Below, piece by piece: positions 1-48,816 of a stretch of DNA of 48,816 nucleotides; the first letter of the stretch is position 1; every line of letters starts with the position of its first letter. The notes beneath the pieces are model-generated. The model was not told where the DNA came from. It worked only from the letters and a program-made list of their open reading frames with translations, and searched no databases. This DNA comes from Candidatus Saccharimonadota bacterium. GTDB lineage: Bacteria > Patescibacteriota > Saccharimonadia > Saccharimonadales > UBA4665. The stretch spans positions 1-48,816 of the forward strand of contig JAGQNR010000006.1 of the NCBI GenBank assembly GCA_020427985.1, written 5' to 3'. Both the position numbers and the translations under genes were made by a program.

Positions 1-171
1 ACTGGTGAGGTTGAGCTCCCAGCTGACAAAGAAATGGTTATGCCAGGCGACACCGTGACCTTTAAGGTTAAACTGCTTGCTCCTATTGCTATGGAGCAGG
101 GTCTTAACTTTGCTATCCGCGAAGGTGGTCGCACCGTAGGTGCTGGTGTTGTGACCAAGATTACTAAGTAA
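1..171 (+). CDS. tuf: Elongation factor Tu, C-terminal part (partial)
   Basis: The reading frame is open from base 1 and ends at TAA 169-171. The 56 residues visible are the C-terminal beta-barrel (domain 3) of EF-Tu, including the signature [15 protein letters not shown] near the end. EF-Tu delivers aminoacyl-tRNA to the ribosome as a GTPase; the GTPase domain lies upstream of the window. It is followed at once by a strong terminator, so it ends its own transcript rather than reading into the S10 region. Confidence 0.97.
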
Positions 172-188
172 TCAGGCACCCTTATGCC

Positions 189-224
189 GTAAAAGCTCCG
201 AGACAACTCGGAGCTTTTACTTTA
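189..224 (+). terminator. Rho-independent terminator after tuf
   Basis: A perfect 14-bp inverted repeat (189-202 with 207-220, loop ACAA) contains the GC core GCTCCGAG/CTCGGAGC and is followed by TTT. It lies 18 bases after the EF-Tu stop codon. Confidence 0.9.
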
Positions 225-266
225 ACCATATGGTAGCTAAGCTGGATGGTTGCTATACTATTTGAT

Positions 267-704
267 ATGACAGAGGTGCCAGAGGAAAGTTTTATAGATT
301 ACTATGCGGCGCTTGGAGTAGAGCCACATGTTGATGCTGCGACTCTTAGAGCAGCTTTTTTGCACCGTGCCAAAGACCTCCACCCAGATACAGGCGGAGA
401 AGTTGAAGACATGCAACAACTCAATCTTGCCTATGCGACTCTTCGGAATGTCACCAAACGGCGAGCTTACGACCTGCTGCATCAATTCCACACGGGCAGA
501 GCCGAACTCCATTATCGGACAGTCAATGAACCCACATCTAGTGCCACGAGTGATATGTCGGATAACGAAATAGATGAGTTTATTAATCAAATATTCCGCG
601 AGTACGCCATTAAACCGCCCAAAAAACCGCGTAGCGCTATTCTTAAAGACGATTTGCTGGCCAAGGTACAGCGTAAACGACGACCAAAGCCAGGCAAATC
701 ATAG
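267..704 (+). CDS. Short J-domain (DnaJ-like) protein
   Basis: A 145-residue protein with an N-terminal J domain (about residues 11-75) that contains the HPD motif at residues 39-41, followed by an uncharacterised C-terminal segment rich in Lys/Arg/Pro. J domains stimulate the ATPase of Hsp70 (DnaK). The Gly/Phe, zinc-finger and substrate-binding parts of true DnaJ are missing, so this is a J-only co-chaperone. The ATG at 267 is preferred to the in-frame ATG at 246 because a TATACT box (254-259) ends 7 nt before 267, the leaderless arrangement repeated throughout this window; the upstream ATG would lie inside the promoter. Confidence 0.85.
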   Translation: MTEVPEESFIDYYAALGVEPHVDAATLRAAFLHRAKDLHPDTGGEVEDMQQLNLAYATLRNVTKRRAYDLLHQFHTGRAELHYRTVNEPTSSATSDMSDNEIDEFINQIFREYAIKPPKKPRSAILKDDLLAKVQRKRRPKPGKS

Positions 705-749
705 CTCGTTGCTTGTCCTGCAAGCATAGATATAGTACAGTTGGCTACC

Positions 750-1598
750 ATGGAGCAGTATCCGGAAGAAGAAGCTGGTTTTGACTTTGCAGCTTATGAA
801 GCCGATTTTTGGCTGGCCGATATTGAAGAGCAACAAGCGCATGACCAGCATAGGCAGCAGTTAATCGATACTTTTAGCACCATACATCCGGACTACAACC
901 ATAATTTATTTTTGCTCGAGTTTGAGGCGGCGACTCAGCGCAGTCCATACCCCATCTTAGCGGCCCAGCACGACCCTAAGCAATATCTTGACGAAATTGT
1001 AGCTCTGCCCAGACTACCCGAGCATGTTTTAGCGGAGCGTGCCCAAAGCGACTCATTGTTTGCTACCGCGATTGTGCGCATCAAATTAGACTTTGCTGCC
1101 CGTGCCCGCTCGTTGTATGGTAGTTCGGCCTCGTGGCTCGAGGCCATGTTTGATTACCAATGTCCAGTGGAGCCCCTGCTCGCACACACATCTGACGTAG
1201 AAGTCATTGCGGCCCACACCTGCGCGTATGGTATATCCCCTCATGATGAACGTCGTTTTGAAATGGCTCTGTTCACTCACTACGATGACTTACTCGACAA
1301 GGCTCAATTGGAGTTTTCGGACTTGTCACCCGCTGTTGGTCAGTATTTTAGTGAGTATGCATGTAGCTGGGGATTGAGCGCGGCACGACGCTTATGGGTA
1401 CAGAATAGGACTGTCATATCAGCCGAGGCCATAGCCCGAAGCGACACGGAGTACAAACAGCACATTGAGTCAGTATTCAATGCAGTGGGAACAATGAGTA
1501 TTGCTCACGGACTTCCACTTGAAGCATGGACGGCTTCATTTGGTAGGGCGGCTACACTTGTTGCGGCCGAGTTTGCAAGGAACCTCCCAGAAGCATAG
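750..1598 (+). CDS. Hypothetical protein, 282 aa
   Basis: I do not recognise this family. The protein is acidic at its N terminus, has no signal peptide or membrane segment, and looks largely helical with many aromatic residues. A TATAGT box at 731-736 with TTGCTT at 709-714 (16-nt spacer) predicts a start of transcription near 743, so the ATG at 750 is preferred to the TTG at 741. It lies between the J-protein and the S10 leader on the same strand. Confidence 0.7.
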   Translation: MEQYPEEEAGFDFAAYEADFWLADIEEQQAHDQHRQQLIDTFSTIHPDYNHNLFLLEFEAATQRSPYPILAAQHDPKQYLDEIVALPRLPEHVLAERAQSDSLFATAIVRIKLDFAARARSLYGSSASWLEAMFDYQCPVEPLLAHTSDVEVIAAHTCAYGISPHDERRFEMALFTHYDDLLDKAQLEFSDLSPAVGQYFSEYACSWGLSAARRLWVQNRTVISAEAIARSDTEYKQHIESVFNAVGTMSIAHGLPLEAWTASFGRAATLVAAEFARNLPEA

Positions 1599-1601
1599 GC
1601 A

Positions 1602-1803
1602 TTGTATTTTTGCGAGAAGATGATGTATACTATAGAAGTAAACCAGTAGTTTTGACTAAAAGCCGTGCGTCGTCCCAAGTGAAGTCGTAAGGTGTTACAA
1701 AACCAAGTCGGGTTGAGCCGACACGTTTGCAACGGGAGTGGACGACGTTTTTCGCCGCCAATCCTTGTCAAAATCATTAATATTTTATCCTGGAGGATAT
1801 CCC
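1602..1803 (+). promoter_or_regulatory. Promoter and structured leader of rpsJ (S10)
   Basis: TTGTAT (1602-1607), an 18-nt spacer and TATACT (1626-1631) predict a start near 1638, giving an unusually long leader of about 165 nt. CGTCGTCC (1668-1675) pairs exactly with GGACGACG (1740-1747), which is followed by five T, and the enclosed part holds a second hairpin (GTCGG 1707-1711 with CCGAC 1718-1722). This resembles an attenuator ahead of a ribosomal-protein gene. A GGAGG ribosome-binding site follows at about 1792. Confidence 0.55.
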
Positions 1804-2133
1804 ATGACAGACGCCAAAACCGCCGACAAAAAACAACGAATTCGTATTCGCCTTAAAGCCTACGACCACAAAATCATCGATCAAGCTGCCAAACAAATTG
1901 TCGATACTGCACTTCGCACTGGTGCGAGCCTGGCCGGACCCATTCCGCTGCCAACCCGCAAAAGCACCTTTACTGTCATTAAGAGCCCCCATGTGTACAA
2001 AAAGGGTCGTGAGCAGTTTGAAATGCGTGTTCACAAGCGTCTTATTGATGTGTTTGAACCTACGCCCAAGACTATCGACAGTCTGATGAACTTGTCACTG
2101 CCAGCTGGTTGTGACGTCGAAATCAAGATGTAA
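1804..2133 (+). CDS. rpsJ: 30S ribosomal protein S10
   Basis: 109 residues matching S10 over its whole length ([14 protein letters not shown] near the N terminus, GPIPLPT in the middle, and the usual C-terminal [10 protein letters not shown]). S10 binds the 3' domain of 16S rRNA in the small-subunit head and takes part in antitermination. The ATG at 1804 is chosen because GGAGG lies 8 nt upstream; the frame is open from further upstream but that part is the untranslated leader. S10 is separated from L3 by three extra genes and ends with its own terminator, so it forms a separate transcription unit instead of opening the L3 operon. Confidence 0.95.
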
Positions 2134-2144
2134 CATCTCTAGAT

Positions 2145-2176
2145 ATGGGTAGGCGCACAGAGTTTACCCATTTTTT
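2145..2176 (+). terminator. Terminator after rpsJ
   Basis: ATGGGTA (2145-2151) pairs with TACCCAT (2165-2171), followed by a T-rich stretch. It lies 12 nt after the S10 stop. Confidence 0.7.
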
Positions 2177-2190
2177 ATGTCCAGTAAATA

Positions 2191-2219
2191 TTGACAAAAC
2201 ATAAGCAAAATGCTATAAT
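2191..2219 (+). promoter_or_regulatory. Consensus leaderless promoter of gene 2228
   Basis: Perfect TTGACA (2191-2196), a 17-nt spacer and perfect TATAAT (2214-2219). The start codon follows 8 nt later, so transcription should start at or within a base or two of the ATG. Confidence 0.88.
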
Positions 2220-2227
2220 AAAACAAT

Positions 2228-3184
2228 ATGAGCATGACAGATTACCCACAGCATCTGCAGTTTGCCATTACCCACGAACTTGCAAACGGGCTATCACACC
2301 CTGCCCACAGAAAGAAAGAAGGTTTTTTGGCCGCCGCAACGGCAGCATTTTCTGCTGAAGAGCTTTCAAACCTAGAACGACGCTATCCAGCAGATAGAGT
2401 TGGTGAAATTGTTACTGCGTTAGAGCTTGGTACGATTCGAGATGCAACCCGTCGTCAAAATCTAGAACTTGAGAATGTCGGCCACCTAATATGGGAATCA
2501 TCAAACCCCGACAGCTACGCTGAGCGTTATAACGCACTGGCAGGAAATAGTAGCCGGCTGTTAGAATATATTGATTTTTTTCAACAAGCCAGCCAAGAAT
2601 TGTTTGCACGTAAAGCCTCTCCATACAACCCACCTGAAGTTATTCGTAAGCATATAGAAGACCTTGGCCTTCAACGTCCCGTAGCCGCACAGGCAGAGGT
2701 TGGCAAGGTCGCCCTAGAGCTACTAGGCTGTTTTCAGCGCGGCAACTGGGAGGGTACAGCTATTATTGACGACCCAATGCGTAAGTTACGCGAAGAGCTA
2801 CTCGCTGACCGTCGCTATGGCTACAAAGAGCTAGAAACCCCTGGTCAAAAAAAGATTACCTATCGATTTGAAAAGCTTCCAGATAACAAAGCTGGTGAAG
2901 GTCACGCTTTTGGCCTCATAACAAGACGCCGCAACGTGGCAAATGTGTTAGGCAACATTGGTATATTCAAGCAGTCTCATGGGCTCGTAGTTATTGATTA
3001 TCTTGACGAAAAGATAAAGCAGTTGGTCGACAAGGTAGGATTTGGAGTGATAGACAAAAACGGTGCTGCTACTATGGTCGGTAAACAGTTTGAGGCCGAT
3101 ATTACTTCCGAAAAGGGTGCATCTCGGGCGATTGTGCCTACTAGCGCCCACTACCTCATGTTAGCCAAGCGGTCTACAGCGTAA
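2228..3184 (+). CDS. Hypothetical protein, 318 aa
   Basis: An unrecognised soluble protein with no signal peptide or transmembrane segment. The N-terminal half is helical and rich in charged residues; the C-terminal half (from about residue 190) has a more beta-like pattern. It is one of three genes inserted between S10 and L3, each with its own -10 box, so it is an independent unit and not part of the ribosomal operon. The ATG at 2228 is set by the consensus promoter immediately upstream; MSM leaves a second possible start two codons later. Confidence 0.75.
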   Translation: MSMTDYPQHLQFAITHELANGLSHPAHRKKEGFLAAATAAFSAEELSNLERRYPADRVGEIVTALELGTIRDATRRQNLELENVGHLIWESSNPDSYAERYNALAGNSSRLLEYIDFFQQASQELFARKASPYNPPEVIRKHIEDLGLQRPVAAQAEVGKVALELLGCFQRGNWEGTAIIDDPMRKLREELLADRRYGYKELETPGQKKITYRFEKLPDNKAGEGHAFGLITRRRNVANVLGNIGIFKQSHGLVVIDYLDEKIKQLVDKVGFGVIDKNGAATMVGKQFEADITSEKGASRAIVPTSAHYLMLAKRSTA

Positions 3185-3203
3185 GTGGTGTATACTACTA
3201 GTT

Positions 3204-3515
3204 ATGGCTAAAAAACAAAAAAAACCAACTAAATTATCGCAATCTAAACGAACGATGTATTTGGCTGGTGACAGCAGCTCGGACATGGAGTTTTTACTCA
3301 AATTAACACTGTATGTCATCATGGGTTCGCTCTGGCTCAAGATTACCCACCTGGGTACGAGCATGAACATACCGATTCCGGTAGGGCTACTCGTGGGTTT
3401 ACTGTTTACCGCCAACGAGCGCTTTCGGGTGGACCGCAAAATAGAGTATGCGGCGCTGATTGTGGCGGCACTGTTTGGGTTTTTGGCACCGTTTGGCTTG
3501 TATATGAACTTATAG
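3204..3515 (+). CDS. Small membrane protein, 103 aa
   Basis: A basic N terminus (many Lys in the first 17 residues) is followed by hydrophobic segments at about residues 30-48, 55-70 and 82-100, suggesting two or three membrane spans. No family is recognised. TATACT (3191-3196) lies 7 nt before the ATG, fitting a leaderless start; no clear -35 box is visible. It follows the preceding gene by 19 bases. Confidence 0.65.
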   Translation: MAKKQKKPTKLSQSKRTMYLAGDSSSDMEFLLKLTLYVIMGSLWLKITHLGTSMNIPIPVGLLVGLLFTANERFRVDRKIEYAALIVAALFGFLAPFGLYMNL

Positions 3516-3528
3516 TCGCTCCTGATAC

Positions 3529-3557
3529 TTTACAAAATAGCAAAAGTGTGCTAAAAT
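3529..3557 (+). promoter_or_regulatory. Leaderless promoter of gene 3564
   Basis: TTTACA (3529-3534), 17-nt spacer, TAAAAT (3552-3557); the ATG at 3564 is 6 nt downstream. Confidence 0.75.
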
Positions 3558-3563
3558 GCCCTA

Positions 3564-4004
3564 ATGACAAAATGTGCTTATTCTGAGCCACAAGAGTTTT
3601 ACCCCTTTAAGATTGCTAAAAGTGGGGTGCAGGTGTTGGATGTGCCCACCGAACATTATTCGAGTGACTATGTTGCACAGCTACATCAAGCGGCCCTAGC
3701 CCACCCCGAACAACAACAAATAGCCTTTACGCCCGGCCAAGCAGACTGTAATGAGGGCAATAGTAGCCTTTATTCTGCAGGCACGCTTCGGGCTGGTCAT
3801 AAACGGGCACTACAGTTAGCTAAATTAGTCGGGACTGCAAGAGGCACGGCTGCCGAAGAGCTGGCCGTGCAGCAAGCGGGGAGATACAAAGAGGTAGCAG
3901 GCTTTGTAAATGGGTTAGAGCATATCTTTAGCGCACCAATAGAAGCAACTCCACTTCAAAATCCTCAAAAGTCTCAACGAAAAGTTGACTTTAGTCACGC
4001 CTAG
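3564..4004 (+). CDS. Hypothetical protein, 146 aa
   Basis: No recognisable family. The protein is soluble, has no signal peptide, and is rich in Ala/Gln with a probable helical region around residues 80-125. A good promoter sits 6 nt before the start codon, so the gene is probably transcribed alone. It is the last of three insertions between S10 and L3. Confidence 0.65.
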   Translation: MTKCAYSEPQEFYPFKIAKSGVQVLDVPTEHYSSDYVAQLHQAALAHPEQQQIAFTPGQADCNEGNSSLYSAGTLRAGHKRALQLAKLVGTARGTAAEELAVQQAGRYKEVAGFVNGLEHIFSAPIEATPLQNPQKSQRKVDFSHA

Positions 4005-4050
4005 TCGTGTTTACCCCAATCTACTTCTATAATGTAGTATATACAACGGG

Positions 4051-4080
4051 TTGACAGGTGTTAGAGTTTTGTGGTAATCT
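4051..4080 (+). promoter_or_regulatory. Promoter of the L3 operon
   Basis: TTGACA (4051-4056), 18-nt spacer and TAATCT (4075-4080). Transcription would start near 4088, leaving a leader of about 175 nt before L3. A second -10-like TATAAT is at 4029-4034. Confidence 0.7.
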
Positions 4081-4087
4081 GTTTGTT

Positions 4088-4262
4088 ACATACAAACAAG
4101 CAAGTTTGGTGTTGTGAGGTAGGTCGACAGGCCCTGCAAGGGAGTTTGCCGAAACCGCCGACCACTAAGGTGTAGCCGTTTGTGCCAATGTACAAGGAAC
4201 AAACCACCTACCCCCAAGCAAGCTATAACCAAAGGAGCACGGTGTAATAAACCGTGAACGCT
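4088..4262 (+). promoter_or_regulatory. Structured leader of the L3 operon
   Basis: GGTAGGT (4118-4124) can pair with ACCTACC (4206-4212). The overlapping GGTCG (4122-4126) can instead pair with CGACC (4159-4163), so the two folds exclude each other. CCCT(4132-4135)/AGGG(4139-4142) forms a small inner hairpin. Near the start, CACGG (4238-4242) pairs with CCGTG (4252-4256) between the GGAG and the ATG. The layout fits an autoregulated ribosomal-protein leader, but which protein binds is unknown. Confidence 0.5.
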
Positions 4263-4883
4263 ATGAAGGCACTCATTACGAGAAAGGTTGGCATGACCAG
4301 TACCATCGCAGAAGACGGTACCGTGCAAGCTGTTACCTTGCTTTCCGCTAGTCCCTGCGTGATTACGCAGGTCAAAACCGACGAAACAGATGGCTACACC
4401 GCCGTCCAGATCGGATTTGAAGAGGCGAAAGAAGCAAAAACTGCAAAACCACAAGTAAACCATTTTAAGACTGCGGGTGTTATGCCCAAGGTAGTACGCG
4501 AGTTCCGTGTTGGCGAAATCACCGAAGACCTCAAAGTAGGCAGCAGCCTTACTGCAGAGGTTTTTTCAGTTGGTGACGTGGTACACGTAACCGGTACGAG
4601 TAAGGGCAAAGGTTGGGCTGGTACTATCCGCCGCCATAACTTCCATCGTCAGCGCAAAACGCACGGTGGCAAGGGCAATACCCGTAAAGTTGGTTCTATT
4701 GGTTCAATGTACCCACAGCACATCCTCAAGGGCAAGAAAATGGCCGGTCATCTTGGTCACGACCAAGTCACCGTTCGCAACCTACGTATTGCATTGGTTG
4801 ACGTCGAAAAGGGCTACATTGGTGTGGTCGGCGCAGTTCCTGGCCCACGCAAAGGTATTGTTACCCTGAAGGGAGACGCATAA
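4263..4883 (+). CDS. rplC: 50S ribosomal protein L3
   Basis: 206 residues starting MKALITRKVGMTS, the normal L3 N terminus. The hallmark segment around the peptidyl-transferase loop is present (GKGWAGTIRRHNF, then the glycine-rich GHLGHD part). An in-frame GTG lies at 4254 inside a hairpin stem, so the ATG at 4263 is preferred. GGAG is 25 nt upstream, too far unless the 19-nt hairpin at 4238-4256 folds and reduces the gap to about 6 nt. The stop overlaps the start of L4 (TAATG). Confidence 0.95.
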   Translation: MKALITRKVGMTSTIAEDGTVQAVTLLSASPCVITQVKTDETDGYTAVQIGFEEAKEAKTAKPQVNHFKTAGVMPKVVREFRVGEITEDLKVGSSLTAEVFSVGDVVHVTGTSKGKGWAGTIRRHNFHRQRKTHGGKGNTRKVGSIGSMYPQHILKGKKMAGHLGHDQVTVRNLRIALVDVEKGYIGVVGAVPGPRKGIVTLKGDA

Positions 4884-5542
4884 TGGCTACTCCAACATAT
4901 ACTGTTAGTGGCGTAAAGGCATCGGTCGCTGCCAAGCTTGGCAAAGATGTCTTTGGCGTCGAAGTTGCCAATCACCAGCTCGTTAAGCAAGCCTACGAGG
5001 CATACCTGGCGAATGGCCGCGCTAACCTGGCTGTCGTTAAAACCCGTGGCCTCGTTCGCGGTGGTGGTAAGAAGCCATGGAAGCAAAAGGGTACTGGCCG
5101 CGCTCGTTTTGGTAGCTCACGCAACCCAATCTGGCGTGGTGGTGGTATTGTTTTTGGTCCGACTGGGTCAGAGAACTACACCATCAAAGTGCCAGTTGCC
5201 GCCAAGCGCGTTGCACTGCGTCAGGCGCTCAGCCTGGCTAACGAGGCAAATAAGTTCATCGTACTTGAGAACCTCGCCAGCAAAGACGGCAAAACTGCCG
5301 ATATGGCTAACCTGCTTGCTAAGGTTGGTGTTACGCGTGACACTCTGGTTGTTGTCACCGACAAAACCCCAGAGCTTGTACGTGCAACAGCAAACCTCCC
5401 CCATGTCATGCTCGTGAGTGCCAAATATCTTAATGTTTTTGACATTATGAACGCACACCACATTGTTATGACGACCGATGCAGTCAAGGTAGTTGAAGCG
5501 TGGCTCAAGCCCACTCCTAAGACCACAAAGGAGACAAAATAA
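4883..5542 (+). CDS. rplD: 50S ribosomal protein L4
   Basis: 219 residues with the L4 core: the extended loop GGGKKPWKQKGTGRARFGS that threads into the 23S rRNA near the exit tunnel, and the C-terminal globular part. In many bacteria L4 also represses its own operon; whether it does so here is unknown, although both S10 and L3 have long leaders. It shares one base with the L3 stop and one with the L23 start, so translation is coupled on both sides. Confidence 0.96.
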   Translation: MATPTYTVSGVKASVAAKLGKDVFGVEVANHQLVKQAYEAYLANGRANLAVVKTRGLVRGGGKKPWKQKGTGRARFGSSRNPIWRGGGIVFGPTGSENYTIKVPVAAKRVALRQALSLANEANKFIVLENLASKDGKTADMANLLAKVGVTRDTLVVVTDKTPELVRATANLPHVMLVSAKYLNVFDIMNAHHIVMTTDAVKVVEAWLKPTPKTTKETK

Positions 5543-5952
5543 TGCACGTACTGAAACCACGACTCAGCGAAAAGGCCTTTGCTCAGAGCCAAACGACGGG
5601 CACCTTTGCTATTGATGTCTCGACTGAACTCAATAAGTACCAGGTTGCCGAGGCAGTTGCCAAGCAATTTGATGTAGAGATTAAGAGCGTTCGCTTGGTG
5701 AACCGCAAGGGCAAGACTAAGCGCGTCATGAATACTACCGGCAAGCGCCAGAGCAACCGCAAGGGTGCTCAGCCTGACACCAAGAAGGCCTATGTCACAC
5801 TCAAGGCCGGCAGCCACTTGCCGTTCTTTGCTGCCGCCGAGGAAGAAATCGCCAAAGCCAATGAGGCAAAAGCCAAAGAGGCAAAAAAGGCTTCCAAGGT
5901 GAAATCAAAGACCGATAAGGCCGACAAGCCTGCGAAAAAGGAGGCTAAATAA
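5542..5952 (+). CDS. rplW: 50S ribosomal protein L23
   Basis: 136 residues. The first about 100 are a standard L23 domain (LKPRLSEKAFAQ at the N terminus), which sits at the tunnel exit and contacts trigger factor and SRP. The last about 35 residues are a Lys/Ala/Glu-rich tail not found in most L23 proteins; similar tails occur on L22, L24, S5 and L17 here. The stop overlaps the start of a 37-codon open frame. Confidence 0.94.
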   Translation: MHVLKPRLSEKAFAQSQTTGTFAIDVSTELNKYQVAEAVAKQFDVEIKSVRLVNRKGKTKRVMNTTGKRQSNRKGAQPDTKKAYVTLKAGSHLPFFAAAEEEIAKANEAKAKEAKKASKVKSKTDKADKPAKKEAK

Positions 5953-6065
5953 TGCGTTTTATTAGGGAAAAGAGCAGTCAGAGCGAAAAATCACACTTTT
6001 TCGCACTGCGCGATGAGAAAAACCGCATGGTTTGTCTCATGAGCCAGAATGGAATGGAGGCGTAG
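5952..6065 (+). CDS. Possible 37-aa small protein between L23 and L2
   Basis: An open frame begins at ATG 5952, overlapping the L23 stop in the same TAATG arrangement that joins L3-L4 and L4-L23, and ends TAG 6063-6065, two bases before the L2 start. The peptide is polar and charged with no recognised motif. The same DNA folds into two strong hairpins (5983-6004, perfect 8 bp; 6013-6040, 11 of 12 positions paired), so it may be an RNA element that is merely open. Translation across it would keep L2 coupled to L23. Confidence 0.4.
   Translation: MRFIREKSSQSEKSHFFALRDEKNRMVCLMSQNGMEA
5983..6040 (+). repeat. Two consecutive hairpins upstream of L2
   Basis: GCGAAAAA (5983-5990) pairs with TTTTTCGC (5997-6004). 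ATGAG plus AAACC (6013-6024) pair with GGTTT plus CTCAT (6029-6040) around a GCAT loop with a single mismatch. They sit just before the GGAGG site of L2 and might set the level of the downstream genes by processing or partial termination. Confidence 0.6.
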
Positions 6066-6067
6066 TT

Positions 6068-6898
6068 ATGGCTATTAAGCAGTACAACCCAACGACTCCT
6101 GGTCGTCGCGGTATGAGCAGCCAGGACTTTGATGTCATTACGACCAAAAAGCCGGTTCGCTCACTCATTGTTACCAAAAAGCGTGGCAGTGGTCGTAACA
6201 ATCAAGGACGCATCACGACTCGTCACAAGGGTGGCGGTGCTCGTAAGTTTTACCGACTGGTGAACTTCAACTTCCAGGGCGAAGCGACTATCGAGCATAT
6301 CGAATACGATCCAAACCGTAGCGCCCGCATCGCTCGCCTTAAGGATAGTAGCGGCGCGTATCACTATGTGCTGGCTGCCAGTGGCATGACCATCGGCCAA
6401 AAGGTCGTTTCTGCCGAAGAAACTGCCATTGAGTCTGGCAACCGCCTACCGCTCAAAAACATCCCAGTTGGTTCATCTATCCACGCTATCGAGCTTCAGC
6501 CCGGTCGCGGCGCCCAAATGGTGCGTAGCGCCGGTAATAGTGCTCAGTTGATGGCTAAAGAAGGCGAGTATGCTCAGGTGAAGCTGCCAAGTGGCGAAGT
6601 CCGCAAAGTCAGCATTGAGTGTACCGCTACGCTTGGTGTTGTCGGTAACGAGCAGCACCAAAACGTTAAAATCGGCAAGGCTGGTCGCAACCGACACCTC
6701 GGCAAGCGTCCAAGTGTGCGTGGTGTTGTTATGAACGCCGTAGACCACCCTCACGGTGGTGGTGACGGTGGCCGACACCGTATGGCGAAGGCACCTCGTA
6801 CCCCTTGGGGTCAGAAGACACTTGGGTTCAAGACACGCCGCCGCAAGTCCACTAATAATATGATCGTCCGCACACGGCATGCGGCTAAGAGGAAGTAA
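6068..6898 (+). CDS. rplB: 50S ribosomal protein L2
   Basis: 276 residues with the L2 hallmarks: N-terminal KPTTPGRR-like segment, the RNA-binding OB fold, and the C-terminal HPHGGGDGG loop with the conserved histidine near the peptidyl-transferase centre, ending in TRRRKSTNN. ATG 6068 (MAIKQYNP) is preferred to the upstream ATG at 6032 because GGAGG lies at 6056-6060 and L2 proteins begin this way. Confidence 0.96.
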   Translation: MAIKQYNPTTPGRRGMSSQDFDVITTKKPVRSLIVTKKRGSGRNNQGRITTRHKGGGARKFYRLVNFNFQGEATIEHIEYDPNRSARIARLKDSSGAYHYVLAASGMTIGQKVVSAEETAIESGNRLPLKNIPVGSSIHAIELQPGRGAQMVRSAGNSAQLMAKEGEYAQVKLPSGEVRKVSIECTATLGVVGNEQHQNVKIGKAGRNRHLGKRPSVRGVVMNAVDHPHGGGDGGRHRMAKAPRTPWGQKTLGFKTRRRKSTNNMIVRTRHAAKRK

Positions 6899-6906
6899 TC
6901 AAGGGT

Positions 6907-7227
6907 ATGAATATTTCTGATATTGGTGTTGAGATTTCCCTCGTAAGTGGCAGGCTGGAAGTTGGTCGCACGAATCAAGAAGTGTGGTCATCATTCTTGG
7001 ATTGCGACCAGAACATCAAGTACTTGGGTTGTTCTGTTGTGCGGCTAGCTCGCAACGTGGTTGTGTCTAAAGCAGGACGCTTTGTTGTGCCCACTGATGC
7101 GTTAAAGGAGACTGCAATTCGTGCAGCTGAAATTGAACCACCGTTGACCCCACGACAAATGTTTGAATATGCTGCTGGTATTCAATTTGGGCTTGATGAA
7201 AATAATATGTTAAATAATCTGGATTAA
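6907..7227 (+). CDS. Hypothetical protein inserted between L2 and S19
   Basis: 106 residues, no recognised family, no membrane segment. It is transcribed with the operon: 8 nt after L2, 16 nt before S19, with GAGGAAG about 10 nt before the ATG and no promoter of its own visible. In nearly all bacteria rplB and rpsS are adjacent, so this is an insertion. Its wording is less basic than the ribosomal neighbours, which argues against a ribosomal protein, but a ribosome-associated role is possible. Confidence 0.65.
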   Translation: MNISDIGVEISLVSGRLEVGRTNQEVWSSFLDCDQNIKYLGCSVVRLARNVVVSKAGRFVVPTDALKETAIRAAEIEPPLTPRQMFEYAAGIQFGLDENNMLNNLD

Positions 7228-7243
7228 GGAAGAAGGGTAGAGT

Positions 7244-7516
7244 ATGAGTCGTTCATTAAAGAAGGGGCCGTTTATCGATCCGAAGCTCGCTAAAAAAGCA
7301 GCAGCGCTTGGCCCAGAGGATCGCACTATCATCAAGACCTGGAGTCGTGCTTGCACGATTACGCCTGACTTTGTTGGCAAGACATTTGCTGTCCATAACG
7401 GCAAAGTACATGTGCCGGTGTATGTCACCGAAAACATGGTTGGCCACAAACTTGGCGAATTTAGCCCAACACGCAAGTTCCGTAGCCACGGCGGCAAGTT
7501 AGCGAAGGGGAAATAA
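7244..7516 (+). CDS. rpsS: 30S ribosomal protein S19
   Basis: 90 residues, full length: [11 protein letters not shown] at the N terminus and [19 protein letters not shown] near the C terminus are typical. S19 lies in the small-subunit head and contacts S13 and the A-site. A ribosome-binding site (GGAAGAAGGG) precedes the ATG. Confidence 0.96.
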
Positions 7517-7517
7517 T

Positions 7518-7631
7518 ATGAAATACTTCGCATTAAATCAGGGGTTCGGGGTACGGGTTCTGGGTTCGGCGGATCGTCTATACCCTATACCCTTTGCCCT
7601 ATACCCTAAAGTGACCGGAGGGAACGTATAA
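7518..7631 (+). CDS. Possible 37-aa frame across the S19-L22 repeat element
   Basis: ATG 7518 lies one base after the S19 stop, and the frame stays open for 37 codons through both heptamer arrays, ending TAA 7629-7631, which overlaps the L22 ATG as TAATG. No protein family is recognised and the composition is dictated by the repeats. Its likely value is to let ribosomes pass from S19 to L22; a functional peptide is not supported. Confidence 0.35.
   Translation: MKYFALNQGFGVRVLGSADRLYPIPFALYPKVTGGNV
7541..7610 (+). repeat. Heptanucleotide repeat element, G array and C array
   Basis: Four 7-nt units of the form GGGGTTC/GGGTTCT (7541-7568) are followed, after a 14-nt spacer, by four 7-nt units of the form CCCTATA/CCCTTTG (7583-7610). 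The G units meet the usual G-quadruplex pattern (four tracts of three or more G with 3-4-nt loops), and the C units give the same pattern on the other strand. GGG and CCC blocks are in phase and could pair. Confidence 0.85.
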
Positions 7632-8038
7632 TGGCAGTTAAAGCAGAATCAAAAGGTGTACGCCTGAGTCCGCGCAAAGTTGCAGCTGTGGCTGCACTTG
7701 TCCGGGGTCGTACGGTGGCTGATGCGATTGTCATTCTCGAGCACACACCACGCCGTGCAGCGCTGTCGGTACTCAAGACCGTTAAAAGCGCCCAGGCCAA
7801 TGCCGCTCACAACCACAACTACAAGGCAGATACACTCGTTATCACCGAAATCACTGTCAATCACGGTCCACGCATGAAGCGATTCCGCCCAGCAGCGATG
7901 GGACGAGCACTGCCCTACATGAAGCGTTCATCACATATCCGCGTACTCGTCGACGGCGAGCAACGTCCAGCAAAGAAACCAGCCGAAGTTAAATCTACAG
8001 GGGCAAAAAAGCCAACTGCAGTGAAAGGAGCAAAATAA
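7631..8038 (+). CDS. rplV: 50S ribosomal protein L22
   Basis: 135 residues; the first about 110 are the L22 domain (LSPRKVAAVAALVRGRTVADA, and the HITVNHGPRMKRFRPAAMGRA-like loop that lines the exit tunnel near residues 85-100). The remaining C-terminal residues are a Lys/Ala/Pro tail. GGAGG lies 10 nt before the ATG. The stop overlaps the S3 start. Confidence 0.95.
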   Translation: MAVKAESKGVRLSPRKVAAVAALVRGRTVADAIVILEHTPRRAALSVLKTVKSAQANAAHNHNYKADTLVITEITVNHGPRMKRFRPAAMGRALPYMKRSSHIRVLVDGEQRPAKKPAEVKSTGAKKPTAVKGAK

Positions 8039-8664
8039 TGGGTCAGAAAGTTAACCCCATTAGCATGCGCCTACAGGCCAACAAGGACTGGCGAAGCAAG
8101 TGGTTCGTTGGCAAGCGTCAGTACGCTGAGTATCTTGCCCAGGACCTGCGCGTTCGCAAGCTTATCCAGGACAAGTTTGGCTCTCGTGGTGCAATCAATA
8201 AAGTTGATATCGAGCATTCACCCAACCTCGTCACCGTCACTATCGCTACCGCCAAAGCCGGTGTTGTGATTGGACGTGGCGGCCAGGGTGCGCAAGAAAT
8301 CAAAGCCGCTATCGAGAAAGTGTATGGCGTGGCTACTCGTGTCAACATCGAGGAAGTCAAGAAGCCAGACCTTTATGCGAAATTGGTTGGCGAAAATATC
8401 GCTCATCAGCTCGAGCGCCGCATGAGCTTCCGCCGTGCTATCAAGAGCGCAGCCGCTGCTACCATGCGCGCTGGCGCCAAAGGGGTACGTATTGAGGTTG
8501 CCGGACGATTGAACGGTGCCGAAATGAGCCGCCGCGAAAAGGAAGCCCAGGGTTCTGTGCCACTCCACACCATTCGTGCTGATATTGACTTCGCAAGCGT
8601 ACGCGCACAGACCATTGCTGGTGTGATTGGCGTTAAGGTATGGATTTACAAGGGGGAAAAGTAA
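8038..8664 (+). CDS. rpsC: 30S ribosomal protein S3
   Basis: 208 residues: N-terminal MGQKVNPI, a type-II KH domain with the GRGG loop around residues 79-82, and the C-terminal S3 domain ending VWIYKGEK. S3 lines the mRNA entry tunnel. It overlaps L22 by one base (TAATG) and is followed by L16 after one base. Confidence 0.96.
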
Positions 8665-8665
8665 G

Positions 8666-9079
8666 ATGCTACTCCCTAAACGAACAAAATTCCGCAAGGT
8701 CCGCAAGGGCAAGATTCGCGGCGTTGCCACAGCTGGTAACTACATCGCCTACGGTGAGTATGCACTTCAGGCTCAGGGCAACGAACGTATCACGAGCCGT
8801 CAAATCGAGGCTGCTCGTCAAGCTATGACCCGCTATATCAAGCGTGGTGGTAAGATTTGGATTCGCATATTCCCACACACCCCAGTGACCCGCAAGCCAC
8901 TTGATGTCAAGATGGGCAGTGGTAAGGGATCGCCAGAGTTTTTTGTCGCTAAGGTACGACCAGGTACGATTATGTTTGAAATGCAGGGCGTCCAAGAAGA
9001 AGTTGCTCGCGAAGCCATGCGGCTCGCCAGTCATAAGCTCCCTGTTAAGACCAAATTTGTGGTGAAGGAGGGCGCGTAA
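8666..9079 (+). CDS. rplP: 50S ribosomal protein L16
   Basis: 137 residues, [16 protein letters not shown] at the start and the conserved [12 protein letters not shown] segment in the middle. L16 sits at the A-site side of the central protuberance. ATG 8666 is chosen because it follows the S3 stop directly and matches the L16 N terminus; an in-frame ATG at 8627 would lie inside S3. Confidence 0.96.
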
Positions 9080-9279
9080 TGAAAGTTGCAGATATCCGCA
9101 AGCTCTCAACTAAAGAGCTCGCAATAGAGGTCACTAAGCTAAAAGATGAGATTGCTGAGCTACGTCGACACATCTATATGGGCGACAACCAAAACGTCCG
9201 TGTTGTACGGGGTAAGCGCAAAGATCTCGCCCGCATGCTGACCGTACTAAGTGAAAATCTCGTTAAGGAGGCAAAATAA
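9079..9279 (+). CDS. rpmC: 50S ribosomal protein L29
   Basis: 66 residues, the usual two-helix L29 with the terminal TVLSENL pattern. It is found near the tunnel exit beside L23. One-base TAATG overlaps with L16 and S17 on either side. Confidence 0.93.
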
Positions 9280-9587
9280 TGGCCAAGAGCATTACTGGCG
9301 TGGTCTCCAGCGACAAGACCGATAAGACTATAGTGGTAACCGTCCGCGAAAAAAAGACGCATCCACTCTACCGCAAGCAGTACACCACCACTAAAAAGTT
9401 TATGGCGCACGACGAAAAGAATGAAGCTAAGATGGGTGATACCGTTGTCATCATCGAAACTCGACCAATCAGCCGCCGCAAAAGCTTCACGCTTGACCAT
9501 ATTGTCGAGAAGGCTGGCGTGACCCACACCGAGGCAACACCTGAAGTGCCTGGTGTGTCTGACAAGCCCGCCAAGGAGGACAAGTAG
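9279..9587 (+). CDS. rpsQ: 30S ribosomal protein S17
   Basis: 102 residues: the S17 OB fold ([18 protein letters not shown], then [15 protein letters not shown] and [11 protein letters not shown]) occupies the first about 82 residues, followed by a short acidic/Lys tail that most S17 proteins lack. It is a primary 16S rRNA binder. Confidence 0.95.
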
Positions 9588-9588
9588 T

Positions 9589-9957
9589 ATGGTCCAACAA
9601 GAAACTCGGCTGGTTGTTTGTGACAACAGCGGTGCCAAGGAAATCCTATGCATTCGCGTACTAGGTGGCACGAGGCGTCGCTATGCCAAGGTCGGCGACA
9701 TCATCACCGCTACAGTTAAAGAAGCCAACCCAACCGGCAATGTCAAGAAAAAGAGTGTCGTCCGCGCAGTAGTGGTGCGCACTCAAAAGGAAATTAAGCG
9801 CAAAGATGGCAGCACTATCAAATTTGACGACAATGCAGCCGTCATCATCGGTGACGATAAAAACCCTAAGGCAACGCGTATATTTGGACCAGTGCCACGC
9901 GAGCTGCGCGATATGGGCTACGCTAAGATTATTAGCTTGGCGCCGGAGGTACTTTAA
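9589..9957 (+). CDS. rplN: 50S ribosomal protein L14
   Basis: 122 residues, exactly the family length, with the [13 protein letters not shown] start and the [10 protein letters not shown] segment. L14 forms part of bridge B8 and the binding site for several GTPases. ATG 9589 directly follows the S17 stop; an upstream in-frame start at 9553 would overlap S17 without homology. Confidence 0.96.
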
Positions 9958-10370
9958 TGAATACTAAGCAAACCAGCAACAAACTCTTCAAAATTCGTCT
10001 TAAGAAAGGCGACCTTGTACAGGTGCTTTCTGGCAAATACAAGGGCAAACAAGGCAAGATTGTGGCGACACATGCGTCCGACAATAAAGTGACCGTCGAA
10101 GGCATTAATATTGTCAAAAAGCACATGAAGCCCAATCGTACGCACCCACAGGGCGGTATCGTTGAGATTACGAAGCCAATTTGGGTAAGCAAGGTCGCTG
10201 TGGTTGACCCAAGCGCAAAAAAACCAACCCGTGTTGGTTACCAGCTCAATAAGGATGGTAGCAAGACACGTGTCTACAAATCATCTGGCAAAGAGATTAA
10301 GATAGAAGCCCCTACAAAAGTAACCGCTAAGAGTAAAGATAAAAGCGAGAAAGGTACAAAGGTACTCTAA
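9957..10370 (+). CDS. rplX: 50S ribosomal protein L24
   Basis: 137 residues with the KOW motif (GDLVQVLSGKYKGKQGKI, residues about 19-36) and the HPQGGI stretch. An assembly-initiator protein for the large subunit. The C-terminal about 30 residues are a Lys/Ser/Thr-rich extension. One-base overlap with L14 and with L5. Confidence 0.95.
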   Translation: MNTKQTSNKLFKIRLKKGDLVQVLSGKYKGKQGKIVATHASDNKVTVEGINIVKKHMKPNRTHPQGGIVEITKPIWVSKVAVVDPSAKKPTRVGYQLNKDGSKTRVYKSSGKEIKIEAPTKVTAKSKDKSEKGTKVL

Positions 10371-10951
10371 TGGCCGAAGCAACCAAAAAAGCTCCCAAGT
10401 ACGTCGCTCGTCTCAAGGCTGACTACGAGGGTAAGTATGTCAAAGAGCTCCAAAAGGAGTTAGAGCTTGCAAATGTGCACCAGGTGCCAGTATTGCAGAA
10501 GATTGTCGTTAATGTTGGGCTTGGCAAAGCCAAAGACGACAAAAAGACTATTGAAGCTGCCAAGAACACCTTGCGCAAAATTACTGGCCAAGAGCCAGTT
10601 GAAACGGTCGCCAAAAACTCTATCGCCGGCTTCAAGCTACGTGAGGGTAACATGATTGGCCTCAAGCTAACATTGCGTGGTGAGCGTATGTATGAATTTA
10701 TGGACCGCCTGATTAACATCGTGTTGCCACGTCTCCGTGACTTCCGCGGTGTCAGTGGTAAGGCGTTTGACAAGCAAGGCAACTATAGCCTTGGTCTGAC
10801 CGACCAGAGCGTGTTCCCTGAGCTGACGTTTGAAGAAACCACCACGCCACACGGCATGCAGTTTGTGTTTGTCGTCAAGACCGAGGACAAGGCACATGCC
10901 AAGGCGCTGCTCGAGAAATTTGGAATGCCGTTTGAAAAGGAGGGCAAATAA
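10370..10951 (+). CDS. rplE: 50S ribosomal protein L5
   Basis: 193 residues with the conserved [11 protein letters not shown] near the N terminus, the RNA-binding [13 protein letters not shown] and the C-terminal [16 protein letters not shown]5 binds 5S rRNA. It has about 10 extra N-terminal residues compared with the family. Confidence 0.96.
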
Positions 10952-10952
10952 T

Positions 10953-11222
10953 ATGGCAAAGAAATCCATGCTCGCCCGCGATGCAAAACGGGCAAAAATG
11001 ATTGACAAATACGCCGCAAAGCGCAAAGAGCTCAAAGAGCTCGGTGACTTTGACGCACTGGCTAAACTGCCACGCAACAGCTCACCAACTCGTCGCAAGA
11101 ACCGTTGTGTCGTGACCGGGCGTCCACACGGCTACATGCGACAGTTTGGGCTCAGCCGTATACAGTTCCGAGAAGAAGCAAGCAAGGGTAACATCCCTGG
11201 TGTAACGAAAGCGAGTTGGTAA
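10953..11222 (+). CDS. rpsN: 30S ribosomal protein S14, zinc-free form
   Basis: 89 residues. The C-terminal half has [18 protein letters not shown], where zinc-binding S14 would have two CxxC pairs; only one cysteine is present, so this is the C-minus form. ATG 10953 lies one base after the L5 stop and fits MAKKSMLAR; longer in-frame starts would overlap L5. Confidence 0.95.
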
Positions 11223-11223
11223 T

Positions 11224-11625
11224 ATGAGCGTGACTACTACCGATCCTATCGCCGACATGCTGACCCGCATCCGCAACGCTATCGCTGTCGGTAAAAACGA
11301 GGTTTCATTGCCTCACAGTAAAGCTAAAGAGCATGTAGCCATCAGCCTGCGCAACAACGGCTTTTTGCACGATGTTCGTGTGGCTGACCTAAGTGTTGGC
11401 AAGCAGTTGACCATCGTCATCAATCTCGAGGGCGAGAACGCTCACATTACCGAGATTAAGCGCCTGAGTAAGCCTGGCCGCCGTGCCTATACCAATGCCC
11501 GCGAAATCCCAACAGTTAAAAGCGGACGTGGTGTGCTCATCATCAGCACTAGCAAGGGCTTGATGACTGGCGCTGAAGCAAAACAACAAGGAGTTGGCGG
11601 CGAGCTAATCTGCCAAGTGTATTAA
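11224..11625 (+). CDS. rpsH: 30S ribosomal protein S8
   Basis: 133 residues: DPIADMLTRIRNA at the N terminus and the terminal STSKGLMTGAEAKQQGVGGELIC pattern. S8 binds the central domain of 16S rRNA and in other bacteria represses its operon. It is followed by a normal-looking GAAAGGAG site that is then separated from L6 by a repeat element. Confidence 0.96.
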   Translation: MSVTTTDPIADMLTRIRNAIAVGKNEVSLPHSKAKEHVAISLRNNGFLHDVRVADLSVGKQLTIVINLEGENAHITEIKRLSKPGRRAYTNAREIPTVKSGRGVLIISTSKGLMTGAEAKQQGVGGELICQVY

Positions 11626-11640
11626 TAAGAACGAAAGGAG

Positions 11641-11710
11641 AGATAAGAGATAAGAGATAAGAGATAAGATAAATACTTCTTAACTCCTAACTCCTAACTC
11701 CTAACTCTAA
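11641..11710 (+). repeat. Heptanucleotide repeat element between S8 and L6
   Basis: Four exact copies of AGATAAG (11641-11668), a 12-nt spacer, then four copies of TAACTCC/T (11681-11708). Aligned antiparallel, about five of every seven positions can pair. The array sits between a GAAAGGAG site (11633-11640) and the L6 ATG (11717), so folding would bring the two together. All frames contain stops. Confidence 0.9.
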
Positions 11711-11716
11711 ACAACT

Positions 11717-12256
11717 ATGAGTCGAGTAGGAAAACTACCCATTCAGATACCCAGCGGTGTGACAATCACTGTCGACTCAGACACAATCAAAGTGTCTGGG
11801 GCCAAGGGCAATCTGGAGACCCCTCAACTAGAGGGAATAACTGTAAAAATCGAGGATGGTGTACTTACCGTCACTCGTGCCAATGACGAACCCAAAATTC
11901 GGGCTGCCCACGGCCTTATCCGCGCCCTCATCAACAATATGGTGACTGGTGTTACCCAAGGCTTTAGTAAGCAGCTAGAACTCAATGGTGTTGGTTACCG
12001 CGTGGCGATGCAGGGCACTGACCTCAAACTCAACATTGGCTTTAGCCACGACGTTATCTACAAAGTACCAGCGGGCGTACAGGTTGCGGTTGAACAAAAC
12101 AAAATGACAGTGAGCGGTATCGACAAACAGCAGGTGGGCCAAGTCGCCGCCGAGATTCGCGCACTCAAGAAGCCAGAGCCGTACAAGGGCAAGGGCATCA
12201 AATACGTTGACGAACGCATTTTGCGCAAGTCTGGTAAGTCAGGGAAGGACAAATAA
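11717..12256 (+). CDS. rplF: 50S ribosomal protein L6
   Basis: 179 residues, [15 protein letters not shown] at the start and [13 protein letters not shown] near the end, both diagnostic. L6 binds close to the sarcin-ricin loop. No usable Shine-Dalgarno sequence lies within 15 nt of the ATG; the nearest, GAAAGGAG, is about 76 nt upstream, beyond the heptamer hairpin. Confidence 0.96.
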
Positions 12257-12258
12257 TT

Positions 12259-12612
12259 ATGAGCCTTAGCTTAAAACTACAGAATCGTGCTCAGCGCAAA
12301 AACCGCATCCGTGCAACAGTGAGCGGTACGACCGAACGTCCTCGCCTGAGCGTACACATTAGCAATACAAATGTCAGTGCGCAGATTATTGACGATGTAA
12401 CACACAAGACAGTTGCCAGTGTTACTTCTGTTGGCTCCAAGGTCGCCAAGGGTACTTTGACCGAAAAGGCTGCTTGGGTTGGCGCAGAGATTGCCGCCAG
12501 CGCCAAAAAAGCAAAGGTCACAGCAGTAGTATTTGACCGTAGTGGACGTAAGTACCATGGACGTATCAAGGCGCTTGCTGATGCAGCACGCGAGAAAGGA
12601 TTGGAGTTCTAA
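12259..12612 (+). CDS. rplR: 50S ribosomal protein L18
   Basis: 117 residues with the [10 protein letters not shown] segment and the C-terminal [21 protein letters not shown]18 binds 5S rRNA together with L5. It follows L6 by two bases. Confidence 0.95.
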
Positions 12613-12613
12613 T

Positions 12614-13354
12614 ATGGCCGAAGAAGCAATCAAACAAGCTGCTGCTGAAGTCGCAGCACAAACCCAGGCTCCAGCCCGAGGTCCTCGTGGCCAAGGTGGC
12701 CAGGGGCGAGACGGCGGTCGTGGCCCTCGCGGTCCACGCCGAGATAACCGCAATCAGCAGCCACCCGAAGAAAAACAATTTGACGAACGTGTCGTGCACA
12801 TTGACCGAGTTGCCCGCGTTGTTAAGGGCGGTCGACGCTTCCGTTTCCGTGCACTCGTCGTCGTTGGTGACCGTAAGGGTAAGGTCGGTATCGGCCTGGC
12901 TAAGGGTGCCGATGTAACCGCTGCCGTTGCCAAGGCAACTGACGTTGCCAAAAAGCAAATGGTTAAGGTAACACTATACAAAGGTACCTTGCCGCACGAA
13001 GCCGAGGCCAAAGTGAGTGGTGCCCGTATTCTCATTATGCCCGCTGCGCCCGGTACCGGCTTGATTGCAGGTGGCGTTGTGCGCACCGTGCTCGAGGTAG
13101 CTGGTGTGAGCAATGCACTGAGCAAGTCTCTTGGCAGTAACAACAAGGCCAATATCGCTTACGCAACCATTGCCGCGCTGACCTCACTAGAGCCGGCTAA
13201 AAACTGGGTGACCTCTAAGCACAAGGCTGCGACAGCAACCCAAAAATCAGCCGAGAGCAAAGTCGAGGCTAAAACTGCCCCTGTTAAAAAGACATCCGCA
13301 GCGAAACCTGCTACAAAGAAAGCTGCGCCTAAGACCAAGAAGGAGGCGAAATAA
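12614..13354 (+). CDS. rpsE: 30S ribosomal protein S5 with N- and C-terminal extensions
   Basis: 246 residues, about 80 more than usual. The S5 double-stranded-RNA-binding and C-terminal domains lie at about residues 55-195 (DRVARVVKGGRRFRF, then MPAAPGTGLIAGGVVR). The N-terminal about 50 residues are rich in Arg-Gly and Gln, resembling an RGG-type RNA-binding tail; the last about 50 are Lys/Ala-rich. ATG 12614 follows the L18 stop directly. In most bacteria L30 comes next, but here L15 starts at the S5 stop. Confidence 0.95.
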   Translation: MAEEAIKQAAAEVAAQTQAPARGPRGQGGQGRDGGRGPRGPRRDNRNQQPPEEKQFDERVVHIDRVARVVKGGRRFRFRALVVVGDRKGKVGIGLAKGADVTAAVAKATDVAKKQMVKVTLYKGTLPHEAEAKVSGARILIMPAAPGTGLIAGGVVRTVLEVAGVSNALSKSLGSNNKANIAYATIAALTSLEPAKNWVTSKHKAATATQKSAESKVEAKTAPVKKTSAAKPATKKAAPKTKKEAK

Positions 13355-13821
13355 TGAAATATCATGAACTAACCTCAACTGACAAAAAAACAAGTAAGCG
13401 TGTTGGCCGCGGTATTGCCGCCGGTCGCGGTAAAACTGCCGGCCGTGGCACCAAGGGCCAGGGCGCCCGTACCGGGTTCAAGAAAAAGCCAGGCTTTGAA
13501 GGTGGCCAAAACCCTCTCATGCAGCGTCTGCCTAAAATGCGCGGCTTCCGTAGCTTTGCGGTCAAAGCCGAAAACGTCTACACCGACCAACTGGCAGACT
13601 TGGGCACCAAAGTTGACAACAAAGTTGTTGCCGAAGCTGGTTTGACTTCAAGCGAGTTTGTTAAAGTTAAGCTATTGCACCGTGGTGCGGTAAGCAAAAA
13701 AGTCTCGGTTGAGCTTCAGGGTATTAGTGCCAAGGCACTCGATGTACTTCAGGAGGCGGGTGGCACTTTTACGCAAACACCTCGTGTTAAGAGACAGTCG
13801 ACCAAGAAATCAACCAAATAA
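13354..13821 (+). CDS. rplO: 50S ribosomal protein L15
   Basis: 155 residues with the glycine/arginine-rich N-terminal part (GRGIAAGRGKTAGRGTKGQ) and FEGGQNPLMQRLPKMRGF. It overlaps the S5 stop by one base (TAATG). It is the last gene of this transcript block, followed by a 17-bp palindrome. The absence of rpmD (L30) before it is usual in this radiation. Confidence 0.95.
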   Translation: MKYHELTSTDKKTSKRVGRGIAAGRGKTAGRGTKGQGARTGFKKKPGFEGGQNPLMQRLPKMRGFRSFAVKAENVYTDQLADLGTKVDNKVVAEAGLTSSEFVKVKLLHRGAVSKKVSVELQGISAKALDVLQEAGGTFTQTPRVKRQSTKKSTK

Positions 13822-13834
13822 AGTGCTTCCTACA

Positions 13835-13874
13835 TACTATTATCCACACCTTATGACAGGTGTGGATAATAGTA
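13835..13874 (+). promoter_or_regulatory. 17-bp palindrome made of two DnaA boxes
   Basis: Bases 13835-13851 pair perfectly with 13858-13874 around TATGAC. Inside are TTATCCACA (13840-13848) and its exact reverse complement (13861-13869), the consensus DnaA box. No T-tract follows, so it is a weak candidate for a terminator. It ends 2 bases before the -35 box of the next gene, where an operator would lie. Confidence 0.7.
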
Positions 13875-13876
13875 TA

Positions 13877-13905
13877 GTGACAAAAAGCAAAGAATGTGCT
13901 ATAAT
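13877..13905 (+). promoter_or_regulatory. Leaderless promoter of gene 13914
   Basis: GTGACA (13877-13882), 17-nt spacer, TATAAT (13900-13905); the ATG at 13914 is 8 nt downstream. Confidence 0.8.
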
Positions 13906-13913
13906 AAATAAAT

Positions 13914-14537
13914 ATGTCTGAATACATCTATAAAAAATCAGGGTTCCCTATTACTATTCATAATGCTGATACTCAGTTTTGGGCCGATATGCATACTATT
14001 AATACTTTTGGGACCAAAGCTCTTTCGGAGGCTGAAGCAAGTCATATTGCCGAAGACAGGCTAGCTACGAGAAACAAAGTCTTACCAGGCGTTATTGGTG
14101 AATACGCTATGATTGAAGGACTTAACTGGGAACCGCGACGTCCGCGAGCCTATGCCATCATGGCGCATGACTACCAAAATGGAATGCGAGATTTAGTCTA
14201 TGTTGGCTGTGACGGGCTAGAGTTCGCCAAATCAGGTAATCTATTTGGGAAAAAATCGCTTAGGGAACAGCTGGCAGTGCAAGAGTCGGGTCAAACATAT
14301 GGCCTACACCGGGACAACTGGCAACTAGCCATAGGCGGAAGGATAGAACCGCTCAGATATGCAAATGAACAGCGATTGGGTATGGTGGTCGGATTTGAGG
14401 CTGAATGTCTCTACCCAATTGGTTCGACCAAGGATAGCGCCATGCATTGGGGTGTGGTTCCAGGAGAAACGTTTGAATCAGCGGCTCGTACAATCTATGT
14501 TGCCAATCACCCTGCTCGTCTTGGTCTACTAGAATAG
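13914..14537 (+). CDS. Hypothetical protein, 207 aa
   Basis: A soluble protein with no signal peptide, membrane span or recognised domain; the middle has many Trp/Tyr/His residues. Its own consensus promoter and the DnaA-box palindrome separate it from the ribosomal genes, so it is an insertion between L15 and SecY with independent control. Confidence 0.72.
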   Translation: MSEYIYKKSGFPITIHNADTQFWADMHTINTFGTKALSEAEASHIAEDRLATRNKVLPGVIGEYAMIEGLNWEPRRPRAYAIMAHDYQNGMRDLVYVGCDGLEFAKSGNLFGKKSLREQLAVQESGQTYGLHRDNWQLAIGGRIEPLRYANEQRLGMVVGFEAECLYPIGSTKDSAMHWGVVPGETFESAARTIYVANHPARLGLLE

Positions 14538-14570
14538 CATTACGACCTTGTGCTAAACACAAATTATGGT

Positions 14571-15503
14571 ATGAAAAAACAAAAATGGCTTTGGGTAGCT
14601 CTATTTGTGATGCTGGCCTCCGCACCCAATGCGCTGCTGCTTAAGACTGTCTTAGGCACGACTCATCCACTGTTCATTAACGCCCTTCGTTTTGGATTAG
14701 CAGGGCTGATTCTGCTGCCTTACATACTTACCAGCATCTATGGATTAAAAAAAGCCGGTAAATGGTTGTTACAAGGCACCGCAGCACTTGTAGTAGCTAC
14801 GGTGGCATATGTTTATTCGCTTGAATTTGCGCCGGCCAGCTATGTGTCGCTATTTGCTCTACTGTCTCCAATCATAATGGTGTTGTTTGCACAGCGACTT
14901 CTAAAAGAGCGAATTGCTACCAGAGCGTATGCGGGCATTACCCTCGCTGCTGGAGGTGCCGGCTTAATGTGTTTACTGCCCTTTATTAGTACCACCAAAG
15001 AAATGCAATTTTATCCAGTAGCTACGGCGCTGTGCATTGTGTCGGTCATGGCGTTTCCTTTTTCGATAATCCGATTTAAGCAAGTACATCAGAAGTTCCG
15101 TGTGCCCTTGCCGGCCATAGTGGGGTTTTCAAGCATGGCAGTCGCAGGCGTAAGCCTGGTAAGCTGGCTTATTACCACCGACGGTTCTGTGCCGAGTATT
15201 GGTTTGACTGATGGGCTGATTATTGGGTACGCGGGCGGCATGGTTCTTGGGGTTTGGCGTATTTTGATGCTGCGAAGCTATGATTTTGTTTCGACACCCG
15301 TGCTAGGGATACTTACTTATCTAGAAGCATTTGTGGCTATTTTGTTGGCAGTCATGCTGTTGCACGAAAAACTCACATGGTACATGTGGGCAGGAGGGGT
15401 ACTCATAGTGCTGGGTGTGTTTGTAGTTGAGTATCATAAATATTCGCGCAAACATTCTAGCCCGCTGGTTATACCACACAAGATTTTGCAGCTCATGAAG
15501 TGA
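14571..15503 (+). CDS. EamA-family (drug/metabolite transporter) membrane protein
   Basis: 310 residues with about ten hydrophobic segments arranged as two five-helix EamA repeats; the first repeat contains the family pattern ANPLLLK-like (SAPNALLLKTVLG) and HPLFINALRF, and the second ends with a helix carrying LGVFVVEYHK. These transporters move small metabolites across the cytoplasmic membrane; the substrate cannot be told. ATG 14571 is preferred to the GTG at 14550 because the protein then starts directly before the first helix and a TAAACA box lies at 14554-14559. It sits between gene 13914 and SecY. Confidence 0.82.
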   Translation: MKKQKWLWVALFVMLASAPNALLLKTVLGTTHPLFINALRFGLAGLILLPYILTSIYGLKKAGKWLLQGTAALVVATVAYVYSLEFAPASYVSLFALLSPIIMVLFAQRLLKERIATRAYAGITLAAGGAGLMCLLPFISTTKEMQFYPVATALCIVSVMAFPFSIIRFKQVHQKFRVPLPAIVGFSSMAVAGVSLVSWLITTDGSVPSIGLTDGLIIGYAGGMVLGVWRILMLRSYDFVSTPVLGILTYLEAFVAILLAVMLLHEKLTWYMWAGGVLIVLGVFVVEYHKYSRKHSSPLVIPHKILQLMK

Positions 15504-15514
15504 GCGTGTATACT
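15486..15514 (+). promoter_or_regulatory. Promoter of secY
   Basis: TTGCAG (15486-15491), 17-nt spacer, TATACT (15509-15514). The leader would be about 29 nt with AAGGAAG (15538-15544) 5 nt before the GTG start. Confidence 0.75.
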
Positions 15515-15549
15515 GTGAGAGAAGTTGAAAAAAAGGTAAGGAAGTACAA

Positions 15550-17058
15550 GTGAACTGGAAGATTATTGCTGCCTCATTTAAAGAAGCTGATATGCGAAAG
15601 CGTATTTTTGCGGTGCTTGGTATATTACTCGTTTTTCGTATCTTAGCACACGTTCCGGTGCCGCTGGCTGATCCACAAACGCTTAAGCAGGTTCTGGATA
15701 ACCTCTTTACCAACAACACTCCTCAGCTGCTTAGTTTTGTAAATATCTTGAGTGGTGGCGCGCTCGCTAATTTCTCTATTATGATTGCCGGGCTTGGGCC
15801 ATACATCAATGCCAGTATTATTATGCAGCTACTCACTAAGGCCATTCCTAAACTTGAGGAAATGCGCAAAGACGGTGAGTCTGGACAAAAACGCATCAAT
15901 CAATATACTCGTTTGCTTACCGTGCCACTGGCAGTCGTGCAAGCAGTTGGATCGATTTATCTTATTCGGCAATATGCGCAGCAGGTTGGTGGCATTGGTG
16001 ACATTACAGCCAATACATCAATTATGCAATGGGCATTGATGGTAGCCACTTTGGCTGGGGGCTCAATACTTCTCATGTGGATGGGCGAACAGGTAACTGA
16101 AAAATCAGTTGGCAATGGTATCTCACTGCTTATTACCGTTGGTATTGTGAGTGGGTTGCCTTCTACAATAAGTAGTATTGTCTCATCTGTGTACAACAAA
16201 CAAGACAGATGGTCACTGTTTGGAAAAGAGTTGCCTATAAACGAAAGAGCTTTTTGGTACGCGGTTATCATTGCTGCAGCTGTGCTACTCGTGACCTGGA
16301 TAGTTGTGATGCTCAATGAAGCCTCGAGGCGACTAACAGTCAATTATGCTAAGCGTGTTCAAGGTAATCGTAGCTATGGTGGTGTGACCACCACACTTCC
16401 GGTTAAACTTATCACCGCTGGTGTTATTCCTATTATATTTGCAGTCGCTTTCCTAAGCGTACCGAGCTTTGCTGGCTCACTGCTAGCAAATAGCAAAACC
16501 GAAAAATGGCAGCAGCTCGGAAGTAACCTGAGTACTTGGTTCCAAAACCCAAGTTCGCAATCATTTGCTGCTGGTGGCTGGGAGCCGTACATTTACCCAG
16601 TAACGTATTTCTTGCTTGTGGTACTGTTCACCTACTTCTATACCAGTATTACCTTTAACAGCAAAGAGATTGCTGAAAACCTCCAAAAGCAAGGCGGCTT
16701 TCTAGAGGGTGTCAGAAGTGGTCTACAGACCGAAAAATACCTCGGCAAAACAGTCAATAAACTCACACTGTTTGGGGCTCTCAGTCTTGGGCTGCTAGCA
16801 ATTATGCCAATTATCGCCCAGATATTCCTTAATACCAACATTGCCATTGGCGGTACCAGTGTCTTGATTTTGGTTGCGGTATCGCTCGAAACACTGCGCG
16901 CAGTTGAGTCACGAGCATTAATGGTGACCTACGATAAATATCAAAAAGATGATTTTTTCTATGATGAGAACTCTGAGGCAGAAACCAAAAAAATTGGACG
17001 GGTGCACCGTTTGCTGAACTCCGGGAAAAACATCGTGACCACAAAGCGAAAACGCTAA
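15550..17058 (+). CDS. secY: Preprotein translocase subunit SecY
   Basis: 502 residues and ten membrane segments. Typical features are RILAHVPVP after the first helix's start, GLGPYINASIIMQLL (TM2), the cytoplasmic NYAKRVQGNRSYGG loop and ITFNSKEIAENLQKQGGF near TM8. It forms the protein-conducting channel with SecE. It is longer than the usual 430 residues owing to larger loops around residues 150-215 and 305-345. The start is GTG with a well-placed AAGGAAG; the in-frame ATG at 15592 would cut conserved residues. Confidence 0.95.
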   Translation: MNWKIIAASFKEADMRKRIFAVLGILLVFRILAHVPVPLADPQTLKQVLDNLFTNNTPQLLSFVNILSGGALANFSIMIAGLGPYINASIIMQLLTKAIPKLEEMRKDGESGQKRINQYTRLLTVPLAVVQAVGSIYLIRQYAQQVGGIGDITANTSIMQWALMVATLAGGSILLMWMGEQVTEKSVGNGISLLITVGIVSGLPSTISSIVSSVYNKQDRWSLFGKELPINERAFWYAVIIAAAVLLVTWIVVMLNEASRRLTVNYAKRVQGNRSYGGVTTTLPVKLITAGVIPIIFAVAFLSVPSFAGSLLANSKTEKWQQLGSNLSTWFQNPSSQSFAAGGWEPYIYPVTYFLLVVLFTYFYTSITFNSKEIAENLQKQGGFLEGVRSGLQTEKYLGKTVNKLTLFGALSLGLLAIMPIIAQIFLNTNIAIGGTSVLILVAVSLETLRAVESRALMVTYDKYQKDDFFYDENSEAETKKIGRVHRLLNSGKNIVTTKRKR

Positions 17059-17081
17059 GAAGTGTCTGCGACAGAATACCC

Positions 17082-17111
17082 TTTACAACTCGTAGTAAAA
17101 ACTGCTATAAT
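17082..17111 (+). promoter_or_regulatory. Promoter of infA
   Basis: TTTACA (17082-17087), 18-nt spacer, TATAAT (17106-17111); a leader of about 10 nt precedes the ATG at 17129. Confidence 0.75.
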
Positions 17112-17128
17112 GACTTGTCGCATAACCT

Positions 17129-17350
17129 ATGGCAGGAAGTAAAGAAGTAATCGAGCTGACGGGAGTCATTATTGAGACCTTACCAGGTACTCAATTTCGC
17201 GTTGAGCTTGAAAACGGCCATCAGATTATTGCGCATGTCGCCGGTAAAATGCGTAAGCACTTTATCCGCATCGTGCCAGGCGACCAAGTAACGGTGGAGC
17301 TTACCCCTTACGACCTAAGTAAGGGGCGCATTACCTACCGTAAGGGCTAA
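17129..17350 (+). CDS. infA: Translation initiation factor IF-1
   Basis: 73 residues, the normal size, with the S1-like OB fold ([40 protein letters not shown]). IF-1 occupies the A site of the 30S subunit during initiation. Adenylate kinase and methionine aminopeptidase genes, usually between secY and infA, are missing here. Confidence 0.96.
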
Positions 17351-17358
17351 ACAATCTT

Positions 17359-17430
17359 TGAGATTGGTTCATTCGGACTGATGACTGCCTTGTCATCGAA
17401 GTACGCACCAATCTCAGGGAGTGTTACCCT
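17359..17430 (+). promoter_or_regulatory. Structured intergenic RNA between infA and rpmJ
   Basis: TGAGATTGGT (17359-17368) pairs exactly with ACCAATCTCA (17407-17416). Enclosed is GATGAC (17380-17385) with GTCATC (17392-17397), and the next bases form AGGG/CCCT (17416-17430). No T-tract follows, so control of translation or processing of the L36-S13 messages is more likely than termination. Confidence 0.55.
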
Positions 17431-17487
17431 AATCAATTATTACTATTTAAGCAGTGAGTCATCGCTGGAAGGAGCATGATCCGTACC

Positions 17488-17604
17488 ATGAAAGTACGTG
17501 CAAGCGTTAAAAAGATTAGCCCCGACGACAAAATTGTTCGTCGCAAGGGTCGTCTTTATGTCATCAACAAAATGAAACCTAAGCATAAGCAGAGGCAGGG
17601 ATAA
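17488..17604 (+). CDS. rpmJ: 50S ribosomal protein L36, zinc-free form
   Basis: 38 residues: MKVRASVKK at the start and KPKHKQRQG at the end match L36 exactly, but the three cysteines that bind zinc in most L36 proteins are replaced (SPDDK and INKMK in their places). The ATG at 17488 gives the normal N terminus; a second in-frame ATG at 17476 lies directly on the GGAAGGAG site (17467-17474) and is less likely. S13 starts three bases after the stop. Confidence 0.95.
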
Positions 17605-17607
17605 TAT

Positions 17608-17994
17608 ATGGCACGAATATCTGGTGTCACCATACCAGCTGACAAACAAATTTGGGTTGCACTAACGTATGTATACGGCATTGGCCCTAAAACGGCTGAT
17701 ACTATATTAGAGGCTGTTAAGGTTGAACGAACCGTTCGTACGAAAGACCTAACTGATGCCGAAATCGGACGCATACAGGACTTTATCAACACCACCTACA
17801 CGGTAGAAGGTGAGCTGCAGCGGGTTGTCAGCAGCAATATAAAACGGCTTAAAGATATTGGCAGTTATCGTGGTCTACGCCACAAGCAAAGTCTTCCCAG
17901 CCGGGGTCAGCGTACCAAGACAAATGCGCGAACTCGTCGTGGTAAAAAGGTAACCGTGGGTGGTACCGCTAAAAAAGTCGCAAGTAAGACCTAA
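17608..17994 (+). CDS. rpsM: 30S ribosomal protein S13
   Basis: 128 residues: ARISGVTIPADKQIWVALTYVYGIG at the start, the helix-two-turn-helix YRGLRHKQSLPSRGQRTKTNARTRRG, and a basic tail that reaches toward the P site. It contacts S19 and the large subunit (bridges B1a/B1b). Confidence 0.96.
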   Translation: MARISGVTIPADKQIWVALTYVYGIGPKTADTILEAVKVERTVRTKDLTDAEIGRIQDFINTTYTVEGELQRVVSSNIKRLKDIGSYRGLRHKQSLPSRGQRTKTNARTRRGKKVTVGGTAKKVASKT

Positions 17995-18003
17995 GGAGTA
18001 TAT

Positions 18004-18417
18004 ATGGCAGATACATCTCAAACCACTGCAGCTCCTGCTGCGGTCAAGAAAAAGAAGAATAAGCGAAGCGTTGCATCTGGACAGCTACACGTACAAGCAA
18101 CCTTTAACAATACTATTGTGACGCTTTCAGATGCAAATGGTGCGGTACTAGCGGCTGCCAGTGCTGGCGCTTGCGGATTCCGCGGGTCTAAAAAAGGCAC
18201 CGCCTATGCTGCTCAAGTCGCAGCAGAAAAGGCTGGCACTACTGCTAAACAGCAGTATGGCCTCTCCAAGGTAACAGTTTTTGTTAAGGGTGTTGGCCTT
18301 GGCCGCGACGCAGCCATCCGAGCCATGCAGACTGTTGGCATTCAAATCGAAAGCATTACTGACATAACGGGTGTCCCACACGGTGGCGTACGCCCTAAGA
18401 AAGCGCGAAGGGTTTAG
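18004..18417 (+). CDS. rpsK: 30S ribosomal protein S11
   Basis: 137 residues with a Lys-rich N-terminal about 20, the core (HVQATFNNTIVTLSDANG, FRGSKKGTAYAAQVA) and the C-terminal DVTGVPHGGVRPKKARRV-type end (here DITGVPHGGVRPKK). S11 forms the platform near the mRNA exit. AAGGAG stands directly before the ATG. Confidence 0.96.
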   Translation: MADTSQTTAAPAAVKKKKNKRSVASGQLHVQATFNNTIVTLSDANGAVLAAASAGACGFRGSKKGTAYAAQVAAEKAGTTAKQQYGLSKVTVFVKGVGLGRDAAIRAMQTVGIQIESITDITGVPHGGVRPKKARRV

Positions 18418-18420
18418 ACC

Positions 18421-19038
18421 ATGGCACGAGACACCCATTCTATTGTTAAGATGTCACGTCGTGAGGGTTATGCACTGCACCCCAAAGCGCACAAAGCACT
18501 TGCAAAACGAACAAATATGCCTGGACAGGCAGCAAATGCGCGTATGCGCAACAAACCAAGTCAGTACGCACTTCAGCTTCGTGAAAAACAGAAGGTTAAG
18601 CGACTGTATGGGCTTCTAGAAAAGCAATTTAGTAACTTAATGACCGAAGCCACCCGCACTCCTGGCCAATCTGGCGCAAACTTGCTTCAGTACCTTGAGC
18701 GTCGTCTTGACAACGCTGTGTACCGCGCAGGGTTTGCCACAAGCCGTCGAGCGGCCCGTCAGTTAGTTACTCATGGGCATTTTATGCTAAACGGGCGTCG
18801 AGTTGACATTCCTTCAATTCGTCTACGTCCTGGTGATGCGATTACTTTGCGTGACCATAGCAAGAATAATGAATACTTTAAGAAACTTGACGATGTCAGC
18901 CCCGCGCCATCAGCAGTTCCTGCATGGCTAACGGTTGACCGTAAGAAAACAAGTGTTACTGTTACCAATCTACCGGTTCGTGACGACGCAGAGCCAGAGA
19001 TTAATGAACAACTAATCGTCGAATACTACTCACGCTAA
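18421..19038 (+). CDS. rpsD: 30S ribosomal protein S4, zinc-free form
   Basis: 205 residues; the S4 RNA-binding domain is at about residues 95-160 (RLDNAVYRAGFATSRRAARQLV, then HGHFMLNGRRVDIPS). The N-terminal region has no cysteines, in contrast to the zinc-finger form. S4 is an assembly initiator and in other bacteria represses the alpha operon. It starts three bases after S11. Confidence 0.96.
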   Translation: MARDTHSIVKMSRREGYALHPKAHKALAKRTNMPGQAANARMRNKPSQYALQLREKQKVKRLYGLLEKQFSNLMTEATRTPGQSGANLLQYLERRLDNAVYRAGFATSRRAARQLVTHGHFMLNGRRVDIPSIRLRPGDAITLRDHSKNNEYFKKLDDVSPAPSAVPAWLTVDRKKTSVTVTNLPVRDDAEPEINEQLIVEYYSR

Positions 19039-19058
19039 AGGGAGGCAACAAGAAAGTT

Positions 19059-19997
19059 ATGTCAAAAATGATTCACACTCCAGGACTCGTTGCCGTTGAT
19101 GACCATAGTACGACGAGTGCTACATTTGTCATTGAGCCGCTACAAAGTGGTTACGGTATGACACTTGGTAATAGCTTGCGTCGTGTTCTACTTTCGAGCA
19201 TCAGCGGTGCCGCCATTACCAGCTTTAAAATTGAGGGTGCTACCCACGAATTCACGGCTGTCAAAGGTGTTAAAGAAGATGCTGTTACCATTATGCTTAA
19301 TCTTAAGCAAATTCGTTTCCGCGTATATGGCGACAGCGCTCAAACACTACGTATTGTTAAAAAGGGCAAAGGCGTTGTGACGGCTAAGGATATTCAGGTA
19401 AATGCTGATGTAGAAGTAGTCAACCCAGAGCAAGTAATTGCCACTATCGATGACGATAAATCAAACCTTACTATCGACATTGTGGTCGAAACTGGTCGTG
19501 GTTACCGCACCATCGAAGAAAGCACCAGCAAGAAGCAGAGCGATTTTATCGCACTCGATGCAATCTTTAGCCCCGTTGTACGTGTTCGCTACAAGGTAGA
19601 AAAAACTCGTGTCGGACAAATAGCAGACCTTGACAAGCTCTTTGTAACAGTCGATACTGACGCCACAATTACTCCCCGAGATGCTTTTGAAGAAGGAGCG
19701 GCAATTTTGGTTAACCAATATGCAGCACTTGCAGGTAAAACTCGCGTTGTAGCAGATGACGCTACGAGCCCTACGGCTGAAGTTGGCGGTTTTGCAAGCG
19801 ACGATGGTTCAATGCTAGCAACCTCAATCGAAGACCTCAATCTAACGGCTCGTACGACGAACGCGTTAGTCAATAATGACATTCACACCATTCAGGATTT
19901 ATTCGCACTAAGCGATGCTGAACTGCGTGACCTCAAGGGATTTGGCAGCAAGGCCCTCGATGAAGTCAAAGATAAGCTGGCAGAGTTGGAGCTTTAG
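19059..19997 (+). CDS. rpoA: DNA-directed RNA polymerase subunit alpha
   Basis: 312 residues. The N-terminal dimerisation/assembly domain shows GYGMTLGNSLRRVLLSSI-type residues near 30-50; the C-terminal domain, which binds promoter UP elements and activators, lies at about residues 250-312 (IEDLNLTARTTNALVNNDI, LRDLKGFGSKALDEVKDKL). GGGAGG precedes the ATG by about 14 nt. Confidence 0.96.
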   Translation: MSKMIHTPGLVAVDDHSTTSATFVIEPLQSGYGMTLGNSLRRVLLSSISGAAITSFKIEGATHEFTAVKGVKEDAVTIMLNLKQIRFRVYGDSAQTLRIVKKGKGVVTAKDIQVNADVEVVNPEQVIATIDDDKSNLTIDIVVETGRGYRTIEESTSKKQSDFIALDAIFSPVVRVRYKVEKTRVGQIADLDKLFVTVDTDATITPRDAFEEGAAILVNQYAALAGKTRVVADDATSPTAEVGGFASDDGSMLATSIEDLNLTARTTNALVNNDIHTIQDLFALSDAELRDLKGFGSKALDEVKDKLAELEL

Positions 19998-19998
19998 T

Positions 19999-20544
19999 AT
20001 GCATAGACATGGATATAAAGGTAGAAAGTTTGGTCGAGAGCGTGACCAGCGCAATGCACTTGTTCGCGGACTCGTCGAATCGCTGGTCAAGGAAGAGAGT
20101 ATTGAGACCACACTTCCAAAAGCAAAAGAAGTTGTACCTTATGTTGAAAAACTTATTACCAAAGCCAAAAAAGGTGACCTACATAACCGTCGCCAAGTAG
20201 TTTCGGCTTTGCACACGGTTGAGACAGCGCATAAACTTGTCGATGATATCGCCCCTAAGCTGGTTGGACGCACCAGCGGTCACGTACGAGTGGTACGTAC
20301 TCGCTTGCGTCGCGGCGACAACGCCCAGATGGCCCGCATTAGTTTTGTGGATGACCTGGGTGAGGCACCAGTTGCCAAAAGTGCTGTTGCGGCTAAGCCC
20401 GCCAAGCAACATCATGAACTTGACGAAGTAAAATCTAGCGGTGGTAAAAAAGCCGTCCCAGGTGAAACCCGCAACCAAAAGACTGCCGACAACCATCTGA
20501 GCCACAAGCCTGCCGTCAGTGTGCGCAAGACAGGAGACAAATAA
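19999..20544 (+). CDS. rplQ: 50S ribosomal protein L17 with C-terminal extension
   Basis: 181 residues. The first about 118 are the L17 domain (MHRHGYKGRKFGRERDQRNAL at the start); the rest is a low-complexity Lys/Ala/His/Asp tail. ATG 19999 is one base after the rpoA stop and gives the family N terminus; the in-frame start at 19915 would lie inside rpoA. Confidence 0.95.
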   Translation: MHRHGYKGRKFGRERDQRNALVRGLVESLVKEESIETTLPKAKEVVPYVEKLITKAKKGDLHNRRQVVSALHTVETAHKLVDDIAPKLVGRTSGHVRVVRTRLRRGDNAQMARISFVDDLGEAPVAKSAVAAKPAKQHHELDEVKSSGGKKAVPGETRNQKTADNHLSHKPAVSVRKTGDK

Positions 20545-20984
20545 TGAATACATTTTCAGCTAAGCCCTCCGATGTGACGCGTAAATGGTTCGTAGTAGAC
20601 GCATCAGAAGCACCACTTGGTCGAATTGCAACTCAAATCGCTACCTTGCTTACCGGTAAGGGCAAGCCAATGTTTACCAAGCACATCGACTGCGGTGACT
20701 TTGTAATTGTAGTCAATGCCGACAAGCTGGTTGTTACCGGCGCCAAGCTAGACGACAAGATGTACTATCGTCACAGTGGCTACCCAGGTGGTCTGCGCGA
20801 AGACACCCTAAAAGATGTCATCGAAAAAGACGCTTCACGCGCTATCTATGAGGCTGTTCGCGGTATGCTACCCGTAAACAAACTACGTGATGAACGCCTC
20901 AAGCGTCTCAAGATTTACACCGGTGCCGAGCACGAACACGCCGCACAAAAGCCAGAAGCACTAAGCCTGAAAGGAGCAAAATAA
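20544..20984 (+). CDS. rplM: 50S ribosomal protein L13
   Basis: 146 residues, full length: KWFVVDASEAPLGRIATQIA near the start, then MYYRHSGYPGGLRE and AVRGMLPVNKLRDERLKRLKIY. L13 is an early assembly protein. It shares one base with the L17 stop. Confidence 0.96.
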   Translation: MNTFSAKPSDVTRKWFVVDASEAPLGRIATQIATLLTGKGKPMFTKHIDCGDFVIVVNADKLVVTGAKLDDKMYYRHSGYPGGLREDTLKDVIEKDASRAIYEAVRGMLPVNKLRDERLKRLKIYTGAEHEHAAQKPEALSLKGAK

Positions 20985-20986
20985 TC

Positions 20987-21394
20987 ATGGCTGAAGCAAA
21001 AAGTCATTACTACTACGCTCTAGGAAGGCGCAAAAGCGCCACAGCACGTGTACGTGTTATGAGCGGCAAGGGTAACATCGTTATTAACGACAAGCCTGCC
21101 AGCGAATACCTTGCAGATAGTAAGGCGCTGTTAAGCGAAGTACATAAACCATTCGCAGCACTTGAGCTACCACTCAAAGATTTTGACGTTACAGTGGTTG
21201 TGACAGGTGGTGGCCATGCCGGTCAGGTTGACGCTATTCGTCTTGGTATTGCCAAGGCACTGGTCGAAAAAGACGAAAACTACAAGTCGACACTCCGTCG
21301 TGCTGAGTTACTTGGCCGCGACAGTCGCGAACGTGAACGCAAGAAATTTGGTCTTAAGGGCGCACGCAAGCAGCGTCAGTTCACCAAGCGCTAA
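20987..21394 (+). CDS. rpsI: 30S ribosomal protein S9
   Basis: 135 residues: YALGRRKSATARVRV at the start, GGGHAGQVDAIRLGIAKAL in the middle and KKFGLKGARKQRQFTKR at the C terminus, whose last Lys/Arg contact the P-site tRNA. Last gene of the ribosomal block; a strong terminator follows. Confidence 0.96.
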   Translation: MAEAKSHYYYALGRRKSATARVRVMSGKGNIVINDKPASEYLADSKALLSEVHKPFAALELPLKDFDVTVVVTGGGHAGQVDAIRLGIAKALVEKDENYKSTLRRAELLGRDSRERERKKFGLKGARKQRQFTKR

Positions 21395-21422
21395 AATCGC
21401 TTACTGTCTTTGAATAGACCCA

Positions 21423-21449
21423 AAACAGACCCACTTCGGGTCTGTTTTT
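21423..21449 (+). terminator. Terminator of the ribosomal-protein block
   Basis: AAACAGACCC (21423-21432) pairs with GGGTCTGTTT (21438-21447) around ACTTC, ending in a T-tract. Confidence 0.92.
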
Positions 21450-21532
21450 GTAAGTATTCTTCGCGCCAATCTGTTTTTGGTTAAAGCACTATGTCTCGCT
21501 ATAATCAAGAGCATATAAGAAAAGGAGCGGCT

Positions 21533-22192
21533 ATGATAGAACTTGATACGGACATACAAAGGTACTGTGCTCAACATCCGGCAACAATGGAGTATCGACA
21601 AGGTTTAGTTATTGGAGCAAGCCTTGATAATCACGTGCGCACTCTCGAGCTCACGCGAGATAACGACATTGACTACCGTCTTGGGAGCACAACCTTATCA
21701 GTTGTGAGCTACTACACTCGGTTATTCGATTATAACAATGCACCTGGTCGCGAAAATCAGGTTGCGTTAAGCTATATACCACTTAGTGCAGAAGCACGTC
21801 GAGCCGGCGCAACGGCTAGTAATAAATCATCTCCCGAAAGTCGTTTTGCTCAGGCGCGCCGGTGTGCCACTCCACAAGAAGCAATCTGGGGCGGTGTTTC
21901 TCAGGAGCATGAAGTTCTGAGGAGCTTGCACAAGCTTTATTCGCAAACGCCAAAAGAAAAGCCAGAGTTTAAGTCGGAAGTCCGCACTGAATCTATGATA
22001 GTATCGGCAATATCTCGAGCCGTAGTAGCAAAAGCGGCGGTACCACATCAAGATGAGCTAAAAAACCTTGCTCGCTACCGACAGGAGTACAATCTTACGA
22101 CGTTTCTAGACTACTTGGTGCATGCACGAGAGCAGTTTGCAACAGTAACCGAACAGATATTTACTGATAGACGAATACCAACAGTACAGTAA
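21533..22192 (+). CDS. Hypothetical protein, 219 aa
   Basis: An unrecognised soluble protein, mostly helical in the C-terminal half. ATG 21533 (MIELDTD) is preferred to the ATG at 21491, which precedes the TATAAT at 21500-21505 (with TTGGTT at 21477-21482); transcription would begin near 21512, giving a leader of about 20 nt with AAGGAG 6-7 nt before the ATG. It is one of the few first genes here with a normal Shine-Dalgarno leader. Confidence 0.7.
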   Translation: MIELDTDIQRYCAQHPATMEYRQGLVIGASLDNHVRTLELTRDNDIDYRLGSTTLSVVSYYTRLFDYNNAPGRENQVALSYIPLSAEARRAGATASNKSSPESRFAQARRCATPQEAIWGGVSQEHEVLRSLHKLYSQTPKEKPEFKSEVRTESMIVSAISRAVVAKAAVPHQDELKNLARYRQEYNLTTFLDYLVHAREQFATVTEQIFTDRRIPTVQ

Positions 22193-22222
22193 CAATTGTT
22201 CAGGCTAGGCTATACTAGAGAT

Positions 22223-22846
22223 ATGAAACTGTATCTGTCGTCATATGGGGTTGGTAATTATCCGCAGAGATTGCTTGAGCTTTTGGGCGACAAAGTACGC
22301 ACGGCGATCATTATGGCAGCACAAGATTATCAGCCAGCGGCGATGCGACAAGAGCGTCTTGACGCAAGTCTTGCCGAGCTCTCTGCACTTGGGCTTGAGC
22401 CAAAGGAGTTTGATTTGCGGCAGTATTTTGCTGATAGCTCTACCCTGGAAGCCGATATAGCTTCTTATGATTTTGTCTGGGTGCGCGGTGGCAATGTGTT
22501 TACGCTGCGACAAGCATTGGCTTTGTCTGAATTAGATACAATACTGCCACGACTCATTAGAGAAGGTGCAGTTGTTTACGGCGGCTACAGTGCCGGAGCT
22601 TGTGTGTTGGCGCCATCTCTGCGTGGTATTGATCTCATTGACCCACTTGACCGGCCGGGCATCGGCTATCCGCCGAGCGAAATTATTTGGGATGGCCTGG
22701 AAGTAATTGATCGTAGTGTCGCCCCACACTACCAGTCTGACCACCCAGAGTCAGCTGATGTTGACAGGTATGTGCAGTATCTTGAACACCATGGAATGCC
22801 ATACATTGCCCTGCGTGACGGAGAGGTATATATCGTTAATGAGTAG
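22223..22846 (+). CDS. Peptidase S51 / dipeptidase E-like protein
   Basis: 207 residues with the class-I glutamine-amidotransferase-like fold of the S51 family. The nucleophile elbow GYSAGA places the catalytic Ser at residue 123, and VRGGNVFTL (88-96) matches the conserved GGN segment. Members cleave Asp-X dipeptides or related substrates; the exact substrate is unknown. TATACT (22211-22216) ends 6 nt before this ATG, so it is chosen over the upstream TTG. The stop overlaps the next gene by 8 nt, indicating coupled translation. Confidence 0.85.
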   Translation: MKLYLSSYGVGNYPQRLLELLGDKVRTAIIMAAQDYQPAAMRQERLDASLAELSALGLEPKEFDLRQYFADSSTLEADIASYDFVWVRGGNVFTLRQALALSELDTILPRLIREGAVVYGGYSAGACVLAPSLRGIDLIDPLDRPGIGYPPSEIIWDGLEVIDRSVAPHYQSDHPESADVDRYVQYLEHHGMPYIALRDGEVYIVNE

Positions 22847-23822
22847 AAAGACCGAACTACAAGCCATAGAGCGGTTGGCGAAGAAGCGTCAGCTGTGGCT
22901 CGAGCGAACAGCCTTGGCTCTCAATATAGCTCAGGACGATGCTGCCATACTACTTACCACTCAGCGCCAACCCAGCTTCCGTATTAACGATCTCAAAGTA
23001 CGTTCTAAGCAGCAGGGCAAAGAGGTACTAAAAACGTTACTTGGTGGCGGCTGGCAGGGTGAAGCACTTGGTCCAGGATTTACTATCGATAGTGGCTATG
23101 AGGCGGTACGTGATAGCCATGTAGTGACTGAAGGCCTCGTGTATATTCAGAACGCCGCTAGCTGGCTGCCAGTAGTGGTACTTGACCCCCAACCAGGTGA
23201 AGCAATACTCGATGTGTGTGCGGCACCAGGAGGCAAGGCATCGCACATCGCCGCCATAACAAAAAACCAAGCCGAGCTGTGGCTTAACGACAACAGCCGC
23301 ATTCGGTTGCACAAACTGCGAGCCAATCTTGAACGACTAGGGGTGAGAGTAGCTGGTCTAACTCTCTACGATGCGACGCAACTTGTGCGTAAATATGCTC
23401 AAGAACAGCCTAGAGTGTTTGACAAGATTTTGCTTGATGCCCCCTGTAGTGGAGATGGATTAATGCGGCTGAACAACGACAAAGATTTTGCTACATGGTC
23501 GGTTGCACACATCAAGCGTCTGCAGCAATTACAAAAAAAACTCATTACGCAAGCCTGGCAACTACTGAAGCCGGGCGGCACGTTGGTCTATAGTACGTGC
23601 ACTATGGCACCAGAAGAAAATGAAGCAGTCATTGACTATCTTTTACGTAAAAATAATGATGTCCAGGTGAAAACTATAGATATAAAACTGCCAAATCAAG
23701 TAAAATCGGTGTTAATCTGGCACGGCAAAGAGTTTGACCAGAGTTTGCATAAATCACTCCGTTTAGCTCCTAGCCCACACATTGAAGCCTTTTATGTGTG
23801 CTCGCTTTTAAAGCTTCGTTAG
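22839..23822 (+). CDS. NOL1/NOP2/Sun-type rRNA (cytosine-5-)methyltransferase
   Basis: 327 residues. SAM-binding motif DVCAAPGGKASH (residues 126-137), motif IV DAPCSGDG with the release cysteine at 203 and motif VI STCTMAPEENE with the catalytic cysteine at 254: both cysteines needed for m5C methylation are present. It resembles RsmB/RsmF, which methylate 16S rRNA; the N-terminal NusB-like domain of RsmB is absent, so it is nearer RsmF. Start ATG overlaps the previous stop (ATGAGTAG). Confidence 0.9.
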   Translation: MSRKTELQAIERLAKKRQLWLERTALALNIAQDDAAILLTTQRQPSFRINDLKVRSKQQGKEVLKTLLGGGWQGEALGPGFTIDSGYEAVRDSHVVTEGLVYIQNAASWLPVVVLDPQPGEAILDVCAAPGGKASHIAAITKNQAELWLNDNSRIRLHKLRANLERLGVRVAGLTLYDATQLVRKYAQEQPRVFDKILLDAPCSGDGLMRLNNDKDFATWSVAHIKRLQQLQKKLITQAWQLLKPGGTLVYSTCTMAPEENEAVIDYLLRKNNDVQVKTIDIKLPNQVKSVLIWHGKEFDQSLHKSLRLAPSPHIEAFYVCSLLKLR

Positions 23823-23842
23823 CTCAACGACCCGCGTGCCAT

Positions 23843-23871
23843 TTGACAAGCATTGTAGGTACGAGTATAAC
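23843..23871 (+). promoter_or_regulatory. Promoter of the aromatic leader peptide
   Basis: Perfect TTGACA (23843-23848), 17-nt spacer, TATAAC (23866-23871). The leader ATG follows after 7 nt, so the transcript starts at or just before it. Confidence 0.82.
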
Positions 23872-23878
23872 TGTAGCA

Positions 23879-23950
23879 ATGATAACGCACCTAAACTATT
23901 ATTTTTGGTTTACCGACTCGCCTGTGGCGGTCTGTTCTGTGCGCTCATAA
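23879..23950 (+). CDS. Candidate leader peptide, 23 aa with a YYFWF run
   Basis: ATG 23879 lies 7 nt after the -10 box, the spacing of the other leaderless genes in the window. The 23 codons include five aromatic residues in a row (Tyr-Tyr-Phe-Trp-Phe, codons 23897-23911). Directly after them come a hairpin (23915-23932), a sequence able to pair with the terminator's 5' arm, and the terminator itself at 23974-23996. The geometry is that of ribosome-mediated attenuation by aromatic, probably Trp, aminoacyl-tRNA supply. It could also be an unrelated short peptide. Confidence 0.6.
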   Translation: MITHLNYYFWFTDSPVAVCSVRS

Positions 23951-23996
23951 ACAAACTTGAACTCACAAACTAGCCCGCCACTCCGGCGGGTTTTTT
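23915..23996 (+). terminator. Attenuator: 1:2, 2:3 and 3:4 pairings
   Basis: Segment 1 GACTCGCC (23915-23922, T18 bulged) pairs with segment 2 GGCGGTC (23926-23932). Segment 2 can instead pair as GTGGCGG (23924-23930) with CCGCCAC (23975-23981), 7 perfect bp, which would destroy the terminator. The terminator is CCCGCC (23974-23979) with GGCGGG (23985-23990) followed by six T. Confidence 0.72.
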
Positions 23997-24031
23997 ATAA
24001 CACTACACTCACCAAAGAATGGAATACGACA

Positions 24032-24166
24032 ATGGAAGAAATAAAAGAAGTACCAGTAAAAGCTGTTACCACTTCAGATATTCATATACTTGCGACCCTA
24101 GCCCTACAAGAGGGCTTTGAACCGGTGCGTAATGAATCTGGAGAGATTATAGGAGCAAAATTTTGA
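24032..24166 (+). CDS. Small hypothetical protein, 44 aa
   Basis: A short acidic protein downstream of the attenuator, with no recognised domain. Predicted helix around residues 17-30 (DIHILATLALQEG) and a C-terminal beta-hairpin-like end. No clear promoter or Shine-Dalgarno sequence is visible at its ATG, so it probably depends on read-through of the attenuator. The stop overlaps the TTG start of the next frame (TTGA). Confidence 0.5.
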   Translation: MEEIKEVPVKAVTTSDIHILATLALQEGFEPVRNESGEIIGAKF

Positions 24167-24378
24167 ATTTAGGTAGTACAAAAGGACAACGGATAGCCGT
24201 GGTAACTGGGCAGAACAGTTGCAGTCGAGTAGAATCATGCTCCTTGGCCACAAATGAATCTTTAAGGCTCATTCGAAGAGACCTGTGTTTCCCAGTATTA
24301 AAGCTCCTCGGGGCGCTTACAGTCCACACTTCAGAAGACAGAATCGTAACTGCATGCCAAGAAGTGCGAGCAGAGTAG
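24163..24378 (+). CDS. Possible small protein, 71 aa, TTG start
   Basis: The TTG at 24163 overlaps the previous stop by four bases and has AGGAG (24151-24155) 7 nt upstream, a good ribosome-binding site. The 71-residue product is basic with five cysteines and no family I recognise. It ends just before the trpS promoter. The region might instead be untranslated leader; the TTGA overlap with a proper AGGAG tips me toward coding. Confidence 0.45.
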   Translation: MNLGSTKGQRIAVVTGQNSCSRVESCSLATNESLRLIRRDLCFPVLKLLGALTVHTSEDRIVTACQEVRAE

Positions 24379-24396
24379 GGTATACTAGGTATAGTT

Positions 24397-25440
24397 ATGG
24401 ATAGACCAGTTATTCTAACCGGACTTCGCGCCAACAATGATTTGCATATTGGTAATTACTTTGGTGCACTGCTGCCAATTGTTGACATGGCAAATCGCCG
24501 GGCGGGAGCTTACGAGGTGCACCTTTTTGTTCCTGACCTGCATAGTTTTACTACCCCTATTGACCATAGCCTGCTGCAGGCGCAGATTATGCATAATCTT
24601 AAGTTGTTTGTAGCCGCCGGGTTGCCGCTTGATAACCCTAATGTGCATATTTACCGACAAAGTTACATTCCAGCACACAGCGAACTGGCGATTATTCTTA
24701 ATTCATTCACAGGCATGGGACAGCTCGGCCGAATGACACAGTATAAGGACAAGTCGGGTAAGCTTGGTGATGACATTGTAAGCGTTGGATTGTTTGACTA
24801 TCCAGTACTGATGGCGGCCGATATATTGTTGTATGGTACGCAGTATGTACCTGTTGGAGATGATCAAACTCAACACCTAGAATTTGCTCGGGATATTGCT
24901 GAACGTATGAACAGCAAATTTGCGACAGAACTTTTTATTGTACCCGAGCCAGTTGCCAAACAACGTGAGTTCTTTGGTGGGGCAACTGGTCAGCCAAAAG
25001 GCTTACGTATCAAAGACCTTATCGACCCTACCAAAAAAATGAGTAAAAGCGATGAATCAGGCCGGGGAATTATATTCTTAGGCGATACACCGGAAGCGGC
25101 GGTCAAAAAGATTATGGGGGCAACTACCGATAGTCTTGGCGCAGTGAATCTAGACCCAGACAATCAGCCGGGTATTGCAAACTTACTGCAAATTGTCGCG
25201 CTCTTAAGTAATCAGTCTCTTGACACGGTAGCTGAAATGCATCAAGGCCAGACCGAGTATGGTACTTTCAAAAAGCAGGTCGCCGAAGCCGTCCAGGCGT
25301 TTTTGGTAGACTTTCAGGCTCGACTTGCTGCTGTTGACGAAGTGAAACTACTAGAGAAGCTTTTGGCATCCGAAACAAAAATGAACGACGTCGCGAATGA
25401 AACCCTGCTTCGAGTGCAAGCTGCTGTAGGATTACGCTAA
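24397..25440 (+). CDS. trpS: Tryptophanyl-tRNA synthetase
   Basis: 347 residues. The class-I HIGH-type motif appears as HIGN at residues 17-20 and KMSKS at 214-218, with GDDQTQHLEFARDIAERMN of the TrpRS family between them. It charges tRNA-Trp with tryptophan using ATP. TATACT (24381-24386) and TATAGT (24390-24395) lie directly upstream, giving a very short leader. It may also be reached by read-through from the attenuated promoter at 23843, whose leader peptide contains a Trp codon. Confidence 0.95.
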   Translation: MDRPVILTGLRANNDLHIGNYFGALLPIVDMANRRAGAYEVHLFVPDLHSFTTPIDHSLLQAQIMHNLKLFVAAGLPLDNPNVHIYRQSYIPAHSELAIILNSFTGMGQLGRMTQYKDKSGKLGDDIVSVGLFDYPVLMAADILLYGTQYVPVGDDQTQHLEFARDIAERMNSKFATELFIVPEPVAKQREFFGGATGQPKGLRIKDLIDPTKKMSKSDESGRGIIFLGDTPEAAVKKIMGATTDSLGAVNLDPDNQPGIANLLQIVALLSNQSLDTVAEMHQGQTEYGTFKKQVAEAVQAFLVDFQARLAAVDEVKLLEKLLASETKMNDVANETLLRVQAAVGLR

Positions 25441-25467
25441 TCGGCCAAGGCTTGATACACTGATAGT

Positions 25468-26328
25468 ATGGCAAATCTTGAGGTAACAAGAGCTAAGCGG
25501 CTCGATCAAAAGGTCGTAGAACTGTTTCCGATGCTTAGCCGTGCTTTTGCGGCCAAGCTCATTGCTGAAGGCAAGATAAGGGTAAACGACGAAGTCGAGG
25601 TTAAGCCCGGCTACAAACTTCGGACTGCAGATACGGTTACGGTCGAGTATTCACCGGCCGAAGAGGTAAGTGTGCCAGAGATTGAGCTCGAGATACTGTA
25701 TGAAGATGACAACTGTATCGTGATTAATAAGCCAGTTGGCGTACTTTCACATAGCAAAGGGGCTTATAACCCCGAAGCTACCGTTGCGACATGGCTGCGT
25801 AGTCGATTACATGGTTTAGCAGGAGAGCGGGGTGGGATTGTCCATCGCCTAGACAGAGCCACTAGTGGTGTGATGATATGCGCTAAGAATCCAGAAGCAC
25901 TGAGCTGGCTGCAAAAACAGTTCTCACAGCGCCGGGTTAAAAAAACTTACAATGCTGTTATTAGGGGTAAGTTATCGCCCGAAGCGGCGGTCATTGATAT
26001 GCCAATTGAACGCAATCCTAAGGCACCAGCAACTTTTAGAGTGGGTTTGCAGGGCAAGCATGCCATTACTAAATATGATGCACTCGAGGTGGGCAACAAT
26101 TACTCGCTCGTAAAGTTACAGCCCGAAACCGGCCGGACTCACCAGCTCAGAGTGCATTTGGCACACCTGGGTCACCCAATTATAGGAGATACCTTTTATC
26201 AGGGAGAACCGGCCGAACGTCTTTATTTGCATGCTGTAAGCCTAGAGGTCACCTTACCTACAAGCCATGAACGTAAAGTCTTTGAAACTTCGTTACCAGC
26301 TGTCTTCCGCCAAAAGGTCAAACTGTGA
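25468..26328 (+). CDS. RluD/RluA-family pseudouridine synthase
   Basis: 286 residues: an N-terminal S4 RNA-binding domain (about 15-62; FAAKLIAEGKIRVND) and a catalytic domain with HRLDRATSG, Asp129 being the nucleophile. GRTHQLRVHLAHLGHPIIGD near residue 215-235 is also typical. It isomerises uridine in rRNA, probably 23S helix 69 if it is RluD, though the target cannot be decided from sequence. TACACT (25456-25461) ends 6 nt before the ATG. Confidence 0.92.
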   Translation: MANLEVTRAKRLDQKVVELFPMLSRAFAAKLIAEGKIRVNDEVEVKPGYKLRTADTVTVEYSPAEEVSVPEIELEILYEDDNCIVINKPVGVLSHSKGAYNPEATVATWLRSRLHGLAGERGGIVHRLDRATSGVMICAKNPEALSWLQKQFSQRRVKKTYNAVIRGKLSPEAAVIDMPIERNPKAPATFRVGLQGKHAITKYDALEVGNNYSLVKLQPETGRTHQLRVHLAHLGHPIIGDTFYQGEPAERLYLHAVSLEVTLPTSHERKVFETSLPAVFRQKVKL

Positions 26329-27176
26329 CGCTGCAAAACTCATTTGTTTTGCATCCTGATACTGCCCAGGAACTGGCAGTCACAATGCAACATCCGACAC
26401 ATGCCATATTACTATGGGGACCAAATGGTCTAGGCAAGACTTTGTTGGCACATCAGCTTGCAACCGAATGGCTTCAAGCTGATGCAACTGCGAAAGCATT
26501 TATACGAACCCTTAGGCCGCAAAAGGGTGTTATTCCAATCGAATCAGTCAGAGAACTAGCCGGTTTTTTTTCACTTAAGGCGGCTTCAAGTAGTGAGGTG
26601 AATCGGGTAGTTATTATTGAAGACGCCGAAACCCTTAGCTTGCCAGCACAGCATGCCCTTTTAAAACAGCTAGAAGAACCCCCAAAAGGAGTAGTGCTAC
26701 TGCTAACCGCTACTTTACCACGGCTTTTACTACCAACTATTCGATCGCGCGTTCAGCAAATACACATCCAAAAACCGCCTTTATCGCAAATAGTTAGTCA
26801 TTTTGCCCGACAGGGGTATGCTACGAACGAAGTCGAAAAGGCCTACAAGATGTTCGACGGTAATATCTCGCGCATGCAAATGCTGCTTTCTGCCAAAGTA
26901 GAAACTGATTACTTTACTACCGCCAAGCACATCTTACAGCAAGGCCGGTTTGAACGTCTTAGCATGATAGATAGTGAACTTAAGGACAAAAGCATCGCCC
27001 TTGCCACACTTCGGGCATTAACGCAAATTGCAGACACAGGGCTCATGCAGGCAAGTAGCCAGGAGCAGCTTAAGAAATGGCAAAAGGTTTTGGCGGCCGT
27101 TCACACTGCCAATGGTGCCATGACAACAAATACTAACACAAAGCTTGTTTTAACTGAGCTCATGCTCACTCTGTAG
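26325..27176 (+). CDS. holB: DNA polymerase III delta-prime-like clamp-loader ATPase
   Basis: 283 residues with a Walker A P-loop (GPNGLGKT, about 32-39), a degenerate Walker B (VVIIEDAETLS), the LLKQLEEPP motif of clamp-loader subunits and IRSRVQQ. These are the marks of the delta-prime subunit, which helps gamma/tau load the sliding clamp. The zinc-binding cysteines of many HolB/DnaX proteins are absent. GTG start overlaps the previous stop by four bases (GTGA). Short for the family (about 320). Confidence 0.82.
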   Translation: MTLQNSFVLHPDTAQELAVTMQHPTHAILLWGPNGLGKTLLAHQLATEWLQADATAKAFIRTLRPQKGVIPIESVRELAGFFSLKAASSSEVNRVVIIEDAETLSLPAQHALLKQLEEPPKGVVLLLTATLPRLLLPTIRSRVQQIHIQKPPLSQIVSHFARQGYATNEVEKAYKMFDGNISRMQMLLSAKVETDYFTTAKHILQQGRFERLSMIDSELKDKSIALATLRALTQIADTGLMQASSQEQLKKWQKVLAAVHTANGAMTTNTNTKLVLTELMLTL

Positions 27177-27199
27177 TATGCTATAATTGAGCCTATACT

Positions 27200-27853
27200 A
27201 TGTACGAACTTATTGTAGTTGCACTGTTCGGTGTGTTTGGGATTGCCAATTCCAAAATAAAGAATGCCGATGATGACCTAGTCAGTCGCCGAGTGGGCGA
27301 CAAAATTGGTAAGCTTTGGGATGTTGCTCATCAAGGCATGCGTGAAAACCGTTTCTTGCGCGCCGAGAAAGCGCTCCTTACCATACTTAAGATTGATGAA
27401 AAAAATGCTGCAGCCTATAACCGTCTAGGCATTTTGTATGCTAAACAAAAAGAATATCGTGATGCGATTGATTGTTTTGAAATAGCTAGCTCTATAGAGG
27501 CAACTCCATCAAGTTTGCACAACCTAGGTCTGATTTATTACGAAACCGAAAATTACGAAAAAGCCGGCATTGCATTTGAGCAGGCGCTCAAGCTCGAGGA
27601 GGACTTGGCTGCTCGACATGTTGCCTATGCCAAGGTCAATGAGAAGCTTGGCAACGAAAAGCTCATGTTCAAAGCACTGGAGCGGGCGGTCGAACTTGAG
27701 CCCAACCGCGAGACCTATTCACTTCTTAAGAAAGCATTCGAAGAACGAGGCATGCAATCCCAGGCCGATGACATCGACGAAAAACTCAAAAAACTCATAG
27801 TGCCGTCTGGCAAGCCAAAACGCATCCTTCGTCCTCGCAAAGTTGTTATTTAA
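27200..27853 (+). CDS. Membrane-anchored TPR-repeat protein
   Basis: 217 residues: an N-terminal hydrophobic segment (2-17) and at least three tetratricopeptide repeats at about residues 42-170 (NAAAYNRLGILYAKQKEYRDAIDCFE and the following units), then a basic tail. TPR domains mediate protein-protein contacts; the partner is unknown. TATAAT (27182-27187) and TATACT (27194-27199) precede the ATG closely. Confidence 0.85.
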   Translation: MYELIVVALFGVFGIANSKIKNADDDLVSRRVGDKIGKLWDVAHQGMRENRFLRAEKALLTILKIDEKNAAAYNRLGILYAKQKEYRDAIDCFEIASSIEATPSSLHNLGLIYYETENYEKAGIAFEQALKLEEDLAARHVAYAKVNEKLGNEKLMFKALERAVELEPNRETYSLLKKAFEERGMQSQADDIDEKLKKLIVPSGKPKRILRPRKVVI

Positions 27854-27873
27854 CAGTAGAATATACCGATAGC

Positions 27874-27902
27874 TTGCCGTATAGTCGGTGTTTTGCTACA
27901 CT
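27874..27902 (+). promoter_or_regulatory. Promoter left on the truncated tRNA-Thr copy
   Basis: TTGCCG (27874-27879), 17-nt spacer, TACACT (27897-27902), predicted start near 27909, 11 nt before the tRNA 5' end. This is probably the original promoter of tRNA-Thr(TGT), now transcribing a half tRNA into the element. Confidence 0.6.
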
Positions 27903-27917
27903 AGGCTCTGACATGGC

Positions 27918-27948
27918 GTGCCGCCTTAGCTCAGTGGTAGAGCAACGG
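27918..27948 (+). repeat. Left attachment repeat (tRNA-Thr 5' half)
   Basis: Identical over 31 bases to 33479-33509. The tRNA sequence starts at 27920 and breaks off in the anticodon stem, after ACGG; what follows no longer pairs. Confidence 0.85.
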
Positions 27949-28280
27949 ATTTAGCATGGCAAAAAATGGATTATTAAACAGCGTAATGATGCGACAGCGG
28001 AACAGACGGACTTATAGTCATCTATAGTCTAAAGCTTTCGGGAGCACGGGGCGTAATACAGATCATCGCTTATTTCTAGCATTTTTGGTATAATTAGAAC
28101 CATAGTACGCCTATACGCCCACTGCACACTCAGCGGCGTCTCTCTACCTAGGAAAGGTGAGTTATGACTACTGGAAAAACAGTGTTGCGGCTAACAGGCT
28201 ATCCTCTTAGATAAACCCATACCGGAAAAACGATTGTGGCGACGCTACGTTGAACATTTACAAATCTAAGTGTTTTACTT

Positions 28281-28315
28281 AGCGCATCTTAACAATTTGG
28301 AGTTTTTAGGGAAGC
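28281..28315 (+). repeat. Left inverted repeat of the secreted-protein cassette
   Basis: Aligned with the reverse complement of 29478-29508, 29 of 31 positions match, with two 2-base gaps. The core ATTTGGAGTTTTTA is identical. Confidence 0.75.
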
Positions 28316-28348
28316 TTACCTCGTTTCTAGCCTGAGGCTACTCTACCA

Positions 28349-28377
28349 TTGACAATTTTACAATAGTGTGGTAATGT
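28349..28377 (+). promoter_or_regulatory. Leaderless promoter of the secreted pair
   Basis: Perfect TTGACA (28349-28354), 17-nt spacer, TAATGT (28372-28377), ATG after 6 nt. Confidence 0.8.
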
Positions 28378-28383
28378 GACAAT

Positions 28384-28923
28384 ATGAATAAAATGCAAAT
28401 TGGTGGATTGATAGTGATAACTTTGTCAGTTTTGTCCCTCACACTAGGCAGTGCTCTTACAAGAGCAGATAATGAAAATCCGAGCACGGCGGTGGAAGTA
28501 ACATCCACTTCTGAGCAGCCTAAGATAACAGAGAATGCATCTGCTGCTTCGCGTGCTTCTGTCGATAATACCTCGCCACAAGTAAGTGCGAAGCCTTCAT
28601 CTTCACAGAAGACTAAGTTTGTTAGATGTGACTATACCCAGATTCCAGCACTACCGAACGTAACAGTTTACACCACAGCTCTAGACGAAGGCAAAACTGC
28701 AACTTACAACGGTAACGAAGGCATAAAGAAAGTCTGTGATGACGGGACGGCCGAAGTACTACTTGAGCCGACTGCAGGAGAGATAAGAGTTGGAACATAT
28801 GTCCCCCCAGAGCGAGTTCCGTATCAGAGTACGGTAACAGCAGGCTCAAGCAGCGCTTGTATTTACCCTGGCACTCTTGGCTACTCACAAATTGCAACTT
28901 ACCAAAACTATTGCGGTAGGTAG
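28384..28923 (+). CDS. Secreted protein with a G5-like domain
   Basis: 179 residues. N-terminal signal peptide or anchor (residues 7-27), a Ser/Thr/Pro/Ala-rich linker (30-75), then a region resembling a G5 domain (about 85-155: YTTALDEGKTATYNGNEG, followed by EIRVGTYVPPERVPY). Four cysteines in the exported part could form disulfides. G5 domains occur in cell-wall-binding proteins. Probably co-transcribed with the CAP protein that starts 2 nt after its stop. Confidence 0.7.
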   Translation: MNKMQIGGLIVITLSVLSLTLGSALTRADNENPSTAVEVTSTSEQPKITENASAASRASVDNTSPQVSAKPSSSQKTKFVRCDYTQIPALPNVTVYTTALDEGKTATYNGNEGIKKVCDDGTAEVLLEPTAGEIRVGTYVPPERVPYQSTVTAGSSSACIYPGTLGYSQIATYQNYCGR

Positions 28924-28925
28924 TA

Positions 28926-29477
28926 ATGAAAAGCATATGGAAATTTGGTGTCGCAGTAATCACACTGTCAGTACTTGCCATAGTCGCCACCAACCAAAAT
29001 ATGCCGTGGATGCAGAAACAAGTTGTCGCAGAGAAGCCTGTTGAGAAGCAAGTAGTAATAGATAAATCCCCCCATCTCGATATTGAAAAGATATTTTCTC
29101 TGGTGAATGAGGAACGAAGCAAAGTGGGCCTTACACTACTTGTCCGTGACCCTATGTTAGACAAGTCAGCAGCAGACAAGTGTGCCGATATGGTAGCAAA
29201 AGACTACTGGAGTCATAAAGGGCCAGATGGATTAGAAGCTTGGTATTTTGTAAAAAAGTATAACTATTACAATGAGGCGGGCGAAAATCTTGCATATGGT
29301 TTTAGGAACGAGCAAAGCTTAGTGGAAGGATGGATGAAAAGCCCCGGACATAAAGAGAATATTGTTAAGCCCACGTTTACAAATGTTGGCTATGCAGAAT
29401 GTGAATACTCACCAAGTTCCAAACAGGGTGAAGGGACTTTAATAGTTCAACACTTTGCTGACAACCCTTTTAACTAG
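28926..29477 (+). CDS. Secreted CAP (SCP/PR1-like) domain protein
   Basis: 183 residues: N-terminal hydrophobic anchor (about 5-23) and a CAP domain (about 55-175) with LVNEERSKVGL, the SHKGPDG histidine, AGENLAYG and GWMKSPGHKENI, the standard CAP signatures including both conserved histidines. CAP proteins are extracellular; in bacteria their function is mostly unknown (cell-surface or wall-associated). With the G5-like partner it suggests a surface pair acting on the host or wall, carried as cargo by the element. Confidence 0.9.
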   Translation: MKSIWKFGVAVITLSVLAIVATNQNMPWMQKQVVAEKPVEKQVVIDKSPHLDIEKIFSLVNEERSKVGLTLLVRDPMLDKSAADKCADMVAKDYWSHKGPDGLEAWYFVKKYNYYNEAGENLAYGFRNEQSLVEGWMKSPGHKENIVKPTFTNVGYAECEYSPSSKQGEGTLIVQHFADNPFN

Positions 29478-29508
29478 GCTTTCGTAAAAACTCCAAATTT
29501 AAGACGCT
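29478..29508 (-). repeat. Right inverted repeat of the secreted-protein cassette
   Basis: Begins directly after the CAP stop codon; see the left copy at 28281-28315. Confidence 0.75.
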
Positions 29509-29530
29509 AGACACAACTGACTTAGCGGAC

Positions 29531-29545
29531 TTTGACATTGTCAAA
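29531..29545. promoter_or_regulatory. Palindrome upstream of the phage-like genes
   Basis: TTTGAC-ATT-GTCAAA, perfect 6-bp arms, 29 nt before the ATG of the next gene. It could be an operator; the TTGACA inside also resembles a -35 box, but no -10 box follows at the right distance. Confidence 0.4.
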
Positions 29546-29573
29546 TTCCTCTGTCAGAGAAGGAGTTTTTCTT

Positions 29574-30671
29574 ATGGGCTCAGGCTTATTTGGAACAAAT
29601 ATTCTTAAAGGCCACGGCTTCTTTGGTTTTGACCCAACACCAAGTACCTCAGTGGTCGGAACCGTTAGGGGAGCATCAAAGGCGCTATCGAATGGTCAGG
29701 GCTACTCTGGCTGGGCTCCAGACACAAACTATGTTGCTCCTGTCGCCCCAAAGGATAACGGTGGCGGCAATACCGACCCTAACAATCAAAACCCCGCAGG
29801 CTGGGTGCTAGGTGATGCTACAAACACAAGCAACAGCTCCGGTGGTTATTCCAACGGTTACGCAGCCGAGGATGTAAACAACATAAACAGCCAGCTCAGT
29901 CGGACTGATGCGCTCCTTAATTCTCTGGGAGTCACTAGAGGTGTAGGACTGCAAAATATAGAGAACGAGTACGGGAAGAATGTAGACCGCGCTCGTAACG
30001 GTCAAGAGCAATTTAATCGTGACCTAAACATCCGCCGTGACGATAACTCACGAAACAAAGAAAACTCCTTGAACCGTATCAATACTGACGCAGAGAATAA
30101 GTACAACTCAGTCATGCGTATGCTCGGAATTAGAGGTGCTGGGATGTCTAGTGCTTCTCAGGTGCTCGCCCCTCATGCAATCGCTCAGATGGCTGGCAAC
30201 CAACGTGCTGACCAGTTTGATACCTATGGCCGTAATGACCGCGGAATAACGATTGCACAGCAAGACAGTGACTTGAAGTATAAGAACCTCTTTGACGACC
30301 TCCTCGGCCAGCGTGACACTAAGCGGAACGACTTTGAGCAAAGTATCATCAACCAGCAGAACGACATATACGGTACTCAGGCTAACCTCCGTGCCCAACT
30401 TGATGCTGCGAAAGGTGGAACTGGTAAGGCTGCGTATCAAGAGTACAATGACCGCTTAGGCCGCAACCAAGTAACCTTAGACGACCTCATCAGGGCCAGT
30501 CAAACTCCTGCATACAACTACAAAGCTGTAGACACAACTGCTCCAAACCTAGACCAGTACACCGCTGACCCACTGGCAGTCGAAGCACAGGGAGCTGATG
30601 ACCCAACTGCATCAGAAGTAAACGCATATTTGCCATGGCTGCAGCGTAAACAAAAACTTGGTTTGTACTAG
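29574..30671 (+). CDS. Phage-structural-like protein, 365 aa
   Basis: The N-terminal part (to about residue 110) is Gly/Ser/Asn/Pro-rich; the middle (about 110-300) is a long, highly charged helical region rich in Asn, Arg, Asp and Gln. No enzyme motif. Such composition and the neighbourhood suggest a virion-associated or internal protein, but no family is recognised. ATG 29574 has AAGGAG 8 nt upstream and is preferred to the TTG at 29532. Confidence 0.6.
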   Translation: MGSGLFGTNILKGHGFFGFDPTPSTSVVGTVRGASKALSNGQGYSGWAPDTNYVAPVAPKDNGGGNTDPNNQNPAGWVLGDATNTSNSSGGYSNGYAAEDVNNINSQLSRTDALLNSLGVTRGVGLQNIENEYGKNVDRARNGQEQFNRDLNIRRDDNSRNKENSLNRINTDAENKYNSVMRMLGIRGAGMSSASQVLAPHAIAQMAGNQRADQFDTYGRNDRGITIAQQDSDLKYKNLFDDLLGQRDTKRNDFEQSIINQQNDIYGTQANLRAQLDAAKGGTGKAAYQEYNDRLGRNQVTLDDLIRASQTPAYNYKAVDTTAPNLDQYTADPLAVEAQGADDPTASEVNAYLPWLQRKQKLGLY

Positions 30672-30683
30672 AAAGGAGTCAAC

Positions 30684-32003
30684 ATGGCTTCATTTCTAAA
30701 CAAAGTCTGGTCAGGTTTAGATGTTTGGGATAAAAAGGAAAACGAGCAGCAACGTAAACAGTTCGCTGCTCCTCGGCCGCAACCTGCACGAGCGCCTAAC
30801 CCAAATAATCAACCTGGGTTTCAGATTACCAACAATAGTCTTGCCAGAGGCTTAAGCAGAGGTTTCGACCAACTAAACCCCTTTGACGGTGGCAAGACAT
30901 GGAAACAGCGAACGCCTACTATGCCAAAGCTTTCTACTGTACACCAGCTAACGCATAACGGTGCTACAAACATGCTTGGAGATAGCGTAGTGAAGCCAAC
31001 TATACGCATGGGGCTAGCAGTAAACCAGGGGATAGGCAACCTAGAGCTTAAGTTGGCTGGCCGCAAGACACAAAATGCCGAAGATTACTTCAACATGCCC
31101 GGAACGCGGATGCTGCAGCAAAAAACGGGCTATACGGGTACCAAGCGTCAAATAGCTGGCGACACTATCACAACAGCCGCAAATGTAGCTATGCCGGGCA
31201 GTTCCAAGGCGCTCAATGCTGGCATATCTAAAACTAGCGCGAAAGTTGTGCCTAAAGTCATTCAAAAAGCTACCCCGCAAGTATTTAAAACCGTAGCACC
31301 AAAAGTAGTAGGTAATGCTGTAGTAGGTGGTACCGGTGGCGCGGTATCGAATGTGGGGGCCCTCGTTTCAAGTAATGACCCATTAAATAGGCAAACGATA
31401 CTAAAAAGCGCCAAAGATGGTGCTATTACTGGTGCAGCTATAGGTGGAGCGCTTCCAATTGCCGCGCCCTTGGCCAAGGCCGGAGGAAAAGCAACGGTAC
31501 GGGGAGCAAAAATAATTGATGCACAAGCTAAGGGTGCACCAAAACGACAGGCTCAAGATGTGGTAGCAAATAGGAACATGAGGCAGGCCGATGCTATTAG
31601 GCTGCAAGCACGTGAAGATATAAGAGTCGCTAATGCAAATAAACTGCCACAAGGCCACCCTTTACGGCGTAACGCGGCTGCCAAACTTAAAAAAGCCGAC
31701 ACGCTACAAATGAGCGTGTTACCGGCTCAACGCAACAAAGTTCAGAAAGTTACTGACAGATTTTTCACCGGTGGCGGATTAAGTATGTCAAGGATTACAG
31801 AAGATAATCTTCCCACATCTCAGTCTTCTCAACCTTTGGCAATGGGTACTTCCACCAAACATACACCACCGCAAACGGCCAAGACAGCCAGTATATCGGC
31901 CAAAAAACAAAAAGGCGCACAAGCAAATAACCTAAGCGTTTCATCTGTAGGTAGTGTAGACCCAAAGACGAATAACATCAACCAAGGTAATACACCCCCG
32001 TAA
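30684..32003 (+). CDS. Putative virion-associated protein, 439 aa
   Basis: AAAGGAG precedes ATG 30684, 12 nt after the previous stop. The N-terminal 60 residues are Gln/Asn/Pro-rich; about residues 150-280 form an Ala/Gly/Val-rich region with two GGA-type hydrophobic stretches (NAVVGGTGGAVSNVG, GAITGAAIGGALPIAAP), which might insert into membranes; the C-terminal part is Gln/Ser/Thr-rich. This pattern is seen in phage internal or ejection proteins. The last codons overlap another open frame, suggesting a deletion junction near 31991-32003. Confidence 0.55.
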   Translation: MASFLNKVWSGLDVWDKKENEQQRKQFAAPRPQPARAPNPNNQPGFQITNNSLARGLSRGFDQLNPFDGGKTWKQRTPTMPKLSTVHQLTHNGATNMLGDSVVKPTIRMGLAVNQGIGNLELKLAGRKTQNAEDYFNMPGTRMLQQKTGYTGTKRQIAGDTITTAANVAMPGSSKALNAGISKTSAKVVPKVIQKATPQVFKTVAPKVVGNAVVGGTGGAVSNVGALVSSNDPLNRQTILKSAKDGAITGAAIGGALPIAAPLAKAGGKATVRGAKIIDAQAKGAPKRQAQDVVANRNMRQADAIRLQAREDIRVANANKLPQGHPLRRNAAAKLKKADTLQMSVLPAQRNKVQKVTDRFFTGGGLSMSRITEDNLPTSQSSQPLAMGTSTKHTPPQTAKTASISAKKQKGAQANNLSVSSVGSVDPKTNNINQGNTPP

Positions 32004-33061
32004 GACGCGCACCTGTCGGAAACTCAACTACTGGCCCTGTTCTAGGGTATATGTGGTTTACAGGTCAGAAGTTCTATGGAGTAGACGACAGGGATAACCC
32101 ACAATATGTTTGGTACTCAGGAGATAGTCAAGACGCTGGCTCCTGGAGCCCTTTTTTGGGAGGTGGTTGGGTAGCAATAGATTATGGTGGCTCTACCGTT
32201 CCTGTTGCTGGTTTGGCTTTCCGTGATGGTAAAGGAACGGCCGCAGTAACTGTTCTATCAAAAGGTGCAGCCGGTACCGGACAAATGAACCACATAGTTT
32301 TTCAGGTGCAGGTTATTGGCGATACCCCTATGGTTTACCCGGAAGTTTACCCGGCGAACGGCCAAGCTGGTGCATACGGTTCACGCTGCGTAGTTGAAGC
32401 TAACAACGGTATCTACTACCTGACCGGCTTAGACATTATGACCACTAACACTGTGGCAAACATGGTGAACATCCTTGTCAACAGCTCAGTTGGAACGCAG
32501 ATAAACAAAGACGTTAAGGCTTTAAATGCTTCGGCACTAGATAAAGCGTGTGGGGTTGAGTACCAAAACGCTATTTACTTTGCCGTAGCAAGGGGGTCAG
32601 ATGAGAACAACGAAATATGGAAACTAGACCTTGCGAGAAATGGCGTATGGATGCTGCCGTGGACTCTCCCAGCAAAACACCTTTGGAAATACGAGGATAG
32701 CGATGGCAACACGCATCTACTAGCGCTAGTCAATAACAAGTCAGTAGAATTTACGCGCACAGTGCTAACGCAGGATGATGGGGTACCCTTTAGCACTCGC
32801 CTAAGAAGCGTACTCACTTTCGACAAATCTGGCCAGTCACTAGCGGACATAGATAGTGCCGTACACAAACTCATACACCCGGTCGGCGCAATCGAGGCGA
32901 ATGCCTTTGGCTTAGATGAGGACCTAGAGCCTACAGGGTCACTGGCAAGTGATGTATTCACTCAGACTGTTGACGTAACGGGATGGAATGAAGCACCGTA
33001 TAACATTTATGACCCCGGCCACTTCAGAGCTGCTTCGGTCATACCTAGCTACTCACTCTAG
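31991..33061 (+). pseudogene. N-terminally truncated phage-like protein
   Basis: The frame is open from 31991 with coding-like sequence (VRRAPVGNSTTGPVLGYMWFTG) before its first ATG at 32051, so the protein seems to have lost its N terminus. The remaining about 336-356 residues are beta-rich with many Gly, Asp and aromatic residues (WFTGQKFYGVDDRDNPQYVWY), like a tail or neck component. There is no ribosome-binding site at 32051. The 3' end runs into the integrase fragment in another frame, marking a second junction. Confidence 0.55.
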
Positions 33062-33344
33062 CGCAAAAGTGTTTCCAAACAGGACAGGCGAGCAAATGAG
33101 CCGCATGGGGGTACTCAAAATTGTCCATAAGTGCTCTAGGCTAATGAATAGCAATAAGCACATCACGGTACATACTCTCCGCCATACCTTTGCTACTTCA
33201 TACCTGACCAGGGGCGGGCGCGTAGAAAATCTACAGCAGCTACTTGGGCATACGAATATTCAAACAACTATGCTCTATGTGCATTTTAGCAATTCCCATT
33301 TACACCGTGAGTATGATAAAATCATGTCTGATGCATCGCATTAG
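32988..33344 (+). pseudogene. Tyrosine recombinase (integrase), C-terminal fragment
   Basis: About 118 residues. HTLRHTFATSYLTRG holds the H-x-x-R pair and QLLGHTNIQTTMLYVH the second His and the nucleophilic Tyr, ending just before the right attachment repeat. The N-terminal arm/core-binding domains and the first catalytic Arg and Lys are missing, so it cannot be active alone. The first about 24 codons (TPATSELLRSYL) already look integrase-like but overlap the end of the preceding frame. Confidence 0.85.
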
Positions 33345-33478
33345 ACACATTAAGGGATAACATAAGCGGCCTGGCGTGGTAGTATAGAGTGTAGTAAGTT
33401 ATTGAGATACATAACATCACCTTTACAACCGACGACCAGTATCCAGGAAAGGATAACCGCTGAGAAAACACCTTAAAT

Positions 33479-33509
33479 GTGCCGCCTTAGCTCAGTGGTA
33501 GAGCAACGG
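33479..33509 (+). repeat. Right attachment repeat (inside intact tRNA-Thr)
   Basis: Exact copy of 27918-27948; it continues into a complete tRNA gene. Confidence 0.85.
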
Positions 33510-33555
33510 TTTTGTAAACCGTCGGTCGTCGGTTCAAGTCCGACAGGCGGCTCCA
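33481..33555 (+). tRNA. tRNA-Thr (anticodon TGT), CCA encoded
   Basis: Cloverleaf: acceptor GCCGCCT/AGGCGGC, D arm GCTC..GAGC, anticodon stem ACGGT/ACCGT with loop TTTGTAA (anticodon TGT), T arm with GGTTCAA, then T and encoded CCA (33553-33555). It was probably rebuilt by the integrated element, whose sequence now lies upstream; AACCGACGACC (33427-33437) upstream is complementary to 33524-33534 in the tRNA. Confidence 0.97.
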
Positions 33556-33581
33556 CGTCACAAGCGCACGCAAGAGCATTT

Positions 33582-33608
33582 TTATTTTGCAAACAAGTGG
33601 CAAAATAA
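33582..33608 (+). terminator. Hairpin downstream of tRNA-Thr
   Basis: TTATTTTGC (33582-33590) pairs with GCAAAATAA (33600-33608). There is no strong T-tract after it, so it may be a processing or weak termination signal. A second hairpin GCTAAAC/GTTTAGC lies at 33643-33665. Confidence 0.4.
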
Positions 33609-33680
33609 GAAATTCGCTTGCTAGACGTTGTTCCTTGCGCATGCTAAACACTTCGTTGGTTTAGCTCGCGTTAACAATAT

Positions 33681-33766
33681 GCAGGGTTGGTAGAGTGGTC
33701 AATTACATCAGACTGTAAATCTGACGGCGTACGCCTACGGGGGTTCAAATCCCTCACCCTGCACCA
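33681..33766 (+). tRNA. tRNA-Tyr (anticodon GTA), CCA encoded
   Basis: A class II tRNA with long variable arm. Acceptor GCAGGGT/ACCCTGC, anticodon stem TCAGA/TCTGA with loop CTGTAAA (anticodon GTA), variable-arm hairpin around 33725-33738, T arm GGGTTCAAATCCC, CCA encoded. Confidence 0.96.
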
Positions 33767-33791
33767 AGTTGGCCTCTAGGGCTATATATAT

Positions 33792-33866
<75 letters not shown>

Positions 33867-33880
33867 TTTTATTTTGTGCT

Positions 33881-34093
33881 ATGAAAAAGTTATATCGTTC
33901 AAGAACAGACAGAAAGGTCGCCGGCGTATGCGGCGGCTTAGCTACATATACCAATACCGATGTTACATTGTGGCGAGTTGCCGCAGTTATCCTGGCGCTG
34001 CCAGGCGGTCCAAGCATCCTAATTTATTTTTTGCTGTGGCTCATTATGCCCGAAGCGCCACACAAATCAGACAAAGTGCTTGACAAAGCATAA
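33881..34093 (+). CDS. PspC-domain small membrane protein
   Basis: 70 residues: the PspC signature (LYRSRTDRKVAGVCGGLATY) at the N terminus, then one hydrophobic helix at about residues 29-50. PspC-like proteins are linked to envelope stress; here the role is unknown. The ATG lies 15 nt after the CCA of tRNA-Thr(GGT) with a weak TATTTT (33870-33875), so it may be expressed by tRNA read-through and 3' processing. Confidence 0.85.
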   Translation: MKKLYRSRTDRKVAGVCGGLATYTNTDVTLWRVAAVILALPGGPSILIYFLLWLIMPEAPHKSDKVLDKA

Positions 34094-34108
34094 GCGGTGT
34101 GCTAACGT
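34080..34108 (+). promoter_or_regulatory. Promoter of the candidate ncRNA
   Basis: TTGACA (34080-34085), 17-nt spacer, TAACGT (34103-34108). It overlaps the end of the PspC gene. Confidence 0.65.
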
Positions 34109-34114
34109 GGAATT

Positions 34115-34302
34115 GTAAGCGAACGAAATAAAAACCAATCACTTACAAAAAGCATGTAGTCGCGGACAAAATCCAGCCGATTGCATGCGTAGTTTCTAGA
34201 GAGCAAGCGTAGACGAAAAACAGGTGCGCGAACTCTTTACGGAAGCCCTATTTACCTCTTCTGCAGAGAGGAAAAACACCGAGCTGATCACTCGGTGTTT
34301 TT
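34115..34302 (+). ncRNA. Candidate small RNA of about 188 nt
   Basis: Between a promoter (34080-34108) and a strong terminator (34272-34302) there is no coding frame. The RNA would begin with a hairpin GTAAG/CTTAC (7 bp counting flanking TT/AA), followed by GCATG-containing repeats, a small CCTCT/AGAGG hairpin (34255-34271) and the terminator. A stretch AAGCATGTAG recalls tmRNA, but no tRNA-like domain is present. Identity unknown. Confidence 0.5.
34272..34302. terminator. Strong, probably bidirectional terminator
   Basis: AAAAACACCGAG (34272-34283) pairs with CTCGGTGTTTTT (34291-34302), 12 perfect bp with A-tract on one side and T-tract on the other. It serves the ncRNA on the plus strand and the gene 34288-34650 on the minus strand, whose stop codon lies inside it. 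Confidence 0.9.
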
Positions 34303-34650
34303 AGGTTTCTTGGCGGAAGTCTCCATGATAATAATCGAGTGAAGCAAAGGCTGTAATAGGGGCACTATGGCTTCTGAGGATGGAGTTTTGCGGCCGTGAA
34401 ACGTAAGACCGTCGTTAGGTTCGTGTGGATCATAGCGTCTCCCCGGAAGGAAATCTTTATGCAGGCTACTTCGATCTGGATATATCTGGCTATCGCTATA
34501 ACCTCGGTCCTTTCCGCTGGCAGCTACCAATACATCCGCTAGTCTTAACAGATGCTTTGGGCAGATGGACGCCATCTGCACAAAAGTCATTGGCTGCTCA
34601 AAATGGTCTGAGCGAAAGATTTCCATTGAACTTATTTCTCCGTTGCACAT
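34288..34650 (-). CDS. Hypothetical protein, 120 aa
   Basis: No recognised family; a soluble, mixed sequence with several Pro and His residues and a basic C-terminal end. The start is set at the ATG beginning at base 34650: on the minus strand TTGCAT (34680-34685), a 17-nt spacer and TTAAAT (34657-34662) place the -10 box 6 nt before it. The other in-frame ATG (34656) abuts the -10 box. The promoter diverges from that of L33. Confidence 0.55.
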   Translation of the reverse strand: MCNGEISSMEIFRSDHFEQPMTFVQMASICPKHLLRLADVLVAASGKDRGYSDSQIYPDRSSLHKDFLPGRRYDPHEPNDGLTFHGRKTPSSEAIVPLLQPLLHSIIIMETSAKKPKNTE

Positions 34651-34705
34651 GACCATATTTAACTACGGAAACCGGGATAATGCAACCATCTAGTGCAACA
34701 AAGGC

Positions 34706-34734
34706 TTTACCTGGGAGCACTTCTCTGGTAGAAT
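34706..34734 (+). promoter_or_regulatory. Promoter of rpmG
   Basis: TTTACC (34706-34711), 17-nt spacer, TAGAAT (34729-34734); ATG after 9 nt. Confidence 0.7.
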
Positions 34735-34743
34735 AAACGAGAT

Positions 34744-34947
34744 ATGGCAAAAAAAGGTGAAAAGCGTAAACTTATCGGACTCGTGAGTGAAGAGTCTGGT
34801 GAGCGCATATACTACACAACCAAGAACACAATGAACACTCCGGAAAAGCTGAGTCTCCGTAAATACAGCAAAAAATTGCGAAAGCATGTTATCTTCACCG
34901 AGACCAAGAAGAACCTTGGCCGAAACGAAGTAAAACCTAAGAAGTAA
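34744..34947 (+). CDS. rpmG: 50S ribosomal protein L33, zinc-free form
   Basis: 67 residues with [19 protein letters not shown] and [20 protein letters not shown], typical of L33. No cysteines at all, so the CxxC pairs of zinc-binding L33 are lost, in line with S4, S14 and L36. A few residues longer than usual at the C terminus. Single gene with its own promoter and terminator. Confidence 0.94.
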
Positions 34948-34971
34948 TTTACGCTTCCTAGGTAAAATATA

Positions 34972-35003
34972 ATAAACCGCCAAAAAAAGGCGGTTTATGT
35001 TTT
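34972..35003 (+). terminator. Terminator after rpmG
   Basis: ATAAACCGCC (34972-34981) pairs with GGCGGTTTAT (34989-34998), followed by GTTTTT. It also faces the end of the GH15 gene on the other strand. Confidence 0.88.
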
Positions 35004-35056
35004 TAGCGCTCTTCTAGGCACTCAGGCAGAGCCGAACCTAAAACGTCAAGAAAAAA

Positions 35057-36988
35057 CTAGTCCCTAATATCAAGCAAAAGATTGATAAGTTCGGCATGGC
35101 TCCATACTAGGGGTAGTACCGAAAGAGGGGTGCTGTCTGTGGGATTGATTTGCTCACTAAGTACGCCGCTTGGTAGACGATTTTTGAGCGTCCAGTCGAG
35201 TAGACGTTCAGCATCGGCGTTGCGATGTACCTGTAGATAATACTGTGCTATCCAAAGTGTCGTTACGAACCACGGGTTGCCCATGTGGGCTGGTTGGGAG
35301 GCAAAATAAGTATCGTGTTCGTACCTCGGACTGCCACCCGATGGTGATGTATCGAGCAGTGTTGCTTCGATGGCCTCGTAGGTCGCACGAATGCGCTGAG
35401 GACCAAAAGCCTTACTGGCAAACATCATTGCACCAAAAGCCGATGACACATCAAGCACGTTATCAAACTGCAAAGACCCATCGGGCTGCAGTAAGAAGCC
35501 TTTGCGCAAAATACCACGTTCGGGCTCAAAAAAGGCATCCAGATTTTGTGCAATTGTTTCAGCAACGCTGCGCCATTTAACTCCATCATCTGGATATTCA
35601 AACAAATCGGCAAAGTTGGCCGCTTCTTCCAGTGCTCGAAGAGTCAGGGCAGTGGTATAGGTATGGGTCTCGAACTTCTCTTCCCAAAGGTCATAACTGG
35701 CATGGGGAAGCCCAGTTTCTTTGTCGATAAAGCCTGCCAAAAAATTTGCCATTGGCTGAATAAGAGTGTTGTATAGGCTGCCTACAAACTCTTTGTCACC
35801 TGACTCGTTATAAAATTCGGCAAGCATAAAAAGCACGATGGCCGACTCGTCCTCTTGAATCGCCAGTTCCATATGTCGGCCATGTATCAGGGGATGCCAG
35901 GTGCTACCAATAGCTTTATCGGGCTGGTACTTATGCATCATATAGCCGTCGGGATGCATAATGTCTCGGCAGAACTGGAAGAATTTTTGAGGCTCTTCGG
36001 TATAGCCAAGCCGAATAAGCGGCCACATAACGTAGCAGCCATCACGTGGCCAAACATAGCTATAATAATCTCTGCCAAAGTTATAAATGCTAGAGTCACA
36101 GCTGGCAATCACCCCACCACGTCGATCGGTATGAGCTTTTATAACAAGCAGTGACTTTTTAACGGCAGACTGTTCTGTTTCAGAAAAATGGTTAATAGAT
36201 TTCTCTGCCTTTGAGAGCCAATGACGCCAATGTTCGCGAGTGGCATCAAACCGAGAAACAACACTATGTTCTAGTAGTTGAGTGTGGATACGCTCGGCAC
36301 CAAACTGTGAATCAGCGCATACTATCCAGTATTGTAGACCACGTGCTCCGCCGGCATCGACGGCAATGGTATTGGCAATGACCGAATCTACCCCACCATG
36401 CTCTACGGCATTGCCGGAGAGTTCACCATCTTCGGCGTCTTTCCAGGTGCCCTCTTTGCCTTCGATCGCGTAGTTGCCAACACAATATTGGTCAAAAGGC
36501 ACGCCGTCGTCTGTACGACTATGAATGAGAAGGCTGCAGCGACCTTTGTAGTCAAGAATGTACTCGTCGTCCGGAACGTAGAGGGCGGTGTCGGCGCGGC
36601 CACCCCGCGATATTTGAAACACTTGGTGAAAGAACACCCGAATAGTACGAGGTACGCTACTGCGATTATGTACAATCACTTGTCTGCAAAACGCGTTGTA
36701 TTCGTAGTCAACAAAGTCATGCAGTTCTAGGCTAACCTGTAGCGACGCAGAATCCATAATAATGGTACTGATAAGTGCCTCGTCAGAAAAATCGACCGTC
36801 GTTTGCCAACTGCCGTCGTCAACCCAGCTAAACTTGCCATCGACAAATATTCCAATTTTGTGATGAGTGCTCCTGGACGTGGTAAGGTTTTCAAGTCCTA
36901 CGTAAGGGTAGTAAAAATCATGCACCAGTCCGGTTTCGTTCAGCCCGACGGTCAGACTGCCGTTACCAAGAATGACAGGCCGACCCAT
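35057..36988 (-). CDS. GH15 family glycoside hydrolase (glucoamylase-like)
   Basis: 643 residues: an N-terminal beta-sandwich domain (about 1-250) beginning RPVILGNGSLTVGLN, and a C-terminal (alpha/alpha)6 barrel with NFGRDYYSYVWPRDG (about 330) and the YDLWEE segment that carries the likely general acid. GH15 enzymes release glucose from the non-reducing ends of alpha-glucans; some act on trehalose. No signal peptide, so it should act in the cytoplasm. It is the last gene of the minus-strand operon and its start touches the GH57 stop. Confidence 0.92.
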   Translation of the reverse strand: MGRPVILGNGSLTVGLNETGLVHDFYYPYVGLENLTTSRSTHHKIGIFVDGKFSWVDDGSWQTTVDFSDEALISTIIMDSASLQVSLELHDFVDYEYNAFCRQVIVHNRSSVPRTIRVFFHQVFQISRGGRADTALYVPDDEYILDYKGRCSLLIHSRTDDGVPFDQYCVGNYAIEGKEGTWKDAEDGELSGNAVEHGGVDSVIANTIAVDAGGARGLQYWIVCADSQFGAERIHTQLLEHSVVSRFDATREHWRHWLSKAEKSINHFSETEQSAVKKSLLVIKAHTDRRGGVIASCDSSIYNFGRDYYSYVWPRDGCYVMWPLIRLGYTEEPQKFFQFCRDIMHPDGYMMHKYQPDKAIGSTWHPLIHGRHMELAIQEDESAIVLFMLAEFYNESGDKEFVGSLYNTLIQPMANFLAGFIDKETGLPHASYDLWEEKFETHTYTTALTLRALEEAANFADLFEYPDDGVKWRSVAETIAQNLDAFFEPERGILRKGFLLQPDGSLQFDNVLDVSSAFGAMMFASKAFGPQRIRATYEAIEATLLDTSPSGGSPRYEHDTYFASQPAHMGNPWFVTTLWIAQYYLQVHRNADAERLLDWTLKNRLPSGVLSEQINPTDSTPLSVLPLVWSHAELINLLLDIRD

Positions 36989-38202
36989 TAGACGGGTTGT
37001 CCTGCCTCGGCAAGCCGATATTTGAGGTCATGATAGGAATTCATAAAGTTAATATAAGCATCATAGGGTGTTTGATACGGGCTAAAGTAGGCATGAACAT
37101 CTCCGTCATTAAAGTATTTAGTACACATATAATAAAAGTGATCGCTGGTTTGTAAGCGTCGCCAATCTTCGATGAGCGACAGGTTATTAGTACTCATAAC
37201 CATGTCGGTCAGCCCATACAATGAGCTAATTGCACCTTGTTGCATACGATTGCCCAGCCAGGCAGTCAAGTCACGTTCGGTGTCCGCCCAAGTAATTGTT
37301 TGCGGGCAGTCGAGCGTGTCGACGGCCGGGAATGATTCTGCCGCTTGACTGACTGTCATGAAGGTATGGCTGTTATTAGCAAGCCACGCTTTAGGGAGAT
37401 GCTCAAGAAAACCAAAAATGCCACTGTCGGCCCATTGATGTTCACCAAATGTCTCGTAGTCCATAAAAAGATTTAGCAGTGGTTGGTCCCAAGAGGCGTT
37501 TGCCCAATCAAGAAACTTATCGGTCGTAAGAGGATATTCTTCCCAGAAGCGATTGCTAAAGCGAAAAGCAATATCATCGCTTAGTTTGTAGTTTTTGGTG
37601 AGCGCACGAATATTTGAAGTGAAAGCCGGCTGGTAGACAAAGTTGGGACTACGCCAGCCCATCACTGGATCCCAACCCTCACAAAGGATTGCCGTGTATC
37701 CCGCTTTGTCTGCCCAATAGGCTAGGTCGTTGTTGTAGCTGAGCTCGGTATTGCGAAAGGCTGTGGGCGTAACGCCAAACAATTGCTGTACTTTTTCGCG
37801 GTGCATAACGACTTGCTGTTCAAATTCATCGCGGTTGTAAAAAAAGGCCAGAGAATGATGGTATGTTTCGGCCACAATTTCGACGCGTCCCGTAGCAACG
37901 AGCCTTTGAAAACTAGCAAGTACTTCTGGAGCATAACGTTCAAATTGTTCAAGTACTGTGCCGGTAATCGACAGACTAAGTTTGAAATCGGGATGGGTCT
38001 CGAGCATTCGCTGTAAGTGTTCGTTAGTGGGTAGATACGACTTGTAGGCAACTTTACGAACGATGTCGGCGTTATTTTCGCGACCACCCTCTGGAGCATC
38101 AAAATAATCATGCCTATGTCCAACATCAAGCGCAGTATAGTGACGAACACGGTAAGGCTGATGAACATGTAAATAGAGTACAATAGCGCGTTTATCAGAC
38201 AT
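36988..38202 (-). CDS. GH57 family alpha-glucan hydrolase/transferase
   Basis: 404 residues; N-terminal YLHVHQPYR motif, the catalytic nucleophile Glu in FRNTELSY and the acid/base Asp in LFMDYETFGEH are all in place. Family members include alpha-amylases, 4-alpha-glucanotransferases and branching enzymes; this short form is amylase-like. The start is the ATG beginning at 38202 (MSDKRAI), which overlaps the preceding stop by 8 bases; upstream starts lie within the glycosyltransferase gene. Confidence 0.93.
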   Translation of the reverse strand: MSDKRAIVLYLHVHQPYRVRHYTALDVGHRHDYFDAPEGGRENNADIVRKVAYKSYLPTNEHLQRMLETHPDFKLSLSITGTVLEQFERYAPEVLASFQRLVATGRVEIVAETYHHSLAFFYNRDEFEQQVVMHREKVQQLFGVTPTAFRNTELSYNNDLAYWADKAGYTAILCEGWDPVMGWRSPNFVYQPAFTSNIRALTKNYKLSDDIAFRFSNRFWEEYPLTTDKFLDWANASWDQPLLNLFMDYETFGEHQWADSGIFGFLEHLPKAWLANNSHTFMTVSQAAESFPAVDTLDCPQTITWADTERDLTAWLGNRMQQGAISSLYGLTDMVMSTNNLSLIEDWRRLQTSDHFYYMCTKYFNDGDVHAYFSPYQTPYDAYINFMNSYHDLKYRLAEAGQPV

Positions 38203-39436
38203 GTAGCACCTTTTGCTTATGAGCATGCAATTGATAGTGATGCATCATTTTTTGGACAGAACGCTTCCAAGTAATATTTGCCAGTTCGGCACTACCTTCT
38301 TCGGCTAAAGTGATTTCTAGGTCGGAGTTATTGCATACTGCCAGTATCTGGTTGGACATCTCCTCAATATCCCAATAATCGAGTTTTAGCACGTTGCGCA
38401 GTAGTTCGCTTGCACCTGATTGCTTACTGATAAGTGCCGGGGTATGTTGTAGCAAGGCCTCGAACGGTGTCAGCCCAAATGGCTCGGAAACACTCGGCAT
38501 CACAAAAAGATTGGCTACCCTAAACGCGTCCCGCCACGTCTTGCCGGTACCATTTATTCTACCAGTAAAGATAACATTACCGCTAAGACCAAGTACCGCA
38601 CTGTGTTCAATAAGCTCAGTGTACTGTTCACCAGAACCAACAACTAAAAGGATGGTTTTAGGACGTTTTTCCACTACCTTCGCAAAGGCTTCGAGCAGAT
38701 GAATAAGTCCTTTTTGAATGGTTAATCGACCGGCGCTTAATATAACTTTATAGCCACGACCTTGCATTATCTGCAAATAGGTAAAGGTATTTACACTGGT
38801 ATCTTCGTGTAGCTCGCTCTCTTCAAGCTCCATGGCATTATGTACAATCTCGATTTTGGCGGGGTCAATGTTGTATTCCCGAACGATAGTGTCTTTTGTG
38901 GCTTGACTAATGGCAAAGATTTTATCGGCAAGCAATAGCCCCATATGCTCAATCTCTCGCACCAGAGGATTACCGTAGCTACCTCCCGAACGGTCGAACT
39001 CAGTTGCATGAACATGGACAAAAAGTGGTTTGGCAGTAAGCTGCTTGGCGGCCAACGCTGCACGGAAGGTGAGCCAATCGTGTGCGTGAATAACATCGTA
39101 CTCATTCAACCGTGCAAGTTTGGCGACATACTGCGTATAGGCAGATTGGTGTTCATGCATTTGCACGCCGCGGCTATTACCCTTGTTGTCAACATAAGTA
39201 AAGTATTGGCTGTCATAAGTACTACCGGCCATACTACCGATGACCTCTGTGACACCTTCGGGTAGGGCAGGATTGACCGTCATAAAGTCGATATTGGGAA
39301 ATTCGGCGGTGTAGGGAAGGATAAACTCAATATCTGCACCACTCTGTGCCAGTTCTTTACACATTTGGTAGCAGACAACCCCCATTCCACCAGTATGATG
39401 CGGAGGTAGTTCCCACCCAAGCATTAATATTTTCAT
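38195..39436 (-). CDS. Glycosyltransferase, glycogen/starch synthase-like (GT4/GT5)
   Basis: 413 residues with a GT-B fold: MLGWELPPHHTGGMG at the N terminus (the nucleotide-sugar loop), SAGRLTIQKG in the middle and the E-x7-E motif EPFGLTPFE near residue 330. It probably extends an alpha-1,4-glucan from a nucleotide glucose. Grouped with GH57 and GH15 it indicates storage and reuse of a glycogen-like polymer. Confidence 0.88.
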   Translation of the reverse strand: MKILMLGWELPPHHTGGMGVVCYQMCKELAQSGADIEFILPYTAEFPNIDFMTVNPALPEGVTEVIGSMAGSTYDSQYFTYVDNKGNSRGVQMHEHQSAYTQYVAKLARLNEYDVIHAHDWLTFRAALAAKQLTAKPLFVHVHATEFDRSGGSYGNPLVREIEHMGLLLADKIFAISQATKDTIVREYNIDPAKIEIVHNAMELEESELHEDTSVNTFTYLQIMQGRGYKVILSAGRLTIQKGLIHLLEAFAKVVEKRPKTILLVVGSGEQYTELIEHSAVLGLSGNVIFTGRINGTGKTWRDAFRVANLFVMPSVSEPFGLTPFEALLQHTPALISKQSGASELLRNVLKLDYWDIEEMSNQILAVCNNSDLEITLAEEGSAELANITWKRSVQKMMHHYQLHAHKQKVLHV

Positions 39437-39520
39437 ATTTTTAGAGTATGTTCCGAGCTATTTACATAACCATTATAGCTCTCTGCTCAAGGAAGCACAA
39501 GCAGTTAGGTGTAATAAATC
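39437..39520 (-). other. Gap between zwf and the glucan genes
   Basis: 84 bases with -10-like boxes on the minus strand (TATAAT about 39473-39478 and CATACT near 39446), so the glucan genes may have their own promoter. Confidence 0.4.
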
Positions 39521-40900
39521 TTACAAATTTTTAGCATCAGTGCCGACGGGATATTTTTGCAGGTCTTTGGTGCTTTGCGCCCAAGTAGTTATAACATTTT
39601 CTACAATACGCCACGAAGACAGTACTTCGGCCGACGACGCAAACAAGGACTGATCACCGCGAATCGCATCAATAATAACACGTTCATAGGCTTCAGAGGT
39701 GCTTCCAAATGAGCGTTTATAATCAAAATCCATCTCAACAATATCGGTATCGTTTTGCAGCCCCGGCTGCTTGGCTTGCAGAAGCAGGGTGATACCTTCC
39801 TTTGGCTGCAGACGAAATAGTAAGACATTGCTGCCTGACGCTTGACCTGTAGGCCGAAAATGCACGGCGACTTCTGTCAGCTTCTCTGAGAGTGCTTTAC
39901 CAGTTTCGAGAGTAATGGCAACATTGCGCCACTGCTCGTTGTCTATCCGCAGCTTTAAACGAGCAAAGGTCTCGGTACGACTGTGCTGATTATTGACCTC
40001 ATCGCGGTAGGTATCATACTGACCGCGTACAGCAGTGGTATTTACTTCTTCTGGGCCGATGGGCTCAATACTGTCAAGTAGACGTAGTTTAGCTCGGTGA
40101 ATGCTAGTGCTATCGAGCTGGGCCGGGGCTTCCATAGTTACCAGTGCAAGAAGTTGTAGCAAATGACTTTGTAAAATATCCCGCAGAGCACCCGTTTGCT
40201 CGTAGAAGGCGACTCGTCCTTCGATTCCAATAGTCTCATGTGCAGCAATAGTAATAGCATCGATATGGCGTGTATTCCAGATAGATTGGAACAAGGGGTT
40301 CTGAAAGCGGAACGTTAAAATGTTTTGAGCAGTTTCTTTGGCTAGATAATGATCGATCCGAAAGGTTTGCTGCTCTCCAAAATTTTTCTCGGTAACCATT
40401 ACGAGTTCTTTAGCTGATGCGGTATTATGTCCAAAAGGTTTTTCTACCAGTAGCCTGGGCTGGTCAATATCAGTCGCAAAAGGCTCGTTGTGCCCTGTTG
40501 CACCCAGTTGATTAACCACTGACACAAACGCCTCGGCGGGGATAGAAAGATAGTACAAACGACTCACGCCGGGCCCTATTTCGTCACTAATATCTCTCAG
40601 ACGATGGCGCAGGCTTTGATAAGCCTCGACACTGCTTAGGTCCATTGTAACGATTTCTGTGAGGGTCTTGACTTGGTCAAAAACTCGCTGGTCAAAGTGA
40701 TTACCATCGAGTGCCGCTTGAACAGGATGAAACACTTGGTCAACTGAAGTTTGTCGGCGGCTTACTCCTACTATTCTGGTCTGAGGAGGAAGGTCGCCCT
40801 TTTGCTGGAGATGATACAATGCGGGGAGCAACTTTCGCTGTGCCAAATCGCCCGTAATGCCAAAAATTACCAGTAGTAATGACTTATCACGATAATCCAT
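39521..40900 (-). CDS. zwf: Glucose-6-phosphate 1-dehydrogenase
   Basis: 459 residues. FGITGDLAQRKLLPALY is the coenzyme-binding GxxGDL motif, and RIDHYLAKE (about 180-188) is the substrate motif RIDHYLGKE with Gly replaced by Ala. It oxidises glucose 6-phosphate to 6-phosphogluconolactone with NADP+ or NAD+. The start MDYRDKSLLLV at 40900 fits the family; the open frame extends 83 codons further upstream without homology and into gnd. Confidence 0.93.
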   Translation of the reverse strand: MDYRDKSLLLVIFGITGDLAQRKLLPALYHLQQKGDLPPQTRIVGVSRRQTSVDQVFHPVQAALDGNHFDQRVFDQVKTLTEIVTMDLSSVEAYQSLRHRLRDISDEIGPGVSRLYYLSIPAEAFVSVVNQLGATGHNEPFATDIDQPRLLVEKPFGHNTASAKELVMVTEKNFGEQQTFRIDHYLAKETAQNILTFRFQNPLFQSIWNTRHIDAITIAAHETIGIEGRVAFYEQTGALRDILQSHLLQLLALVTMEAPAQLDSTSIHRAKLRLLDSIEPIGPEEVNTTAVRGQYDTYRDEVNNQHSRTETFARLKLRIDNEQWRNVAITLETGKALSEKLTEVAVHFRPTGQASGSNVLLFRLQPKEGITLLLQAKQPGLQNDTDIVEMDFDYKRSFGSTSEAYERVIIDAIRGDQSLFASSAEVLSSWRIVENVITTWAQSTKDLQKYPVGTDAKNL

Positions 40901-40961
40901 TAAAATGACCCCCAGCCAATAGAAGCATTTAACCTGGGACTGAATTTTGTATCTGACGATT

Positions 40962-41885
40962 TCACTTGGCTGCTCCTTCACCGTTAAGATTGTGGCCACC
41001 AAATTTGTTGCGTTGAGCCGCAACCACCTTGGTGGCAAAGTTGGTTTCGCCCTGCTGCGAGCGCAATCGAACGTCAAATGCAGCCTGAATGGCAGGAAGC
41101 TCAATACCAAGGTCTTTAGCGGCTTCGAGTGTCCAACGGGCTTCACCACTTTCGGCTACATACCCCGAAATGCCATCAAGCTCTGGATTTTCGGCTAATG
41201 CCTCGCGGCTGAGCTCGGTAAGCCAACTAGTAATGACGCTATGGTGTTGCCATAAATCGGCGGCAGCAGCTAAGTTCATGCCGTCGTATGGTCCGTCGTG
41301 AAGCATACGAAAACCTTCGCCAAGTGACTGCATTATGCCGTATTCAATTGCGTTATGAACCATTTTGACGTAGTGACCAGCTCCACTTGGTCCAAAACGG
41401 TAGTACATGCCTTCTGGTTTACTGAGCGTTTCAAGCGCGGAGGTAATGCCAGAAAAGGCCGACTCAGAATCAGCACCGCACATAAGGGGAAACCCGTTAG
41501 TATAGCCCCATATACCACCACTTACACCGATATCGATGAGTTCCATGCCGGCTGCCGTAACCTGTTTGTTAAGAAGTTTTGTCTTACGAAAATCAGAATT
41601 ACCGCCGTTAACAATGGTTGAACCTTTTGGGAGTATTTCTGTCCAACGAAGTACCATAGCATCAGTTATTTCGGCCGGTAGCATTACCCAAACGACTGCT
41701 GGATCTGTCCCAAGTGCATCTAAAACATCCTGCTCGGTGTAGGCAGCAGTTGCACCGTAGCGAACGGCCTCGTCTATTGGCTTGGGACTACGATTGTGAG
41801 CGATAACTGTATGCTCGCCGCTTTCGGCTAGTTTACGAGCAATTTGCATACCCATCCGACCTAGGCCATGAATAACAATTTTCAT
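40962..41885 (-). CDS. gnd: 6-phosphogluconate dehydrogenase (decarboxylating), short form
   Basis: 307 residues: Rossmann motif GLGRMG (8-13), GVSGGIWG and HYVKMVHNAIEYG, which carries the catalytic Lys. The length matches the short GndA/YqeC-like group rather than the 470-residue E. coli form. It converts 6-phosphogluconate to ribulose 5-phosphate, the third step of the pathway. AAGGAG lies 10 nt before its ATG, 6 nt after pgl. Confidence 0.93.
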   Translation of the reverse strand: MKIVIHGLGRMGMQIARKLAESGEHTVIAHNRSPKPIDEAVRYGATAAYTEQDVLDALGTDPAVVWVMLPAEITDAMVLRWTEILPKGSTIVNGGNSDFRKTKLLNKQVTAAGMELIDIGVSGGIWGYTNGFPLMCGADSESAFSGITSALETLSKPEGMYYRFGPSGAGHYVKMVHNAIEYGIMQSLGEGFRMLHDGPYDGMNLAAAADLWQHHSVITSWLTELSREALAENPELDGISGYVAESGEARWTLEAAKDLGIELPAIQAAFDVRLRSQQGETNFATKVVAAQRNKFGGHNLNGEGAAK

Positions 41886-41891
41886 TGAGAA

Positions 41892-42560
41892 TTACTCCTT
41901 GTATTGTTGATTATAGATAATGACAGTATGACAGTTATACAAAATCATGGCCGGCACAACGGTCAGTGAAGTTGTTTTATTGCGAAGCTGTTTGAGCGCG
42001 GACACCTTATCCTCGCCATAACAGAGCACCACTATAACGTCGCATGTCGTCAGTTCGTGCAAACTAAGAGAAAGCCGCTGATAATCTGGGCCAGAGTACC
42101 CAACGATGGGTTCGGTAGTGTAAACACCAACACTTTCTGGCAGTACGCCCGCAGTATGGCCATCTTTGCCAATACCGAGTGTCACTAAGCAAAAATCGGC
42201 CTGCTTGCGGAGCAAGCGGTAGGTTTTTGTGTAGGTCTGCTCGGTGCCAAAGAATGGCAGGTTGCCTGATAATATGTCAATAATTGTTGCCGACGACTGA
42301 ATCGGTTTGCCGGCAATAAGTTTGGCCATATTGCTATTGGCATGGCCACTAGGACCATAGCGCTCATCAACAGGAAGGAGGGTAAGACGTGTTGTGTTGG
42401 TAGATTGGCTGGCTAGCAGGGCAAGTACACTGAGCTGATGTTCGATGTTAGAACCACCACTCACAAGCCACAATACTTGTTCACCAGCGTCAAGATGCTG
42501 AGCGAGCTCGGCTGCAACTGCAAGTATTGCCGTACCGGCTGGTTTTTTCCTCCACTGCAT
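41892..42560 (-). CDS. pgl: 6-phosphogluconolactonase
   Basis: 222 residues with VSGGSN, LPVDERYG and LGIGKDGHTAG, the marks of the DevB/Pgl family. It hydrolyses the lactone made by Zwf. Start ATG at 42560: TATACT on the minus strand (42568-42573) lies 7 nt before it, so the upstream in-frame GTG/TTG codons are excluded. First gene of the pgl-gnd-zwf operon, so the complete oxidative branch is encoded together. Confidence 0.9.
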   Translation of the reverse strand: MQWRKKPAGTAILAVAAELAQHLDAGEQVLWLVSGGSNIEHQLSVLALLASQSTNTTRLTLLPVDERYGPSGHANSNMAKLIAGKPIQSSATIIDILSGNLPFFGTEQTYTKTYRLLRKQADFCLVTLGIGKDGHTAGVLPESVGVYTTEPIVGYSGPDYQRLSLSLHELTTCDVIVVLCYGEDKVSALKQLRNKTTSLTVVPAMILYNCHTVIIYNQQYKE

Positions 42561-42632
42561 ACTTACTAGTATACGTCTGTCGATAGGCAAAAACTAGCGG
42601 TTCAGCTGTTTTTCAGCAAGGTATCAGAAAGT

Positions 42633-43928
42633 ATGCATATGAGCGAAAAAGCAAAGCGAATTGTGTTACTAGTGCTTATTACTATGAGCATATTGCCAAT
42701 ATTGCTTGTGCTGAGATTACCTGCTGAGGCATCGGTAAAGCAATGGGCACTGTTTGCATCGGCCCTGACAGGGTATTTGGGGCTCGGCTTACTCCTGTGG
42801 GAATTTATGCTTGGCGCCAAAGCATTTTTTCGCCTCTGGTTCCAAGACTTAGCACCGGTGCTGTCTATGCATAAATGGCTTGGCAAATACGGTATGCCGC
42901 TTATTTTTTTGCATCCACTCCTTATTACATATGCTTACGGCGAATCATGGCTATATTCACTTGTGCCACAAGTTTCGACTGAGTTTGAGCGACAGGTAAC
43001 TTTAGGGCGAATAGCTTTTTTTGTTCTTTTGTTGGTGTGGTTTACGTCGGCAATTGTACGGGACAAAATTGCCTTTCGACCATGGAAGTATCTGCATTAT
43101 CTTGTGTATATTGCGTTACCTTTTGCGTTCTTGCATGTTCCTAAGACAGGGAGCCAGTTTTCTGAACATTCTGGGGTACGAGCGTATTTCTTCGTGCTAG
43201 TTGGTGTATTTGGAGTGTTTTTGACGATACGTCTAAGGGGGTTGCTCGGTGCAGACAGGGTTGACTACCAAGTTACCAGACAGCAGCAGCTGACGAAGGA
43301 TGTATATATGCTACATTTACGGGCTATTGGGTCGGCAATTTCGCCGCGACCCGGGCAATACGTATATGTAAGCACCGGTCTTGTCAGCGAAGATCATCCG
43401 TTTTCTGTGGTCAAGTCGTCTCAAGGTGGCAGAGAACTGATTATTGTATATCGTCGGTACGGACGGTTTACCCGCTACTTATCACAGCTCCGCAGTAGCA
43501 GCCGCTTACTTGTAAGTGGCCCCTATGGAGCATTTATGCGCAATGTAGCAGCATCTCGACCGCGCATCTACATAGCTGGTGGCATAGGTGTCACGCCGTT
43601 TATTGACACTCTGCTGACTGAAAAGCAGGCATTGCATCAGCTGTTTTATATCAATAAGTACCGTGATAACTCCCCGCTTATCACAGAGCTACGCCAAGTG
43701 CTCGGGAAGCGACTCGTTGAGGCGTATAGCCAGGAACCAGTTGCCGCCAGAGAAGGTGAGGTAATTGGTCGACTTAACGCTGAAGTTATTGCCAGTAAAA
43801 TTCAGCACCCAACCGAATATGATTATTACCTGTGCGGGAGCAAGGACATGACCCAGTCGCTTGTACATGAGCTACAACGCTTGGGCGTCCCTAGGCAAGC
43901 TATTCAGACAGAAGCCTTTGCCTGGTAG
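42633..43928 (+). CDS. Ferric reductase-like flavocytochrome (FAD/NAD(P)-binding)
   Basis: 431 residues. Six hydrophobic helices in the N-terminal about 200 residues with two heme-ligand pairs: His80/His94 (HX13H) and His155/His168 (HX12H), as in ferric reductases and NADPH oxidases. The C-terminal half is a ferredoxin-reductase unit with RPGQYVYVS and DHPFSV (FAD), GGIGVTPF (pyridine nucleotide) and a C-terminal Trp. It would carry electrons from NAD(P)H across the membrane. The start could be 42633 or the ATG six bases later. Its stop directly abuts the stop of apbE on the other strand. Confidence 0.88.
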   Translation: MHMSEKAKRIVLLVLITMSILPILLVLRLPAEASVKQWALFASALTGYLGLGLLLWEFMLGAKAFFRLWFQDLAPVLSMHKWLGKYGMPLIFLHPLLITYAYGESWLYSLVPQVSTEFERQVTLGRIAFFVLLLVWFTSAIVRDKIAFRPWKYLHYLVYIALPFAFLHVPKTGSQFSEHSGVRAYFFVLVGVFGVFLTIRLRGLLGADRVDYQVTRQQQLTKDVYMLHLRAIGSAISPRPGQYVYVSTGLVSEDHPFSVVKSSQGGRELIIVYRRYGRFTRYLSQLRSSSRLLVSGPYGAFMRNVAASRPRIYIAGGIGVTPFIDTLLTEKQALHQLFYINKYRDNSPLITELRQVLGKRLVEAYSQEPVAAREGEVIGRLNAEVIASKIQHPTEYDYYLCGSKDMTQSLVHELQRLGVPRQAIQTEAFAW

Positions 43929-44756
43929 CTATTGATTAAGAGCTAGGTATGATTTGGCCAAAAAACGTTTTTCTAGGGCAGGGGCAAGCGAAGGATTAAC
44001 AAAAAGAACGGTAGCGATAGTATCTGCAATTAACGCTGTTTTGGCTTGTACATATACTAATCCGCTGTTTTGGCTTGATGTTCCAGTCGTAGGGTCAATG
44101 ATATGATGATAATGGTTGCCGTCATGCTGCCAACTTCGCTTCTTGTCACCGCTGACTGCGAGAGCTCCTTGGGCTAGTTGTAAGGTACTATAGTCACCAT
44201 CGATTCTCTCTAACGCAATGGTAAGCGGCTTAGAGCTAGTCACGTATAGGTCTCCACCACCATTTATGCTGTAGTCTTTGACACCATAGCGCTCAATTAA
44301 CACGCTTAGTTTGTCGATGAGCCATCCCTTGCCAAAACCTCCGAGATCTAAAACGATTTCACTTGGGATTACTATTTTATCTCTATCGTATTTTACTTGG
44401 CTCCAGAAATTAGGAATAACATTTGCAGTGCGCTGTCGTGTACCGTAGCCTCGTTTGTGCAGCTCTCCGCCGACTGATATGTTAAACACACCGTTGCTCA
44501 GGGTATGCATTTGTTGGGCAAATCGCAACATATCAAGCAGTTCTTGCGGTGGGCGCCTGAGCTGATGGTGCAGATTAAGCTGCCCGATGTAAGAGGTGTC
44601 GGTAAACCGAGTATAGTTGTCGTTAAAAGCAATCATGACAGCGGTAAGCTGTGCTATTTGGCTAGAGGTCCACGACTGCTCATCGAGGCGCTCAATATGC
44701 CACCGAGTACCAAGAGTATCGACAGTGAAGAGTGCATCTGGCTTCATGGCCATCAA
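43929..44756 (-). CDS. apbE: FAD:protein FMN transferase (ApbE)
   Basis: 275 residues. DLGGFGKGW, SINGGGD and HHIIDPTTG are the FAD- and metal-binding motifs of the family. ApbE attaches FMN to a Thr/Ser of target proteins. No signal peptide or lipobox is visible, in contrast to many exported ApbE proteins, so either the reaction is cytoplasmic or the start is misjudged. Its start overlaps the stop of the FMN-binding gene by ATGA, so the pair is coupled. Confidence 0.92.
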   Translation of the reverse strand: MMAMKPDALFTVDTLGTRWHIERLDEQSWTSSQIAQLTAVMIAFNDNYTRFTDTSYIGQLNLHHQLRRPPQELLDMLRFAQQMHTLSNGVFNISVGGELHKRGYGTRQRTANVIPNFWSQVKYDRDKIVIPSEIVLDLGGFGKGWLIDKLSVLIERYGVKDYSINGGGDLYVTSSKPLTIALERIDGDYSTLQLAQGALAVSGDKKRSWQHDGNHYHHIIDPTTGTSSQNSGLVYVQAKTALIADTIATVLFVNPSLAPALEKRFLAKSYLALNQ

Positions 44757-45253
44757 GCCTTTATTTGACGAGCGATAGTGTCAAGTGTTTGAGCAAATGC
44801 ATCGGTAGTAAGGCTGGCGCCACCGATACGGCTTAGTGATAAAGAGGCGATTTCTTTACCTACAACGACTCGTTCTAGAGCGCTTTCAAAATCTTGTATG
44901 TAGCGTTCAGATTCGTGGTCGCTGGCCGAATTTTGGGCAGAGACGGCTGTTATAATGCCATCTTCGACAGTCACTTTGGTAGTGAGGTTATTTGAAAATC
45001 CTTTTGGGACGTCATAGCTTGTATTAGCGCTATATTCGCCACTTGTGACTACCGGGACAGTAGTAGCTGCAGTGGTATTCGTCGATTTGACTGAGGCAGG
45101 CGCTGTTGAGCTTTTACTAGCGGAAGCTACAGAGGTTCCACTGGGACTGGGCGCCGTGTCTTTCGCTAAGAATAGGTATGCCCCTCCTAAACCAGCGGCT
45201 ATTGCCACCGCCGATACACTTACGACTATACATGATTTTTCTCGTGTATTCAT
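44753..45253 (-). CDS. Membrane-anchored FMN-binding domain protein
   Basis: 166 residues: N-terminal hydrophobic anchor (9-29), a Ser/Thr/Ala/Pro linker (33-70) and an FMN-bind domain (about 75-166) with RIGGASLTTDAF at 142-153, the site where ApbE-type enzymes attach FMN. With a positive N terminus the domain should face outside. It is the likely substrate of the neighbouring ApbE and a redox partner of the flavocytochrome. TATAGT with TTTTCA (16-nt spacer) lies upstream on this strand. Confidence 0.87.
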   Translation of the reverse strand: MNTREKSCIVVSVSAVAIAAGLGGAYLFLAKDTAPSPSGTSVASASKSSTAPASVKSTNTTAATTVPVVTSGEYSANTSYDVPKGFSNNLTTKVTVEDGIITAVSAQNSASDHESERYIQDFESALERVVVGKEIASLSLSRIGGASLTTDAFAQTLDTIARQIKA

Positions 45254-45305
45254 GACTATAAATTTAACTATAGTACCTGAAAATTGGCTGAAAAGCTGTC
45301 ATTAC

Positions 45306-45334
45306 TTGGTGATTTTGACCGGTATCGATATAAT
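45306..45334 (+). promoter_or_regulatory. Promoter of tRNA-Trp
   Basis: TTGGTG (45306-45311), 17-nt spacer, TATAAT (45329-45334). Confidence 0.7.
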
Positions 45335-45361
45335 TGAGGCTGCAACCAGACAAAACACTAA

Positions 45362-45437
45362 AGGGGTGTAGCTCAATTGGTAGAGTAGCGGTCTCCAAAA
45401 CCGTTGGTTGCAGGTTCAAGTCCTGTCACCCCTGCCA
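45362..45437 (+). tRNA. tRNA-Trp (anticodon CCA), CCA encoded
   Basis: Acceptor AGGGGTG/CACCCCT, anticodon stem GCGGT/ACCGT with loop CTCCAAA (anticodon CCA), T arm with GGTTCAA, discriminator G and encoded CCA. Confidence 0.97.
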
Positions 45438-45454
45438 AGCATAAGCACGATGAT

Positions 45455-45481
45455 AAAAGTCTCCGAAATGGAGACTTTTTG
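45455..45481 (+). terminator. Terminator of tRNA-Trp
   Basis: AAAAGTCTCC (45455-45464) pairs with GGAGACTTTT (45470-45479) around GAAAT, followed by T. Confidence 0.9.
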
Positions 45482-45495
45482 TTATAGTACATACT

Positions 45496-45891
45496 ATGAA
45501 AATTTAAATCACTTCGAGGTTTAAGGGATCGCAGGAGAATAGGGCAGAAATAGAAAGACTGTGTCTAGCCGTCAGAGATGCTGGCATCGAAGATTTCCAC
45601 TTTATTCGTGACGTCGAAAATTTCCAACCAAATTTTTTTAAGACACAAGAGGAACTGTGGGAGAATGCTCGAAATCAGATAGCCAAATGTGATGCCTTAT
45701 TAATCGACATTACGGATCACCCAAGTGGTGGGCGCTTAATAGAAGCTGGAATTGCATACGCGCTGGATAAACCTGTTTATGTGATTATGAAAAATGATAC
45801 GATATACAAGGACTTTTATACTGGTATCGCTGATGCAATATTTAAATACAACAGTATTGAAGACGTAACCGATCATCTGAAATCTATATAA
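45496..45891 (+). pseudogene. Nucleoside 2-deoxyribosyltransferase-like gene with a stop at codon 4
   Basis: ATG-AAA-ATT-TAA followed by 127 clean codons. The product would begin MKI-stop-ITSRFKG, where related proteins have an aromatic residue (MKIYI.SRF), so TAT/TAC has become TAA. The rest matches the family (CDALLIDITDHPSGGRLIEAGIAYALDKPVYVI). TATAGT (45483-45488) ends 7 nt before the ATG, which supports this ATG as the real start. No other start codon is near. Either a fresh pseudogene or a read-through gene. Confidence 0.8.
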
Positions 45892-45957
45892 AACTACTCC
45901 TTACTTACTCAGTCAGACAATGCTACTGGTTGCGAAGTGCGTCCATGAAGGCCTGCC

Positions 45958-45993
45958 AAATAAAAATATGGACATCTGTCCATATTTTTATTT
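45958..45993. terminator. Bidirectional terminator
   Basis: A 17-bp perfect palindrome (45958-45974 with 45977-45993, loop TC) with A/T-tracts on both outer sides, between two convergent decayed genes. Confidence 0.88.
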
Positions 45994-46004
45994 TGTTAAT
46001 CTTC

Positions 46005-46713
46005 TTAAAGAACTACGACTCGCATGTTTTTGCCGCATAGTACGTGAGCGGTCGCGAGATTGTAAAACGTTATAGCCGCCACTTTTGATTCGACTTCTTC
46101 TCTATTATGGAGAGATATTGTTTCGGCAGCTTCTTTGAACGACCACGAGTCGACATTGAACGCTTGATAGTCTTCGCCAAATTCATTTTTTAGGCAGCAC
46201 TCGATCGAGTGTGGTCCCTGGTTTAGTATTTATGACAGCGACAACTTCTTTGTGATCGCCAACGAGTTCGTCGATGTCACTACCGTCTTGCTGTTCAAGC
46301 TCATTTAATAAACTGCGGCCGCTAGAGAAATCGGTACGTGATGAGGCATTTTCAATAATTTGATTGCAAGCTTCGTCTGAAGTTGATACACCCAGAAATT
46401 CGGACATTGTCCTGAGGTGATCGCCGTTATTGGCGATAAACGAGTAAATCGATTCTAGTTTGTCGTTTGCGCCGCAGCCGCTTGCCTCACCGTTGGTGTG
46501 TGTGTCGGTGTGTCCACCGACTTCATAACCTGATTCGGCTACAAACTTGAGTACGTTTGCATACGCTTCGCTTGTGCTGCTACTCTCGCCAGCAAACCGT
46601 TTGACCGTTAGGTCATCAGCCACAAAAAGTGATTCTGTTCCGCCTGCGCTGTTTGCCTTCGGAAAAATACCGTTGACGGTGTTTCGCCCATCAATACAGC
46701 CGTAGCAAAATAT
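46005..46713 (-). pseudogene. Frameshifted gene with carbonic-anhydrase-like metal-site pattern
   Basis: Coding-like sequence runs in one frame from about 46700 (CIDGRNTVNGIFPKAN) to 46186, then a run of six A (46186-46191 as T on the plus strand) puts it out of frame; with five A it continues as PKNEFGEDYQAFNVDSW to a TAA at 46005. At the 5' end VEYFATA lies in another frame directly before CIDGR, a second shift. The C-x-D-x-R, H-x-D-x-H and CGA elements recall beta-carbonic anhydrases, but the family is not certain. A GTG at 46623 could start a 146-residue fragment. Confidence 0.6.
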
Positions 46714-46716
46714 TCA

Positions 46717-47083
46717 ACAGCCTGCTACCCCTGTTAGGGGTGCAATATTAACAACGCTATAAACAAAATTATTGAATACATTATTTATTCATAAGTGTAG
46801 TCAAATACTGCCACCAATAGCGAATTTATAGAAACAATTTGTAATTATAAGCACTACAGATAATCTGCTATATATGCGCCATTGCCCGAGTCTACGCCGG
46901 CCTCAAAATCACCAAACTTGCAGACGCAACAATGTGCCGATGCTAGCACAAACAGCAGCCCTGATGGATCAGCCGCTCTACGCGGCGGCGTGACGACCCG
47001 CAGCCGGCTTACGATATATAACAAAACCCCACAGTTAACGGGGTGTCATAGCCAAACATAGCGTAGATCAACTTATGGTAGCT
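46717..47083. other. Noncoding region
   Basis: About 370 bases without a convincing gene. It holds a hairpin ACCCCT/AGGGGT (46727-46741), an AT-rich stretch (46745-46875), a more GC-rich part with a GCCGC/GCGGC hairpin (46971-46985) and the terminator of the next minus-strand gene. A 39-codon plus-strand frame at about 46874 has no support. Confidence 0.5.
47021..47044 (-). terminator. Terminator of the LysM-like gene
   Basis: On the minus strand CCCC and GGGG (plus-strand 47040-47043 and 47027-47030) form a stem around TTAACTGT-type loop bases, followed by TTTTGTT. Confidence 0.65.
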
Positions 47084-47938
47084 TTATTCAAATAGCACAT
47101 CAGCAGCATACGGCGCCCATACCGCCTGCTGCTCTATACTCAAACTTTTTGCCGCATCTACAGCTTGCTGTAGCGCTGTTTTGGTGATTGTAACGTTCTG
47201 CCCTACTTCAAGCTCTGGAAGCCCTGCAGCAACGCCCAGCGTCGTCTCAGCGGCAATTCGTTGCTCACTAGTCAGCGTAACCTTGTTGTCCTTCATGTAC
47301 TTAGTAAGAGCCCCACGCGCAAGTAGCATGTAGCTATCGCCGGCTTTCGCCTGAACAGAATAGTCCTTGGCAGTACCCTTGTTTACATCGGCGGTTGGCG
47401 TAGTCGTCTGTTTTTGCTCAGTCGTGCTCGTAGCGGCCACTGCGCCAGCAGTCTGGAGCGCCTGAGCTACTGCATCTTTGGTGATGCTAACCGTCTGGCC
47501 AATATCGAGCAGAGGAGCGCCAGCGGCATTCACTAACTCCACTTCAGCCTGTAGTTGTTGCGCAGCCGTCATCTCAATCTTCTTGGCTTTGGCATATTGC
47601 GCTATGGCATCACGGGCTAGTGCTGTGTATGAGTCACCGCCCTTTGCTGTATATGCATAGCTATCTTGCGGTGTCACCTTGGCTTCTGGCTGTTCTTCCT
47701 TGGCAGTTGGTTGTGTATTTGAGTCATCTTTTTTGGCAGTGTCTTTTTGTTTAACCGTGTTGGCTTTGTTGGCCGTTTCAGTCTTTTGTGGTTCAGTCTT
47801 AGTGGAATTTTCGCCAAGCTGTTGCTGGGCATCGGACATCCAACCAGACTGACGAACCATCGCTCCAGCCGACACTACAACTAACACTACTGCACACAGT
47901 AGCGCAAACTGTTTCTGGCTGAACCGTATTTTTGTCAT
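47084..47938 (-). CDS. Exported protein with two LysM-like repeats
   Basis: 284 residues: N-terminal anchor (about 10-27), a Lys/Thr/Glu/Gln-rich linker (40-95), then two similar units of about 70 residues (about 97-165 and 195-262). Each shows GDSY..LAR.A...Y, T..Q..AE..L, AAG.P.L..GQ.V.ITK.A. The unit start (Y.V/A..GDSY..LAR) and end (L..GQ.V.I) are LysM-like but with a longer middle. LysM domains bind peptidoglycan-type glycans. GAGGT lies close to the ATG. Confidence 0.8.
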   Translation of the reverse strand: MTKIRFSQKQFALLCAVVLVVVSAGAMVRQSGWMSDAQQQLGENSTKTEPQKTETANKANTVKQKDTAKKDDSNTQPTAKEEQPEAKVTPQDSYAYTAKGGDSYTALARDAIAQYAKAKKIEMTAAQQLQAEVELVNAAGAPLLDIGQTVSITKDAVAQALQTAGAVAATSTTEQKQTTTPTADVNKGTAKDYSVQAKAGDSYMLLARGALTKYMKDNKVTLTSEQRIAAETTLGVAAGLPELEVGQNVTITKTALQQAVDAAKSLSIEQQAVWAPYAADVLFE

Positions 47939-48078
47939 TTACCTCAATATCCCCATATCTCTTAGTAAGCCTATAGTAGCAAACAAACTTCTTTCCTAGC
48001 AAGTAACAATGCAATCAATTTGCAGTAAATGCCATAGCGCTTACGCTTGCGTGTTATGTAGGAATAACGTATAAAGTC

Positions 48079-48107
48079 TTTACAAAACCCTGCAATTGTG
48101 ATACAGT
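48079..48107 (+). promoter_or_regulatory. Promoter of the Wzz-like gene
   Basis: TTTACA (48079-48084), 17-nt spacer, TACAGT (48102-48107). A leader of about 35 nt with AGGTGAGG precedes the ATG. Confidence 0.7.
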
Positions 48108-48148
48108 GTTGTTCATATAGTTCATAAGGCCCCAGGTGAGGACAATAC

Positions 48149-48816
48149 ATGGAAGAAATTAACCTATACGACTTAATGCGCTTTTATGCGCGAAAATGGC
48201 TAACCATAGCAACTGTTGTTATGATGGGTGCTATTCTTGGCGTCATCTACACGTTCTTTGTCCAGCAGCCAGAATACAAAAGCACCGCTACGCTACTACT
48301 CATTGGTACGACTCGCACGTCCAACCAAGATTCAGTTGTAATCAACAACTACGTCCAGCTCTTTGAGTCTCGTCGTGTCCTTGACCCAGTCATAGCCGAG
48401 CAGAAATACGACGCCACCTACGACAAACTTGCCGCCAACACTACTGCCGAAAACGTTAAAAACACAGACATTATCAACGTCTCCATCACGACATCGAGCC
48501 CTAAAACCAGTAAGGCTTTGCTTGAAGCCGCGATCGAGAAATTCCGCAATGAAGGCAAGACTCTCTACGGTGATGGCGCTATCAAGATCAACGTCGTTGA
48601 CGCCGCGGATGCGCCAGTTGCGCCAACCAACGTTAAACCAATCCAGCAAGTAGGCCTCGCCACCGTGGCAGCCTTTGCTCTGGCTATTGTCGCATTATTC
48701 TTCATATACGATTATACCGCCGCACAAAAAACGCAGACAAAATCTGCGACTGATGTTATAGTAAAAGATAAAGTTAAAGCTAAAGCTAAAACTAAATCTA
48801 CACCGAAAAAAGGGAA
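48149..48816 (+). CDS. Wzz/CapA-type polysaccharide chain-length protein (partial)
   Basis: 222 codons run to the window edge. Transmembrane helix 1 (about residues 17-38), an external part with the family's EYKSTATLLL segment, and helix 2 (about 178-200) preceded by the Pro-rich APVAPTNVKP motif. A Lys-rich cytoplasmic tail follows with no tyrosine-kinase domain so far. It controls the chain length of surface polysaccharides, so a capsule or exopolysaccharide cluster probably continues to the right. Confidence 0.88.
   Translation, partial: MEEINLYDLMRFYARKWLTIATVVMMGAILGVIYTFFVQQPEYKSTATLLLIGTTRTSNQDSVVINNYVQLFESRRVLDPVIAEQKYDATYDKLAANTTAENVKNTDIINVSITTSSPKTSKALLEAAIEKFRNEGKTLYGDGAIKINVVDAADAPVAPTNVKPIQQVGLATVAAFALAIVALFFIYDYTAAQKTQTKSATDVIVKDKVKAKAKTKSTPKKG

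Follow-up and report, generated by a model that had tools for sequence, protein, structure and literature searches.

What is a short reading frame crowded with aromatic codons doing ahead of trpS, the tryptophanyl-tRNA synthetase gene, in a Candidatus Saccharimonadota bacterium? The frame lies in a stretch of 48,816 nucleotides, here called the window, which is contig 42 of a 978-kb genome. A sequence-only reading of the window had taken it for the leader peptide of an attenuator, and comparison strongly supports that idea, the element being conserved in scores of genomes. We conclude that a ribosome-mediated, trp-type transcription attenuator acting on a leaderless mRNA very probably controls the trpS operon.

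The element follows a gene for an RsmB/F-type 16S rRNA methyltransferase, which ends at 23822, and its parts, like trpS behind it, lie on the forward strand. It opens with a sigma-70-type promoter at 23843-23871 (TTGACA at 23843-23848, a 17-nt spacer and TATAAC at 23866-23871). This promoter pattern has 18 sites across the 978-kb genome, including the one in the window, against 3 for a reversed control pattern. Seven nucleotides past the -10 box stands the ATG of a leaderless-looking leader frame of 23 codons, MITHLNYYFWFTDSPVAVCSVRS (23879-23950), which ends in TAA at 23948-23950. Codons 7-11 of the frame, TAT TAT TTT TGG TTT at 23897-23911, specify Tyr-Tyr-Phe-Trp-Phe and are the putative sensing codons, with the Trp codon at 23906-23908. 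Among ATG reading frames of 10-50 codons in the window, five consecutive aromatic codons occur in this leader only, and ten dinucleotide shuffles together yielded one such frame. A scan of the window also showed the leader to be its only leaderless-looking short frame with a terminator after it. For the motif TGGCGGTNTGTTC, no second exact copy was found in the bacterium's own genome, and matches with one or two mismatches occur there at chance level. The proposed regulated gene, trpS, occupies 24397-25440 (Pfam tRNA-synt_1b, E 6e-54); its closest matches in named genomes, at 52-71% identity, come from Candidatus Saccharibacteria or Saccharimonadia, which places the bacterium among the Saccharibacteria (Patescibacteria).

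Four segments that can pair in alternative ways follow the sensing codons. Segment 1 (23915-23922) has its partner in segment 2 at 23926-23932, as judged from the fold and from the test with swapped partners described below. Segment 2, GUGGCGGUCUGUUC (23924-23937), can pair with either segment 1 or segment 3. Segment 3 (23968-23981) in turn forms an antiterminator with segment 2 (core 23975-23981) or a terminator with segment 4 (core 23974-23979), and segment 4, GGCGGG and six T (23985-23996), is the 3' half of the intrinsic terminator. In the window, hairpin 1:2 is GAC.CGCC/GGCGGUC (23915-23922/23926-23932), with a calculated energy of -9.2 kcal/mol. The 2:3 pairing is GUGGCGG/CCGCCAC (23924-23930/23975-23981), at -15.8 kcal/mol, and its duplex continues 5' of segment 3. 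The terminator pairing 3:4 is CCCGCC/GGCGGG (23974-23979/23985-23990), at -13.5 kcal/mol, and is followed by the T run at 23991-23996. When the sequence was read again, the positions that the sequence-only reading had given for the promoter, the ATG, the aromatic codons, the stop and all three pairings were confirmed to the base.

The same leader was found in the regions upstream of trpS in relatives, and homologous leader frames are present in about 100 loci. A DNA pattern search matched 33 of the order's 393 genomes, with a few false matches among them. A covariance model built from an alignment of 30 members recovered the element in 117 of the 393 genomes and in 84 of 156 genera (E<=0.01; the weakest matches are partly false), so that between about a quarter and a third of these relatives carry it. 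Phylum-wide, the model matched 12 of 380 genomes at E<=0.001, and seven of these belong to the same order. Most sampled genomes of the largest family (f35) lack the element. Weak matches in a large genus, g91 (L294-L297), and at L298 were inspected and are not leaders.

We read closely the 108 leaders that were forward matches in the loci collected. In 96 of these, trpS lies downstream on the same strand, and most of the others break off where their contig stops. The stretch that separates the leader from trpS holds variable small reading frames or a DAHP synthase gene (a 15-member cluster), and also genes for prephenate dehydratase (one with chorismate mutase), prephenate dehydrogenase, a class IV aminotransferase, an Asp/Glu racemase and an aspartoacylase-like protein. 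Leaders occur as tandem pairs in 14 loci. In such loci the trpS-adjacent leader often ends in ..WRYC or similar, which places a second Trp codon within segment 2 (L109, L163, L177, L183).

The start of the leader also has recurrent features. A TANNNT box stands 5-9 nt before the ATG in 76 of 104 leaders, compared with 19 in a control stretch, and a -35-like signal is visible near -36 when the 104 leaders are aligned on the ATG. A Shine-Dalgarno-like 4-mer was seen in only 4 of the 104 leaders versus 76 of 99 first structural reading frames past the terminator. The promoter-to-ATG spacing on which the leaderless geometry had been proposed for the window is thus kept among relatives, and leaderless initiation appears, as far as sequence can tell, to be a conserved trait of the family. 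In several ordinary genes of the window (at 2228, 3564, 13914, 22223 and 34744), promoter and ATG are likewise spaced as in leaderless transcripts; therefore, leaderless starts seem ordinary in this genome.

Comparison of the sensing codons identified which of them are kept. Of the 108 leaders, 97 have Trp as the key codon, 90 have Tyr or Phe just before it and 87 have Phe or Tyr just after it, while the codon two before it is aromatic in only about a quarter. These counts define a core of three codons, Tyr/Phe-Trp-Phe. Of the five-codon aromatic run emphasized in the sequence-only reading, codons 9-11 (F-W-F) are therefore the conserved part; Tyr codons 7-8 lie upstream of the core and may be less important. 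A single Trp codon is present in 81 of 104 leaders; classical trp leaders carry more Trp codons than do most of these relatives. UGG stands at an almost constant distance from segment 2 (18-20 nt; in most leaders 20, 21 or 22 nt when counted to the first GG of the segment), but relatives read segment 2 in any of the three frames (VAVCSV, GGLFRVF, WRCVHMF). Near-fixed spacing together with three reading frames indicates that segment 2 is kept as RNA and not as peptide. Additionally, the stop codon lies 42 or 45 nt past UGG in 66 of the 108 leaders.

The pairings are conserved as well. In the 30-leader alignment, pairing holds in 91.5% of cells for 2:3, 97% for 3:4 and 83% for 1:2. Three of the 2:3 pairs show changes in both partners, and the outermost 2:3 pair switches among G-C, U-A and C-G. 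Because the pattern used to pick the initial set already fixed part of segment 2, some of the conservation in that part reflects the selection. We also used an alignment-free test on 97 leaders, which set the energy of each native pairing against the energies obtained with partners taken from other genomes. Own partners were stronger than swapped ones for 2:3 (p 6e-8), 3:4 (p 8e-16) and 1:2 (p 5e-6; Wilcoxon), with the reservation that related sequences inflate such pairing statistics. For the control pairings 1:3 and 2:4, own partners were not stronger than swapped ones in the same 97 leaders. The sequence-only reading had proposed an alignment of relatives as a check on the attenuator. Its outcome is positive: conservation and covariation are seen for the aromatic codons and for the three stems, which exclude one another.

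Placing a ribosome on the predicted folds had the effect that attenuation needs. With the ribosome at the stop codon, 94 of 95 leaders were predicted to adopt the terminator fold. With the ribosome at UGG, 63 of 95 were predicted to form the antiterminator, and about a third still folded to the terminator as the minimum. Ribosome-free predictions for the same 95 leaders gave 65 terminators and 30 antiterminators. Most relatives therefore prefer the terminator as naked RNA, but the lowest-energy fold of the naked window RNA is the antiterminator, in which segment 1 also pairs with segment 4. Termination in the window would thus have to rely on the order of folding, with 1:2 forming before the other pairings, or on a translating ribosome.

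Sequence and comparison together provide the parts of the element, their conservation and covariation, the association with trpS and the predicted folding switch; the transcript start, the stalling of the ribosome and the response to starvation we infer. RNA polymerase would start at or within 1-2 bases of the ATG, to judge from the promoter spacing, and a ribosome would load on the 5' AUG and follow the polymerase. If charged tRNA-Trp (or the Phe or Tyr tRNAs for the core codons) were scarce, the ribosome would halt at UGG 23906-23908 and cover segment 1. A ribosome with UGG 23906 in its A site should cover the RNA to about 23918; thus most of segment 1 would be covered and segment 2, from 23924, would be free. 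Segment 2 could then pair with segment 3 as it emerges, which would leave segment 4 without a partner, so that the terminator would fail and trpS would be transcribed. With adequate charging, the ribosome would reach the stop at 23948 and cover the 3' part of segment 2, 3:4 would form and transcription would end at about 23996. A ribosome halted at either Tyr codon (23897 or 23900) would not prevent 1:2 from forming, and limitation for Trp and Phe is therefore expected to act more strongly than limitation for Tyr in the window copy.

The RNA model, whose training set consisted of Trp leaders, picked up further copies at genes other than trpS, and in these the sensing codons have been exchanged. 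In one genome (G366, contig 30, L302:346-1281), a leader with a Tyr-Leu-Tyr core, MKSFNGNTYLYTDYILAVFAVRS, lies upstream of a gene for a biopterin-dependent aromatic amino acid hydroxylase (Phe hydroxylase, PF00351, E 2.5e-46), which is the sole PF00351 gene among the 393 genomes of the order. Two leaders with Tyr codons, MINLNVAQSYLVPYYLAD and MSSIIINSTYYVRIYLADYYSVS (G098 L316 and G142 L299), precede prephenate-dehydrogenase-like (tyrA-like) genes, and the G098 gene matches above the family cut-off. A leader with Phe codons, MHYIVSNFFAFTNPS (G286, L314), precedes a gene with a chorismate-mutase domain, as at the start of pheA. In G145 (L088:865-1627), a leader with three Phe codons is followed by a 212-aa reading frame without a Pfam match, and the next leader, Tyr-Trp-Phe, lies upstream of DAHP synthase. 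Codon content matches gene function in four of the five swapped copies, although such cases are scarce and it is context that supports the weakest matches (E 0.001-0.008). Swapped copies are rare: of the loci for prephenate dehydrogenase and dehydratase in 72 genomes, most have no leader of this kind. The match between codon and function is predicted by codon sensing, but not by models in which a peptide or a bound protein is the sensor.

This last point bears on the other ways in which the locus could be explained. In a TnaC-type arrest, the nascent peptide, with its conserved WFT, would stall the ribosome on free tryptophan, and the codons would not be sensing uncharged tRNA. W-F-T is indeed kept in most peptides, but the C-terminal half is in a frame that differs among genomes, which leaves no peptide motif near the stop, and copies with Tyr or Phe at the sensing position are found ahead of Tyr or Phe genes. 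Furthermore, induction of trpS by free tryptophan would make little sense, and we consider an arrest peptide very improbable. Just as improbable, in our view, is that a T-box, a tryptophan riboswitch or a protein-controlled antiterminator works the terminator and the small reading frame is incidental. The high sequence conservation of segments 2 and 3 resembles that of a possible binding site, and aminoacyl-tRNA synthetase genes elsewhere in bacteria are often controlled by T-boxes. Conservation of segment 2 is, however, expected for an attenuator because it must fit both segments 1 and 3, while segment 3 must also fit segment 4. No T-box or riboswitch was matched in Rfam at the gathering score, and the window and ten relatives gave no match to a T-box covariance model. 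Only about 35 nt of transcript, all of it coding, precede segment 1, and codon content tracks gene function.

It is less probable still that the leader is simply a small protein gene followed by an ordinary, unregulated terminator. Small reading frames are common, and variable ones also lie past the terminator in these loci. A gene of this kind would leave unexplained the conserved alternative pairing, the near-fixed distance from UGG to segment 2 in three frames and the switching folds.

Attenuators of this general design have been described elsewhere. The leader mRNA of Sinorhizobium meliloti trpL (rnTrpL) begins at the ATG of the peptide and is thus leaderless (PMC7298713). Like the window element, for which a leaderless start is predicted, the trp attenuator of S. 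meliloti has Trp codons and a terminator/antiterminator switch, a likeness at the level of architecture. In contrast, it controls biosynthesis, through trpE(G), in an alphaproteobacterium, whereas in the window a leader with the core Tyr/Phe-Trp-Phe precedes trpS. Predictions of classical attenuators in Corynebacterium and Streptomyces cover the trp operons of both and, in Streptomyces, trpS as well (PMC1262725). These candidates have in common with ours a leader peptide with UGG, an antiterminator and terminator formed from a conserved complementary triple and, in one case, trpS as the target, but they carry double or triple UGG, while here there is usually one Trp codon among other aromatic codons and a different triple, GGCGG/CCGCC/GGCGG. 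The sequence-only reading had called the combination of attenuation with leaderless translation unusual in this radiation; given S. meliloti trpL and Streptomyces trpS, it is less unprecedented than was claimed (PMC7298713, PMC1262725). In mycobacteria, a genus rich in leaderless transcripts, leaderless cysteine-rich upstream reading frames have been proposed as attenuators (PMC4633059). These likewise place a run of codons for the amino acid of the operon in a short upstream frame, but the amino acid is cysteine, and a conserved intrinsic terminator was not found at those loci (PMC1262725).

Among Rfam families, RF00513 Trp_leader scored best, with a full-length alignment at 22.1 bits (E 0.046), which is below its gathering score of 41 bits, so that by Rfam's rule the window element is not a member. 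Trp_leader and Phe_leader were the only leader families matched at E<10, and an M-box match elsewhere is attributable to chance. Our search of the open-access literature brought up no account of attenuation in Saccharibacteria or Patescibacteria, and the word 'attenuation' is absent from a 2024 overview of the biology of Patescibacteria (PMC11665869). The principle is therefore known; what is new is the RNA family, the branch of life, the conserved and apparently leaderless start, the aromatic core and the exchangeable codons.

Gene regulation in Patescibacteria is almost unexplored, and the element offers a well-defined, testable family of regulatory RNA. It suggests that epibionts with reduced genomes still monitor the charging of tRNA for single amino acids, and it indicates a regulatory use of leaderless initiation in Patescibacteria. 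The copies with exchanged codons amount to natural codon-swap experiments. As genetics is newly developed for these bacteria, the element may also provide a built-in expression switch that responds to amino acids.

A similar arrangement was found in two genomes of a different class (L205:1460-2910 and L208:1235-3088). Leaderless-looking peptides ending in NWWTTSLWR or HWWTTSLWR, with the same terminator layout, lie there upstream of a PLP-dependent enzyme whose sequence reads as trpB; in L208, trpS follows the trpB-like gene and a TrpR-family gene lies just upstream. A search for WW..W leaders in 233 genomes of that class found only these two convincing, the third match having three mismatches. 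Model matches in other classes (L206, L207, L209) showed no Trp leader when inspected by eye. Taken broadly, the leader may be a modular leaderless attenuator, in which the RNA chassis is kept and the sensing codons are exchanged (Trp/aromatic, Tyr or Phe) to suit the operon, serving host-dependent Patescibacteria as a general gauge of aromatic supply, with an independently arisen or very old trpB-trpS counterpart in another class. We regard this wider proposal as plausible but tentative, and would not quite favor it.

The genes directly behind the leader vary. The sequence-only reading had placed two small genes between leader and trpS. In the window, the first reading frame past the terminator encodes 44 aa (24032-24166, forward strand) and has no Pfam match; a variable small frame recurs past the terminator in relatives, many of which have a different one in this position. 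The second (24163-24378, forward strand, 71 aa, TTG start), also without a Pfam match, is doubtful. Small reading frames between leader and trpS are highly variable in general (window 24032-24378; L085, L144, L155). A C-x2-C...C pattern is common to those of three genomes of the same genus, and the second frame of the window matches it doubtfully. Some leaders (L164, L105, L167, L171) have behind them a protein of about 350 aa, which in L164 has no Pfam match, and then an M20 peptidase; for two of these leaders no trpS lies in the stretch read.
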